From Sandaracinus amylolyticus (GTDB lineage Bacteria; Myxococcota_A; Polyangia; Polyangiales; Sandaracinaceae), in contig NZ_CP070225.1 in the NCBI RefSeq assembly GCF_021631985.1, forward strand, positions 2,294,001 through 2,358,000: DNA of 64,000 nucleotides, written 5' to 3'. Under the pieces are notes generated by a model, which worked only from the letters and a program-made list of their open reading frames with translations, searched no databases and was not told the DNA's origin. The position numbers and the translations under genes were made by a program. This document shows, piece after piece, positions 1-64,000 of this stretch (the stretch's first letter is position 1; the number at the start of each line of letters is the position of its first letter).

Positions 1-1
1 C

Positions 2-2893
2 CGCGGCTCGCGCGAGCGGGAGCGCGCTGCCGGCGAAGAGCAGCGCGGACGCGGCGCGGCTCCAGAGCGGGCTGCCAGGTGGTGCGCTCGACATCACGGC
101 GCGCGCGGCGTCGTGCAGCTCCGCGAAGCGGGCGCTCCAGGCGAGGGCCTCGACCTCGATCATCGCGATCGATCCCGCACGCTCGGGGTGCGATGCCGCG
201 CCGAGGGCGAGCGCGCGTCGCGCGTGATCCACGGCGCCCTCGAAGTCGCCGCCCTCCAGGGCCTGCTCGCCCGCCCGCTCGAGCCACACGATCGCGAGCG
301 TGGGCTCGCTGCCTCGCTGCAGGTGCTCGGCGAGGAGCGTCGCGTCGCGCGTGTTGCTGCGCTCGAGCCATGCGGCGGCGAGCCGATGACCGAGCCGCCG
401 ATCGTCGTCGGTGAGCATGTCGTACGCGGCTTCGCGCACGAGCTCGTGGTGGAACGAGACCTCGCGATCGCGCGCGAAGCCGGTGCCTCGCACCTCGACG
501 ATCTCGTGATCGACGAGCTCGCGCAGCGCCTCGTCGATCGGCTCCGCGCCTCCGACCAGCGCGATGACGCCCGCGAGCGGCGCGTCCTTGCCGAACACGC
601 TCGCCGCGCGCGCGACCCGACGTGCGGGCCCCGAGAGCGACTCGAGGCGCGCCTGCAGCATCGCGAGCACCGAGTCGGGCAGCGCGTCCTCGCCGGGCTC
701 GAGCGCGACGCGGCGCAGGATCTCCTCGAGGAAGAGCGCGTTCCCCGCGCAGCGCTCGACGATGCGCGCGATCAGCGCGGCGGGCGCGTCGTCGCCGAGC
801 ACGCTGCGCGCGAGGCGCTCGCAGGTGCGACGGCCGAGCTCGCCGAGGCGCAGCTGCGACGCGCCGCGCTCCGCCCAGAGCGAGGGAAACGGATCGTGCA
901 CCTCGGGGCGGGCGAGGCCGAGCACGAGCAGCGGGCGATCCGCGAGCGCGCGCAGCGTGCCGTCGAGGGCGCGGATCGACGGCAGATCGGCCCAGTGCAG
1001 ATCCTCGAGCACGAGCATCAGCGGGCCGCGCTCGCAGCGCGCGGCGAGCAGATCCTGGAACGCGCGGCGGAGCTGATCGCCCATGCGCATCGGATCCATT
1101 CGCGCCGGGGCGAGCTGGACGTCGGCGGCGTCGGTGATGCGCGCGCCCACGAGCTCGGCGAGGAACGTCGCGGTGCGTGCGCGATCGTCCTCCTCGGGGA
1201 TCTCGCGCGCCGCCCACGCGACGATCGCCTCGCGCTGCACGCTCGCGTCCGACCCAGGGTCGAGGTCGAGCGCGCGCCGCGCGATGCGCGCGGCGAGCTG
1301 CCACGGCGATCGCCGTCCGACGCTGTCGGCGCGCGCCCCGACGACCACGACGTCGCCGCGCGCGTCGACGCGGGCCACGAGCTCCGTCGCGAGCCGCGAC
1401 TTTCCGGCGCCCGGCGGCCCGGTGACGAGCACTGCTCGCGCGACGCGCGCTTCGACGCACTCGTCGAGGGTCGCGTCGATCATCGCGATCTCGCGCTCGC
1501 GACCGGCGAACGGGAGGTGCATCCCGACGGCGCGCCCTTCGCCCGCGACGTCGCGCATCGCGCGCAGCTCGAAGCCGCCGCCCTCGCGCACCACGATCTC
1601 GAAGCGCGCGTCGAGCAGCCCGGCGGTCGCATCGTCGATCGTGATCGTCGCGCCCGTGCTCTCGCGAAGCAGCGCCTCGGCGCGCTCGCGCGCTTCGCCG
1701 AGCAGCGTCGAGGCTGCGAAGAGCCCGCGTCCGGTCGCGATCGCGATCGATGCGTCGGGGAGCACGCCGCGCGAGAGGAGCGCGCATCGTGCCGCGCGCG
1801 CCGCGAGATCGGTCGCGGTCGTGGTGCCTCGCAGCGCGACGAGCACGCTGCGATCGGGCAGCACCTCGGGCTCGACGCCGAGCGGACGCAGCGCCGCGAT
1901 CAGCGCGCGGCGCGGGGTCGGGTGCGCGGGATCGATCGACGCGAGCACGACCGCGACGAGGCGCTGCTCGTCCTCGCCCAGCACCGCGGTGGTGAGCGGT
2001 CGCTCGTGTCGCGGCAGGAGCGGCTCCATCGCGTCGAGCACCGCCGCGACCTCGCGCGCGTCGGCGGGACGGTCCGCGAGATCGCGCGCGAGCATGCGGT
2101 GCACGAGCGCGAGCAGCGGCGCCGGCAGCGCAGGCCGGACGCGCTCGAGGGGCTCGTAGCGGCCGGCCGCGAGATCGGCGAGCACGGTGACGAGCGCGTC
2201 GCCGGGGAACGCGGGACGCTGCGCGAGGCAGCGATAGAGCACGCACCCGAGCGCGAAGACGTCGGCGCGCGCGTCGATCACGAGCTCTCCGCGCGCCTGC
2301 TCGGGGGCCATGTAGCCCGGCGTGCCGACGAGCGCGCCGGTCGCGGTCACGCGATCGGCGAGCCCACGGCGCGCGATCCCGAAGTCGAGGAGCTTCGCCC
2401 CGCGCTCGGTGAGCATCACGTTCCCGGGCTTCACGTCGCGGTGCACGATGCCGCGCGCGTGCGCGACGCCGAGCGCGTGGGCGATCGCCGCGACGAGGTG
2501 AACCGACTCGAGCACCGTGAGCTCGCGCTGCGCGAGCCGCGCCTGCAGCGTCTCTCCCTCGAGCCACTCCATCGCGAGCCACGCGTCGCCGCGATCGGTC
2601 GTGCCGTGCGCGACGTACGCGACGATGCTCGGATGCGCGATGCCCGCGAGCAGCACGTGCTCGCGCTCGAAGCGATCACGATCCGCCGTCGTCGCGAGCG
2701 CGATCAGCTTCAGCGCGACGTCGCGACCCGTGAGGCGATCCCGTGCGCGCCACACCTCCGACATCGCCGTGGACATCACGCGGTGTCGCAGCTCGAAGCG
2801 TTCCTGCTCGTCCCGTGCGACCACCCTGGCGTCCGCGGCTCGAAACGCGCGAATATACCAGAGTGCGACGTCGCGCCCCGCGCGAGTGACCAT
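2..2893 (-). CDS. Serine/threonine protein kinase fused to cyclase-like and AAA/NB-ARC-type ATPase domains (C-terminus off the window)
   Basis: Cytosolic signalling protein of the kinase-ATPase type common in Myxococcota. The kinase domain (about residues 33-300) has the catalytic Lys62 (ALKLIA), HRDVKPGN at 151-158, DFGIA at 170-174 and APEQ. The glycine-rich loop is degenerate: MSTAMSEV stands where GxGxxG is expected. A cyclase-like segment without recognisable metal-binding Asp follows, then an ATPase with Walker A GPPGAGKS near residue 490, a Walker B-like LVLEDLHW and a helical, TPR-like C-terminus that runs off at base 1. The ATG at 2893 is chosen because a strong GAGAGGA ribosome site lies 5 bases upstream; a GTG at 2824 is the alternative. 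It stands alone, divergent from ruvX. The real substrate is unknown; the family usually couples ligand or partner sensing by the ATPase/TPR part to kinase output. Confidence 0.9.
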   Translation of the reverse strand, partial: MVTRAGRDVALWYIRAFRAADARVVARDEQERFELRHRVMSTAMSEVWRARDRLTGRDVALKLIALATTADRDRFEREHVLLAGIAHPSIVAYVAHGTTDRGDAWLAMEWLEGETLQARLAQRELTVLESVHLVAAIAHALGVAHARGIVHRDVKPGNVMLTERGAKLLDFGIARRGLADRVTATGALVGTPGYMAPEQARGELVIDARADVFALGCVLYRCLAQRPAFPGDALVTVLADLAAGRYEPLERVRPALPAPLLALVHRMLARDLADRPADAREVAAVLDAMEPLLPRHERPLTTAVLGEDEQRLVAVVLASIDPAHPTPRRALIAALRPLGVEPEVLPDRSVLVALRGTTTATDLAARAARCALLSRGVLPDASIAIATGRGLFAASTLLGEARERAEALLRESTGATITIDDATAGLLDARFEIVVREGGGFELRAMRDVAGEGRAVGMHLPFAGREREIAMIDATLDECVEARVARAVLVTGPPGAGKSRLATELVARVDARGDVVVVGARADSVGRRSPWQLAARIARRALDLDPGSDASVQREAIVAWAAREIPEEDDRARTATFLAELVGARITDAADVQLAPARMDPMRMGDQLRRAFQDLLAARCERGPLMLVLEDLHWADLPSIRALDGTLRALADRPLLVLGLARPEVHDPFPSLWAERGASQLRLGELGRRTCERLARSVLGDDAPAALIARIVERCAGNALFLEEILRRVALEPGEDALPDSVLAMLQARLESLSGPARRVARAASVFGKDAPLAGVIALVGGAEPIDEALRELVDHEIVEVRGTGFARDREVSFHHELVREAAYDMLTDDDRRLGHRLAAAWLERSNTRDATLLAEHLQRGSEPTLAIVWLERAGEQALEGGDFEGAVDHARRALALGAASHPERAGSIAMIEVEALAWSARFAELHDAARAVMSSAPPGSPLWSRAASALLFAGSALPLARAA

Positions 2894-3112
2894 GAACGTC
2901 CTCTCGCGCTCCACGGTTCGGGTGGGCGACGTCCTCGCGGGCCACGGGTTCTCGCGGCGCGCCGAGTCCTCCGCGGGGTCGCGCTGGCCGCGTTCCACCG
3001 CCCCTCGGAGCTCGAGCCGGTGATCGAGGCGTACCGGAGCCGTTTACTTTCCTGGTCGCGGTCGCGCGATCGCGCCCGCTGACCCGGCCCGGTCGAACGG
3101 GCGGGACGGACG

Positions 3113-3616
3113 TTGGCCAGCCGCGCGCGTGGCTGGTACACCGACGCGCGAGGGCGTTTGCGACGGCTCGGCATCGATCCCGGCACGCGGCGAGTGGGCG
3201 TCGCGGTCGCCGACGACGAAGGGATGCTCGCGTCCCCGCGCGACACGATCGAGCACGTGTCGGACGAGGCGACCGCGCGCGCGATCGCGAAGGTCGCCGA
3301 GGAGGAGGACGCGGGCGAGATCGTCGTCGGCCTCCCGCTCGGGCTCGACGGTCGAGAAGGGCCCTCGTCGCGCCATGCGCGATCGCTCGCGCGGGCGATC
3401 GCGAAGGCGAGCGGGCGCCGCGTCGTGCTCTGGGACGAGCGCATGACGTCGCAGGCCGCGCATCGCGCGCTCGCGGCCGGTGGCGCGTCGAGCCGTGATC
3501 GCCGGGGCAAGGTCGATCGCATCGCGGCCGCGCTCCTGCTCGAGTCGTACCTCGAGGCGCAGCGCGCGAAGGCCGCGCGCGCCAGGGCGAAGGCGCGCGA
3601 CGACGAGGAGCCGTGA
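3113..3616 (+). CDS. ruvX: Putative pre-16S rRNA nuclease / Holliday junction resolvase-like YqgF
   Basis: RNase H-fold protein of the YqgF/RuvX family, a cytosolic nuclease implicated in 16S rRNA 5' end maturation. It shows GIDPGTRRVGVA with the first catalytic Asp at residue 22, the GLPLGLDG motif in the middle and the WDERMTS motif with the Glu/Asp pair. A final DRIAAALLLESYL helix carries the last acidic residue. At 167 aa it is slightly longer than usual (about 140-150) because of an N-terminal lead and a Lys/Arg/Ala-rich tail. The TTG start at 3113 follows a GGGACGG-like ribosome site; a TTG at 3158 would give a more typical N-terminus. The stop overlaps the GTG of mltG by 4 bases. The yqgF-mltG pairing occurs in many bacteria and supports both calls. 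Confidence 0.93.
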   Translation: MASRARGWYTDARGRLRRLGIDPGTRRVGVAVADDEGMLASPRDTIEHVSDEATARAIAKVAEEEDAGEIVVGLPLGLDGREGPSSRHARSLARAIAKASGRRVVLWDERMTSQAAHRALAAGGASSRDRRGKVDRIAAALLLESYLEAQRAKAARARAKARDDEEP

Positions 3617-4755
3617 GCGCGAAGCGAGCCGCACGCAGCCCGCGGCGCGGGTCACGGGCAGGGCGAGCGTCCGAGCCGCGCGCGCTCCGCGTCGCCTCGG
3701 TCGCGCTGCTCGTCCTGGTGGGCCTCGCGGTCGCGGCGATCGCGGCGATCCTGATCGTCTATCCGAAGCAGCGCGCCTCGGGCACCGGGCGCGCGACCGA
3801 GATCACGATCGCCTCGGGCGAGCGCTTCGGCGATCTCACCGCGCGCCTCGCGAGCGCGGGGGTGATCGAGCGCCCGTGGATCTTCGCGATCTACGCCCGC
3901 CTCGTCGGCGCGGACGAGCACCTCCGCGCCGGCACGGTGGTGCTCACCGACGACATGAGCCCGCGCGAGGTCGTGCAGCGCATCGCGCACGGCTTCGGCA
4001 CCGCGTCGGTCGAAGTGCTCGTGCCCGAGGGCTTCCACCGCTACGACCTCGCCGCGCGCCTCGATCGCTGGGGCGTGTGCTCGCGCGATGCGTTCCTCGA
4101 GGCGACCGAGGACCGCGCGCTGCTCGACGAGCTCGAGATCCCCGGGCCGACCGCCGAGGGTTATCTCTTCCCCGACACCTACGAGCTCGCCGAGGGCATG
4201 AGCGCGCACGACGTCGTACGGCGCATGGTCACGAACCATCGACGCCGCACCACGCCGGTGCTGCGCGAGCTCGCGTCGGGGCTCGCCACGCTCGAGCGCG
4301 ATCTGCGCTGGAGCCCGCACGAGGCGATCGTGCTCGCGTCGATCGTCGAGCGCGAGGCGGTTGCGCGCGAGGAGCAGCCGATCATCGCGGGCGTGTTCCT
4401 CAATCGCCTTCGCGATCCCACGTTCGTGCCGCATCGGCTCGACGCGGATCCGACCGTCTCGTACGGCTGTCTCGCGTTCCCCGATCTCGCGCCCTCGTGC
4501 GCGGGGTTCCGCGGTCGCATCAGCCGCGCGATGACCCACGATCCCGCGAACCCGTACAACACGTACCGCCGCGAGCAGCTCCCGCCGGGGCCGATCAGCA
4601 ACCCCGGGCTCGATGCGCTGCGCGCGGTGCTCGCGCCGGCGCGCCACGACTATCTGTTCTTCGTCGCGCGCGGTGGAGGACGTCACGCGTTCAGCCGCAC
4701 GCTCGGTGAGCACAGCCGCACGACCGCGCGGGTGCGCGACGCGCAGGACGAGTGA
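3613..4755 (+). CDS. mltG: Endolytic murein transglycosylase MltG (YceG family)
   Basis: Inner-membrane lytic transglycosylase that cuts nascent peptidoglycan glycan strands and so limits chain length. The 380 aa protein has an Arg-rich cytoplasmic N-terminus (1-25), one membrane segment at about 27-50, a LysM-like subdomain (about 60-140; TIASGERFGDLTARLASAGV) and the YceG catalytic domain. The catalytic Glu is Glu246 in ASIVEREA. The family motifs AEGYLFPDTY, DPTVSYG and NPYNTY are all present. The GTG start overlaps the ruvX stop by 4 bases (GTGA), and the gene is in turn overlapped by the DUF72 gene, so these genes are probably co-transcribed and translationally coupled. Confidence 0.95.
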   Translation: MSAKRAARSPRRGSRAGRASEPRALRVASVALLVLVGLAVAAIAAILIVYPKQRASGTGRATEITIASGERFGDLTARLASAGVIERPWIFAIYARLVGADEHLRAGTVVLTDDMSPREVVQRIAHGFGTASVEVLVPEGFHRYDLAARLDRWGVCSRDAFLEATEDRALLDELEIPGPTAEGYLFPDTYELAEGMSAHDVVRRMVTNHRRRTTPVLRELASGLATLERDLRWSPHEAIVLASIVEREAVAREEQPIIAGVFLNRLRDPTFVPHRLDADPTVSYGCLAFPDLAPSCAGFRGRISRAMTHDPANPYNTYRREQLPPGPISNPGLDALRAVLAPARHDYLFFVARGGGRHAFSRTLGEHSRTTARVRDAQDE

Positions 4756-5786
4756 TCGTGCATCGCAAGGGCACGCAGCTCGATCTGTTCGGCGGCGAGA
4801 CGCCTCCGCCGTCTCCTCCTCCTCCGCGCCCGATCGCGCCTCGTCCTCGCCGCGGTGAGCTCGATCCGATCCCCGCGCCCGATCCCACGCTGGTCGCGCT
4901 GGCGTCGCGCCTGCCGCGCCACGTGCGGCTCGGCACCTCGAGCTGGACCTTCCCGGGATGGGCCGGGCACGTGTACCGCCGTCGTTATCCCAACGAGCGC
5001 GTGTTCACCCAGCGCTCGCTCGAGGAGTACGCGCAGTTCCCGCTCTTCCGCACGGTCGGCATCGATCGCAGCTTCTGGGCGCCGATCCCCGAGCACGAGC
5101 TCGAGGCGTACGCGGCGCAGCTCCCCGACGGGTTCCGATGCGCGATGAAGGTCTGGGAGGAGATCACGACGGTCTCCTATCCCTCGCATCCGCGCTACGG
5201 CGCGCGCGCAGGTCAGCTCAACCCGCACTTCCTCGATGCGCGCGTGTTCCGCGAGCTGATCGCCGAGCCGGTCGCGCGTGCGTTCGGTCGTCACCTCGGC
5301 GCCTTCGTGCTCGAGATCCCGCCGCCCCCGAAGCTGCCGCACCGACCGACGTTCGAGCGCCAGCTCGCGCGATTCTTCGAAGAGGTGCCTCGTCACTTCC
5401 ACTACGCGGTCGAGCTGCGCGACAAGCGCCTCCTCACGCGTCGTCACGTCGAGCTCCTGCGCGCGCACGGCGCGAGCCACGTGTGGAACCACTGGTCGCG
5501 CATGCCGCCGATCTCGATGCAGCGCGAGATCGCGGGCGCGCCGCTCGGTCCGATCGCGATCGCGCGCCTCATGCTCCCGCAGGACGCGCAGTACGAAGCG
5601 CAGAAGGCCGCGATGGAGCCCTTCGACACGCTGGTCGCGCCGGATCCCGAGATGCGCGCCGACGTGATCCGCCTCGCGCGCGAGTGCGAGGACGCGGGCG
5701 CGGAGCTCTACGTGATCGTCAACAACAAGGTCGAGGGCAGCTCACCGTGGACGGTGCGCGCGCTCGCGGAGAGATTGGCTCGATGA
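4752..5786 (+). CDS. DUF72 (YecE-like) TIM-barrel protein
   Basis: Member of the DUF72/YecE family, predicted TIM-barrel proteins of unknown biochemical role. The family hallmark [15 protein letters not shown] sits near residue 60, followed by the acidic/aromatic pattern around the conserved Tyr. [15 protein letters not shown] matches the usual YxxELRxxxW region, and [10 protein letters not shown] follows. At 344 aa it is longer than many members (about 240-290) because of a proline-rich N-terminus ([10 protein letters not shown]) between residues 16 and 32. The GTG start at 4752 overlaps the mltG stop. The stop overlaps the ATG of cysC (ATGA), making a four-gene run with no spacing. Confidence 0.88.
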
Positions 5787-6391
5787 GCGGATCGGATCGC
5801 AACCTGACGTGGCACGCGGGCGAGGTGAGCGCGGCGGATCGTGCGCGCGCGCTGGGGCACGGCGCGGCGACGGTGTGGCTCACGGGGCTCTCGGGGTCGG
5901 GCAAGAGCACGCTGTGCCGTCGCGTGGAGCGCGCGCTCGTCGAGCGCGGCGTCGGCGCGTACGTGCTCGACGGCGACAACGTGCGCATGGGGCTCAACGC
6001 GGATCTCGGCTTCGGCGCGAAGGATCGCGAGGAGAACATCCGGCGCATCGGCGAGGTCGCGAAGCTGATGACCGACGCGGGCCTCGTCGTGCTCACCGCG
6101 TTCATCTCGCCGTTCCGCGCCGACCGCGCGCGCGTGCGCTCGATCGTGCCCGCGGGGCAGTTCTTCGAAGTCCACGTCGCGACGTCGATCGAGGAGTGCG
6201 AGCGACGCGACCCCAAGGGCCTCTACGCGAAGGCGCGCCGCGGCGAGATTCGCGACTTCACGGGCATCGACTCGCCGTACGAGCCGCCCGACGCGCCCGA
6301 GCTGGTGGTGGGCCACGACGGAGTGGGCGCGGACGTGAACGCGGCGCGCATCGTCGAGATGCTCGAGGTCCGCGGGATCGTCCCGCGGTGA
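5783..6391 (+). CDS. cysC: Adenylylsulfate (APS) kinase
   Basis: Phosphorylates adenosine 5'-phosphosulfate to PAPS in sulfate activation; cytosolic. The Walker A motif GLSGSGKST is near residues 35-43, the substrate-binding [15 protein letters not shown] follows, and FISPFRADR holds the Ser of the APS-kinase signature. [12 protein letters not shown] and the GIDSPYEPP motif complete the fold. At 202 aa the length is normal. ATG 5783 overlaps the DUF72 stop. No sulfate adenylyltransferase (cysND or sat) is adjacent, so the partner enzyme must be encoded elsewhere. Confidence 0.95.
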
Positions 6392-6410
6392 CGCGCGCCG
6401 CGCTCGATGC

Positions 6411-6803
6411 TCACGCCTGCGGCGGATCGACCCACTGCACGAGCTGCAGGATCACGCCGTTCGGGTCTTCGACCTGGAAGTACCGCTCGCCCCACGCCTC
6501 GGTCTCGATCGGCGTGACGATCGGGGCACCCTCGGCGCGCAGCCGCGCGTACTCGCGATCGACGTCGTCGACCACGAACGCGACGAGCAGCCCGTCGGCG
6601 CGCCGGCCCTTCATCGCCTCGGGTTTGAACGAGGCCAGCCCGGTCCGGAGGAAGATCAGGTTGAAGCCCGCGTCGCTGCGCGAGAGCGAGACGAACCCAT
6701 CCGCCGCCATGTCCTCGGTGAACCCGAAGTGCTTCTTCACGAACTCCGCCGATGCGGTGACGTCGTCGACGTTGAGCGAGAGCGCCGAGCGAGTGATCTG
6801 CAT
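6411..6803 (-). CDS. VOC-superfamily (glyoxalase/bleomycin-resistance-like) protein
   Basis: Small vicinal-oxygen-chelate fold protein of 130 aa, the usual length for a one-domain member. The N-terminal strand SALSLNVDDVTASAEFVKKHFGF and the C-terminal FQVEDPNGVILQLVQW follow the paired beta-alpha-beta-beta-beta layout, with Glu in the terminal strand at the usual metal position. The first metal position reads Asn in SLNV rather than His, so a metal-dependent reaction is uncertain. ATG 6803 follows a strong GGAGGAGG ribosome site. It is divergent from the TetR-family gene across a 75-base gap carrying repeated operator-like sites, so it is probably the TetR target. Substrate unknown. Confidence 0.85.
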   Translation of the reverse strand: MQITRSALSLNVDDVTASAEFVKKHFGFTEDMAADGFVSLSRSDAGFNLIFLRTGLASFKPEAMKGRRADGLLVAFVVDDVDREYARLRAEGAPIVTPIETEAWGERYFQVEDPNGVILQLVQWVDPPQA

Positions 6804-6820
6804 GCTGCCGTCCTCCTCCG

Positions 6821-6845
6821 TACGGTGTACGCTATACGGTGTACG
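6821..6845. promoter_or_regulatory. Probable TetR-family operator: duplicated TACGGTGTACG
   Basis: The 11-mer TACGGTGTACG occurs at 6821-6831 and again at 6835-6845, a 14-base period. Each copy has near-dyad GTAC ends, and the block lies between the divergent VOC and TetR genes. TATACG within it could serve as a -10 element. The position, immediately ahead of both start regions, is that of an autoregulatory operator. Binding by the adjacent regulator is inferred. Confidence 0.6.
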
Positions 6846-6878
6846 GAGATGCTCGGCAAGCGACGGAGGGCGCCGCTG

Positions 6879-7694
6879 ATGGCCCGCGAGCGCACTGGCG
6901 CCGGCGATCCCGCGCGCACGCTCGAGCTGCTCTGGCGTGCCTCGCGCGAGCTCGACGCGCCGCAACGCGGGCCGCGTCCGACGCTCTCGATCGACGCGGT
7001 GGTCGAGGCCGCGATCGAGCTCGCCGACGCCGACGGGATCGATGCGCTGAGCATGCGGTCGCTCGCGCAGCGCTTCGGCGTCGCGCCGATGGCGCTCTAC
7101 ACGTACGTGCCGGGCAAGGCGGAGCTGCTCGATCTGATGGTCGATCACGCGTACCGCACGATGCCGCGCAGCACACCGCGCGGGGCCTCGTGGCGCGCGC
7201 GGATCGCGGAGGTCGCCGACGACAACCTCGCGCTCCATCGACGTCATCCCTGGCTCGCTCGCGTCGCGACCCATCGGCCTCCGCTCGGGCCGGGGCTCAT
7301 GGCGAAGTACGATCACGAGCTCCGCGCGCTCGAGGGCACGGGGCTCGACGACGTCGAGATGGACGCGGCGCTGACGTTCGTGCTCGGGTTCGTCGCGTCG
7401 TGCGCGAGCGCCGCGGTGGACGAGCGCGCCGCGGAGCGCGAGAGCGCGATGGCCGATCAGGCGTGGTGGGCCGCCAACGCGCCGCTGCTCGCGCGCGTGC
7501 TCGACCCGACGAGGTTCCCGGTCGCGGCGCGCGTCGGCGCGGCGGCGGGCGAGGCGCACGGCGCCGCGTACTCGCCCGAGCACGCGTACGCGTTCGGGCT
7601 CGAGCGCGTGCTCGACGGCCTCGAGGTGCTGATCACGCGCCGCGCGTCGGGGACCTCGGCGAAGCCGAAGCGATCGAAGCCACGTCGCGCGTGA
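6879..7694 (+). CDS. TetR-family transcriptional regulator
   Basis: One-component DNA-binding repressor of 271 aa. The helix-turn-helix lies at about residues 57-76 (LSMRSLAQRFGVAPMALYTY), a typical TetR N-terminal domain preceded by a roughly 30-residue extension. The C-terminal ligand domain is of the type that follows tetracycline-repressor-like members (WLARVATHRPPLGPG). The tail is Lys/Arg-rich (KPKRSKPRR). ATG 6879 is chosen because GGAGGG lies 8 bases upstream; an in-frame ATG at 6849 touches the operator and has a badly placed ribosome site. It is divergent from the VOC gene, its likely target. Confidence 0.92.
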   Translation: MARERTGAGDPARTLELLWRASRELDAPQRGPRPTLSIDAVVEAAIELADADGIDALSMRSLAQRFGVAPMALYTYVPGKAELLDLMVDHAYRTMPRSTPRGASWRARIAEVADDNLALHRRHPWLARVATHRPPLGPGLMAKYDHELRALEGTGLDDVEMDAALTFVLGFVASCASAAVDERAAERESAMADQAWWAANAPLLARVLDPTRFPVAARVGAAAGEAHGAAYSPEHAYAFGLERVLDGLEVLITRRASGTSAKPKRSKPRRA

Positions 7695-7782
7695 GGCTCG
7701 ACGATGGAGCGACCGCCGACGTGCGCAAGATCGTCACGCGAGGTCGTCAAGTCGAATCGTGCTCTGTTAGTCTCGTCGCACG

Positions 7783-10107
7783 ATGACATCGAGAACAGAA
7801 TTCGCGCTGCTGATCCCAGCGTTCGTCCTCTTCGCTTTCGCGCCCACCGCGCACGCCCAGACCATCACGTTCGATCAAGCCGACGGCAGCGTCTGGAACG
7901 TCGGCCCGCCGGTCGAGGTCACCGCGAATTGGCGCGGTCTCGACATCATGCTGGTCATCGACGAGTCGGGGTCGGTGGACGGCGCGGAGTTCGCGCAGAT
8001 CTCCGCCGCCGTTCGCGGCCTGGCGGGTGCGCTGCCGCTCGAGCGAGGCATCCGCGTAGGCGTGGTGAAGTACTCGTCGTACGCACGCCTCACGCTGCCG
8101 CTGACGAGCGACCCGACGCGGATCGACGAAGCCCTCGGCCAACGCACGTTCCCCGGCGGCAGCACCGCGACCGCGATGGGCATCACCACGGCGACGAGCC
8201 ACCTGACGTCGTGGGCCCGGGTCGGCGTGCAGCGAGTCCTCATCGTGATCACCGACGGCTACTGCACGTGCGCCACCGGGGACATCACGAACGCGATCTC
8301 GCCCTTCGCGGCCGCCGGGGGGTTCGCGTACGCCCTCGGGTTCGGCGAGGCGCGCGCGTCGGAGCTCGCGCTGATCGCGACGCGCGGCACCGGCGCGACG
8401 ACCGTGTTCATCAGCGCGCTCGACGCGCTCGACGAGAGCGCGGCGGCGGTGGCGGCGCAGCTCGCGGCGGTCTCCACGAGCGCGACCGCGACGATGCCCG
8501 ACGCCACCACCGCGACCGTGACGTACGGCGCGAACCAGCGCGTCGCGCTGCCGCCCTTCGTGCTCGCGCCCGGCGACAACGTGTTCCGGCTCGACTGGCC
8601 GCGGCTCGGTGGGACGACGGGCTCTGCGACGGTCACGCTCGAAGGGCGCGTCACCGACCTCGCGTGGACCGTGCCGGCGAGCATCACGACGACCGAGGAC
8701 ACGTCGCGCGCGCTGACGGGCGCCGACGCGATCGAGCTCGACGGCCCGTACCTCGCGCCGCACGCGCTCACGATCACCCTCGATCCTGCGGCCGCGGGCA
8801 CGCTCGAGCTCGACGACGGAGCGCTCACCGGCACCGGCAGCGGCACCGCGAGCCTCTCGTACACCGGAAGCCTCACCGCGATGCAGGCGGCGCTCGCGAC
8901 GCTCGCCTTCGTTCCGGCGCCCGACCATCACGGGAGCGCGCTGCTGCGCCTCGCTGCCGACGCGGGCGATGGGCCGCTCTCGCAGCAGGTCATGATCACC
9001 GTCACGCCGGTGAACGACGCGCCGACGTCCGGCGACGACTCGCTGGTCGTGTACGACGATCGTCCGGTCTCGATCTCGCCCGCGACGCTGCTCGCGAACG
9101 ACAGCGCGGGACCGCTCGAGACGGAGCAGGCGCTCACCATCACGACGCCGTCGAGCACGACGGCGGGTGGCGTGCTCGCGTGGGTCGACGGTCAGCTCGT
9201 GTACACGCCTCCGACCGTCGCGATCACGTCCGACGGATTCGCGTACGACGTCGTCGACGACGGGATCACCGGCGATGCGCCGGACCCGCTCGGCGCGAGC
9301 GCGCAGGTCTCGCTCGACGTGGTCGCGGCGCCGCTGCTCTCCACCCCGGTCGAGGTCACGGGCACCGAGGGCACGCCGGTGGCGCTCGGGGTCGAGATCG
9401 GCGCGGGGTCGGGCGCGACGTTCTCGGGCATCGTGCGCGTCGAGGGCGTGCCCGAGGGCGTCTCGCTCTCGGCGGGCGAGTCGGTGGACGCGGGCGTGTG
9501 GGAGCTCGCGGTCGAACAGCTCGCGAGCCTCACGCTGATCGCGCGCGACGACGGTGACTTCGTGCTCTCGGTGGGCGCGGTCGTCGACGACAGCCGCGGC
9601 CCGCGCGCGACGCTCGCGCCCCGCGACATCGCAGTCTCGATCGGGCCTGCCGCGCCGCAGATCACGCTCGAGCCGGGCCCCTACGTCGCCGACGCGGAGG
9701 GCGCGATCACGCTCCGCGGGACCTACTCGGATCCCGGCGTCGACGATGCGCACGTCCTCTCGGTCGACTGGGGCGACGGCACCGAGGTGGTCGACGGACC
9801 GGTCGAGGGCGGGCGCTTCGAGGTGAGCCACACCTACGAGGCGCGCGGCGAGCACGACGTGACGCTGGTGCTCGAGGACGACGACGGAGAGAGCGCGAGC
9901 GTGACCGTAGTCGTCACCTTCGGGACGGCGGGCGGCGACGCCGGGATCGGCGGCGGCGACGCGGGCATCGCTGCGGACGGTGGAGCGGTGGTGCGGCCCG
10001 CGTCGTCGGGCTGTGGATGCAGCGTGCAGCCGGCGCTCGGGCCGGGCGCGACGGGCTGGGCGTTCCTCGTCCTCGCGCTCGTCGCGATGCGACGCCGTCG
10101 CGGCTGA
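7783..10107 (+). CDS. Secreted von Willebrand factor A / PKD-domain surface protein with MYXO-CTERM-like anchor
   Basis: Exported surface protein of 774 aa. A signal peptide (about 1-26, ending AHA-Q) is followed by a VWA domain at about 52-230 with an intact MIDAS start DESGS at 60-64. The middle is built of beta-rich, Thr/Val/Ala-rich segments resembling tandem Ig/cadherin-like repeats. A PKD domain near 640-715 shows VDWGDG and SHTYEARGEHDV. The C-terminus has a Gly/Asp spacer, a SGCGCS cysteine motif, a hydrophobic helix (GWAFLVLALVAM) and RRRRG, the layout of the MYXO-CTERM sorting signal. Metal-dependent adhesion is the family expectation; the ligand is unknown. An imperfect hairpin follows the stop. 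Confidence 0.87.
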   Translation: MTSRTEFALLIPAFVLFAFAPTAHAQTITFDQADGSVWNVGPPVEVTANWRGLDIMLVIDESGSVDGAEFAQISAAVRGLAGALPLERGIRVGVVKYSSYARLTLPLTSDPTRIDEALGQRTFPGGSTATAMGITTATSHLTSWARVGVQRVLIVITDGYCTCATGDITNAISPFAAAGGFAYALGFGEARASELALIATRGTGATTVFISALDALDESAAAVAAQLAAVSTSATATMPDATTATVTYGANQRVALPPFVLAPGDNVFRLDWPRLGGTTGSATVTLEGRVTDLAWTVPASITTTEDTSRALTGADAIELDGPYLAPHALTITLDPAAAGTLELDDGALTGTGSGTASLSYTGSLTAMQAALATLAFVPAPDHHGSALLRLAADAGDGPLSQQVMITVTPVNDAPTSGDDSLVVYDDRPVSISPATLLANDSAGPLETEQALTITTPSSTTAGGVLAWVDGQLVYTPPTVAITSDGFAYDVVDDGITGDAPDPLGASAQVSLDVVAAPLLSTPVEVTGTEGTPVALGVEIGAGSGATFSGIVRVEGVPEGVSLSAGESVDAGVWELAVEQLASLTLIARDDGDFVLSVGAVVDDSRGPRATLAPRDIAVSIGPAAPQITLEPGPYVADAEGAITLRGTYSDPGVDDAHVLSVDWGDGTEVVDGPVEGGRFEVSHTYEARGEHDVTLVLEDDDGESASVTVVVTFGTAGGDAGIGGGDAGIAADGGAVVRPASSGCGCSVQPALGPGATGWAFLVLALVAMRRRRG

Positions 10108-10112
10108 GCGCA

Positions 10113-10158
10113 GCACGGGACGCGCGCCGTGATCGAGACGGCGCGGCGCGCGTCGTGC
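10113..10158 (+). terminator. Imperfect GC-rich hairpin after the VWA gene
   Basis: Arms 10113-10130 and 10138-10158 pair imperfectly around the loop GATCGAG, just after the stop at 10107. There is no T-run, so its role as a terminator is uncertain. Confidence 0.3.
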
Positions 10159-10189
10159 GATCCTCCTCGTCACGCGAGAGGGGGTGGAG

Positions 10190-11290
10190 ATGCGCGAGGG
10201 ACGAGCGATCGGGATCGCGGCGTGGCTGGCGGTGTGCGCGTGGACGACCGGCTGTGACGAGGGCGGCGGCAGCATCACGCTCGACGAGTACGGCGCGGAG
10301 TCGGCCGAGGCGACCTGCGCGACGATCGAGCGCTGCTACGGGCCGGATCTCGTCGAGGCGCTCGCGGGGCCCGACTGCGTCGGCAGCGCGCAGCGCACGC
10401 TCGAGCAGGCGTCGCTGCCGCAGATCGAGGCGGCGATCGCGGCGGGCACGGTGCAGTACGACGGCGCGGCGGCGCGCGAGTGCGTCGACGCGGTGGCCGA
10501 TGCGTCGTGCGCGGCGATCGATCGCGCGTCACTCCCGGCGTGCGAGGACGCCTTCGTGGGCACGGTCGCGGCGGGCGGCGCGTGCGCGCTGGACGAGGAG
10601 TGCGCCGGCGACGCGTTCTGCCGCATCGAGCTGACGTGCCCGGGCACCTGTCAGGCGCGCGTGCCGAGCGGCAGCGCGTGCGAGGGCGACGACGAGTGCC
10701 AGGCCGCGCTGCGCTGTCTCGGCGGCACGTGTCAGGCGCCCGCGCGCGAAGGTGCGGCGTGCGGTGGCGGCACCGAGATCGAGTGCGCCGCGGGGCTCGT
10801 GTGCCTCGGCCAGCAGGAGCCGAGCGCGACGATGCCCGAGGGTCGCACCGGGCTCTGTCGCTCGCTCCCCGCGACCCAGACCGCGGCGATCGGCGCGACG
10901 TGTGATCCCGACAACGGTCCGCTGTGCGTGAGCGGCGTGTCGTGCGCGCTCATCGGCGTGACCGCGGGGACGACTCCGGTGTTCGAGTGCGTCGCGGCGT
11001 CGACCTCGGGCGGCGCGTGCAACCTCGGGTTCCCCGATCCCTGCCCGTTCGATCACACCTGCGAAGGAGTCGATCTCGCGATGGGCGACTTCGAGGGCAC
11101 TTGCGTCGCGCTCCCGCGCGCGGGCGAGCCCTGTCCGAACAACCGCTGCGGGCGCGACGCGTGGTGCTCGAGTGGGACGTGCCGCGCGGTGCAGAGCATC
11201 GGCTCGGCGTGCACCAGTGACGCCGATTGCTTCTCGGGATTCTGCGACGGCGGGACGTGCGCCGAGGGAGTGCTCTGCACCGAGCGCTGA
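10190..11290 (+). CDS. Cysteine-rich predicted lipoprotein
   Basis: Predicted exported lipoprotein of 366 aa. A hydrophobic leader ends in TTGC with Cys22 as candidate lipid site; the -3 residue is not Leu, so the lipobox is imperfect. The mature part opens with a helical domain (about 30-125) containing four or more Cys. It continues with repeated units of the form GxxCxxxxxCxxxxxCxxGxC, such as GGACALDEECAGDAFC and GSACTSDADCFSGFC, a disulfide pattern common in myxobacterial secreted proteins. No catalytic motif is seen. The ATG at 10190 is preferred over a GTG at 10184; both sit behind GAGAGGGGG. Function unknown. Confidence 0.82.
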   Translation: MREGRAIGIAAWLAVCAWTTGCDEGGGSITLDEYGAESAEATCATIERCYGPDLVEALAGPDCVGSAQRTLEQASLPQIEAAIAAGTVQYDGAAARECVDAVADASCAAIDRASLPACEDAFVGTVAAGGACALDEECAGDAFCRIELTCPGTCQARVPSGSACEGDDECQAALRCLGGTCQAPAREGAACGGGTEIECAAGLVCLGQQEPSATMPEGRTGLCRSLPATQTAAIGATCDPDNGPLCVSGVSCALIGVTAGTTPVFECVAASTSGGACNLGFPDPCPFDHTCEGVDLAMGDFEGTCVALPRAGEPCPNNRCGRDAWCSSGTCRAVQSIGSACTSDADCFSGFCDGGTCAEGVLCTER

Positions 11291-11296
11291 ATTCGA

Positions 11297-11329
11297 GACT
11301 GGCACTCTCGATTCGCGAGAGTGCCAGTC
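11297..11329. terminator. Perfect 14-bp hairpin between convergent genes
   Basis: The arm GACTGGCACTCTCG (11297-11310) is exactly complementary to 11316-11329 around the 5-base loop ATTCG. It lies between the stops of the Cys-rich lipoprotein (+) and the sterol desaturase (-), so it can terminate both. There is no long T-run on either side. Confidence 0.75.
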
Positions 11330-11339
11330 GTCGTCTGGC

Positions 11340-12095
11340 TCAGCGCAGGACGCCTTCGGGCAATTCGCCCGACTTCTCCACGGCCTCGGGGTCCTTCCAC
11401 GTTCCCATCAGTCGGTCCCAGAACGTGAAGAACTGCCCGTAGTTGTAGTCGTAGTACCAGTGGTGCAGCGTGTGGTGGCCCGTGTAGTTGATCCACTTGA
11501 ACCGCACGAACGACACGCGGTCGTGGATCATCACCGACCACACCGACACGAAGCTCACCATCACCAGGTAGATCGGCCCGTAGAGCGGGAAGATGAAGCC
11601 GAAGAGGTGATGCGGGAGCGCCTGCAGGAACGAGTCGAGCGGGTGGAACGCCATGCTCACCCACGACGTCGTGACGCGCCACTCGTGGTGGTACTTGTGG
11701 AGCCAGTGATAGCCCTTGTCCGTGTGCAGCCAGCGATGTGCCCAGTAGATGCACGTCTCGGTGAACACGAGGTAGAGGACGAAGCTCGCGGCGAGCCAGC
11801 CCCAGCCGTACTCGCCGATGTCCCAGTAGATGCGGCTGTGCCCGCTCGCGATGAGGATGTGGAACGGCATCATCAGCACGACGTTGCCGATCGTGCCGAT
11901 GACACCCCACTTCTGCGCGGCGCGATTGGCCTTCGCGTCCGGCGTGTACGTCGGGTGGAAGCGCTCCTTGCCCCAGACGAAGAAGATCAGATAGCTGAGG
12001 CCCGAGAGCGTGAAGTACAGCGTGAGACCCGCGATCGTCAGGAAGACGAACTGGTTGAGCGGAGTCTCTGGAATGCCGAGCAGACGCAGGATCAT
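11340..12095 (-). CDS. Sterol desaturase / fatty acid hydroxylase superfamily membrane enzyme
   Basis: Di-iron membrane oxidase family that includes the C-5 sterol desaturase ERG3. All histidine clusters are present: HRWLH at 120-124, HKYHH at 133-137, HPLD at 151 and HHTLHH at 207-212. Hydrophobic segments lie at about 15-40, 66-84, 98-118 and 165-190. At 251 aa the length is typical. ATG 12095 has no strong ribosome site. It is convergent with the Cys-rich lipoprotein. Substrate could be a sterol, hopanoid-like lipid or fatty acyl chain; the similarity to ERG3-type proteins is suggestive only. Confidence 0.9.
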   Translation of the reverse strand: MILRLLGIPETPLNQFVFLTIAGLTLYFTLSGLSYLIFFVWGKERFHPTYTPDAKANRAAQKWGVIGTIGNVVLMMPFHILIASGHSRIYWDIGEYGWGWLAASFVLYLVFTETCIYWAHRWLHTDKGYHWLHKYHHEWRVTTSWVSMAFHPLDSFLQALPHHLFGFIFPLYGPIYLVMVSFVSVWSVMIHDRVSFVRFKWINYTGHHTLHHWYYDYNYGQFFTFWDRLMGTWKDPEAVEKSGELPEGVLR

Positions 12096-12143
12096 GGCGG
12101 CCGAGACTACGACCGGGCAGGGGGATCGGTCGAGCCGCGTCGG

Positions 12144-12174
12144 GGGTGCGCCGTGAGAGAGCAGGGTGCGCCGT
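12144..12174. repeat. Two direct copies of GGGTGCGCCGT spaced 20 bp
   Basis: GGGTGCGCCGT occurs at 12144-12154 and 12164-12174, a 20-base period (about two helical turns), in the 232-base gap between the divergent desaturase and metallo-hydrolase genes. A short dyad CGTTG/CAACG lies at 12212-12227. The two could be regulator sites; no promoter hexamers are obvious. Confidence 0.45.
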
Positions 12175-12327
12175 ATCGCTGCTCCAGGATGGTGCGACGC
12201 GCGCGGATGATCGTTGTTTCGTCAACGGATCGCGCGCGGCACGAGCATCGCAATCGACGCCTCGCGAGGACTCGAAGACCGTCCAGCGCTCCGGCAGTCG
12301 GGCGGCGTCCTCGGGAAGGCGGCGGAC

Positions 12328-13178
12328 ATGGGCATCGACATCCGGTTCTGGGGCGTGCGCGGGAGCATCGCATCGCCCGGCCCGCGCACTGCGGGCGTCG
12401 GCGGCAACACGAGCTGCGTCGAGGTGCGCTGCGGCGATCGTGTGGTCGTGCTCGACGTCGGCACGGGCGCGCGGGGGCTCGGCGATCGCCTCGCGCGCGA
12501 GGGCGTGGAGGACGTGCAGGTGCTGCTCTCGCATCTGCACTGGGATCACATCCAGGGGCTGCCCTTCTTCGCGCCGGCGTGGATCCCCGGGCGGCGCGTC
12601 ACGATGCGCGGCGCGCCCTCGACGTCGACGCCGGGGCTCTCGCTCGAGGGCTCGATCGCCGCGCAGATGATGCCGCCGCACTTCCCGGTGCGGCTCGAGG
12701 ACATGCGCGCGACCATCGCGTTCGAAGAGATCGCGCTCGGCCGCGACGTCGCGATCGACGACGTGATCGTGCGCGCGGCGCGGCTCGCGCATCCGGGTGG
12801 GGTGCTCGGGTGGCGCATCGAGCACGCGGGGCGGAGCGTGGTGTACGCGACCGACACCGAGCACGTCGTGGGCGGCGAGCCCGACGCGACGCTGGTGGAG
12901 CTCGCGCGCGATGCCGACGTGCTGATCTACGACGCGATGGACAGCGACGAGGAGCACGCGACGCGCATCGGGTGGGGCCACTCGACGTGGAGCGCGGGCG
13001 TCGCGGTGGCGGACGCGGCGCGCGTGGGGCAGCTCGTGCTGTTCCACCACGATCCGCAGCGCGACGACGACGCGGTGGAGGCGATCGAGCGCGTCGCGGC
13101 GGAGCGGCGCCACGGCACGATCGCGGCGCGCGAGGGCATGGTGATCGGCCTCGGAGGGAGGAGCGAGGCGAGGGCGGC

Positions 13179-13182
<4 letters not shown>
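12328..13182 (+). CDS. MBL-fold metallo-hydrolase
   Basis: Metallo-beta-lactamase-fold hydrolase of 284 aa. It opens with IRFWGVRGSIASPGP, contains GGNTSCVEV and has the metal motif HLHWDH at 69-74. HPGGVLGWRIE, the Asp of YATDTEH and the late FHHDP supply the remaining ligands. This pattern is shared with the cAMP phosphodiesterase-like/RNase Z-like group. It is cytosolic, without a signal peptide. ATG 12328 is preferred because it matches the conserved family start and follows GAAGGCGGCGG. Its stop overlaps the GTG of the sigma-54 activator gene by 4 bases, so the two are translationally coupled. A nucleotide or phosphodiester substrate is possible but unproven. Confidence 0.9.
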
Positions 13183-14696
<1,514 letters not shown>

Positions 14697-14734
14697 GTCC
14701 TTGCCGGAGTGCTCGACCCGCAGGTCCCGAGCGA

Positions 14735-16135
14735 TCAGTCCTCGGGGAACGCGGCGCGACACGCCGCGAGACGCGCCTCGTCGATCGGTGCCTCGGCGAG
14801 CTGGGGCGGCGTCGCGAAGGCGGCGTTCGAGAAGTCGAACATGTCGAGCATCGGCCACGCGTTCGCGTCGCGCGCGCTCATCGCGGGCAGCAGGTAGCGC
14901 GCCTGCAGGAGGCGCACGACGCTCGAGAGATCGGTGACGCGATCGGACACGTGCGCGGGTCGCGAGTACGGGCTCACGATGACGAGCGGCACGCGGAACC
15001 CGAGGCGATCGAAGTCGCCCGCGGCGTGCGAGGGACCGAGCGCGGGCGCGTGATCGCCGGGCGGGCACGCCTCGGGGGGAGGCACGTGATCGTAGAACCC
15101 GCCCCACTCGTCGTAGGTCAGGATGATCGCGGACTCGCGCCAGATCGGGCTCGCCATGATCATCGTGACGATCTCGCGGATCCACGCCTGGCCGTTCTGC
15201 ACGTCGGCGTGCGGGTGCTCGTCGTGCGCGTCGATGCCCTGCGCGAAGTCCCACGAGGGATCGATGTACGTGACCTCGGCGACGTCGCCGCTCGCGAGAT
15301 CGGCGGCGAAGTGATCGTACGAGCGGATGCGCACGCGCTGCGCCGGTGCGAGCGCCCAGTGCGGATACGCGCCGTACACGAAGGGCACGGTCTCGTAGTA
15401 GATGCGCCACGACACGCCGGCGCGATCGAGCTGCTGGTAGATGATGTGATCGCCCTCCGCGGGGAGGTTCTCGCGCGGGATGGCGTCGTTCGAGACGAGA
15501 CCGAACGACGTGCCGCTCAGGGAGTACTCGCGGTTGACCCACGTCGGCCCGAGCATCGAGCAGTGGTGGTGATCGCTCATCGCGAACGTGCGGTAGAGGT
15601 CCCAGTAGAACGGCAGATCGGAGCCGTCGTACCAGCCCATCGCGCGTCGACCGTCGGGATCGTTCTGGCGCACGAAGCCGTCGTTCGCGCCGCCGTTCCA
15701 CTGGGTGTGACCCGCGTTCCAGCTGTGGCCGGTGTCGCTGGTGCAGTACTCGGTCTGGTGGAACGTCGAGACCGGCGCGCCGCCGGTGTCGGGGTTCGTC
15801 GCGCCTTCGGCGGGCAGGCCTTCGACGCCGGGCATCGTGCCGAAGTAGTGATCGAACGAGCGGTTCTCCTGCATCAGCAGGAACCAATGGCGGATCGGGA
15901 TGTCGCCGCCGATCGGATGCTCCGCGCCGATCGTCTCCCAGGGCATCGCGCCGCGCGTGAACGTGCACGACTCGCGGCCTGCGGCGGCCTCGCTCTCGGG
16001 GATGCGCTCGTACGGTCCGGCGTCGTAGGGCTCTCGGTATGCGTCGACGCCGGCGTCGGTGGGCGCGGCATCGTCGTCGCCGCACGCGGCGAAGAGTGTG
16101 GTCGAGAGCACGACTGGAAGGAGCGCGCGTCGCAT
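14735..16135 (-). CDS. Phospholipase C-like phosphoesterase lipoprotein
   Basis: Exported member of the acid phosphatase/phospholipase C phosphoesterase family (alkaline-phosphatase-like fold), 466 aa. The signal ends FAAC with Cys18 as lipid site, followed by an Asp/Ala spacer. Family motifs are present: HWFLLMQENRSFDHYFGTM (metal and nucleophile region), AMSDHHHCSMLGPTWVNR, ILTYDEWGGFYDHVPPP and FRVPLVIVSPYSRP. Members cleave phosphodiester or phosphomonoester bonds of phospholipids or related substrates. ATG 16135 is adjacent to the downstream end of the haem-motif lipoprotein gene (11 bases apart), so both lie on one message. Substrate not determinable. Confidence 0.9.
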   Translation of the reverse strand: MRRALLPVVLSTTLFAACGDDDAAPTDAGVDAYREPYDAGPYERIPESEAAAGRESCTFTRGAMPWETIGAEHPIGGDIPIRHWFLLMQENRSFDHYFGTMPGVEGLPAEGATNPDTGGAPVSTFHQTEYCTSDTGHSWNAGHTQWNGGANDGFVRQNDPDGRRAMGWYDGSDLPFYWDLYRTFAMSDHHHCSMLGPTWVNREYSLSGTSFGLVSNDAIPRENLPAEGDHIIYQQLDRAGVSWRIYYETVPFVYGAYPHWALAPAQRVRIRSYDHFAADLASGDVAEVTYIDPSWDFAQGIDAHDEHPHADVQNGQAWIREIVTMIMASPIWRESAIILTYDEWGGFYDHVPPPEACPPGDHAPALGPSHAAGDFDRLGFRVPLVIVSPYSRPAHVSDRVTDLSSVVRLLQARYLLPAMSARDANAWPMLDMFDFSNAAFATPPQLAEAPIDEARLAACRAAFPED

Positions 16136-16146
16136 CGTGGGCCTCG

Positions 16147-16683
16147 TCAGAAGGTGCGGAGATCGAGCTCGGGTCCGAGCACGAAGTCGTTGGCGTCGGC
16201 GGTCGAGTGGCAGTGGTTGCAGCTCAGGAGCGCGCCGCCCTGCGGCGCCGTGTAGCCGTCGCCCATCGGCGGGCTCTCGCCGCGCCACTGGATGTGCGGG
16301 ACGCGGATCCCGTCGTCGCCGAGGTCGAGGTGGAGCTCGAAGAACTCCCAGCCGCGGGCGCCGCTCGCGTTGTAGGGCGCGCCGCGCTTGACCATCGCGT
16401 GGGCTTCCCAGTGCGTGGCGTCGGGGCCGCGCGTCAGGCGCACGATCGTCGTGCCGACCGGGAACTCGCGGGCGCCCTGGGGCGGACGCGCGCTCAGGTA
16501 GACGGTGCTGACGCCTCCGGGATGGATCGGCGGGACCGAGTCGGGGCCGCGGTCGAACGCGATCCAGTGGTCGAAGTGCAGGAAGTCGGCGTCGGATGCG
16601 ACGTGCTCGCGTGGCGCCTCGGACGCGCGCGTGCCGCACGCGACGAGCGCGAGGGCGAAGAGCGCGGTGCGGGCGCGAGCCAT
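16147..16683 (-). CDS. Predicted lipoprotein with a C-terminal haem c motif, cytochrome P460-like
   Basis: A 178 aa exported protein. Its leader ends LVAC with Cys16 as lipid site, and one CNHCH haem c-binding motif lies at 155-159. The body (about 35-150) is beta-rich and carries VKRG with Lys99 and GWEFFEL. That order resembles cytochrome P460, where a Lys cross-links to the haem, but the match rests on layout rather than a detailed alignment. A plain one-haem cytochrome or haem-binding lipoprotein is the alternative. It is encoded 11 bases ahead of the phospholipase C-like gene on the same strand. Electron partner and substrate are unknown. Confidence 0.6.
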   Translation of the reverse strand: MARARTALFALALVACGTRASEAPREHVASDADFLHFDHWIAFDRGPDSVPPIHPGGVSTVYLSARPPQGAREFPVGTTIVRLTRGPDATHWEAHAMVKRGAPYNASGARGWEFFELHLDLGDDGIRVPHIQWRGESPPMGDGYTAPQGGALLSCNHCHSTADANDFVLGPELDLRTF

Positions 16684-16752
16684 GCGCCGCGATGATGCGT
16701 CAAATCGCTGACCCGTTGGTCACGATTGTGCGACAAGAGTCACGGGGTGTTT

Positions 16753-17382
16753 TCAGCCGACGGGCATCTTCGGCAGGCCGAGGCGCACCGAGAGGCCCTG
16801 CTCGTCGACGTCGAAGCGCTCGATGACGAGGGCGTCCATGACCAACGCGGCGGCGGGCGCGCTCTGCGATGCCGCGCGCACGGCGGGGCAGGTGCGCAGA
16901 TCGACGCGGAGCTTCTCGCCTTCGCGATCGACCATCGCGCCCGCATCGATGCCGCCTTCGGTCGGCGGAAGGAACGGGCCCCACACCGCGCGCGCGACGA
17001 GCGCCGCGATCATGCCCGCGACGTCGCGCAGCTTCGCGTCGCTCGCGGCCTCGGGCGGATCGACCGCGAACACGATCTCCTTCGCGCCGCGCGGTGCGAA
17101 GCGCGCGCTCTCGGGGATCAACGCGGCGGCGATGGCGCGGCCCGACTCGAGCTCCGCGGTGATCTCGATGCGGCCGTCGCGGGTGCGCACGCTCGCGGCG
17201 CTCACGGTGCCTGCGCGCAGCACGGCGCGCGCGAGCTGTCGCTCGGGGATGCGCGCGCGTCGATCGCGGAGCTCGCGCAGCACGTCGCGGGCGCGCGCGA
17301 AGGGCGTGTTGCCGAGGGCCTCGCGCGCGCTGGCGGCAGCGTCGCGCACGCGGCTACGGAAGCGATCGAGTCGGTCCCCCAT
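16753..17382 (-). CDS. Unknown 209 aa protein
   Basis: Not recognised. ATG 17382 opens with a basic amphipathic region rich in Arg and Ala (residues 1-60). A beta-rich part follows (TVSAASVRTRDGRIEITAEL) and then alternating helix and strand (DVAGMIAALVARAVWGPF, LVMDALVIERFDV). No signal peptide, membrane segment or catalytic motif is seen. Codon use matches neighbours, so it is a real gene. It lies between lhr (48 bases upstream) and the haem-motif lipoprotein (69 bases downstream) on the same strand. No function is proposed. Confidence 0.7.
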   Translation of the reverse strand: MGDRLDRFRSRVRDAAASAREALGNTPFARARDVLRELRDRRARIPERQLARAVLRAGTVSAASVRTRDGRIEITAELESGRAIAAALIPESARFAPRGAKEIVFAVDPPEAASDAKLRDVAGMIAALVARAVWGPFLPPTEGGIDAGAMVDREGEKLRVDLRTCPAVRAASQSAPAAALVMDALVIERFDVDEQGLSVRLGLPKMPVG

Positions 17383-17429
17383 CGAACGGGCGGACCGTAG
17401 CACGCGCGTGCGAGCGAGACCCGGTGTCC

Positions 17430-20400
17430 TCAGTCGTCGTCGAGATCGGTGTCGTCGCTCTCGTCGACGTCCGCCGTCGCGAACGGCTCGACCGGCATCG
17501 GCACGACGCGCGACGGCATCACCGGCATCGCGCTGCGCTTGAGGTAGCCGTGCAGGCCGTGGGTGAAGCCCTCGTCGCGCAGCGCGCCCACGATCGGCGA
17601 GCCGTGCGTGGGCTCGCCGTCGACGCTCGCGATCAGGATCGCCTTCCGGCGTCCGCTCTCGACGAGCTCGGCGAGCGCGCGCGCGATCGCGCGGATCGCG
17701 TGGCCGCGATCGGGCTCGGCCTCGGGCAGGAACGTGATCAAGCTGCGCTCGGTGCGGCCGAGCCATGCGATCGGTCGTCCCTCGCGCAGCACGACCTGCG
17801 CGCCGCTCGCGCGCTGCGGTCGGGCGGTCGCGCGGGTCTCGGGCCAGGCGAGCGCTGCGCCGTAGGGCTGCGCGGGATCGGTCGCGGCGATCACGAACGT
17901 GCGCGCCGGCTCGGTGGGATCGCGGTGCGCGCGCAGTCGATCGTCGGCGCCCGGGAGCGCGAACTGCGCAGCGCCGAGCCCCGCGACGAAGAACCCGCGC
18001 CGCACGCGTCCCGCCTCTTCCATCGTGCGCAGCACCGGATACACCGCGCCGAACCCGCCGAGCACACCTTCGCGCTGAACGCCCTCGCGCGTGACCACGC
18101 CGTGTCGCTCGAGCAGCGTGCGCGCGAGCGCGGCGCGTCGCTCGGTCTCGCTCGGTCCGGCGGTCGTCGGCAGCAACGACCAACGTCCTTCGCTCCCCGG
18201 CGGGCCCACGCGGCGCGCGGCCTGGAAGCGCGAAGGTCGACGGCGATCGCGCTTGCTCGACGTGCTCGCCGCGCCGAGCGAGCGCAGCGGCGCGAGGGTG
18301 TCGTTCGTCACCTCGCCGGCCCACACGAGATCCCAGAGCGCGCTCAGCGCGTCCTGCGGGAACCCGCCCACCTCGCGCGCGATCTCGGCGAAGAAGAGCG
18401 CACCGCGGCGCGAGAGCACGTCGCGCACCTTCGCGGCGAGCGTGCCTTCTGCGGGCGCCGGCGGAGGAGCGAGCAGCGGGTACGAGCTCGCGAAGTAGAT
18501 CGCGACGCGCCCCACGCCGGGCGCGAGCGGCTCGACGCCGCGCCACACGACCTCACCCGACGCGCAGAGCTGATCGAGATCGCCCTGTCGGTATCCATCG
18601 ACGCGTGCGGGGAGGATCTCGCGCTCGAGCACGTCGGCGGGGACGGGCGCGCCCTCGAGCTGCTCGATCGCGCGGAAGAGCGCGTCGACGCCGCGCCGCG
18701 GACCGCCGCCCGACGCGGGCGCGATGCCGTTCCACTCGAGCAGGAAGCGCGTGTACGCGGCGGGCTCGACCGGCTCGATCTCGGCGCGAAGGCGCGCGAG
18801 GGAGCGGCGCTTCACCGAGCGCAGGACCTCGGCATCGCAGAGATCGAGGCCGCGCGCGCCGGGCACGAGCTCGCCTTCGATCACACGACCGCGCGCGATC
18901 AGGCGTTCGACCGCGGCGCGCACCGGCGCGATCCCGAGGCCCCATCGCGCGGCGAGATCGGCGGCGCGGAAGGGCCCGTGGGTGCGCGCCCAGCGCGAGA
19001 CGAAATCGCCGAGCGGGTCACCGACCGGCTCGAGGAACGCGGCCGGCGTTCCGGGCGGCGGCGGCACACCGAGCGCGTCGCGCAGGCGTCCCGCGTCCTC
19101 GATCGCAGCGAGGCGCGCGCGACCGCCGATCGTCACCTCGATCGCGCGGCGCTCGCGCAGCAGCTCGGCGATCAGCGTCTCGCTGCGAGCACGCGCGCTC
19201 GCCTCGTCGTCCTCGGGGCCGTGCACGCGCATCGCGAGCTCGTCGCGATCGAGATCGCCGAGGAGCAGCAGCAGATCGTGCGCCCCATCGGCGCCGGTGA
19301 TCGCGTAGCGGCGATCGAGACGCTGCAGCTGGTGCTCGAGCGCGGTGATCGCATCGGGATCGAGCAGCTCGCGGAGCTCGACGCCGCCGAGCAATTCGCG
19401 GAGCTGTGCGGCGTCGACGGTGAGCGCCTGCGCGCGTCGCTCCGCGAGCGGCGCGTCGCCCTCGTACATGAAGTTCGCGACGTAGGAGAACAGCAGCGAC
19501 GAGGCGAACGGCGACGGCTGCGCGGTGTCGACCGTCACGACGTGCACGCGGCGATCGGCGATCGCGCGGAGCATCTCGATCACCCCGGGCAGATCGAAGA
19601 CGTCGCGCAGGCACTCGCGGTACGTCTCGAGGAGGATCGGGAACGAGCCGTAGCGCGACGCGACCTGCAGCAGATCGGCGGCACGACGACGCTGCGCCCA
19701 GAGCGGCGAGCGCTTGCCCGGATGACGTCGCGGGAGCAGCAGCGCGCGCGCTGCGCACTCGCGGAAGCGAGAGGAAAAGAGCGCGGTGCTGCCGAGCGTG
19801 CGCACCAGGAGATCCTCGACCTCGTCGGCGGTGGGCAGCAGCTGATCGATCGTCGGCGGCGCGTCGCTCTCGGGGAAGCGCAGCACGATGCCGTCGTCGG
19901 ACCACACCGCCTCGGTGTCGATGCCGAGCTCGGCGCGACATCGCTCGATCAAGCACGTCGCGAGCGGCGCGTGCACGCGCGCGCCGAAGGGCGACATCAA
20001 GCACACGCGGTGATCGCCGACCTCGTCGACGAAGCGCTCGACGAGCAGCGTACGATCCGAGGGCACCTCACCAGTTGCCTTCGCCTGGTCGTGCACGAAG
20101 CGCACGAGGTTGCGCGCGGCGCGCTCCTCGAGATCGTGCTCGGCCATCAGCTTCGCAATGCCGTCGTCCTCCTTGGCGCGCGCGAGGGTGCGGGTGAGCG
20201 CGCCGATCGCGGTGCCCAGCGCGGCGCTCCGCCCGAGCGACTCGCCGCGCCAGAACGGCATCTTCCCGGGCTCGCCGGGCGCGGGCTCGACCATCACGCG
20301 GTCGTGCGTGATCTCGACGATGCGCCACGAGGTCGCGCCGAGCAGGAACACCTCGCCCTCGCGCGCCTCGAACACCATCTCCTCGTCGAGCTCTCCGACG

Positions 20401-22046
20401 CGCCGCGACGTCTTCCCTTCGCCGCTGCCCGCGAGGAACACGCCGTAGAGGCCGCGATCCGGGATCACTCCCGCGTTCACCACCGCGAGCCGCTTCGCGC
20501 CCTGTCGCGCGCGGATCTGACCGGTCACGCGATCCCACACGATGCGCGGGCGCAGCTCGGCGAATTCGTCGCTGGGATAGCGGCCGGCGAGCATGTCGAG
20601 CACGCCTTCGAAGTGTCCGCGCGGCAGCTCCGCGAACGGCGCGGCGCGGCGCACCATCGTGAAGAGCGCGGCCTCGTGGATCTCGTCGCTCGCGACGATC
20701 GCGACGAGCTGCTGCGCGAGCACGTCGAGCGGCGAGCGCGGATACGCGGTGGGCTCGACCTCGCCACGTCGCATGAGGCGCACCGCGGCCGCGGACGCGA
20801 GCAGATCGGCGCGGTGCTTCGGGAACACCACGCCCTCGCTGGTGCCGCCGACGTGGTGCGACGCGCGCCCGATGCGCTGCAGGCCCGCGGAGACGGTGGG
20901 CGGTGTCTCGATCTGGATCACCAGATCGACCGCGCCGAGATCGAGGCCGAGCTCGAGCGACGAGGTCGCGACGATGCAGGGCAGGGCGCCCGACTTGAGC
21001 CGCTCTTCGATCTGCTGCCGCTGCTCGCGCGCGACCGAGCCGTGGTGCGCGAGCGCGATCTCGTCGCCTGCCACGTCGTTGAGCGCCGCCGCGAGACGCT
21101 CGGCGAGGCGACGCGAGTTCACGAAGATCATCGTCGAGCGATGCGCGCGGATCAGCTCGACGAGGCGCGGGTGGATGCTCGGCCAGATCGAGCGTCCTTC
21201 GGGCGCCTTTGGGCCACCCTCGAGCGGGCCGCGATCGTTCGCGCTCCCGAGACGGCTCATGTCGTCGACCGGGACCTCGATCGTGAGCGCGAGATCCTTC
21301 TTCGCGCTCGCGTCGACGATGCGCACCGGACGCGCGCTCCACGTGCCCTCGTCGTCGAGCTCGCCGCCGCCGAGGAAGCGCGCGATCTCGTCGAGCGGGC
21401 GCTGGGTCGCGGAGAGCCCGATGCGCTGGAGCGGCTTGGTCTGACCGGCGCGCGCGCGCACGTCCTCGAGGCGCTCGAGCGTGAGCGCGAGGTGCGCGCC
21501 CCGCTTGGTGCCTGCGATCGCGTGGATCTCGTCGACGATCACGGTCTCGATCGAGGTGAGGGTCTCGCGCGCGTTCGACGTGAGCAGGAGGTAGAGCGAC
21601 TCCGGCGTGGTGATCAGCACGTCGGGCGGACGCCGCGCGAGGCGTGCGCGCTCGTCGGCGGGCGTGTCGCCCGAGCGCACGCCGACCTCGAGCCGGCGGT
21701 ACGGGATGCCGAGCCGCTCTGCGGTGGCGGTGATGCCTGCGAGCGGCGCGCGGAGGTTGCGCTCGACGTCGACCGCCAGCGCCTTCAGCGGCGAGACGTA
21801 GAGCACGCGGCAGCGCTGCTTCGGCGGCGGCTCCTCGGCGAACGTCGCGCGATCGATCGCGAAGAGGAACGCGGCGAGCGTCTTGCCCGAGCCGGTGGGC
21901 GCGAGCAGCAGCGTCGACTCGCCGCGCGTGATCGCGCTCCAGCCCGCGCGCTGCGCGTCGGTCGGCGCGGCGAACGACGCCTCGAACCACGCGCGCGTCG
22001 CCGGGTGGAACGCAGCGAGCGCATCGGTGCCCTTCTTCTTGCTCAA
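17430..22046 (-). CDS. lhr: Lhr-type ATP-dependent DNA helicase (long form)
   Basis: Superfamily 2 helicase of 1538 aa, the size of full-length bacterial Lhr. The ATPase core has Walker A APTGSGKT near 48-55, VDEIHAIAG (motif II, DEIH), GLSATQRP (motif III), ATSSLELGLDLG and QRIGRASH (motif VI). A winged-helix and Lhr-specific region follow, then a long C-terminal domain. The acidic tail is Asp-rich (DESDDTDLDDD). The TTG at 22046 is inferred from a 4-base TTGA overlap with the nei stop and gives a normal start (SKKKGTDALAAFHP). The Lhr/DNA glycosylase pairing is also described in actinobacteria, where both act in DNA damage responses. Confidence 0.93.
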   Translation of the reverse strand: MSKKKGTDALAAFHPATRAWFEASFAAPTDAQRAGWSAITRGESTLLLAPTGSGKTLAAFLFAIDRATFAEEPPPKQRCRVLYVSPLKALAVDVERNLRAPLAGITATAERLGIPYRRLEVGVRSGDTPADERARLARRPPDVLITTPESLYLLLTSNARETLTSIETVIVDEIHAIAGTKRGAHLALTLERLEDVRARAGQTKPLQRIGLSATQRPLDEIARFLGGGELDDEGTWSARPVRIVDASAKKDLALTIEVPVDDMSRLGSANDRGPLEGGPKAPEGRSIWPSIHPRLVELIRAHRSTMIFVNSRRLAERLAAALNDVAGDEIALAHHGSVAREQRQQIEERLKSGALPCIVATSSLELGLDLGAVDLVIQIETPPTVSAGLQRIGRASHHVGGTSEGVVFPKHRADLLASAAAVRLMRRGEVEPTAYPRSPLDVLAQQLVAIVASDEIHEAALFTMVRRAAPFAELPRGHFEGVLDMLAGRYPSDEFAELRPRIVWDRVTGQIRARQGAKRLAVVNAGVIPDRGLYGVFLAGSGEGKTSRRVGELDEEMVFEAREGEVFLLGATSWRIVEITHDRVMVEPAPGEPGKMPFWRGESLGRSAALGTAIGALTRTLARAKEDDGIAKLMAEHDLEERAARNLVRFVHDQAKATGEVPSDRTLLVERFVDEVGDHRVCLMSPFGARVHAPLATCLIERCRAELGIDTEAVWSDDGIVLRFPESDAPPTIDQLLPTADEVEDLLVRTLGSTALFSSRFRECAARALLLPRRHPGKRSPLWAQRRRAADLLQVASRYGSFPILLETYRECLRDVFDLPGVIEMLRAIADRRVHVVTVDTAQPSPFASSLLFSYVANFMYEGDAPLAERRAQALTVDAAQLRELLGGVELRELLDPDAITALEHQLQRLDRRYAITGADGAHDLLLLLGDLDRDELAMRVHGPEDDEASARARSETLIAELLRERRAIEVTIGGRARLAAIEDAGRLRDALGVPPPPGTPAAFLEPVGDPLGDFVSRWARTHGPFRAADLAARWGLGIAPVRAAVERLIARGRVIEGELVPGARGLDLCDAEVLRSVKRRSLARLRAEIEPVEPAAYTRFLLEWNGIAPASGGGPRRGVDALFRAIEQLEGAPVPADVLEREILPARVDGYRQGDLDQLCASGEVVWRGVEPLAPGVGRVAIYFASSYPLLAPPPAPAEGTLAAKVRDVLSRRGALFFAEIAREVGGFPQDALSALWDLVWAGEVTNDTLAPLRSLGAASTSSKRDRRRPSRFQAARRVGPPGSEGRWSLLPTTAGPSETERRAALARTLLERHGVVTREGVQREGVLGGFGAVYPVLRTMEEAGRVRRGFFVAGLGAAQFALPGADDRLRAHRDPTEPARTFVIAATDPAQPYGAALAWPETRATARPQRASGAQVVLREGRPIAWLGRTERSLITFLPEAEPDRGHAIRAIARALAELVESGRRKAILIASVDGEPTHGSPIVGALRDEGFTHGLHGYLKRSAMPVMPSRVVPMPVEPFATADVDESDDTDLDDD

Positions 22047-22819
22047 GCGCGGGCCTCGACGCGCGAAGGCTGACAGCGTGCGCACCAGTACGTCGAGCGA
22101 CGCATGTCGCCCTGGCGCTCCATCGTGATCGCGTGCGCGCAGCGCGGGCAGGGCTGGCCCTGACGCCCATAGACTCGCTGAGGGCGCGTGCCGCGCGCGA
22201 ACCCACCGCGCATGCGGCGCTCGGCGGTGGCGAGCAGCGCGCGCAGCTCGTCGTCCGTGAAGCGCGCGACCGGCGCGAACGGATCGAGCCGATGCTCGAA
22301 GAGCAGCTCGCTCTTCCACACGTTGCCGATGCCGGCGATCGCGCGCTGATCCATCAGCGCGACACCGAGCGGCGCGTGATCGATCGCGCGGAGCCGGCGC
22401 AGCGCCTCGTCGGGATCGAAGCTCGCCGCGATGGGATCGGGACCGAGCCCGGCGAGGTGGGGATCACGATCGACGTCGCTCGCGCGGATGAGCCGCACGA
22501 TCGGCGCGCTCCAGCACATCGCGATCGCGCCGTCGACCTCGAGCACGACGACGACGTTGCCGGAGGCGCCGGGCACGCGCTCACCCGGCCCATAGCCGCG
22601 CCACACGCCGTTCATCTTCATGTGCGTGTGGAGCACGAGCCCGCCCTCGAACGTGATCAGCAGGTTCTTCCCGCGCGCCTCGACCGACTCCACGCGCTTG
22701 CCGACGACCGACGTGACGCGCTCGGCGCGGCGCGGCAGATCGAGCGCGCGCACGAGGCGCCCCGCGAGGAGCGGGCGCAGGCGCAGCGCGGTGCGGTGGA
22801 GGGTGTCGCCTTCGGGCAC
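22043..22819 (-). CDS. nei: Fpg/Nei-family DNA glycosylase/AP lyase
   Basis: Base-excision repair glycosylase of 258 aa, endonuclease VIII-like. The N-terminus MPEGDTLHR supplies the catalytic Pro2 and Glu3 typical of the Nei branch (Fpg usually has PELPE). RGKNLLITFEGG, HTHMKMNG and the helix-two-turn-helix segment QRAIAGIGNVWKSELLF are present. The C-terminal zinc finger is CPRC...CARC. It removes oxidised pyrimidines and then cleaves the AP site. Its stop overlaps the start of lhr by 4 bases, so the two are coupled. Confidence 0.95.
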   Translation of the reverse strand: MPEGDTLHRTALRLRPLLAGRLVRALDLPRRAERVTSVVGKRVESVEARGKNLLITFEGGLVLHTHMKMNGVWRGYGPGERVPGASGNVVVVLEVDGAIAMCWSAPIVRLIRASDVDRDPHLAGLGPDPIAASFDPDEALRRLRAIDHAPLGVALMDQRAIAGIGNVWKSELLFEHRLDPFAPVARFTDDELRALLATAERRMRGGFARGTRPQRVYGRQGQPCPRCAHAITMERQGDMRRSTYWCARCQPSRVEARA

Positions 22820-22985
22820 GAGGACTACGACGTGTGGGGCTCGGAGCGCCGGGTTTCAAGCGGGGCGAGACGCCACTCTCGACGGTGCGCTGTCAGGAAT
22901 GCCGCGCCGCGTTCGCGTGTGACCGCGTGGCGTGCCTCGAGATCACGAGGATCCGCGCCACGTTTGAGTGAGGCATGCTGCGTCG

Positions 22986-24011
22986 ATGCGCGATCTCGTG
23001 GACGAGCTGTGCTCCGATCGCTGCGCGGGACGCGCGGCCGGGACCGAGGGTGGGCGCATCGCGCGCGGCGTGGTGATCGAGGCGCTGCGCGGAGCGGGGC
23101 TCGATCCGTTCGAACAGGCCGTGCCGAAGGCGCGCGGCGCGAACGTGCTCGCGACGATCCCCGGCGAGATCGATCGCTACGTGATGGTCGCCGCGCACTA
23201 CGACCATCTCGGCACGGTCGGGCACCACGTCTTCCGTGGCGCGGACGACAATGCGGCGTCGGTCGCGATCCTGGCCGACGTCGCGCGCCGGCTCGCGGCG
23301 GATCGCCCGATGGGCCGCGGCGTGATCATCGCCGCGTTCGATGCCGAAGAGCCGCCGTACTTCCTCACGGCGGCGATGGGCTCGGAGCACTTCGCGCGGC
23401 ATCCGACGGTGCCGCTCGATCGCATCGACATGATGGTCTGCCTCGAGCTCGTCGGGCACGCGCTCGGCGAGGTGCACCTGCCGAGCGAGGTGCGTCGCAC
23501 GATGTTCCTGCTCGGCGCGGAGCGCAGCGAGGGCACGCTCACGCACGTGCACGAGCTCGCGCGCAGCGAGCCCGGCGTGATCATCCGGCCCGCCGACGCC
23601 GAGATCATCCCGCGGCTCAGCGACTACGCGGCGTTCTGGGAGCGCGAGCGTCCCTTCGTGCTGCTCACGGGCGGTCGGTCCCGCCACTACCACACGCCCG
23701 AGGATCTTCCGAAGCACCTCGACTTCGCCCGGATGCAGGCCACCGCAGCGTGGATCGAGCGCTTCGTGCGCGCGCAGTGCGCACGACACGAAGCGCCCTT
23801 CGTGTTCCGCGATCGGCGCGACGACGTGTCGACGCTCGACTCGATCGGCGATCTGCTCACGCCGCTGGCCAGCGTGTCCGACGTCGCGGCGATGGGCGCG
23901 CAGATGGCGCGCTCGCTCCGCGCTCGCGTGCGACGTGATGGAGCGCTCCCGCTCGACGCGCGCGGGGAGCTCGAGCAGCTCGTCGCCGCGATCGAGTCGT
24001 CGCTCGCATGA
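22986..24011 (+). CDS. M28-family zinc peptidase
   Basis: Cytosolic aminopeptidase-like hydrolase of 341 aa with no signal peptide, unlike most secreted M28 members. Zinc-ligand motifs are present in order: HYDHLG, GADDNAASVA, AFDAEEPP (catalytic Glu pair), DRIDMMVCLE and YHTPEDLPKH. ATG 22986 is chosen; an in-frame GTG at 22968 would add six residues, and neither has a clear ribosome site. It is divergent from nei across 166 bases. Peptide or glutamyl-conjugate cleavage is the family activity; the substrate is unknown. Confidence 0.88.
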   Translation: MRDLVDELCSDRCAGRAAGTEGGRIARGVVIEALRGAGLDPFEQAVPKARGANVLATIPGEIDRYVMVAAHYDHLGTVGHHVFRGADDNAASVAILADVARRLAADRPMGRGVIIAAFDAEEPPYFLTAAMGSEHFARHPTVPLDRIDMMVCLELVGHALGEVHLPSEVRRTMFLLGAERSEGTLTHVHELARSEPGVIIRPADAEIIPRLSDYAAFWERERPFVLLTGGRSRHYHTPEDLPKHLDFARMQATAAWIERFVRAQCARHEAPFVFRDRRDDVSTLDSIGDLLTPLASVSDVAAMGAQMARSLRARVRRDGALPLDARGELEQLVAAIESSLA

Positions 24012-24061
24012 TCGAGCGACGACGTCGCGGGCGCGCGATCGCGCGCGCGCTACGCTGCGAG

Positions 24062-24655
24062 ATGACTTCTCTTCGGATCTCGGTGCTCGCCACGGCGTGC
24101 TCTCCATTCCCATCGGCAGACGAGCTCGAGTCACCGGCGTGTGTCGACGGGGATTGGAACCCGACCGAGACCGTCCGGGCGTCGCTCGGCGCCGACTTCG
24201 TCGCGATCGTGGACGACGAGGAAGGCGTGCTGGGATCGGGCCCGCGCTGTGACGGCGCGACCGATCCCACGGCGTGCGAGGAAGCGATCTCGGAGGCGCT
24301 CTGGAGCGCGCAGATCGTCGTTCGTGTCGGCGACGAGGTGACGACCCCGACGATGCGTGAGCTCCTCGGGACGATCGACAGCCTCGACGAGGCCCTGATC
24401 GTCACGACGCTGTCGGGCTACTCGCTGCCCGGCTGTGGCGAGGGCTCGCGCACCGGTGGTCGCCGCATCGAAGGTGGGTGGGAAGTGGTCGTGATCGGCG
24501 ATGTCGAGTGCGTGTACGACGTCGGCCCGTTCGAGCACGAGGATCGCTACTTCCGCCACTTGGTCCACGTCTCGGACGACGGCGAGCTCGACGAGCGGGC
24601 GCGCGAGGAGAGCCATCGCGACTCCTGCTACGACCACTGCGACTGCTTCGAGTAG
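24062..24655 (+). CDS. Unknown acidic small protein, possibly a lipoprotein
   Basis: A 197 aa protein. ATG 24062 gives a short leader (SLRISVLATAC) that could be a weak lipobox with Cys13. The rest is acidic and carries scattered Cys: PACVDGDW near 26, SGPRCDGATDPTACEE, YSLPGCGEG, VECVYD and a Cys-rich end CYDHCDCFE. No recognised domain. Codon use is high-GC3 like neighbours, supporting a real gene. It follows the M28 peptidase by 50 bases and is convergent with endonuclease V. Disulfides or metal binding by the terminal Cys are possible. Confidence 0.6.
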   Translation: MTSLRISVLATACSPFPSADELESPACVDGDWNPTETVRASLGADFVAIVDDEEGVLGSGPRCDGATDPTACEEAISEALWSAQIVVRVGDEVTTPTMRELLGTIDSLDEALIVTTLSGYSLPGCGEGSRTGGRRIEGGWEVVVIGDVECVYDVGPFEHEDRYFRHLVHVSDDGELDERAREESHRDSCYDHCDCFE

Positions 24656-24661
24656 CGGTCC

Positions 24662-25156
24662 TCACGCGTCGCGGGCGACGCGGTCCACGCGCGCGAGCAA
24701 CGTCGGCATGCGATAGGGGCCGTGCATCGCGCGCACCTTCGCCGCGGCGTCGCTCGCGTCCATGCCGATCGCGCTCACGTAGAGGGGGCTCTTGCTCTCG
24801 CCGCGGCACACCTCGATCACGCGCGTCGCGCCGCGGTACTCCGTCTTGGCGACGCCGACCACCGGGATCGTCGCGCCGAGCGCCTCGTACAAGCGCGCGC
24901 CGAGCCCTGGGCGATCCTCGTCGAGCCACACCTGCCCGTCGACGATCACCACCTCGATCGACACGGTCACGCGCGCGAGCACCGCGCGCAGGCACGGCAG
25001 CTCGCGCAGATAGAACCTGCCGGGCTCGTACGGCGCGACCTCGTCGATGCGCACCACGTGCTCCTCGCGCGCGGTCGCCGACGTCCACTCGTCCGCGACC
25101 ACGCACGCCGCGAACGCCTCGTGATCGCGATAGTCGACGTCGACACACGCGATCAC
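24662..25156 (-). CDS. nfi: Short endonuclease V-like protein
   Basis: Endonuclease V fold, which in the canonical enzyme cleaves near deaminated bases. VIACVDVDYRD supplies the first catalytic Asp, FYLRELPCLRAVL the Glu, and VDGQVWLDEDRPGLG the next Asp. ATIPVVGVAKTEY matches the family VPxIGVAK strand. The usual HPR motif is altered to DRPG, and the later conserved Gly-His is Gly-Met (SAIGMDAS), so activity is not assured. GTG 25156 gives 164 aa, shorter than the usual 220; an upstream ATG at 25210 would overlap the radical-SAM gene by 47 bases. It follows that gene by 7 bases. Confidence 0.72.
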   Translation of the reverse strand: MIACVDVDYRDHEAFAACVVADEWTSATAREEHVVRIDEVAPYEPGRFYLRELPCLRAVLARVTVSIEVVIVDGQVWLDEDRPGLGARLYEALGATIPVVGVAKTEYRGATRVIEVCRGESKSPLYVSAIGMDASDAAAKVRAMHGPYRMPTLLARVDRVARDA

Positions 25157-25163
25157 GGGGCGC

Positions 25164-28013
<2,850 letters not shown>

Positions 28014-28064
28014 GGGCGGTCGGTTGTCATGGGGTCTGCGCGGAATCCGCGCAATCCGACGCGC

Positions 28065-28466
28065 TCACGGGGCCGCGGGCGGGGCGCTCGGGGACGCGCG
28101 CTGCACGACCTCGAGCAGCTCGTCGAGCTCGAAGGGCTTGTGCAGGAACCCGGCGGCCGCGAGCGACGCAGTGCGCTCGGTGCCGGGATCGAGGGCGGAC
28201 ACGAGCACGACCGGGATCGACGCGAGCTCTCGCTCGCGCTCGACCTCCTCACGGAACTGCCAGCCGTTCATCACCGGCATCATCAGATCGAGCAGGATGA
28301 GGCGCGGTCGCAGCCCCGCGCGCAGCGCGTCGAGCGCCTCGCGTCCGTCGCGCGCCGCGTGCACCGAGAACCCCTCGCTCTCGAGCACTTGCACCATCGT
28401 CTCGCGGACGTCGGCGTCGTCCTCGACGACCATGATCGGTGCGCCGTTCTGCACGTCCGCGCTCAC
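28065..28466 (-). CDS. Stand-alone response regulator receiver
   Basis: Single receiver domain of 133 aa. Acidic triad residues are in VVEDDADV, the phosphoacceptor Asp60 is in LILLDLMMP, Ser/Thr lies in VVLVSALD and the conserved Lys110 in FLHKPFE. There is no output domain. The GTG start overlaps the stop of the upstream histidine kinase by 4 bases (GTGA), so it is that kinase's dedicated receiver or a phosphate shuttle. A proline/alanine-rich tail ends the protein. Confidence 0.92.
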   Translation of the reverse strand: MSADVQNGAPIMVVEDDADVRETMVQVLESEGFSVHAARDGREALDALRAGLRPRLILLDLMMPVMNGWQFREEVERERELASIPVVLVSALDPGTERTASLAAAGFLHKPFELDELLEVVQRASPSAPPAAP

Positions 28467-31369
28467 GCCGCCGATTCCTGGTCGTGCCGGCTCGCCGCAC
28501 GGCGAGGCAGCGTCACGGTGAAGGTCGTGCCCACGCCGGGATCGCTCTCGACCTCGATGTGCCCGCCGAGCGCGTCGACGATGCGGCGCACGAGGTAGAG
28601 CCCGAGGCCGAGGCCTCCGTACTGTCGCGTCGGCACCGAGCGCGCCTCGAGCGAGAAGATGCGCGCGCGTCGATCCTCGGTGATGCCGGTGCCGTGATCG
28701 CGCACCCGCAGGCGCGCCACGTCGCCGTCGGCCTCGACCGCGACCTCGATGGGCTTGCCCGAGCCGTACTTGATCGCGTTCGAGAGCAGGTTGCCCACGA
28801 CCTGCTCGAGGCGGAACGCGTCCCACTCGCCGGGAATCGCGACCGGCGCGGAGAGCGCGACGCGCGAGCCCGCGCGCTCGAAGCGATCGGCGAAGCGCGC
28901 GACCACGGTGCACACGAGCCCCGCGAGATCGACCTGCTCGATGGCGAGCCCGATGCGGTCGCGCGTGAGGCGCGAGGGATCGACGAGGTCCTCGACCACC
29001 ACCGCGAGCTTGGTCGCGAGGCGGTGCACCGCCTCGAGCGCGCGCGCGAGCCGATCGGGTGCGAGGCCGCCGGGACGCAGCGTCGAGCGCTGCATGCTCT
29101 CGACCTGCATCTTCAGCAGGCTCAGCGGCATCTGCAGGTCGTGCGACGCGACCACGAGGAAGTCGTCGCGCGCGCGCAGCGCGGCCTTCGCGTCCTCGTG
29201 CAGCTGCGCGTCGTCGATCGCGAGCGCCGCGCGGGTCGCGTAGTCCTGCGCGAGCGCGATCTCGGTGTCTTTCCGCCACTTCGAGGGCTCGCCGCTCTCG
29301 ATCAGCGAGAGCGCGCCGATCGTCCGTCCTCGTGCGCGCAGACCGATCGTCGCGCACGCGCGCACGCCCAGCGCGCGCGCCGCGTCGAGCCCGGCGTCGC
29401 TCGAGAGCCCGAGCAGCTCGCGCATCCGCTCCGGACCGACGTCGAGCGCGATGCTCGTCTCGCCCTCGGCGAGGGCGCGCGCGAGCGACGACTCCGGCGC
29501 GATCCGCGGCACGTCCCGGGCGATCGCGGCGGCCGAGGCCTCGATCGTCGCGGCGACGGACGCGCGCCGCACCGAGCCGTCGCCCGCCACGAGGTGCAGC
29601 ACGCTCCACGACGCGAGCCGAGGAAGCGCGGCGCGCGCCGCGGCGCGCAGCGTGCTCTCGAGGTCCTCGGGATCGACGAGCGCGCGGCTCGCATCGGCGA
29701 TGAACGCGAGGCGCTCGCGCGCCGCGTCGGCCTCCTCGCGCGCGTGCCGCTCCAGCGAGAGCAGGCGCGCGCGCTCCTCCTCGGTGCGCTTGCGCGCGGT
29801 GATGTTCTCCACGAGCGCGAGGAAGACCGGCGGCGTCTCGGTGCGCGAGAGGCGGATGCGCGCCTCGACCGGATACGTCGTCCCGTCCTTCCGCACGTGC
29901 TCGGTCTCGAGCACGACGTGGTCGCGCTCGCCGGTGCGCAGCGGCTCGAGCAGCGCCTCGAGGGCCGCCCCGCTCGGCTCGCGCCAGAGCTCGGTGATCT
30001 TCGCGCCGCGCAGCTCGTCGCTGCGGTACCCGAGGTTGCGCAGCGCGCTCGCGTTCTCCTGCACCAGGACCAGGCTCGACGCGTCGAACGCGTAGACCTC
30101 GATCGGCGCGTCGTCGACGATGCGGCCGAGCCGGGTCGTGACCTCCTCGGCGCGCCGCACCTGGGTGACGTCCTGCAGCGCGAGCACGGCGACGGAGGGC
30201 TCGGCCTGCGCGGCCGGGAGCAGCGCGCCGTGCACGAGCAGATCGCGCCGCCCCGCGGCCGTCGTCGCGGTGAGCGGCACGCCCTCGAGGCGCTCGCCGC
30301 GCGCCACGCGCGACATGGGCGAGTCGCTGTCGGGCAGCGGGCGCCCGCGCAGGTCCTCGCAGACGATCGTGCTCTTTCCGTCGCGCGTGAAGCGCCCTGC
30401 GGCGAGCCGATCCGCGGCCTCGTTGGCGAAGGTGACCCGCGCCTGCGCGGGATCGACGAGGACCAGCGGCACCGGCGCGAGATCGAGCACGCGCTCGAGC
30501 TGACGCCGCTGCGCGATCGCCTCCGCGGATCGCTCCTCGGCGCGCACCTGCGCGTCCTGCGCGGCGTGCCTCGCGGCGACGTCGGCCCGCCGCTGCCGGA
30601 GCTGCCCGTGCACCGCCTGCCCGAGCTTCCCCGCGGCGCCGAGCACCAGCACGACCTGCAGGATCGCGGCGTCACCCTCGATCGCGATCGTGAACACGAT
30701 GAAGATGATCCCCGCGGAGATCGCCGCGACGAGCGGGCTCCACGCGGGCATCGGCAGGTCGTGCTCGTGCACGTCCGAGTACCACGCCCACGCGAGCAGC
30801 CCTCCGCCGTGCGCCGCGAGCGCGAGCGCGACGAGGAGCGGCATCTCGACGCCGTAGCGCTGCAGCATCGGCACGGACATCGAGAAGGCGAGCATCGACG
30901 CGAGCGCGAGGCCGAGCGTCAGCGTGCTCGCGATCGCGACCGCGGCCCGGGCTCGGCGTCGCGCCGCGAACAGCGTGATGCTCGCGCCCTGCGCCGCGAA
31001 GCACGCCGCGGTGCCGAGCGCGAGGCCGACGTAGGGCGACGCGATCGCGGCGCGATCCCCCTCGAGGAGGGCATCGAGCGCGCGGAACGTCGCGAGCGCG
31101 CCCACGCAGGCGAGACCGACTCCCCCGAAGCCCGCGGCCATCCGCGCCCGAGGTGAGCCGAGCATCGCGAGGCTGCTCGCCCCGAGGAGGAGCAAGCACG
31201 CCACCGCGGCGATCGACGGAGCAGGGCCGAGGTCGAACGGCTGCAGCAGCACCCGTACGTCGAGCGCGTGGCCCACCGCGCCGAGCACGCCCGCGCCGAG
31301 CGCGACCACTCCGGCCGCGCGCGCGACGGGATCCCACCTCGACGTCCGGGTCGCCTCCGAGGAGCGCAT
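28463..31369 (-). CDS. Membrane histidine kinase with seven or eight membrane segments, PAS and GAF domains
   Basis: Sensor kinase of 968 aa. The N-terminal third holds about seven or eight hydrophobic helices (residues about 15-260). Two PAS-like regions (about 300-540) and a GAF-like region (about 575-730) follow. The dimerisation helix is SHDLQMPLSLLKMQVE; its H-box reads SHDLQMPLS rather than the common SHELRTPL. The ATPase domain has NLLSNAIKYG (N box), RDHGTGI (G1) and GGLGLGLYLV (G2). ATG 31369 is chosen over a TTG at 31432; the ribosome site is weak for both. It is divergent from another kinase at 31565 and overlaps the downstream receiver gene. Confidence 0.88.
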   Translation of the reverse strand: MRSSEATRTSRWDPVARAAGVVALGAGVLGAVGHALDVRVLLQPFDLGPAPSIAAVACLLLLGASSLAMLGSPRARMAAGFGGVGLACVGALATFRALDALLEGDRAAIASPYVGLALGTAACFAAQGASITLFAARRRARAAVAIASTLTLGLALASMLAFSMSVPMLQRYGVEMPLLVALALAAHGGGLLAWAWYSDVHEHDLPMPAWSPLVAAISAGIIFIVFTIAIEGDAAILQVVLVLGAAGKLGQAVHGQLRQRRADVAARHAAQDAQVRAEERSAEAIAQRRQLERVLDLAPVPLVLVDPAQARVTFANEAADRLAAGRFTRDGKSTIVCEDLRGRPLPDSDSPMSRVARGERLEGVPLTATTAAGRRDLLVHGALLPAAQAEPSVAVLALQDVTQVRRAEEVTTRLGRIVDDAPIEVYAFDASSLVLVQENASALRNLGYRSDELRGAKITELWREPSGAALEALLEPLRTGERDHVVLETEHVRKDGTTYPVEARIRLSRTETPPVFLALVENITARKRTEEERARLLSLERHAREEADAARERLAFIADASRALVDPEDLESTLRAAARAALPRLASWSVLHLVAGDGSVRRASVAATIEASAAAIARDVPRIAPESSLARALAEGETSIALDVGPERMRELLGLSSDAGLDAARALGVRACATIGLRARGRTIGALSLIESGEPSKWRKDTEIALAQDYATRAALAIDDAQLHEDAKAALRARDDFLVVASHDLQMPLSLLKMQVESMQRSTLRPGGLAPDRLARALEAVHRLATKLAVVVEDLVDPSRLTRDRIGLAIEQVDLAGLVCTVVARFADRFERAGSRVALSAPVAIPGEWDAFRLEQVVGNLLSNAIKYGSGKPIEVAVEADGDVARLRVRDHGTGITEDRRARIFSLEARSVPTRQYGGLGLGLYLVRRIVDALGGHIEVESDPGVGTTFTVTLPRRAASRHDQESAA

Positions 31370-31533
31370 CGCTCTGTGCGATCGCGAAGCAGGCGTCGTG
31401 CCCCACGTCTCGGGCCCGTGCGCGTGGAGCAACGAGCGATCGCGCGAGGCAGCGCGCTACGTGTGACGAATCTCGTCCCTGCCCTCCGGGCCGATCGGGG
31501 GCGCGATCCGTGTAGCCGGTGCGCCGCGGCGCT

Positions 31534-31548
31534 ACGTGATGATCACGT
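31534..31548. promoter_or_regulatory. Dyad ACGTGAT-G-ATCACGT upstream of a histidine kinase
   Basis: Seven-base arms ACGTGAT and ATCACGT flank one central G, 17 bases before the kinase ATG. It sits in the 195-base gap between divergent kinases and could be a regulator site. No factor is identified. Confidence 0.4.
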
Positions 31549-31564
31549 CACGTGGGGACGTCGT

Positions 31565-33238
31565 ATGGCTCGCGCGGTCTCGCTGGCGTCGATCGTGGAC
31601 GAGCTCCCCGCCGGGATGGTCGTGTGGGACGCGCGAGGCCGCGTCCTCGACGCGAACCGCGCGTTCTACGAGATGCTCGGCCTCGCGAGCGATCCCCCGC
31701 CCGAGCTCGACTACTGGAACATCAGCGCGGGCGGGCAGAAGCAGCGGGAGCTCAACCGGCTGCAGGCACGACGTGGTGAGCCCTACGAGAAGGAGCTGAT
31801 CACCGCGACCGGTGAGCGCATCTCGGTGCGCGTGAACGGCGGCCTGGTGGTGGGCGAGGCGCCCGGCGGCGACGTGATCTTCGCTGCGACGATCGTGCGT
31901 GCGGGCGACGGCGGGCTCGGTCCCGAGCAGGAGCACGAGCGCATGCTGCGCCGGCGCAACGAGCTCTATCTCCGGCTCGCGAAGAGCCTGCTCGCGGCGC
32001 GAGGCGATCTCGCCGGCGCGATCCGCGAGGTCACCGAGGCCGCCGCCGAGGCGATGGGCGTCAGCCGCACCTCGGTGTGGCTCTACGATCCGACCCGCAC
32101 GAAGATCGTCTGCCACGATCTCTTCGAGGCCGATCTCGGGCGTCACTCGTCGGGCGCGGAGATCCTCGCGAGCGAGTACCCCGACTACTTCGACGCGCTC
32201 GCGGAGGATCGCGCGATCGTCGCCGACGACGTGCAGACGCACTTCGCGACGCGCGAGCTCTCCCCCGCGTACCTGCGCCCGCTCGGCATCGTGTCGATGC
32301 TCGATGCGCCCGTGCGCTTCTGTGGCCGGCTCGCGGGAGTGCTCTGCTACGAGCACTCCGGCGCGGGGCGCCAGTGGGCCCACGACGACGTGCAGTGCGC
32401 CGCGTCGATGGCCGACTTCGTGGGGCGCGCGCTCGAGGCCGCGGAGCGCCTCCGCGCCGAGGGCGAGCTGCAGCGCGCGAACGAGGAGCTCGAGCGCCGC
32501 ATCATCGAGCGCACCGAGGCGGTGCACGCGCGCGACGAGTTCCTCTCGATCGCGTCGCACGAGCTGCGCACGCCGCTCACGCCGCTGAAGCTCCAGATGC
32601 AGCTCCTCGCGGCGGCGGCGGATCGGAGCGCCTGGCTCCCGAACACCCACGACATGCTGCGCTCGTCGCTGCGGCAGGTGCGCCGGCTCGAGGATCTCGT
32701 CTCGACCCTGCTCGACGTCACGCGCGCGAGCGCGGGACGGCTCGAGATGAAGCCGGCGCAGACCGATCTCGCATTGATCGCGAGCGAGGTGGTGGAGCGC
32801 TTCCGGTCCGCGGGCACGACCGGCGGCTCCACGATCTCGCTGGTGATCGAGCCGCGCTCGATCGAGGGCACGTGGGACCCGCTGCGCATCGATCAGGTCC
32901 TCACGAACCTGCTCTCGAACGCGATCAAGTACGGCGAGGGACGCCCGATCGACGTCGAGGTCGTCGGAGCGGCGGCGACCGCTCGCATCGAGGTGCGCGA
33001 TCGCGGCATCGGCATCGCCGAGACCGACCTCGAGCGCATCTTCGAGCGCTTCGTGCGCGCATCCTCGGCGCGCAGCTACGGCGGTCTCGGGCTCGGCCTG
33101 TACATCGCGCATCAGATCGTGAGCGCGCACGGCGGCACGATCCGGGTCTCGAGCGCGCCGGGGCAGGGCTCGACCTTCACCGTCGAGCTGCCCCGGCGTC
33201 TCCGCGCGCCCGCGCCCGAGACCACCGTGCACGCGTGA
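31565..33238 (+). CDS. Cytosolic PAS-GAF histidine kinase
   Basis: Sensor kinase of 557 aa without membrane segments. It has a PAS domain (about 1-115; MVVWDARGRVLDANRAF) and a GAF domain (about 135-300; SVWLYDPTRTKIV, VSMLDAPVRFCGRLAGVLCYEH). The HisKA domain follows, with His332 in SHELRTPLTPLK. The ATPase domain has NLLSNAIKYGEG, RDRGIGIA and GGLGLGLYIA. ATG 31565 follows GGGGA. It is divergent from the membrane kinase at 31369, and a dyad lies in the shared gap. No receiver gene follows it directly, so its partner is elsewhere or is the receiver at 28065. Confidence 0.92.
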   Translation: MARAVSLASIVDELPAGMVVWDARGRVLDANRAFYEMLGLASDPPPELDYWNISAGGQKQRELNRLQARRGEPYEKELITATGERISVRVNGGLVVGEAPGGDVIFAATIVRAGDGGLGPEQEHERMLRRRNELYLRLAKSLLAARGDLAGAIREVTEAAAEAMGVSRTSVWLYDPTRTKIVCHDLFEADLGRHSSGAEILASEYPDYFDALAEDRAIVADDVQTHFATRELSPAYLRPLGIVSMLDAPVRFCGRLAGVLCYEHSGAGRQWAHDDVQCAASMADFVGRALEAAERLRAEGELQRANEELERRIIERTEAVHARDEFLSIASHELRTPLTPLKLQMQLLAAAADRSAWLPNTHDMLRSSLRQVRRLEDLVSTLLDVTRASAGRLEMKPAQTDLALIASEVVERFRSAGTTGGSTISLVIEPRSIEGTWDPLRIDQVLTNLLSNAIKYGEGRPIDVEVVGAAATARIEVRDRGIGIAETDLERIFERFVRASSARSYGGLGLGLYIAHQIVSAHGGTIRVSSAPGQGSTFTVELPRRLRAPAPETTVHA

Positions 33239-33247
33239 GCGTCGCGC

Positions 33248-34567
33248 TCACTCCGAGGCGCGGAGGAGGCGCGCGGCGTCGAGATAGAGCCCGCGCGTCT
33301 GCGAGAAGTCGTGTCGCAGATCGAGCAGCCCGAGCATGTCCCAGTGATCCCAGCCGCGGCGGCGCTCCACGAGCTGCCAGAGCCCGCGACGGATGGTCCC
33401 GTCGAAGCGCGAGACGACGTCGGTCGACGACGCGTGCGGACCGTCCATCGCGCGCGTGTTCACGATGCCGTCGTTCTCCCAGAGGCTGCGCGCGTCGACG
33501 CCGGCGACCTGGTAGTTGCCCATGAACGCCGTGAAGCCCCACAAGAACAGGTTGGTCTCGCTCATCGGCCGGTGATGGCCCGCGAGCGGGATCGGCAGCG
33601 AGGTGTGGTTCGCCCACGAGAAGTACACGACGTCGGGCCGTGCGCGCGCCCAGCCGTTGAGCGCCGCCGCGCCGTCGAGCGAGAGGTCGTAGAACGCGGT
33701 GTCGTGGTTGTCCGCGTCGAGCATCGTGCGCGTGATGCGCTCGAAGTACGCGGTGAGCGGCTCGCTCGCGGCGCGCGGCGCGAGCCCGAACTGATCGAGC
33801 TTGAAGTCGTAGAGCCCGCTCGCGCCGAGCGTGTTCACCGCGACCGCGAGCCCCGCGATCAGGCTGTTGGGGTTGAGATCGTTCTGCAGTGCGTGCGCGA
33901 GCGTCGATCCGTCGTTCGCGCCCGAGAGCGTCGCGACGCCGTGCACCCACTGCGGCCCGCCGCCCGCGAAGAGCGGCGAGAGCCCGGCCTCACCGTCGGG
34001 GCAGACGCCCGCCGGGCACGCCGCGCGCTCGTCCGGGTCGCCCTCCGCGAGCAGCGCGATCAGCACGCGCGCGGTCTGCGATCCCTGGCTGTGCGCGATG
34101 ATGTTCACGCGCTGCACGTGCCCGTCCGGACCGACCTCGCCGAGCCCGGGCAGCAGCGCTTCGTAGGTGCGCCCGAAGCGCGCATGTCGATGCTCGATCG
34201 AGTGCGCCACGCCGTAGTCGACGGTGCCCCCGACGAGCTGCGCGTACATCTCCGCCGCGCGATCCCAGTTGCTCGAGAGCGGGCCCACCGCGACCGTCAC
34301 GGTGTCGAAGCCCTCTCCGCGCAGCTCCGCTTCCAGGTCGCGCGTGCCGCCGAAGTGCTTCCAGCCGAGCAGCTCGTCGCGCCCCCACCCGAAGAAGCCG
34401 TGCAGCAGCACGACCGGGTTGCGCTCGACCGATGCGACCCCCGCGTCACCTCCGTGCAGCGCCGCGCCCGGCGCTTCCTCCGTTCCTCCTGCGCTGCCCC
34501 CCTCGCAGCCGACGACCAGCGAACAAGCCAAGAGCGTGTGCCACCCCTTCGCACGCAAGCCGAACAT
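33248..34567 (-). CDS. Secreted lipase-like lipoprotein
   Basis: Alpha/beta hydrolase of 439 aa with a lipoprotein leader ending LVVGC (Cys21) and a Gly/Ala spacer. Lipase-like features are PVVLLHGFFGWG with an oxyanion-type HGF, the long lid-like segment VDYGVAHSIEHRHARFGRTY and the nucleophile elbow IIAHSQG with Ser160. Several later His are candidates for the catalytic triad. The VDYG...RYGRT-type segment resembles staphylococcal/Geobacillus family I lipases, a moderate match. ATG 34567 follows a perfect AGGAGG. It lies 189 bases after an unknown 469 aa gene on the same strand, with a hairpin in the gap. Confidence 0.85.
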   Translation of the reverse strand: MFGLRAKGWHTLLACSLVVGCEGGSAGGTEEAPGAALHGGDAGVASVERNPVVLLHGFFGWGRDELLGWKHFGGTRDLEAELRGEGFDTVTVAVGPLSSNWDRAAEMYAQLVGGTVDYGVAHSIEHRHARFGRTYEALLPGLGEVGPDGHVQRVNIIAHSQGSQTARVLIALLAEGDPDERAACPAGVCPDGEAGLSPLFAGGGPQWVHGVATLSGANDGSTLAHALQNDLNPNSLIAGLAVAVNTLGASGLYDFKLDQFGLAPRAASEPLTAYFERITRTMLDADNHDTAFYDLSLDGAAALNGWARARPDVVYFSWANHTSLPIPLAGHHRPMSETNLFLWGFTAFMGNYQVAGVDARSLWENDGIVNTRAMDGPHASSTDVVSRFDGTIRRGLWQLVERRRGWDHWDMLGLLDLRHDFSQTRGLYLDAARLLRASE

Positions 34568-34699
34568 ACGAGCCTCCTATTGCAGACGGACCGCTCCCTT
34601 CGCGCGCGCTCCATGCGCGCACGTCGTCCCGTGTGCGCGGAGCTCCGCGCGCACGAGTCCCCTGTCGAGCGCGCGGATCGCGCGCGCACGAGTACCCCG

Positions 34700-34725
34700 C
34701 CGGGCGCGCGGCGAGGCGCGCCCGG
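34700..34725 (-). terminator. Perfect 10-bp GC hairpin between two genes
   Basis: CCGGGCGCGC at 34700-34709 is complementary to 34716-34725 around a 6-base loop, just after the 469 aa gene (stop at 34757) on the minus strand. There is no T-run. It could end that message before the lipase gene. Confidence 0.4.
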
Positions 34726-34756
34726 AATCGTTGGACCTCAAACGATCTCGATCAGA

Positions 34757-36166
34757 TCACGATGCTTCGTGGACGAGCGGCGGCGCCTCGTCGCTGCGGA
34801 AGCGCGATGTGTCGCACGTCGCTCCCAGGATCCGCGCGCCGCGCCGCGACACGAGCAGCGCCTCCGTCGCGGCGAGCATCTCGCGATCGGAGAGCACACG
34901 ACGCTCGTGCAGCGCGCCGATCAGCAACATGCCGATCTCGCGCACGATCGTGGACGCGTAGTCCTGCTCCCACACCGCGTGCATCGCGCCGCGCACGGCG
35001 CGCGCCTGATCGTCGTAGAGCCGCTTCAGCTCGCCGTACGTGATCATCGGGTCGCGCTCGATCGCCTCGTTCGCGGCGCGCACCGTCTCGTCGTACGCGT
35101 CGACGATCGAGTCGTGCGCGTCGGTCCAGAAGAGCGGCCCGTCGACCCGGTTGCCCGCCTCCTCGCGGCGCAGCTGGTACGCCGCCTGGAACGCCGCGCC
35201 GGTGCCCGAGCTGCCGAGCACGACCGTCACGTAGAACGCGTGCGGGATCGCCAGCGCGCGCTGCGCGATCGCCTCGAGCGCGATCGAGGCCTCCGACGAC
35301 GCGAGGCGTCGCTGGGGATCCTCGCCCTCGAAGAGCACCTCGAGCACGAAGCGCGAGAGCGGCGCGTGGAGGAAGCGCGAGCAGCGCTTGGCGAGCGCGA
35401 TCGCGAGCTGGCGCTGCTCCTCGGGCACCGAGCCGTGCAGCACGTAGCGTCGCCGCGAGAAGAAGAGCTCCGCGTACGTCGGCCAGTGCAGCAGCCACCC
35501 CGCGTACGCCGAGAGCGCCTCGCGCAGATCGGCTGCGACCGCGAGCTGGCGCCGCGCGGCGTCGCGCTTCGGGATGCTCGCGAGCGACTCGACGAAGTCG
35601 CGCTCCATGTCCTCGAGATAGCGGAGCAGCGCGCGCAGGTACGGCACCACGCCCCACTTCTCGGGATCGGGATCGGGCGTCGAGGGCGCGCCCGCGCCGA
35701 GCATGTAGTCGGTCGGGGTGACGAACGCGACCGGCGCCGCGATCGACTCCTCGAACTGCGTGACCACCTCGCACTCCGCGATCGCGCGGCTGTACGGCAT
35801 CGCCTCGATCGCGCGATCGCCGAGCGCGGAGAGCGCGGCGCGCTGGCGCGGAGCGGCGACGCGGCGCGCGAGCTCGCGCTGGAGCGTGCCGCGGATGGTG
35901 CGCATCTCGTCGTCGGTCGCGCCGAGCTCCGCGAAGTAGAGCTCGAGCGCGGTGGGATCGCGCAGGACAGTCTTGCCCTGCAGGAAGTTGCGGAAGGTCA
36001 TCGCGCTCGCGGGACGTCCGCGCTCCGCCGCGTTCGCCCAGTACGCCTGCAGCACGGCCTCGCCGAGCGCGTGGTACCCGAGCCGGCTGACCTCGAAGCG
36101 ACGCGCGAACGTCCTGCGGATGCCTTCGAGCGTGGTGAGATCGTCGCGTTCGCCGGGGCTAGACAT
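34757..36166 (-). CDS. Unknown 469 aa protein in a hydrolase operon
   Basis: Not recognised. It is largely helical, with no signal peptide and no continuous membrane helix. The N-terminal 90 residues (IRRTFARRFEVSRLGYHALGEA and following) have helix-turn-helix-like spacing but no confident motif. A middle segment LTPTDYM-like and VVLGSSGTGAAF near 300 is not a clean P-loop. The ATG at 36166 overlaps the stop of the upstream alpha/beta hydrolase by 8 bases, and the lipase follows 189 bases later. Operon membership is therefore clearer than function. Confidence 0.7.
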   Translation of the reverse strand: MSSPGERDDLTTLEGIRRTFARRFEVSRLGYHALGEAVLQAYWANAAERGRPASAMTFRNFLQGKTVLRDPTALELYFAELGATDDEMRTIRGTLQRELARRVAAPRQRAALSALGDRAIEAMPYSRAIAECEVVTQFEESIAAPVAFVTPTDYMLGAGAPSTPDPDPEKWGVVPYLRALLRYLEDMERDFVESLASIPKRDAARRQLAVAADLREALSAYAGWLLHWPTYAELFFSRRRYVLHGSVPEEQRQLAIALAKRCSRFLHAPLSRFVLEVLFEGEDPQRRLASSEASIALEAIAQRALAIPHAFYVTVVLGSSGTGAAFQAAYQLRREEAGNRVDGPLFWTDAHDSIVDAYDETVRAANEAIERDPMITYGELKRLYDDQARAVRGAMHAVWEQDYASTIVREIGMLLIGALHERRVLSDREMLAATEALLVSRRGARILGATCDTSRFRSDEAPPLVHEAS

Positions 36167-37424
36167 GTCGTTCCTCGGAGGCGGGCTCGGCCGTGGTCAG
36201 GCCCTCGCGCATGCGGCGTTCCAGCCGCGCGCGCGAGCGTTGCCGTCGTGCTTCGTGCTCGGCGCGGGCGCGTGCCTCGTGCACCGCGCGCTCGAAGTGC
36301 GGGCTCAGCGCGTCGAAGTCGTCGTTCGCGCCGCGCGAGAGGTTGTGGCGACCGGGCACCATGCTGGTCGCGATCGCGCCGTGTGCGTTGCGCAGCCGCT
36401 TCAGCGCCTGCTCGATCTGGCCGCGGCACGCGCTCGCCGAGAGCCACGTGTCCTCTTCGCCCCAGAGCGCGACGGCCCACGCGAGCTCGTTGTGCACGAG
36501 CGAGCGCGTCACGAAGCGCGTGAAGCGGACGAGCTCGACCTCGCTGGTGCGCTGGAGCAGCCCGAATTCGCCGACCTGTCGCAGCGCGGAGTCCATGCCG
36601 TCGTCCTCGCGCAGATCACGCAGCGACCACGCGATGGTCTCCTCGTCGGCCGCCTGGAGATCGGCGAGCACGTACGCGGTGATCGCGAGCTGCAGCGTGC
36701 GCACCACGCGCGTCGCGAGGCCGGTGAGCCACGAGGGCACCACGCCGCGCGACACCGCGTCGGTGTACGCGCTCGCGAGCGTGCCGAAGCCCGCGATCAT
36801 CTCGACGATGCGCGGCAGGCGGCGCGGCCGCGCGAGCGGCGGAGAGAGCGCGATGCACGACACCGCCTTGCGCTTCTCGTCCGCGATCCGCGCCGCGACC
36901 TCGAGCGCGAGCGCGCCGCCGCGGCTCAGGCCGACGAGCACGAAGGGCCCGCTCGACGCATCGATCAGCGGCTCGAGCGCGGTCCACACGCGCGGGCTGA
37001 GCGTCGCGAGATCCTCGTACGCGAGCGGGTCCGCGGGGCCGTCCACGACGAAGTGGCGCTGGGTGCGCAGCGCCGGGCACGCACGCACGAGCCGCGCGAT
37101 GCAGGGCAGCGGACCGTGCCGCGTCTCGCCGGTGCCGACGAAGTGCAGGACGATCATCGGGTCCACGCAGCGCAGCGGCTCGGTCTGCACGGCGCCGAGC
37201 CAGCGCGGATCGATCTCGTGCAGTCCGTCGTTCACCCGCCGCAGCGGCGAGCAGCGTGGATCGGCCTCGCGCGCGCGACGTGTCGCTTCGCGCACCGCGC
37301 GGAGATGACGCAGCCGCACGTGCGGTGCGCAGCGGACGAGGCCCCACACGGCGCGGGCGCTCTGCCACGCGAGGCGAGACCACGACAGCGCGGGCCGCTG
37401 CCCTTCGGACGACGAGGTGCTCAT
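36159..37424 (-). CDS. Alpha/beta hydrolase
   Basis: Cytosolic alpha/beta hydrolase or thioesterase-like enzyme of 421 aa. MIVLHFVGTGE is the oxyanion region and GLSRGG at 165-170 holds the nucleophile Ser167. DGPADPLAYEDLATLS and FVVD precede it. A late GRHN may supply the catalytic His. The C-terminal 60 residues are Arg/Glu/Ala-rich and probably coiled. ATG 37424 follows GGGAAGGGGAAG, a strong purine-rich ribosome site, behind an AT-rich island at 37447-37505. It overlaps the next gene by 8 bases. Substrate unknown. Confidence 0.8.
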   Translation of the reverse strand: MSTSSSEGQRPALSWSRLAWQSARAVWGLVRCAPHVRLRHLRAVREATRRAREADPRCSPLRRVNDGLHEIDPRWLGAVQTEPLRCVDPMIVLHFVGTGETRHGPLPCIARLVRACPALRTQRHFVVDGPADPLAYEDLATLSPRVWTALEPLIDASSGPFVLVGLSRGGALALEVAARIADEKRKAVSCIALSPPLARPRRLPRIVEMIAGFGTLASAYTDAVSRGVVPSWLTGLATRVVRTLQLAITAYVLADLQAADEETIAWSLRDLREDDGMDSALRQVGEFGLLQRTSEVELVRFTRFVTRSLVHNELAWAVALWGEEDTWLSASACRGQIEQALKRLRNAHGAIATSMVPGRHNLSRGANDDFDALSPHFERAVHEARARAEHEARRQRSRARLERRMREGLTTAEPASEERHV

Positions 37425-37446
37425 CGCTTCCCCTTCCCCTGCGAAG

Positions 37447-37505
37447 CGCAATCTAAAAGGGTCGTACAAAAATTGGAAGAACGTTTTGTACGTTTTATTT
37501 TGTTC
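37447..37505 (-). promoter_or_regulatory. AT-rich promoter/operator island with a 9-bp inverted repeat
   Basis: In a 72 percent G+C window, this stretch is about two-thirds A+T. CGTACAAAA at 37463-37471 and TTTTGTACG at 37484-37492 form perfect 9-base arms spaced 12 bases apart. It lies just upstream of the alpha/beta hydrolase start (37424, minus strand), so it probably holds that operon's promoter and a dimeric repressor or activator site. A TAGATT -10-like element is present on the minus strand near 37450. Confidence 0.6.
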
Positions 37506-37534
37506 GCGCTCGGCGCAACGTTTCCAGGCCCACC

Positions 37535-37996
37535 TCAGCCGAACGCGCGGGCGGCGCGCGGCGCCGGGATCGAGCTCGCCGCGAAGCCGGGCACCGACTT
37601 CGAAGCGAACGCGTAGAGCGCGCCGAGCGAGTCGTACGCGGTGATCTTGTCGGTCGCGAGGTGCACCACGGCCGCGCCCATCCGGACCATGCGCGACGGG
37701 CTGTAGAGGTGGATCTGCGCGGGGTGCTCGCGCAGCCACTGCGTCCAGCCCGCGCGGTAGCCGGAGTCGTAGGTCTGCAGATCCGTGAGATCGATGATCA
37801 CCGTCAGGCCCGAGCGGGCTCCGACGTGCGGCTCGAGGAACTTCCAGTGGAAGGGCAGCAGGCCCTCGAGCGCGTGGCCGCCGATGCGCAGGAAGCACGC
37901 GCCCGGCGCGAGCGAGCGGTGCTGCGCGTAGCCGCGCGGCCACTCGACGACCACGGTCCCGTGCTCGTTCGTGCTGCGGAAGTCGCTCTCGGCCAT
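37535..37996 (-). CDS. STAS-like or unknown 153 aa protein
   Basis: A small cytosolic protein of 153 aa. The pattern LTVIIDLTDLQTYDSGYRAGW followed by HPAQIHLYSPSRMVRMGAAVVHL is alternating beta-alpha and is reminiscent of STAS/SpoIIAA-like domains, but no decisive motif is seen. ATG 37996 is preferred over 38005 because GATGAGGCGC provides a ribosome site. It is divergent from purN. Function unknown. Confidence 0.6.
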   Translation of the reverse strand: MAESDFRSTNEHGTVVVEWPRGYAQHRSLAPGACFLRIGGHALEGLLPFHWKFLEPHVGARSGLTVIIDLTDLQTYDSGYRAGWTQWLREHPAQIHLYSPSRMVRMGAAVVHLATDKITAYDSLGALYAFASKSVPGFAASSIPAPRAARAFG

Positions 37997-38096
37997 GCGC
38001 CTCATCGTATAGGGGCCGCGTGCTCGCGTGCGCCGGGGGCAGCGCGCCACGCGTGCGCTGGCGAGCGCGTGCCTCCTCTGCTCTCATGCGCGCGCG

Positions 38097-38747
38097 ATGA
38101 CCCTCGACCTCGCCGTTCTCGTCTCCGGCCGTGGCTCCAACCTCCGCGCGATCTGCGCGGCGATCGACGCGGGGCGCTGCGACGCGCGCATCGTGGGCGT
38201 GCTCGCGGATCGTTCGCAGGCCGACGCGCTCGGGTTCGCGAGCGAGCGCGGCATCCCGACGCGCGTGTGCCGCCCCAAGGATCACGCGTCGCGCGAGGCG
38301 TGGGACGCGGCGCTCGCGGACGAGGTCGCGTCGTTCTCGCCGGGGCTCGTGGTGCTCGCGGGGTTCATGCGCATCGTCGGCCCCGCGATGCTCGCGCGCT
38401 TCCCGTACCGCATCGTGAACGTGCACCCCGCGCTCTTGCCCGCGTTCCCCGGCACCGACGGACCGGCGCAGGCGATCGCGGCGGGCGTGCGCCTCAGCGG
38501 GTGCACCGTGCACCTCGTCGACGCCGGCGTGGACACCGGGCCGATCCTCGCGCAGGCCGCGGTGCCGGTGCTGCCGAGCGACGACGCGAGCGCGCTGCAC
38601 GCGCGCATCCAGGGCCAGGAGCACCGCGTCTTCCCCGCAGTGATCGACGCGATCGCGCGCGGATGGATCGTTCCCGGCGCGCGACCGACGTTCGCGCCGG
38701 GTTGCCCGTTCGGCGAGGGAGCGCTGGTGTGCCCCGCGCTCGTCTGA
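38097..38747 (+). CDS. purN: Phosphoribosylglycinamide formyltransferase
   Basis: Folate-dependent GAR transformylase in de novo purine synthesis, cytosolic, 216 aa. LAVLVSGRGSNLRAI is the nucleotide-binding N-terminus. The catalytic triad is Asn108 and His110 in NVHPALLP and Asp146 in VDTGPI. The GTDGP and GCTVHLVD motifs are standard. ATG 38097 is chosen over an upstream ATG because it gives the canonical start. Its stop overlaps the start of the M20 peptidase gene by 19 bases. No other purine genes are adjacent. Confidence 0.95.
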   Translation: MTLDLAVLVSGRGSNLRAICAAIDAGRCDARIVGVLADRSQADALGFASERGIPTRVCRPKDHASREAWDAALADEVASFSPGLVVLAGFMRIVGPAMLARFPYRIVNVHPALLPAFPGTDGPAQAIAAGVRLSGCTVHLVDAGVDTGPILAQAAVPVLPSDDASALHARIQGQEHRVFPAVIDAIARGWIVPGARPTFAPGCPFGEGALVCPALV

Positions 38748-40537
38748 TCGCGCTCGCGATCCTGATCGCGTCGTGCGGCTCGAGCGCGCCTGCGGTCACG
38801 CGCCCAGCCCCGGTCGCCGACGTCGCGGACGACGCGTGGGCGCGTGCCTGCGACGAGGGCCCGGTGCGGGAGCGTCTCGAGCGGTTCCGCCAGCTCGATC
38901 TCCAGCGCGCCCGCGCTCGCGGCGAGGCGCGCACGATCACCGCGCTCGAGGCGTGGTGCCCGCGGGGCTGCGAGGGCGTGCCGATCGCACCGATCGATCA
39001 GGACGCGCGCGCGGTCGCGCTCGGGGCGGCGCGGCGCGCGATCGAGCTGTGCGGCGAGCGCGACGCGATCGCGCTGACCACCGAGCTGGTGCGCTTCCAG
39101 ACCGTCGCCGCGATCGCGCCGCCCGCGAGCAACGCCGAGCACGCGCGCCTCGCGGCGTGGCTCGCACGGTGGAGCGAGGAAGCGGGGCTCGTGTTCCGCG
39201 TCTCCGGCGAGAACGACGCGTGGGAGATCGAGCTGCCGGGAGGGCGCGACGAGCGCGCGCTCTCCTACGTGTTCCACGCGGACGTGGTGCCGGTGAACGA
39301 CCCGCCGAGCGTGATCGCGAGCGATGCGGTGCCGAGCGGATGGACCGTCGCGCCGTTCGAGGCGCACGTCGACGCGGGGCGCCTCTACGGTCGGGGCACC
39401 GAGGACGACAAGGGGCCGATCGCCGCGGGCATGGTCGTGCTCGCGTCGCTGCGCGACGCGGGGATCGCGCCCGAGGCGGGATCGATCGTGCTCGCGCTCG
39501 GCACCGCGGAAGAAGAGGATTGGGAGCCGATGCGTCGCTACGCCGCGAGCGCGCCGCGCGCGCGGCACGTGGTGTCGGTGGACGCGTCGTATCCGGTGGT
39601 CGCGGCCGAGAGCGGGTTCGTCGCGTGGGGGCTCGTCGTGCCCGCGATCGACGTGCGGCGCAGCGAGCGTCGCGCCGTCGCGCTCGATGCGCGCGCGGGG
39701 TTGTTCCTCACGCAGATCCCCGACCAGGCCGAGCTCGTGGTGCGCCCCCCGCGCGGGATCGCGCTCGACGTGTGGATCGAGCGCGCGCGAGAGGCCGCGC
39801 GGATCGAGCTCGATGCGCGCGACCAGCCCGCGTACCGGATCGACGTCGATGCCATCGAGCGCGAGGGCGAGCAGGTGGCGCGCATCGTCGCCCACGGTCG
39901 CTCGGCGCACTCGTCGGTGCCGGACGAGGGCCTCAACGCGATGTGGCTCCTCGCGGGGATCGCGGCGCGGCTCGAGCTCGCGCCCGGCGCGATCCCGAGC
40001 GCGCTCGCGATCGTGCGCGGGTTCTTCGACGGCGATGACTTCGGCGAGCGCCTCGGCGTCGGGTACGCGGACGACTTCATGGGCGCGCTCACGTCGGCGG
40101 CGACGCTGCTCCGCGCGAGCCCCGAGGGCGTCACGCTGCAGGTCAACATGCGTCGTCCCCGCGGGCAGAGCACCGACGAGTTCCGGGCGAGCCTCGACGC
40201 GGCGCTCGAGCGCGTGCGCGCGGAGCATCCGGACGTGCGCGCGATCGACGAGGTGCACGTCGGCGAGCCGCACGTCGCGGACCTCGAGGGCGAGCTCGTG
40301 CCGACGCTGATGGCGGTGTGGCGCACCGTGCGCGACGAGCCCGCCGCGAGGCCGATCTCGATCCGCGGCGGCACCTACGCGCGCTTGTTCCCGGGCGCGG
40401 TGGACTTCGGGCCTTCGCTCCCGGGGCGGCGCTACGCAGGGCACGGTGCCGACGAGTTCATCGAGCTCGAGGCGCTGCACGCGACGACGCTGATGCTCTA
40501 CGACGCCGCGCTGCGCCTGACCGGCGAGACCGACTAG
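38729..40537 (+). CDS. M20-family dipeptidase-like lipoprotein
   Basis: Zinc peptidase of 602 aa, larger than typical M20 members. A leader ending IASC (Cys16) predicts a lipoprotein with a roughly 100-residue spacer. Metal and catalytic motifs follow: SYVFHADVVPVN, GRGTEDDKGPI and GTAEEEDW with the catalytic Glu pair. A dimerisation lid is inserted between the halves (ARIVAHGRSAHSSVPDEG and RRPRGQS). The final GGTYARLFPGAVDFGP and GADEFIELEAL supply the last metal ligand region. The GTG start at 38729 lies inside the purN end behind GAGGGAG. Substrates could be dipeptides or N-acyl amino acids at the cell surface. Confidence 0.9.
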   Translation: MPRARLIALAILIASCGSSAPAVTRPAPVADVADDAWARACDEGPVRERLERFRQLDLQRARARGEARTITALEAWCPRGCEGVPIAPIDQDARAVALGAARRAIELCGERDAIALTTELVRFQTVAAIAPPASNAEHARLAAWLARWSEEAGLVFRVSGENDAWEIELPGGRDERALSYVFHADVVPVNDPPSVIASDAVPSGWTVAPFEAHVDAGRLYGRGTEDDKGPIAAGMVVLASLRDAGIAPEAGSIVLALGTAEEEDWEPMRRYAASAPRARHVVSVDASYPVVAAESGFVAWGLVVPAIDVRRSERRAVALDARAGLFLTQIPDQAELVVRPPRGIALDVWIERAREAARIELDARDQPAYRIDVDAIEREGEQVARIVAHGRSAHSSVPDEGLNAMWLLAGIAARLELAPGAIPSALAIVRGFFDGDDFGERLGVGYADDFMGALTSAATLLRASPEGVTLQVNMRRPRGQSTDEFRASLDAALERVRAEHPDVRAIDEVHVGEPHVADLEGELVPTLMAVWRTVRDEPAARPISIRGGTYARLFPGAVDFGPSLPGRRYAGHGADEFIELEALHATTLMLYDAALRLTGETD

Positions 40538-41571
40538 ATCGCCAGTCCCACGCGGCGTCGCGCGAGCAGGCAGTTCGCGCTGCCCACCGTGAAGTCGCGG
40601 CAGGTGCGCGGACGATCGTCGTACACCCGGCACGCGTAGCGCGCGCTCGCGCTCCCATCGCCCTCGAGCGCGGGGCAGCGGCCCCCGGGGCGCGGGATCT
40701 CGAGCACGTCGTCGCGCACCACGACCAGCTCGGGATGACGCCGCGCGATGCGCTCGCGGCCGTGCAGCAAGAGCGTGTCGAACGCCTCGCGGCAGCACGC
40801 GCCGCACGCCTGGCAGTCGAGCGTCGCGGGCTCCCATCGCTCGCACGCCGGAGACGACGTGCGGGTCGGGCGCTCGGCATGGAGGCAGCGCCGCCCGGTG
40901 CCGTGACGCGCCGCCCACGCGCAGGTCCCGCAGGTCTCGTGCTCGCCGGCCGTGCCCGCCGGCGCCAGCGGGAGCTCGGTCGTCGGATGGCGCGGTCGCG
41001 GCGGCTCCACGCGCGACCACAGCGAGCCCGGCGCGTGCGATCCGTGCGCCGCGGTCGCCTGCGCGATCGCCGCGGTCGCGAGCAGCGCCTCGCGCAGGTG
41101 CGGTGCCCACGGGCCCTGGTGGGTGCGCACGAACGCGAGCCGCGCGAGCGGCACCGAGGGATCGTCGTGCGGCGCGAGCGGGTCGGGCCCCAGCGCGTCC
41201 CAGAAGAGCCGGAAGTCCGTCGTCGGCGCGAGCACGCCCGCGAGCCCGAGCGGCCGCGTGAGCAGCGCCTGCAGGCGCAGGCACGCGTGCTCGCGCACCA
41301 CGTCGCGATCGCTCTCGTTGTCGAGGCCCCAGTCGGGCTGCTCGAACGACTCGGGACCCTGCACGAGCGAGTGGCAGAGCTCGTGGAAGATCATCTGCGC
41401 GAGCGAGTCGTCGGCATCGAGCTCGGGCGGCGTCGCGATCGCGAGCGTGCCGCGCCCGTCGGACGTCGCGTACGCACCCTCGAGCCGCACCACGCGCAGA
41501 CCGATGCGCTCGGCGCACGTGATCCAGATGCGATCGAGAGGGTCCTCGTAGCGGTGCGTGACGGCGCGCAT
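40534..41571 (-). CDS. Zincin-like (HELCH) protein with a C-terminal YkgJ-type Cys cluster
   Basis: A 345 aa protein with two parts. The N-terminal part carries MIFHELCHSLV with a HExxH-type motif at 63-67 plus Glu residues downstream, like a minimal zinc peptidase. The C-terminal part has CGTCAW, a CLHAERP segment, then CQACGACC, CRVYDDRPRTC and a last Cys, the spacing of the YkgJ metal-binding cysteine cluster. No signal peptide. ATG 41571 lacks a strong ribosome site. The stop overlaps that of the M20 peptidase (convergent, CTAG). A metal- or iron-sulfur-related role is possible; I know of no defined activity for this combination. Confidence 0.75.
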   Translation of the reverse strand: MRAVTHRYEDPLDRIWITCAERIGLRVVRLEGAYATSDGRGTLAIATPPELDADDSLAQMIFHELCHSLVQGPESFEQPDWGLDNESDRDVVREHACLRLQALLTRPLGLAGVLAPTTDFRLFWDALGPDPLAPHDDPSVPLARLAFVRTHQGPWAPHLREALLATAAIAQATAAHGSHAPGSLWSRVEPPRPRHPTTELPLAPAGTAGEHETCGTCAWAARHGTGRRCLHAERPTRTSSPACERWEPATLDCQACGACCREAFDTLLLHGRERIARRHPELVVVRDDVLEIPRPGGRCPALEGDGSASARYACRVYDDRPRTCRDFTVGSANCLLARRRVGLAI

Positions 41572-41627
41572 CGTGCGGAGAGAAGGCCAGTCATAGCACC
41601 GGACCCCGGCGTATCCTCCCCCGCGAC

Positions 41628-43007
41628 ATGGGCCTGCTCTCGGACCTCGGGCTCGGCGCTGCGCGCTCGCTCCGCACCCGCCTCGGCGCGCGCGGCGCGC
41701 TGCGCGTGCTCTCGCCGATGATCGCGGGCAGCGATCCGAGCCCGTCGCGCGCCGCCGCGATCGTCGTCGCGCTCGAGTGCGCGGCCGAGGTCGGCGACGC
41801 GGACGCGATCGAGACGCTCTCGGGCTGGTGGGCGGTCGAGCACGTGGGCGCGCGCAGCGCCGACGTCGCGCCGGTGATCGCGTCGCTGCTGCGCACCTCG
41901 AAGCCCCTCGCGCGCGTGCTCGCCGACGCCGAGGTGCAGCGCCGCGATCACGCGATCTCCCGCGCGATGCGCGCGGTCGTGCACGAGCAGAGCGGCGCGC
42001 TCGACGACGCCGCCGCGGACTGGCGCTGGGCCGCGAGCGAGGCCGACCGCGCGGGGGCGCCGGAGCGCGCGCGCGCCGCACGCGTCGAGCTCGCGCGGCT
42101 GCTCGCGCGCCAGTCGGGCCACAAGCTCGACGCGGCCCGCGTGGCCTCCTCGATCCCCGACGACCACCCCGGCGATCGCGCGCGGCTCGTGCTCGCGATC
42201 GCGCGCCTCGGCGAGACCGGTCGTTACGCACGGGTGCGCGGCCTCGACGCGCTGGTCGAGCTCGCGTCGCATCGTGCCCCCGAGATCGCCCGCGCCGCGA
42301 TCCGCGCCGCCTGCGCCCACGCCGACGAGTCGGGCGCCGCGCTCACCGGCGTCGAGCTCGAGCGGGTCCGCAGCGCCGCGGCGAAGTGGCCCGACGCCCC
42401 GGAGCGCGCGCGTGTGCTCGCGACGCTCGACGCGATCGCGGCGACGGTCGACACCGACGAGGCCGCACGCAGCGCCGCCATCGTGCGTGCCGCCGCGATC
42501 GACGAGCCCACGCGCGCGCAGCTCGAGCGCGCGCGGGGCGTGCTCTCCGGGGGCGCGGTGGGACCTCGCCCCGCGCGCGACCCCGGCGCGTGGTGCGCGC
42601 TCGCGGTGATCGCGTCGCTCCGCGCCGGGCGTGACGACGAGGCGCGCGAGCGGGTGCGCGAGCTCCGCGCCATCGGCGTCGGCGAGGGCGAGCCGCCGGC
42701 GTGGACCGCCGCGTGGTGCGCGCTCGCGCGCCCGGCGACGAGGCCCGACGCGATCGCGCTCGCCGAGGCGCTGCTCGCGACGCGCGGCGCGCCGCCCCGT
42801 GGGTTCCTCCACTTCGCCTCGCACCTCGAGCAGGCCGGCGCCGAGACGCTCGCGCTCCGTGCGCTGGCGCGCGCCCACGAGCAGCGGGAGCTCGGCGCGA
42901 AGGAGCGTCGCGTCGACGCGCTGGTGCGCGCGGGATGGCGCGCGTGGAGCGAGGGTCGTCGCGACGATGCCCGCACCCACCTCCTGGAGGCGCGCGCGCT
43001 GCGTTAG
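41628..43007 (+). CDS. Unknown helical repeat-like 459 aa protein
   Basis: Not recognised. It is almost entirely Ala/Arg-rich alpha helix, with a pattern of short helix pairs (ALDDAAADWRWAASEADRAGAPERARAARVEL and similar) suggesting degenerate TPR or other solenoid repeats. No signal peptide, catalytic motif or Cys cluster. ATG 41628 is 56 bases from the divergent zincin-like gene. A GC-rich hairpin series follows the stop. Confidence 0.65.
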   Translation: MGLLSDLGLGAARSLRTRLGARGALRVLSPMIAGSDPSPSRAAAIVVALECAAEVGDADAIETLSGWWAVEHVGARSADVAPVIASLLRTSKPLARVLADAEVQRRDHAISRAMRAVVHEQSGALDDAAADWRWAASEADRAGAPERARAARVELARLLARQSGHKLDAARVASSIPDDHPGDRARLVLAIARLGETGRYARVRGLDALVELASHRAPEIARAAIRAACAHADESGAALTGVELERVRSAAAKWPDAPERARVLATLDAIAATVDTDEAARSAAIVRAAAIDEPTRAQLERARGVLSGGAVGPRPARDPGAWCALAVIASLRAGRDDEARERVRELRAIGVGEGEPPAWTAAWCALARPATRPDAIALAEALLATRGAPPRGFLHFASHLEQAGAETLALRALARAHEQRELGAKERRVDALVRAGWRAWSEGRRDDARTHLLEARALR

Positions 43008-43010
43008 CGG

Positions 43011-43032
43011 GCGGGGTCTTGGAAGACCCCGC
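43011..43032 (+). terminator. Perfect hairpin after the helical protein gene
   Basis: Ten-base arm GCGGGGTCTT at 43011-43020 pairs with AAGACCCCGC at 43023-43032 around GG, four bases after the stop at 43007. More G/C-rich folded sequence continues to about 43140. Confidence 0.6.
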
Positions 43033-43140
43033 CCCCCGACCGGCGGAGCCGGATCGGGGCCCCCCGCCCCGAACGCTGCGCGCGGGGCCCCAGCCCCGCT
43101 TGCTCTCGTTCGAGGGCGGGCTCCGATCATCGACCGCCTC
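43033..43140. repeat. Very GC-rich intergenic block with nested palindromic tracts
   Basis: The block continues the terminator with CCGGC/GCCGG and several GGGGCCCC-type tracts (about 43040-43100). It looks like a multi-hairpin intergenic unit and might be a dispersed repeat. No gene is visible in it; the Sel1 protein GTG is at 43167. Confidence 0.4.
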
Positions 43141-43166
43141 CGACGCGCGGGGCTACGCTCTCGGGC

Positions 43167-45002
43167 GTGCGCCCGACCTCTTGGCTCGCTGCGTTCTTCC
43201 TTCTGCTTCCATCGCTCGCCCACGCGCAGTCCCCCGACGCCTGCAGCGCCGAGGACCCCGACGCGTGCGCCGCGGCGGGGCGCGCCTTCGAGGACGGCAC
43301 CGGCGTGCCCCGCGATCTCGCGCGCGCCGCCGACCTCTACCGCCGCGGCTGCGCGAGCCGTCACCCCGAGTCGTGTCGCCGCCTCGGCGCGATGCAGCTG
43401 CTCGGCGTCGGTGTCCCTGCCGATCCCGCGCAAGCGCGCGTGCAGTTCCAGACCGCGTGCGAAGCCGGCGACGCCCCGGCGTGCTTCGACCTCGGGCGCA
43501 TCATCGAGCGCGGGATCGGTCGCGAGGCCGACTTCACGCGGGCCCGCGGCTTCTACGAGCGCGGCTGTCGCCAAGGGCACGGCCCCTCGTGCACCCACGT
43601 CGGCCGCATGCTCTCCGGCAGCAGCGGCACGCGCGAGCTGCGCGAGTCGGCGGCGCTGCTCGAGATGGGCTGCGCGCTGAACGACGCGCCCGCGTGCACG
43701 CTGCTCGGGTGGATGCACGCCGAGGGACGCGGCGTGGGCCGCGACGCGGCGCGCGCCGCCGAGCTCTACGAGCTCGGGTGCGATCAGGACGACTTCGCCG
43801 GGTGCGAGCAGCTCGGCGCGATGCTGCGCGAAGGGCAGGGCGTCACCGCCGATCTCCAGCGCGCCGAGCGCTACCTGCGCCGCGCCTGCGAGGCGAACCG
43901 CGCGCCCGCGTGCAACGACCTCGGTCTTCTGCTCGAGGACGCGCGCGGCGCGGCGCCCGCGGCGGCGTTCTTCGAGCGCGCGTGCGAGGGCGGCGAGCTC
44001 GTCGGCTGCGTGAACCTCGGGCGCTTGCACGACCAGGGCGCGGGCATCGCCGCCGATCCCGCGCGCGCCGTCGCGCTCTACGATCGTGCGTGCCGCGGCG
44101 GCGACGGGCTCGGCTGCGTGAGCCTCGGCCTGCTGCGCGAAGAAGGCCGGGGCGCGGCCCGCGATCTCGAGGCCGCGGCGCGCCTCTACCGCGACGCGTG
44201 CCAGCGCCACGAGCGCCTCGGCTGCATCCACCTCGGGCGCATGCACGACGACGGTCGGGGCGTCGCGCGTGATCCCGCGGAAGCGGTGCGCCTGTTCCGT
44301 CGCGCGTGCGACGAGGGCGATCTCTACGGCTGCGCGAACCTCGGCTGGATGTACGAGCGCGGCCGCAGCGTCCCCGCCGATCCGGCGCGCGCCGCCGAGC
44401 TCTACGCGCGCGCCTGCGACGGCGAGGATCTGCTCGGCTGCGCGAACCTCGGCGCGCTGCACGAGGACGGCCGCGGCGTCCCCCGCGACCTCACGCGCGC
44501 GATCGCGCTCTACACCCGCGCGTGCGACGGCGACGAGCTCTACGGCTGCACCCGGCTCGGCCTCGCGTTCCGCCACGGCATCGGCGTCGCGCAGGACGAT
44601 CGCCGCGCGCTCGAGCTCTTCACGCGCGCGTGCGACGGCGGTGATCTGCGCGGCTGCAACGCGCTCGGCTACATGCGCGAGCGCGGCCTCGCGACCAGCG
44701 CCGACGTGGGCGGCGCGGCGCGCCTCTACCAGCGCGCGTGCGAGGGCGGCGTCGCGCCCGGCTGCACCAGCCTCGGCGCGCTCTACGTGCGCGGCGAGGG
44801 CGTGACGCGCGCGCCGGCCCAGGGTGCGGCGCTGTTCCGCCAGGCGTGCGACGCGGGCCACGCGCTCGCGTGCAGCAACCTCGGCGCGCTCTACGAGAGC
44901 GGCACCGGCGTCGCGCGCGACGCACGGCTGGCGAGCGAGCTGTTCCGCCGCGCCTGCGCGGCCGGACATACGGCGGCGTGCGAGCGCACCGGCGCGCAGT
45001 AA
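43167..45002 (+). CDS. Secreted Sel1/Hcp-like cysteine-rich repeat protein
   Basis: Exported solenoid of 611 aa. The signal peptide (about 1-21, AHA-Q) is followed by about 16 Sel1-type repeats of roughly 36 residues. Most end in a GCxNLG- or ACxxLG-like segment and carry a second Cys in RACxxG, as in Helicobacter Hcp proteins whose Cys pairs form disulfides. Motif units such as CDGGDLRGCNALGYM and CEANRAPACNDLG recur. The family often mediates protein-protein contacts at the cell envelope. GTG 43167 is the start. The gene ends 28 bases before the degenerate edge of the 41-bp repeat array. Confidence 0.88.
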   Translation: MRPTSWLAAFFLLLPSLAHAQSPDACSAEDPDACAAAGRAFEDGTGVPRDLARAADLYRRGCASRHPESCRRLGAMQLLGVGVPADPAQARVQFQTACEAGDAPACFDLGRIIERGIGREADFTRARGFYERGCRQGHGPSCTHVGRMLSGSSGTRELRESAALLEMGCALNDAPACTLLGWMHAEGRGVGRDAARAAELYELGCDQDDFAGCEQLGAMLREGQGVTADLQRAERYLRRACEANRAPACNDLGLLLEDARGAAPAAAFFERACEGGELVGCVNLGRLHDQGAGIAADPARAVALYDRACRGGDGLGCVSLGLLREEGRGAARDLEAAARLYRDACQRHERLGCIHLGRMHDDGRGVARDPAEAVRLFRRACDEGDLYGCANLGWMYERGRSVPADPARAAELYARACDGEDLLGCANLGALHEDGRGVPRDLTRAIALYTRACDGDELYGCTRLGLAFRHGIGVAQDDRRALELFTRACDGGDLRGCNALGYMRERGLATSADVGGAARLYQRACEGGVAPGCTSLGALYVRGEGVTRAPAQGAALFRQACDAGHALACSNLGALYESGTGVARDARLASELFRRACAAGHTAACERTGAQ

Positions 45003-45029
45003 CGGCGCTCCACCAGGAACGCGGCGGTC

Positions 45030-45512
45030 GTGCGCCGGGAAGAACGACGGTCGGCGCCAGGAAAACCGCCGTCCGCGCTAGGTCGAGCGGTGTCCGCGCC
45101 TCGAAAACGGTCTCCGCGCCAGGTCGAGCGGTGTCCGCGCCTCGAAACCGGTCTCCGCGCCAGGTCGAGCGGTGTCCGCGGCTCGAAAACGGTCTCCGCG
45201 CCAGGTCGAGCGGTGTCCGCGCCTCGAAAGCGGTCTCCGCGCCAGGTCGAGCGGTGTCCGCGCCTCGAAAGCGGTCTCCGCGCCAGGTCGAGCGGTGTCC
45301 GCGCCTCGAAAACGGTCTCCGCGCCAGGTCGGTCGGTGTCCGCGCCTCGAAAACGGTCTCCGCGCCAGGTCGCGCGCTGTCCGGGCCTCGAAAACGGTCT
45401 CCGCGCCAGGTCGCGCGCTGTCCGCGCCTCGAAAACGGTCTCCGCGCCAGGTCGAGCGGTGTCCGCGCCTCGAAAACGGTCTCCGCGCCAGGTCGCGCGC
45501 TGTCCGCGCCGG
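45030..45512. repeat. 41-bp tandem repeat array, 11 near-identical units with internal 20/21-bp halves
   Basis: Eleven units of 41 bases start at 45080, 45121, 45162, 45203, 45244, 45285, 45326, 45367, 45408, 45449 and 45490. Each unit is two related halves of about 21 and 20 bases with the shared core GGCGCGGA-N-ACC on the minus strand. One half ends in a variable segment (GAGCGGT, GGTCGGT or CGCGCT on the plus strand) and the other in an A-rich TCGAAAACGGT. Degenerate half-units extend left to about 45030. The array stops at the Hsp70 stop codon (45513). The sequence lacks spacers, so it is not CRISPR, and there is no recognised gene. It fills the 510-base gap between the Sel1 and Hsp70 genes. 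Confidence 0.9.
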
Positions 45513-48074
<2,562 letters not shown>

Positions 48075-48181
48075 GCGTGTGTCTCCTGTCGCGTGCGACG
48101 GCGCAGCATCGCACGCCGCGACGAGGATGCGCGCAGCGAGCGTAGTCGACCACGCCCGGGGTGCGTCGCTAGAGCTCCACG

Positions 48182-49252
48182 ATGGACATCCCGCGCGTCA
48201 TCACCACCGTGCTCGCGATCTCCACGGCGCTCGCGTGCGCGCCGAGCCGCGATCAGCCACCGGTCGATGCTGGAAGGACGAGCGACGCGGGCACGGTCTC
48301 GCGCGATGCCGCGGCCCCGCGCCGCGACGCGGGCGACGATCCGCGCGACCCCGACGGTGGTCACGTCGACGTCGACGCCTCACCGCCGGACCCGATCGAG
48401 CAGTGCACCGGCGGCGCCGACGAGGACGGCGACGGGCGGATCGACTGTGCCGACGAGGACTGCGGGACCGACGAGGCCTGCGAGGAGGCGCCCGATCTCG
48501 TGGCCGACTGGGAGACCGGCGACTGGAGCCAGTGGGACGGTCCGCTCGGTCGCGATCCCGACGCACAGATCGACGTCGTGACCGACGTCGTGCGGCAAGG
48601 GCGCTACGCCGCGCGCTTCCAGGTTCGCCCGGGCGATCGTTATCGCACCACGAGCGGTGAGCGCGCCGAGGTGCACCTCTGGGACTATCGACGCGAGCGC
48701 GAGGGCGACACGTTCTACTACGCGTGGTCGACGCTGTTCCCCGAGGGATGGAGAGCGCCGGAGCGCTGGGGGATCGTCATGCAGTGGCACGCGCACACGG
48801 ACATCTCGCCGCCGATGGCGTTCAACGCGGGCGCGGATCGTCTCGACCTCGTGTTCAGCTCGGGGAACATCGACAGCTGGTGGCCCGCCGAGTACGAGGA
48901 GAGCCACCGCGTGCTCGACGGGCTCTCGCCCGGGCGCTGGCACGACTTCATCGTGCGCATCGACTTCCGCGCGGACACCAGCGGCAGCGTCGAGGTCTGG
49001 CATCGCCTCGAGGGCACTGCCGAGTTCGACTCGGTGCTCGCGGTGCGCGACGTGCCGACGCTGCAGTGGTCGACCGACTCGGGGCGCATCCACGACGGCT
49101 ACGCGCAGCGCTGGGGCGAGGGCTGGGTGAGCGGCGTGTGGGTCCAGCACGGGCTCTACCGCTCGGCCAGCAGCGCGACCGACGTCATCTATCACGACGG
49201 TTTCTGCCGCGGCACCAGCTACGCCGCGGTGCGCGGGTGCTTCGACGAGTGA
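48182..49252 (+). CDS. Predicted polysaccharide lyase-like lipoprotein
   Basis: Exported protein of 356 aa. Its leader ends ALAC (Cys19), then an Asp/Ala-rich spacer with the Myxococcota-type acidic Cys segment ADEDGDGRIDCADEDC. The C-terminal 230 residues have a concanavalin-like beta-sandwich pattern (WETGDWSQWDG, AARFQVRPGD, ERAEVHLWDY, FYYAWSTLFP and GIVMQWHAH), the layout of heparin lyase-like/alginate lyase-like PL families. Substrate not determinable from sequence. It is divergent from Hsp70 over 107 bases and convergent with the J-like gene, splitting that locus. Confidence 0.75.
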   Translation: MDIPRVITTVLAISTALACAPSRDQPPVDAGRTSDAGTVSRDAAAPRRDAGDDPRDPDGGHVDVDASPPDPIEQCTGGADEDGDGRIDCADEDCGTDEACEEAPDLVADWETGDWSQWDGPLGRDPDAQIDVVTDVVRQGRYAARFQVRPGDRYRTTSGERAEVHLWDYRREREGDTFYYAWSTLFPEGWRAPERWGIVMQWHAHTDISPPMAFNAGADRLDLVFSSGNIDSWWPAEYEESHRVLDGLSPGRWHDFIVRIDFRADTSGSVEVWHRLEGTAEFDSVLAVRDVPTLQWSTDSGRIHDGYAQRWGEGWVSGVWVQHGLYRSASSATDVIYHDGFCRGTSYAAVRGCFDE

Positions 49253-49289
49253 TCGATCAGTCCAGCTGGAGTGCTCGCTGGCGGAGGGC

Positions 49290-49307
49290 CCGCACGGAAG
49301 CGTGCGG
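49290..49307. terminator. Hairpin CCGCACG/CGTGCGG between convergent genes
   Basis: Seven-base arms flank a GAAG tetraloop between the stops of the lyase (+) at 49252 and the J-like gene (-) at 49342. It could act in both directions. There is no T-run. Confidence 0.45.
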
Positions 49308-49341
49308 CGCACGCGGACAGGAGCGATGTTTCGACACTTTC

Positions 49342-49719
49342 TCAGCGCCGGCCGAGCGGATCGGTCGGCGCAGGCGGCCCGAGCAGCGCACGCTCGTCGT
49401 CGGTCGGCGGCGGGAGCGCGGCCCGAGCGCGCGGCCGTGCGATCAAGTCGGGGAGATCGAGCGGTGCGTCCGGCTCTCGCGCGGGCGCACGCCGCGGCGG
49501 CGGGCCCATCGCGGCGCGCGACTCGGGAAAGCTGTCGAGCGCTGCGGTCAGCCTGCGCAGCGGGTGCAGCGTGAGCTCTTCCCATGCGGCGCGGATCGCC
49601 GCGCGCTCGTCGGCGTCGGTCGTCTCCTCCGCGAGCTCGCGCAGTCGCTCGGTGATCGCGACCGGGCCACCGCGGGGATCGATGTCGAAGCGCTCGAACG
49701 GGCTCTTCTTGATGGTCAT
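49342..49719 (-). CDS. J-domain-like small protein lacking HPD
   Basis: A 125 aa protein. Its N-terminus SPFERFDIDPRGGPVAITER resembles the beginning of a J domain (NPYEVLGV...). The next helix, ITERLRELAEETTDADERAA, reaches IRAAWEELTLHPLRRLTAALD, like helices II and III. The catalytic HPD of true J proteins is absent. The rest is a Pro/Arg linker and a short acidic tail. ATG 49719 overlaps the stop of the upstream helical gene (ATGA), showing translational coupling. It may be a regulatory J-like protein for the nearby Hsp70; the link is inferred from position and layout. Confidence 0.65.
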   Translation of the reverse strand: MTIKKSPFERFDIDPRGGPVAITERLRELAEETTDADERAAIRAAWEELTLHPLRRLTAALDSFPESRAAMGPPPRRAPAREPDAPLDLPDLIARPRARAALPPPTDDERALLGPPAPTDPLGRR

Positions 49720-50981
49720 CGCGACCTCGCGAGCTTCTCGCGCGCCGCGGGCAGGCGCGTGAGCTCGGGGTGGATCTCCTCGGCGCGCGTGATGTCGCGC
49801 TTCGCGTCCTGCCACGCGTCCGCGGCACGAAGCACCGCGGGCCCTTCGAGCCTCCGCTCGGCGCGCGCGCAGAGCAGATCCGCGAGCACCAGTCGCGCGT
49901 TGCGCAGCGTCGGGCAGAGCTTGTAGCCGCGCTCCGCGAGCCCGATCTGCGCATCGAGCGTCGGCGCGAGCTCGGCGCGGAACACCAGCACCTGCGCGCA
50001 CTGCGCGGCCCACGCGAGCTCCAGCGGATCACGCTGGATGCGCATCGCGAGCGAGTCGCTCGGCTGCTCCATCGGCCGCAGCAAGAGGCGGAGATCGTCC
50101 CACCGGCGCGCCCGATAGAGGTCCCACGCGAAGCGCGGCAGCTCGCGCACCACGAAGCGCTCGACCTCGACCTCCTCGCCCGCCCAGCGCCACACGTCGC
50201 GCGCTCGCTCGAGCACCGACGCGACCTCGATCGGCTTCCACTCGCGCGCCGCGAGCTCCTCGATCTCGATGGTCAGCGGGGTGAGCATCGTGTGCACGAG
50301 ATCGCTGCGCAGCCCGAGCGCGCGATCGCGCGCACGATCGGCGAGCGCGCCCTCCGCGCCCGCGATCGTGATCACGTCCGCGACGCGTCCCAGCACACGC
50401 AGCGCGATCGCCGCGCCGCCGGAGCGCGTCTCGATCCCCTCGCGCGCCATCGCCGCGATCACGTCGAGCCCTCGCAGCGCCGCGGCGTCGACCGCGCGCT
50501 CGACCTCGCTCGACGGGAGCGCGCCTGCGATGACGTCGGTGGCGAGGCCGCGCAGGTACGCGCGCTCGCGCCCGAGCGCGAGCCAGGTCGCGCCGATCAG
50601 CATCAGCGCTCGCTCGAGCGTCTCGCGCGCCGCGCTCGTGCTCACCGCGTCTCGCGCGATCGCGTGCTCGGCGCGCGCGCGATGGAAGAGCGCGAGGTGG
50701 TGCACCAGCGCGGGCGCCCATCCCTCGAGGCGCGAGGGCTCGAGCCGACCGAGCAGGGGCGCCACGTTGCCCGCCTCCGCGGCCGCGATCGCCTGGCTCG
50801 CATCGGGGCGCTCCCGGAGCAGCCGCACCATCCCCGCCGCGCGCGGGTGGAGCGCCTCGGCACCCGGCGCGGCGCGCTCCCAGAGCGACGCGAGCACACG
50901 CTCGTCGTCGATCCGAGAGAGCAACGTCTCGTCCGCCGCGCGCCACACGTCGCGCACTGTATTCGTTGTCACCGTCGGCAC
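49716..50981 (-). CDS. Unknown helical 421 aa protein, possible chaperone-locus partner
   Basis: Not recognised. It is mainly alpha helical and Ala/Arg/Leu-rich, with irregular repeats of about 34-40 residues suggestive of TPR or other solenoid domains (for example GLAERGYKLCPTLRNARLVLADLL near the C-terminus). No signal peptide or motif of catalysis. GTG 50981 is the most likely start. It overlaps the J-like gene by 4 bases (ATGA) and is divergent from the adenylate cyclase gene across a 66-base gap. Possibly a partner of the Hsp70/J-like locus; this is a guess from context. Confidence 0.65.
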   Translation of the reverse strand: MPTVTTNTVRDVWRAADETLLSRIDDERVLASLWERAAPGAEALHPRAAGMVRLLRERPDASQAIAAAEAGNVAPLLGRLEPSRLEGWAPALVHHLALFHRARAEHAIARDAVSTSAARETLERALMLIGATWLALGRERAYLRGLATDVIAGALPSSEVERAVDAAALRGLDVIAAMAREGIETRSGGAAIALRVLGRVADVITIAGAEGALADRARDRALGLRSDLVHTMLTPLTIEIEELAAREWKPIEVASVLERARDVWRWAGEEVEVERFVVRELPRFAWDLYRARRWDDLRLLLRPMEQPSDSLAMRIQRDPLELAWAAQCAQVLVFRAELAPTLDAQIGLAERGYKLCPTLRNARLVLADLLCARAERRLEGPAVLRAADAWQDAKRDITRAEEIHPELTRLPAAREKLARSR

Positions 50982-51047
50982 GCTCGTCGCTATTTACTCG
51001 GCGCGACCATCTCGATAGCATCCGACTCGCCCAAGTCGTTCACCGCG

Positions 51048-52901
<1,854 letters not shown>

Positions 52902-52907
52902 GCGCGC

Positions 52908-53969
52908 TCAGCGCTCGGCGCCCGCGGCGATGCGCGCGAGGATCTCGCCCGCCATCGCGTCGATCGGCACCTCGGCGGCGGCGAGCCCGGCCTCGGCGAC
53001 GCTGCGGGGCATGCCGTAGACGACGCACGTGCTCGCGTCCTCGACGATCAGCTGCGCGCCCGCGGCGACGAGGTCGCGCGCGCCCGCGAGGCCGTCGTTG
53101 CCCATCCCGGTGAGCACGACGCCGAGCACGTCGGCGCCGAACAGCTTGGCGGCGCTGCGGAAGAGCACGTCGACCGAGGGACGGTGCGGCGTCTCGAGCG
53201 GGAGCACGTCGAGCGCGCAGACGGTGCGCTCTCCTTCGCGCACCACCGAGAGGTGCATCCCGGCGCGCGCGATGATCGCGCGGCCGGGGATCAGCTCGAG
53301 CCCGTCGCGCGCCTCCTGCACGTCGAGCACGCTGGTCTCGTTCACGCGCGCCGCGAACGCCTCGGTGTACCCGACCGGCATGTGGAGCACGACCGCGATC
53401 GGCACCGGGAACGACGCGGGCAGCGCGGCGAGGACGCGGGTGATCGCGCGCGGGCCGCCGGTGGACGCGCCGAGCGCGAGGAGCTTGGTGCGCGTGTGGC
53501 GGGGCAGGGCGAAGGGCGCCGCAGGCGTGACGGGCGGGGTCGCGGACGCCGGATGGACCTTCGCTTCCGCGGCGAGGAGCACGGCGCGCTCGACCGCGCC
53601 CGCGAGCTCGTAGAGACGCTCGGTGGCGAGTGCGGTCGGCTTCTCGATCGCGGTGATCGCGCCTGCCTCGAGCGCTCGCACGACGAGATCGCTCTCGGAC
53701 GCCGAGCTGCTCACCACGACGACGCGCGGCGCGTCGACGGGCGGCATCGCCGCGAGCACGCCGAGCCCGTCGAGGTTCGGCATGACGAGATCGAGCGTGA
53801 TGACGTCGGGGCGCAGCGTCGCGATCTTCTCGAGCGCGTCGATGCCGTCGCGCGCGGTGTCGACGACCTCGATCGCGGTGCTGCGCGAGAGCACGTCGCG
53901 CAGGACCTTCCGCGCGAACGCGGAGTCGTCGCACACGAGCACGCGGACCGGACGGCGCGGAGCGCTCAT
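52908..53969 (-). CDS. cheB: Chemotaxis response regulator methylesterase
   Basis: Protein-glutamate methylesterase/glutamine deamidase of 353 aa. The receiver domain (1-120) has CDDSAFARK and phosphoacceptor Asp60 in VITLDLVMPNLDG. A Pro/Ala-rich linker follows. The esterase domain has GASTGGPRAI with Ser169, LHMPVGY with His196 and GMGNDG near the third catalytic residue. It demethylates the receptor and resets adaptation. ATG 53969 overlaps the cheR stop by 4 bases. It is the last gene of the chemosensory operon. Confidence 0.96.
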   Translation of the reverse strand: MSAPRRPVRVLVCDDSAFARKVLRDVLSRSTAIEVVDTARDGIDALEKIATLRPDVITLDLVMPNLDGLGVLAAMPPVDAPRVVVVSSSASESDLVVRALEAGAITAIEKPTALATERLYELAGAVERAVLLAAEAKVHPASATPPVTPAAPFALPRHTRTKLLALGASTGGPRAITRVLAALPASFPVPIAVVLHMPVGYTEAFAARVNETSVLDVQEARDGLELIPGRAIIARAGMHLSVVREGERTVCALDVLPLETPHRPSVDVLFRSAAKLFGADVLGVVLTGMGNDGLAGARDLVAAGAQLIVEDASTCVVYGMPRSVAEAGLAAAEVPIDAMAGEILARIAAGAER

Positions 53970-54775
53970 GACGACACGCCGTAGAGGAACACGCCCCCGC
54001 GCTCCACGCACCGGAAGACGCTGCCGAACCGGAGCAGCGACTCCGACGCGCCGATCAGCAGCTCACCGCCCGGCTCGAGCGCGCGGGCGAGCGATCCCGC
54101 GACCCGCTGGATGCGCGCGTCGTCGAAGTAGATGAGCACGTTGCGGCAGACGATCGCATCGAAGCGCCCGAGCGCCGCGATGGCCGCCTCGTCGGCGAGG
54201 TTCACGCGTCGCCAGTCGATGCGCGCGCGCAGTCGCTCGTCGACGAGCGCGCGATCGTGCTCGACGCGGATCCACGGCGGCATGCCCTCGGGCACGGCGC
54301 GGTGCGCGCGCCGGGTGTGCTCGCCGCGTCGCGCGCGATCGAGCGCACGCGCGCTGATGTCCGTCGCGACCAGCTCGACGCGATCGAGCACGCCGGCGCG
54401 ATCGAGCAGGATCGCGATGCTGATCGGCTCTTCGCCGGTCGCACACGCGGCCGACCAGATGCGCACGCGCTCGCCGCGTCGCGCGCGCGCGACGAGCGGC
54501 TCGATCAGCACCTCGAGGCCGCGCGCCTCGCGGAAGAAGTACGTCTCGCCGACGACCAGCGCTTCGATCACGCGGTCGAGCACCTCGCACTCGGGGTCGT
54601 CGTAGCGGAGCGCGTAATAGAGCTCGAGGAGCGTGGGGTAGCCCTCCTCGGCCGCGTGGTCGGTCAGCTTCTGCTCGAACAGATCGCGGTCGCGATCGGA
54701 GTAGTGCAGCCCGGTGCGCTCTTCGACGAGCCGGGCGAGCAGCGTCAGGACCTGCGACGGAGCGCGCTCGGTCAT
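53966..54775 (-). CDS. cheR: Chemotaxis protein methyltransferase
   Basis: SAM-dependent glutamate methyltransferase of 269 aa that methylates chemoreceptors. The N-terminal helical region has TGLHYSDRDRDLFEQKL. The SAM-binding motif [22 protein letters not shown] and FDAIVCRNVLIYFD are typical. ATG 54775 overlaps the HEAT-repeat gene stop (ATGA). It works with cheB in receptor adaptation. There is no C-terminal TPR extension, unlike some myxobacterial CheR proteins. Confidence 0.96.
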   Translation of the reverse strand: MTERAPSQVLTLLARLVEERTGLHYSDRDRDLFEQKLTDHAAEEGYPTLLELYYALRYDDPECEVLDRVIEALVVGETYFFREARGLEVLIEPLVARARRGERVRIWSAACATGEEPISIAILLDRAGVLDRVELVATDISARALDRARRGEHTRRAHRAVPEGMPPWIRVEHDRALVDERLRARIDWRRVNLADEAAIAALGRFDAIVCRNVLIYFDDARIQRVAGSLARALEPGGELLIGASESLLRFGSVFRCVERGGVFLYGVSS

Positions 54776-57126
54776 CGGCGTGCGAGCCCGTGCGCCGCGA
54801 ACCGACGCACCTCGGCGTCGGGATCGCGCGAGAAGGCGCGCTCGAGCTGTGCGGCGGCATCCCGCGGCGCGATCGCTGCGAGCGCCGCTGCGGCTGCGCG
54901 GCGCGCCTCGACCGAGGTCGTCGCGAGCGCGACGCCGAGCGCGGCCCGGGCGTCCTCGCGGTCCATGCGCGCGAGCGCGGCCGTGAGGCGCGACGCGGTC
55001 GTGGCGTCGGCGTCCTCGAGCACCTCGAGCATCGCGGGGATGCGCCCCTTCGCCGGCGTCGAGAGCGCGGCGAGCGTGAGCTCTCGGAGCGGCTCCTCGC
55101 GATCGAGCTCGATCAGCGCGCGCGTGGTCTCGCGCCCGGCGCGCGTGGCGAGCACGCCGAGCGCCGCAGCGCGCGTCTCGGAATCCCCGGTGCGGACGGC
55201 GCGCACGAGCGCAGCGAGCACGTCGTCGCCGTCGAGCGAGCCGAGCGACGAGAGCGCGATGATGCGCGTCGCGGGATCGGGGTCGTCGCTCGCGGCGAGC
55301 AACGTCGCGCGCGCCTCGGGCGGTCGCGTGATGCCGAGCCCCACCAGCGCGGCGCGGCGCAGGTCGGGGTCCGAAGCGCCGGCGGCGTCGAGCAGCGCAC
55401 GCGCCGCGCGCTCGCCGGGCAGCCGCGCGAGCGCGTCGATGACCGCGATGCGGACCTGGCCCGCGGGATCTCCGAGGTGCGCGACGAGGACGTCGATCGC
55501 GGTGGTCGCGCCGAGCCGGCCGAGCGCCTGGCATGCGAAGTAGCGCGGCCACGGCGCCTCGTCGTCGAGCGCCTCGATCAGGCGCGCGACGATCTCGTCG
55601 GTCCGTCGCACGTCGCCGAGCGCGCGCAGCGCCGCGGCGCGGACGCGGGGGCGCGGGCTGCGGGTGGCATCGAGCAGCGCGGTGAGCGCCTGCGGGTCCT
55701 CGACGTACGCGAGGCTCGAGAGCGCGAGCTCGGCGATGCGATCGTCGGGTGCGGCCACCGCCTCGAGCAGCGGGGCGAGCGCGCTCGGCCAGCCGAAGTA
55801 TCCGAGGAGGCGCAGCGCGGCGCGGCGGACGCGCGGATCTGCGTCGCGCGTCGCGGCGATCGTGAGCGGCTCGGTCGACGTGTCGCCGAGCGCCTGGATC
55901 GCGGCGAGGGCGGCCTGCGCGACCCGCGCGTCGGGATCGGCGACGAGCTCGAAGAGGCGCGGCACCACGTCGGTGCTCCCGGTGCGCATGAGCGTCGCGC
56001 ACGCGATCGCGCGGACGTCCGGCCGGGGATCGTCGAGGCACGACGCGATCGCGGCGGCGTACTCCGGCCGCGCGCCGAGCTGCGGCAACACCAGCGCGCG
56101 CAGCTCGCTCGACATCCGCGGCAGCGCGTCGACGACGCTGCGCTCCGCGGCGCGACCGAGGCCCGCGAGCGCCTCTGCCGCGGCCCGCACGACCCGCGGG
56201 TCGTCGTCGCCGAGCAGATCGATCAGCGGGGACGCGCCGTCGTCGTCCTCCAGCCAGCCGAGCACGCGAGCGAGTGCGACGCGTCCTTCCACGTCGCTGC
56301 CCGCGAGCGCCTGGGCGACGTGCCCCGCCGCGCCCTCGTGCTCCGCGAGCTCGCTCCGGATCGCGGCGAGCGCGCCCGGGGCCGCGCCGAACCGCTCGCG
56401 CAGCCGATCGACCGCCTCGACCAGCGCGATCGCCGCGATGCGCGCCATCGACGTGCTGCGGCCGACGAGGCGCCGCGCGAGGGCGCTCACCGCCGCGATG
56501 TCGCCATGTCGCGCGAGGGCGCGCGCGGCCTCGGGGCCGCAGAGCGGATCGTCGACGAGCCGCTCGAGCGGAGGGATCGCACGCGCATCGCCCGATCGCG
56601 CGAGCACGTCGATCGCGGGGTACACGCGGAAGAACCGCCCGCTCCCCGCGGCCTCGATCACGGCGTCGAGCCCGGCGCCGCTGCCGATCCGACCGAGCGC
56701 TTCGAGCGCGGCGACCGCGACGTTGTCGTCGGGATCCGAGACGCGCTCCGCGATCGTCGGCACGGCGACCGTGCTGCGGCGTCGCCCGAGGACCTGCAGC
56801 GCGTCGCACACCACCGCGGGCGGCGAGCCGTGAGCGAGCGCGAGCATCGCGTCGTCGACGCTCCCGCTCGACGCGGAGAGCGCATCCACCGCCGCGGCGA
56901 GGCGCGCCTCGCGATCGCGCCTGCTCCTCAGGATCTCGACCAGCGGTGCGATCGCGACGTGCCCCGCGCGCGCGAGCGCCGCGACCGCCGCGCGCCGCAC
57001 CGGCCACGTCGGCGCATCGAGGCACGCGACGAGCTCACCCAGCGTCGCGGGCAGGCGCGACGCCAGCTCGTCGACCTCGGCCGCGCGCGCGCGATCGCTG
57101 GCCGAGAGCGCGAGACGAGAGGTCAC
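54772..57126 (-). CDS. HEAT/PBS-lyase-like repeat protein of the chemosensory operon
   Basis: An alpha-solenoid of 784 aa composed of about 20-25 HEAT repeats from about residue 25 to the C-terminus. Units such as [30 protein letters not shown] and [28 protein letters not shown] have the Pro/Asp-x-Asp-x-x-Val-Arg-Ala signature. It is cytosolic, without membrane segments. It overlaps mcp and cheR by 4 bases each, so it belongs to the same operon. In Myxococcus xanthus Che7, a HEAT-type protein (Cpc7) couples the chemosensory system to a desaturase. This protein may be a comparable scaffold or output adaptor; that is inferred from architecture and position. Confidence 0.9.
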
Positions 57127-59675
57127 GCTCGCCCCGTGCCGCGATGGACGCCGCTCGGAGGGCCCCCCGTGTCGGTGGAGATCCCCGACGCGAGCGCCGA
57201 GGCCGTCTCGGTCTGTTCCGCGACCAGCTCGCGCACCCGTGCGACGCGCTCCGCGATGTCCGATGCGCCCGTCGCGAGCGTGCGCAGCCCCGTCGCCTGC
57301 TGCGCGGTGACCCCGACGATCTCCCGCGCGCGCTCGCGCATCGCGGCGAGCTCCTTCGCGACGCCCGAGCTCACGCCCCCCTGCTCCACGACGGCGCGCG
57401 CCACGGTGGTGATGTCTCGGCTCTGTCGCGTGGCCGTCGCGGCGAGGTCCTCGAGCGCGCGGCTCTGCTCCTCGACGGCCCGCGCGGTCTGCTTGGCGAT
57501 GCGCCGCACGTCGTCGCCCGCCCGCGCGAGCGAGGAGGTCGCCGTGCTCTGCTCCGACGTCGCGCGCGTGATCGACTGCGCGAGCCGCGCGACCTCCCGC
57601 GCCGTCGTCTCGATCTCCTTCGCGGCGCGCGCCTGCTCGTCGAGGGCGCGCGCGCTCTGCACCGCGTCCTTGCGGGCCGCGTCCATCGCCTTGGCGATCT
57701 CGCTCGCGCCCTGCGCCTGCTCGCCGAGCGCGGTGATCGTCCGATGGGTCGCCGTCGCGACCTCGGCCGCCGCGGCCGCCGCGGTGGTGACCGCCTTGGC
57801 CTGCTCCGCCATCGCACCGGTCGTTCGCTGGGCGAGCCCGCGCAGTCGATTCGCCCCGCTCGCGAGCTGGGTCGACGCTGCCGCCTGCTCCTGCGCGGCG
57901 ATCGCGACCTGCTCGGCGGTCGTCGTGAGCTGGGCGTTCGCGCGCACCACGTCGCGGAGGCGCCGCGCCTGGTCGGCGGTCGCCTCGGAGGTCTGGCGCG
58001 CCATCTTCCGCATCTCGTTCGCGTCGCGCGTGAGCGTCTGCGTCGCCTGGACCTGCTCCTCGGCCGCGCTCGCGATCGTGCGCGCGTGCTCGCTGGTTCG
58101 CTGGGTCGCGCCGACGACCGCCTGCACCGCGCTCGTCTGATCCGCGGCGCCTCGCGCGAGGTCGCGCACGCCGCCGCCGAGCTCCTCGATCCCGGAGAGG
58201 ATCGTGGTGAGCGCGCGCTCGGCGTCGCTCGAGAGCGCGGCGCCGTCGTCGGCGGCGCGCAGGCCGTCGGCCGACGAGGTCACCGCGTCGCGCGCCGTGC
58301 TCTGGAGCAGGCGAACGATCTTCGCGATGTCCGCGCTCGCCGCCGCGGCGCGATCGGCGAGCGCGCGGATCTCCTCGGCGACGACCGCGAACCCCCGACC
58401 GTGCTCGCCCGCACGCGCCGCCTCGATGCTCGCGTTGAGCGAGAGCAGGTTCGTGCGATCCGCGATGACGTTGATGGTCTGCACGATGTCGCCGATCTCC
58501 TCGGCGCGACGGCCCATCTCCTTCACCACGCCCGCCGACTCCGCGATCGAGCTCCGGATCCGGCCCAGCCCCGCGATCGACTTCGCGACCGTGGCGCCTC
58601 CCTCGCGCGCCGCAGTGCCCACGCGATCGGCGGTGATGCGCGCGCCCTCGGCGATCTGCGCCATGCGGCGCGTCGAGGTCTCGAGCTGTCCCGCCACCGT
58701 CGCACTGGTCTCGGCGAGCTGCTCGATCTGCTCCGCGCCGCGCGCGGCGAGCTGCGCGGTGCGCGCGAGCTGCTCGATCGCGCTCGCGCTCGCGTCGACG
58801 ACGCTCGCGTTCTTCTGCGCGGTCGCCGCGACCTCCTCGACCGACGACGCGGTCTCGTTCGTGTTCGAGGCCACGTTCGCCGCGGACTCCTGCAGCGCGC
58901 GCGCGTGCTCGGCGGTGCTCCGGATCGAGCGCGCGAGCTCCTCGGTCGTCGTGCTCGTCTGGTCGATCGACGTCGCCATGTCGGCCGTGTCGCGCGCGAC
59001 CGCGGCGAGCGCGTCGCCGATCGACGCGACGGTCGTGCTGACCTCGCCGATCCGCGCGCCGACGCCGCGCGCATCGGCGGCGAGCCTCGTGATCCCGGCC
59101 GACATCTCGGCCGCGGTCGCGGCGACCTCCTCGACCGACGTCGCGCTCGTCTGCCCGCGCGACGTCAGGTCCGCCACCGTCGCGCTGGTCTCGGTGGCGC
59201 TCGCGAGCAGCTGCTCGCTCGCCGCCGCGAGCTCCTGGGCATCGCTCGCCACGGCCTTCACCGAGCGCGCGGTCTGCTCGAGCGTCGTCGCGGTGCCGTC
59301 CGCCGACTGCGCGAGCGTCCCGGCGTCCGCCTCGACCTTGCGCACCGACGCCGCGACCTCGGACAAGCCGCTCGCCGTCTCGTCACCGTTCTTCTGGAGC
59401 ACGCGCGCGATGTCGCCGACGCTCCCCTGCGACCGCGAGAGCTCCTCCGCCGACACCGAGACGCTCTCGATGCTGGTGGCGATCGACTCGATCGCGACCC
59501 GCACCTGCTCGCCCGCCGTCGCTCGCTCGCGCCCCGCGCCCGCGATGTCCCCGGCCGCCGCCTCGATGCTCTGCGCGAGCTCCGAGGTCTCCTCGAGAGC
59601 GCGCGCGATCGAGCCGATCTGCCCGAGCGCGTCCGCGACGTGCGAGGTCCCCTGATCCGTGTGCTCATTCGCCAT
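57123..59675 (-). CDS. Soluble methyl-accepting chemotaxis protein
   Basis: Cytoplasmic chemoreceptor of 850 aa with no transmembrane segment. It is nearly all Ala/Ser/Thr/Glu-rich coiled coil. The CheA/CheW-binding hairpin tip is near 385-440: [34 protein letters not shown] and [15 protein letters not shown]. No periplasmic or PAS domain is seen, so the signal is intracellular or comes through another protein. The long helical stretch on both sides is unusually long. ATG 59675 overlaps the cheW end by 11 bases. Confidence 0.95.
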
Positions 59676-60102
59676 CGAGCCGCTCCTCGCCGACCACCCG
59701 GTCGAGATCGATCAGCATCACCATCCGCCCCGCGATCTGCGCGATCGCGCGGACGAGCCCCGCGCTCTGGGCCGCCACCATCGGAGGCGGCGGCTTGAGC
59801 TGCTCGGGCGCCAGGCGCGCGACCTCGCGCGCCGAGTCGACGAGGAGCGCGACCGCGCGCTCCCCGCGCTGCGCGACGACGACGCGCGTGTCGATCGTCC
59901 GCTCGCGCATCGGTGCGCCGAAGCGAACGCGCAGATCGACCACGGGCACGACGCGCCCCCGGACCTGCACGATCCCCGCGACGTGCGCCGCCGCGTTGGG
60001 GACCGGCGTCGCGCCTTCGTAGGACTCCATCTGGAGCACCTCGTCGGCGGCGATCGCGTACTCCGCGTCGCCGACGCGGAAGAGCACGTGCAGCGCGCTC
60101 AC
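59665..60102 (-). CDS. cheW: CheW coupling protein
   Basis: Small chemotaxis adaptor of 145 aa that links receptor and CheA. Conserved CheW features are [43 protein letters not shown] and [19 protein letters not shown] 60102 overlaps the cheA stop (GTGA), and its end overlaps the mcp start by 11 bases. Its translation is coupled to both neighbours. Confidence 0.93.
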
Positions 60103-62129
60103 GTCCGCACCTCGCTCGTCTCGCCGGAGATCCGCGAGAGCGCGACGAGATCGACGACCAAGGTCGGTCGCCCATCGCCGAGATCGGTCGCGCCGGTCAC
60201 GCCGGGGACTCGCAACAGCGGATCTTCGAGCGGCCTCACCACGACCTCCTGCTGTCCGAGCGTGCGATCGATCGCGAACGCGATCGCGTCGCCGTCACGA
60301 CGTACGACGAGCGCCTTGGGGCGCTCGGGATCCGCGCTCGCGAGGCCGAGCGTCCGATCGAGCCTCACCAGCGGCACTGCCTCACCGCGCCGCTGGATCA
60401 GCGCGATCGTCGACCCAGCGCCGGTGCGCGGCGGCGCCGAGACCTGCGTCGGATCGATCTCGATGATCTCGTCGATGCTCGCCATCGGCACGACGAAGCG
60501 CTGCGACCCGCACTCGAACGTGAGCACGTCGACGATCGAGAGCGTGAGCGGCACGCGCGCGACGATCGTGGTGCCGCGCCCCGGCGTGGTCGTCATCGAG
60601 AGATCGCCGCCGAGCTCTTCGACGACGATCCGTCGCACGACGTCCATGCCGATGCCGCGCCCGCTCGTCGTGCTCACCTGATCGCGTGTCGAGAGCCCGG
60701 GCCGGCAGAGCAGCTGCAACAGCGCGGCGTCGGTGGTGGGGACCTCCACGCCCGCGCGCGCCGCGACGCGCGCCGCGTCGATGCCGCGGCCGTCGTCCTG
60801 CACCACGAGCGCGACCTGTCCGGTGCCACGCGTCTCGAACGTCACGCGCAGGAGGCCTTCCTCGGGCTTGCCCGCCCGCCGGCGCTCGTCGGGCGCCTCG
60901 ATCGCGTGATCGACGGCGTTCCTCACGAGATGAACGAGCGCGGGGAAGAGCCGCTCCGCGACCGCTTTGTCGAGCTCGGTACGCCCCGCGTCGACCTCGA
61001 GCCGCACGGCCTTGCCCGTCGCCTTGCGCAGGCCGCGCACGACGAGCGGCACCCGCTCGAGCACCTCGCTCGCGGGCACCATCCGCAGCTGCAGCACGGC
61101 GGCGCGCATGTCGCGCAGCTGCCGCGACTGCTCGCGCAGCACGATCTGCAGGCCCCGCACGTCGGTGCCGCGCGAGGCGAGCACCGCGATCTCCCGCGCG
61201 AGCACGCCGCGCGAGATCACGAGCTGCGCCAGCCGCTCCAGCGCCTCGTCGAGCCGCGCGACATCGACGCGCACCACGCCGCGCCGCTGCACGTCGTCGC
61301 GCTCTTCGTCGTGGAGCTCGGGGACGGGCACCACGGCCGGCTCGGGCGCCGGCGCGCTCGTCCCGGGCTCGCCGACGACGTCGATCGATCCGACGTCGAC
61401 GCCGACCTCGCGCGCGACGTCCTCGTCGGAGGCGCGCGTGAGCACGAGCAGCGCGAACGTCAGCGCCGCCGGTGCCTCCGCGCTGCGCGGCGCCGACACC
61501 GGGACGACCTTCACGATCTCCGAGACGACGCCGAGCCGCTCACGGACGGTGTTGATGTTCGTCCCCGCGGCCGCGCGCTCGGGAGAGGGCGCGAAGCGCA
61601 CGCAGAGCGCGCGGCGGCCGCTCGCGATCCCCCGCTCGAGCGCGTCTCGCTCGAACGCCGCGATCTTCGCGTTCACGGCGGGGTCGAGCGCGAGGCCGCT
61701 CGTGGTGCGCGCGACCGGCGCCGGCGTGCGGACCTCGTCGAGCGTGTCGAGCGCGGCGAGCAACGGCCCGGGCGGCGCCGGAACCGGATGACCGCTCGCG
61801 AGCGCGCGCACGCGCTGCTCGATCGCGGCGACCGCCTGCAGCATCACGTCGATCGCGCCCTCGGGCAGCTGTCCTCCCGCGCGATCCGCGGCGCGCAGCG
61901 AGGCCTCCATGCGGTGCGCGATCGCGACGATCGGATCCACGCCGACCATCGCCGAGAGCCCCTTGATCGTGTGCAGTGCGCGGAAGAGCTCGCGCACCGC
62001 GCGCAGCGTCGGCTCGCCCGCGCGCAGCGCCGCGTCGAGCGCCAGGAGCTGGGTGTTCGCGTTGGCGAGGTGCTCGTCGACCTCGTCGAGGTATGCGTCG
62101 AGGAACTCGCGGAGATCGACGCGGCTCAC
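60099..62129 (-). CDS. cheA: Chemotaxis histidine kinase CheA
   Basis: Kinase of the chemosensory array, 676 aa. The N-terminal HPt domain has the phosphorylated His53 in HTIKGLSAM. A variable linker and a dimerisation domain follow. The ATPase domain has NAVDHAIE, DDGRGID, GRGIGMDVV and GRGTTI. The C-terminal CheW-like domain contains FVVPMASIDEIIEID. GTG 62129 overlaps cheY by 4 bases (GTGA). The kinase phosphorylates CheY (and CheB). Confidence 0.96.
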   Translation of the reverse strand: MSRVDLREFLDAYLDEVDEHLANANTQLLALDAALRAGEPTLRAVRELFRALHTIKGLSAMVGVDPIVAIAHRMEASLRAADRAGGQLPEGAIDVMLQAVAAIEQRVRALASGHPVPAPPGPLLAALDTLDEVRTPAPVARTTSGLALDPAVNAKIAAFERDALERGIASGRRALCVRFAPSPERAAAGTNINTVRERLGVVSEIVKVVPVSAPRSAEAPAALTFALLVLTRASDEDVAREVGVDVGSIDVVGEPGTSAPAPEPAVVPVPELHDEERDDVQRRGVVRVDVARLDEALERLAQLVISRGVLAREIAVLASRGTDVRGLQIVLREQSRQLRDMRAAVLQLRMVPASEVLERVPLVVRGLRKATGKAVRLEVDAGRTELDKAVAERLFPALVHLVRNAVDHAIEAPDERRRAGKPEEGLLRVTFETRGTGQVALVVQDDGRGIDAARVAARAGVEVPTTDAALLQLLCRPGLSTRDQVSTTSGRGIGMDVVRRIVVEELGGDLSMTTTPGRGTTIVARVPLTLSIVDVLTFECGSQRFVVPMASIDEIIEIDPTQVSAPPRTGAGSTIALIQRRGEAVPLVRLDRTLGLASADPERPKALVVRRDGDAIAFAIDRTLGQQEVVVRPLEDPLLRVPGVTGATDLGDGRPTLVVDLVALSRISGETSEVRT

Positions 62130-62506
62130 ACGCCCTCGGCGAGGCCGAGCAGAGCGCGCGTCTCCGCGAGGATCTCCTCCGGCGAGAACGGCTTGACCAT
62201 GAAGCGCGACGCGCCGGCCTCGAGCGAGCTCGCGCGCGCGCCCTCGTCGCCGCGCGTCGTCACCACGATGATCGGGACCGTCTTCAGGTGGTCCTGCCCG
62301 CGCACGAACTCGAGCACCTCGATGCCGCCGATGTCGGGCATGTTGAGGTCGAGCACGACGAGATCGAAGCGCTCCATCGAGAGTCGCTCGATCGCTTCGA
62401 GACCGCTGCCAGCGTGCGCGAACACGGCACCCGGCAGACCTCGCAGGCACGCGACGACCATGTCGCGCATCACCTTGCTGTCGTCCACCACGAGGATGTT
62501 GGCCAC
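62126..62506 (-). CDS. cheY: CheY-type response regulator
   Basis: Single receiver domain of 126 aa. It has the acidic VVDDSK, phosphoacceptor Asp53 in LVVLDLNMP, VVTTRGDE and the conserved Lys in MVKPFS. There is no output domain; it presumably acts by protein-protein contact. GTG 62506 overlaps the cheA GTGA junction and begins 78 bases after the hybrid kinase stop. It is the first fully visible member of the chemosensory operon. Confidence 0.93.
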   Translation of the reverse strand: MANILVVDDSKVMRDMVVACLRGLPGAVFAHAGSGLEAIERLSMERFDLVVLDLNMPDIGGIEVLEFVRGQDHLKTVPIIVVTTRGDEGARASSLEAGASRFMVKPFSPEEILAETRALLGLAEGV

Positions 62507-62584
62507 GCTGACCTCAGGTCTCGAAGGCTCGCAGCGAGCCGGTCGGGGGAAGGGCGCGATCGTCGAACGCTCCCGCGCGCACGG

Positions 62585-64000
62585 TCAACGTTCCGGCTGT
62601 CCGTCGGGGCGTCGCACGAGCCTGCCGATCACCGAGATCAGCTCGTCGATGTCGAGCGGCTTCGGCACGTGCACCTGGAACCCCGCAGCGAGGGCCTCCC
62701 AGCGGTCCTCGTCGCGCGCATGCGCCGTCAGCGCGATCGCCGGCACCCAGCGCGCGCCGAGACGCGCCCGCACCGCGCGCATCAGTCCATAGCCGTCGAG
62801 GTTCGGCATCGAGACGTCGGAGACCATCAGATCGGGCACCGACGCATCGAGCGCGGCGAGCGCCGCCGCGGCCGACGTCGCGGTCTGCACCGACGCCCCT
62901 GCGCGCTCGAGCGCGACGCGCAGCAGCTCGAGCCCGTCGGGATCGTCGTCGACGACGAGCAAGCGCAGCCCGCGCGCGTCGTGTCGCGCCGTGTGCGCCG
63001 GGACATCGATCGCTTCCGGTCGCTCGTGGGTCGTGTGCGCGGGCAGGTGGACCTCGAACGTCGCGCCCTGGCCCGGCCCTCCGCTCGCGGCATGCACGCG
63101 GCCGCCGTGGAGCTCGGTGAGCTGCCGCACGATCGCGAGGCCGAGCCCGAGCCCGCCCTGCTCGCGCGTCGTCGTCGAGTCGGCCTGCCGGAAGCGATCG
63201 AAGACGTGCGGCACCAACGCCGGCTCGATCCCGATGCCCTCGTCCCGCACCCGCAGGCAGATGTCGTTGCAGTCCTGCGAGAGCGTCACCTCGATGCGGC
63301 GACCGGAGGGCGTGAACTTGATCGCGTTCGACACGAGGTTCCACGCGACCTGCTGCACGCGCGCGGCATCGCCCCAGATCGTCATCCCGCGATCGACGCG
63401 CTGCTCCAGCGACACGCCCTTCGAGGCCGCGGCGGGGCGCAGGCTCTCGATCGCCTGCTCGACCTCGTCGGCGACGTCGATCGTGGCGCGCTCGAGGCGC
63501 AGCTTCCCCGCGATCACGCGCGACAGATCGAGCAGATCCTCGACGATGCGCGCCTGCGCGCGCGCGTTGCGCTCGATCGTGTCGAGCGCGCGCTCCGAGC
63601 GCGTCGGATCGAGCGTGCCCGAGCGCAGGAGCCGAGCCCATCCGAGGATCGCGTTGAGCGGCGTGCGCAGCTCGTGCGAGACCATCGCGAGGAAGACGTC
63701 CTTCGCGCGGTTCGCGGCCTCCGCCTCGGCGCGCGCCTCTCGCTCGCGCACCAGCAGCGTCGCGATCTCGCGCTCGGCGCGCTCGGCGCGATCACGGAGC
63801 TGCTTGGCGCGCACCAGCGTCGCCACGCGCGCCAGGAGCTCGGCCGCGCTCGCTTGCTTGCCGACCCAGTCGTCGGCGCCCGCGGTGAGCGCCTCGAGCA
63901 TGTCCTGCTCGTCACCCGTCGACGTGAAGACGAGGATCGGCAGGCCGACCGTCGCTTCCTGCGTGCGCAGGAAGCGGCAGACCTCGATGCCCTGCACGCC
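62585..64000 (-). CDS. Hybrid sensor kinase, N-terminus beyond the window
   Basis: Partial gene; 471 codons are visible and the start lies beyond base 64000. The visible part begins in a receiver domain (LPILVFTSTGDEQD, WVGKQAS). A coiled linker, a HisKA domain with SHELRTPLNAILGWARLL, an ATPase with NLVSNAIKFTPSG, RDEGIGIEP and GGLGLGLAI, and a final receiver (VVDDDPDGLEL, VSDVSMPNLDG, PKPLD) follow. It is a REC-HisKA-HATPase-REC hybrid. It precedes cheY by 78 bases on the same strand and could feed phosphate into the chemosensory operon or act separately. Confidence 0.93.
   Translation of the reverse strand, partial: GVQGIEVCRFLRTQEATVGLPILVFTSTGDEQDMLEALTAGADDWVGKQASAAELLARVATLVRAKQLRDRAERAEREIATLLVREREARAEAEAANRAKDVFLAMVSHELRTPLNAILGWARLLRSGTLDPTRSERALDTIERNARAQARIVEDLLDLSRVIAGKLRLERATIDVADEVEQAIESLRPAAASKGVSLEQRVDRGMTIWGDAARVQQVAWNLVSNAIKFTPSGRRIEVTLSQDCNDICLRVRDEGIGIEPALVPHVFDRFRQADSTTTREQGGLGLGLAIVRQLTELHGGRVHAASGGPGQGATFEVHLPAHTTHERPEAIDVPAHTARHDARGLRLLVVDDDPDGLELLRVALERAGASVQTATSAAAALAALDASVPDLMVSDVSMPNLDGYGLMRAVRARLGARWVPAIALTAHARDEDRWEALAAGFQVHVPKPLDIDELISVIGRLVRRPDGQPER

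Follow-up and report, generated by a model that had tools for sequence, protein, structure and literature searches.

Tandem direct repeats spaced at about two helical turns are found in iterons and plasmid centromeres, such as the Rep iterons, parC/ParR, and tubC/TubR. Head-to-tail, homogenised units in intergenic spacers are found in minisatellites (VNTRs), and the repeat array of type III toxin-antitoxin systems (ToxIN) adjoins a small-protein gene. Repeat-RNA antitoxins with units of a length similar to the 41 bp described here are known. In this study, we analysed a 41-bp tandem array that lies between a SEL1-repeat gene and an Hsp70 chaperone gene of Sandaracinus, a soil myxobacterium, within a window of 64 kb (the whole stretch of DNA that was analysed). 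The contig has 10.75 Mb (10,754,065 bp) and belongs to a two-contig genome. With half-units of 20 and 21 bp in its 41-bp unit, the array resembles iterons and plasmid centromeres in its spacing, and its 11.2 homogenised copies in an intergenic spacer (94% matches) resemble a minisatellite. A search of the open-access literature found no description of arrays of this class, and tandem repeats are not mentioned in the main text of the S. amylolyticus genome paper (PMC5010890).

The array in the SEL1-Hsp70 spacer

The array and its flanks were delimited as follows.

43167-45002, plus strand: flanking gene for a SEL1-repeat protein, 611 aa, convergent with Hsp70 (ORF list; Pfam Sel1, E 1.3e-89)
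45003-45049, no strand: decayed left edge of the array, reaching the SEL1 stop (sequence, unit listing)
45050-45510, no strand: 41-bp tandem array, 11.2 copies, half-units of 20 + 21 bp, core CGGTNTCCGCGCC on the plus strand (TRF, unit listing, column variation)
45513-48074, minus strand: flanking gene for an Hsp70/DnaK relative, 853 aa, stop codon at 45513-45515 (ORF list; Pfam HSP70, E 1.2e-72)

TRF analysis identified this array, with a period of 41, no indels, and a score of 780, as by far the strongest noncoding array of the window. Each unit consists of two half-units, GTGTCCGCGCCTCGAAAACG and GTCTCCGCGCCAGGTCGAGCG on the plus strand. Both contain a common core, which reads CGGTNTCCGCGCC on the plus strand and GGCGCGGANACCG on the Hsp70 strand. 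The 10 full units from 45090 differed from their consensus at only 0-3 positions each. This variation fell mostly in the linkers (unit columns 0, 17, 37, and 38) and not in the core. An earlier note on this DNA had described a 41-bp array of high identity with two related halves and a common core, and TRF and the unit listing established both the array and the core. The fixed core with a variable segment elsewhere and the leftward decay, which the same note had reported, were also borne out, the decay by degenerate units that lead in at 45003-45089.

The last partial unit of the array stops at 45510, directly before the Hsp70 stop codon. The array thus abuts this stop, as had been noted, but the sister species does not share this arrangement. 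Together with its decayed left edge, the array occupies the spacer at 45003-45512. Since this is the whole spacer of two convergent genes, the region described earlier as the 3' side of Hsp70 is the 3' side of SEL1 as well.

Neither a terminator (a GC-rich hairpin followed by a T run) nor a promoter was found in 44800-45700. A CRISPR array was rejected, as there are no unique spacers and the linkers recur in every unit. RNA folding was compared with two kinds of controls. The window array folded worse than dinucleotide shuffles on both strands (z +3.2 and +2.05), and the window array and the A4 arrays described below folded no better than unit-permuted controls, which keep the repetition. RNA structure was therefore rejected as the function of the array, and these values do not support the earlier suggestion of an RNA structure in the Hsp70 3' region.

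Phased arrays and the helical proteins beside them

The wider class of arrays was examined in an unbiased sample of 1.36 Mb from both Sandaracinus genomes, on which the genome-wide statements rest. Genes in the sampled regions were called with a simple codon-usage caller written for this analysis. Repetitive intergenic spacers numbered 20 of 268, and in 15 of these 20 the best period was 20-22 or 41-43 bp (about 2 expected if periods of 15-80 were equally likely). In B-DNA, such periods correspond to roughly two and four helical turns. The unit sequences were mostly unrelated between loci, and the common feature that establishes the class is the period. In the sister species, another 41-bp array, with 6.5 copies and 21-bp halves, was observed at L251:3869-4136.

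A second interspersed repeat family was also observed, with units of 83-91 bp of the type GGAGTGCTCGTCCCG...GGGAGCGCGCG...GGCGGGCGAGCCGAT. Tandem copies of it occur at many intergenic sites of both Sandaracinus genomes, including the following.

L095:2881-3147: 83-91-bp repeat family
L145:4326-4593: 83-91-bp repeat family
L146:2351-2594: 83-91-bp repeat family
L151:11890-12098: 83-91-bp repeat family
L115:178-642: 83-91-bp repeat family
L174:2476-2638: 83-91-bp repeat family

Several arrays of the phased class adjoin genes for unannotated helical proteins of 226-318 aa. A profile (A2) was built on three array-adjacent proteins as seeds, and the alignment extended from it was designated A3. A profile search detected about 30 A3 relatives in 5 of 10 genomes of the family. 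When the intact loci were read, an array of 40-43-bp units was present beside 26 of 28 A3 genes, or 23 of 25 without the three seed loci, compared with a background of 24 of 1108 genes in a random sample. Many A3 members share no more than 17-30% identity with the first sequence. The side of the gene on which the array lies depends on the clade: upstream in one, downstream in the other. One broken A3 gene (G000:C1:603733-604280; L220, L223), whose match is split in two, had no 41-43-bp array beside it. This was the only such case seen, and it fits the view that array and gene are retained jointly. Many A3 arrays contain two strong palindromes per unit, about 20.5 bp apart. Dyad symmetry was not clear in the window array or in the array at the gene A4-1, so the half-site is not established as palindromic here, and dyad symmetry was rejected as a general rule of the class.

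A second family, A4, has five genes in the genus, and an array is located upstream of all five. Distant A4 homologues elsewhere in the order have 21/42-bp repeats upstream clearly at L240, L243, and L244 and weakly at L239; others have none. A 209-bp tandem duplication with 99% identity was observed near the third A4 gene (L125:8682-9104). The association of arrays with these helical-protein families is established by the counts at the A3 and A4 loci.

A3 and A4 were rejected as one sequence family (hhalign probability about 1%). AlphaFold models of both were all-helical, with a mean pLDDT of about 82. For neither family was there a convincing Pfam or NCBIfam match, a recognised DNA-binding domain, a relative among solved structures, or a PADLOC match. 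One A3 member was searched for in plasmids and phages and was not found. The S23 / 23S rRNA IVP four-helix bundle 2rld gave Z values of 7.5 (A3) and 8.2 (A4), which are within the range of unrelated helical bundles, and the best Foldseek E-values for the models were about 0.1-0.2. Naming the fold from Foldseek and VIA matches was rejected because the matches are too weak. One of 26 A3 alignment members weakly matched the Pfam entry fvmX7, a domain of an FtsH ternary system (E 0.0073), possibly by chance.

Further unannotated helical proteins, of 226-270 aa, were observed beside 41-43-bp (or 21/42-bp) arrays. Simple alignment did not relate them to A3 or A4, and they are possibly more families of the same system.

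L163:6002-6682: helical protein beside an array
L121:6429-7112: helical protein beside an array
L192:18734-19546: helical protein beside an array
L130:16337-17110: helical protein beside an array

The ortholog of the first of these in the genome of the window (L260) is also beside an array, with nearly the same unit.

A distant partner array and its change between species

No A3- or A4-type gene lies directly beside the window array. We searched for its core in two complete genomes of the genus, that of the window (G000) and that of a sister species (G001). In G000, the core was periodic at only two loci, the Hsp70 spacer and an array upstream of an A4 gene, designated A4-1.

G000:C1:4094760-4095713: A4-1 gene, helical protein of the A4 family
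G000:C1:4095771-4096236: partner array upstream of A4-1, 1.76 Mb from the window array

The window array and the A4-1 array of G000 match at 31 of 41 positions, with the mismatches in the linkers. The orthologous Hsp70/SEL1 spacer of G001 also contains a 41-bp array with 20/21-bp halves and a similar copy number (11.3 versus 11.2 in G000), but its core is different. This array is about 70 bp from the Hsp70 stop and is close to the SEL1 stop instead. The A4-1 locus of G001 has an array with the same core as the Hsp70/SEL1 spacer of G001. The earlier note had proposed a search for the core in other genomes; the G000 core pattern had no match in G001. Likewise, the G001 core pattern had no match in G000, and in G001 it occurred at the two array loci and one isolated site. 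The orientation of both arrays relative to the flanking genes is the same in both species. The core thus differs between the species in a matched manner at the two loci.

The within-genome pairs of arrays (Hsp70 spacer versus A4-1) gave alignment scores of 94 and 86, which were reached by 0 of 1000 unit-permuted controls. The crossed pairs between species scored 15-20 and were not significant. The orthologous Hsp70-spacer arrays, whose unit sequence has diverged to about 65%, scored 60. This score suggests that the Hsp70-spacer arrays of both species probably descend from one ancestral array.

The proteins were then compared between the species. A4-1 is 65.4% identical, whereas its neighbours are 91.8% and 86.6% identical; the values for Hsp70 and SEL1 are 95.4% and 90.7%. 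A4-2, which represents a second type, shows 95.2% identity and has kept its core. In both species, A4-2 is likewise paired with a distant array that has its core and lies in the spacer at proB. Among ten ortholog pairs, protein identity correlated with array similarity (Spearman 0.74, p 0.014). The data do not support a role for the array that is linked to Hsp70 itself, since Hsp70 is 95% identical between the species while the array core differs. No 41-bp array was found near 6 distant Hsp70 homologues (49-51% identity). In summary, two distant arrays have changed their core alike and in step with one fast-evolving protein, which is most simply explained if A4-1 recognises both. These results suggest that one protein recognises both arrays.

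Possible roles of the array and comparison with known systems

Among the options raised in the earlier note, a protein-binding or chromatin-like phased array is the best supported, because the two-turn phasing recurs and the core changes together with that of a distant array beside a helical-protein gene. A plasmid-like site is not supported, as the array is chromosomal and has ordinary genes on both sides. We somewhat favour the reading of the window array as a remote, cooperative binding platform, with A4-1 as its likely ligand. About 22 half-sites, two helical turns apart and on one face of the DNA, would allow cooperative protein binding. A4-1 is the candidate ligand, as it is encoded 1.76 Mb away and has its own upstream array with the same core. 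This upstream array would be the home site, with a role in nucleation or autoregulation. For the window array, we envisage a remote structural site in the convergent spacer, which may serve in chromosome bridging or anchoring, in protein titration, or as a roadblock between the convergent transcripts. DNA binding, cooperativity, and the cellular role of the window array are inferred here.

The main rival is neutral turnover of a minisatellite by slippage and unequal exchange, in which the two distant arrays are homogenised by gene conversion or unit copying and no binding protein is involved. Units are strongly homogenised inside each array and have diverged at the orthologous spacer, and concerted evolution alone can give both. 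Copying of units between the two arrays could also yield their common cores. However, this explanation does not readily account for cores that are common to two loci while the linkers are not, for the preference for periods of 20-22 or 41-43 bp among loci whose sequences are unrelated, or for the persistence of arrays beside A3 genes of such low identity. In addition, conserved proteins go with conserved array cores, and proteins that differ between the species go with cores that differ. We regard neutral turnover as less likely but give it serious weight.

That the array, bound or unbound, acts mainly as a transcription roadblock or insulator between SEL1 and Hsp70 is improbable. It does fill a convergent spacer without an intrinsic terminator, and the proB partner array is likewise in a convergent spacer, but the arrays of this class are mostly found upstream of genes for helical proteins or in spacers of other types. 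An RNA element is very improbable, whether as a structured 3' untranslated region or as a repeat RNA that works together with a protein, like those of type III toxin-antitoxin systems. Repeat-RNA antitoxins do have units of similar length, and strong folding of both strands was seen in A3-family arrays (z about -2 to -8 in most of the arrays tested). However, the window and A4 arrays do not fold better than controls, the window array has no Rfam match and no adjacent candidate toxin gene, PADLOC did not recognise the proteins, and the side of the gene on which A3 arrays lie varies by clade.

The binding platform may be part of something broader. We tentatively propose an undescribed chromosomal system in Sandaracinus and its relatives, in which each genome would have dozens of helically phased arrays with 41-43-bp units, and each array would be read by a helical protein of its own from A3, A4, or a similar family. 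Some of these proteins would mark another, distant chromosomal site as well (for example the Hsp70 spacer), and the specificity of protein and array would co-evolve. If the pairing is real, matched protein-DNA specificities are available as a ready-made set, in which one has changed between two closely related species, and the co-evolution of DNA-binding specificity and its repeated targets can be tested. The pairing may also reveal how large myxobacterial chromosomes are organised, and it would unite intergenic repeats that have been ignored and many 'hypothetical proteins' in a single system open to testing.

The A3 and A4 loci resemble ToxIN in that a repeat array adjoins a small-protein gene. 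Unlike a ToxIN array, the window array lacks RNA structure and is flanked by the 3' ends of SEL1 and Hsp70 rather than placed directly upstream of an endoribonuclease toxin gene, the A3/A4 proteins lack a PADLOC match, and arrays may sit downstream of the gene. A small-protein gene beside the array is also a likeness to iterons and plasmid centromeres. Compared with those, the Sandaracinus arrays are chromosomal, with many unrelated cores per genome, and the neighbours of the window array are SEL1 and Hsp70 rather than a replication or partition gene. Its candidate partner proteins are unannotated, predicted all-helical bundles, and there is a second array that matches it at a distance of 1.76 Mb. 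Unlike minisatellites, the Sandaracinus arrays keep to periods near 20.5 and 41 bp even where the loci are unrelated, are associated with two protein families, and show a paired core change at two distant loci.
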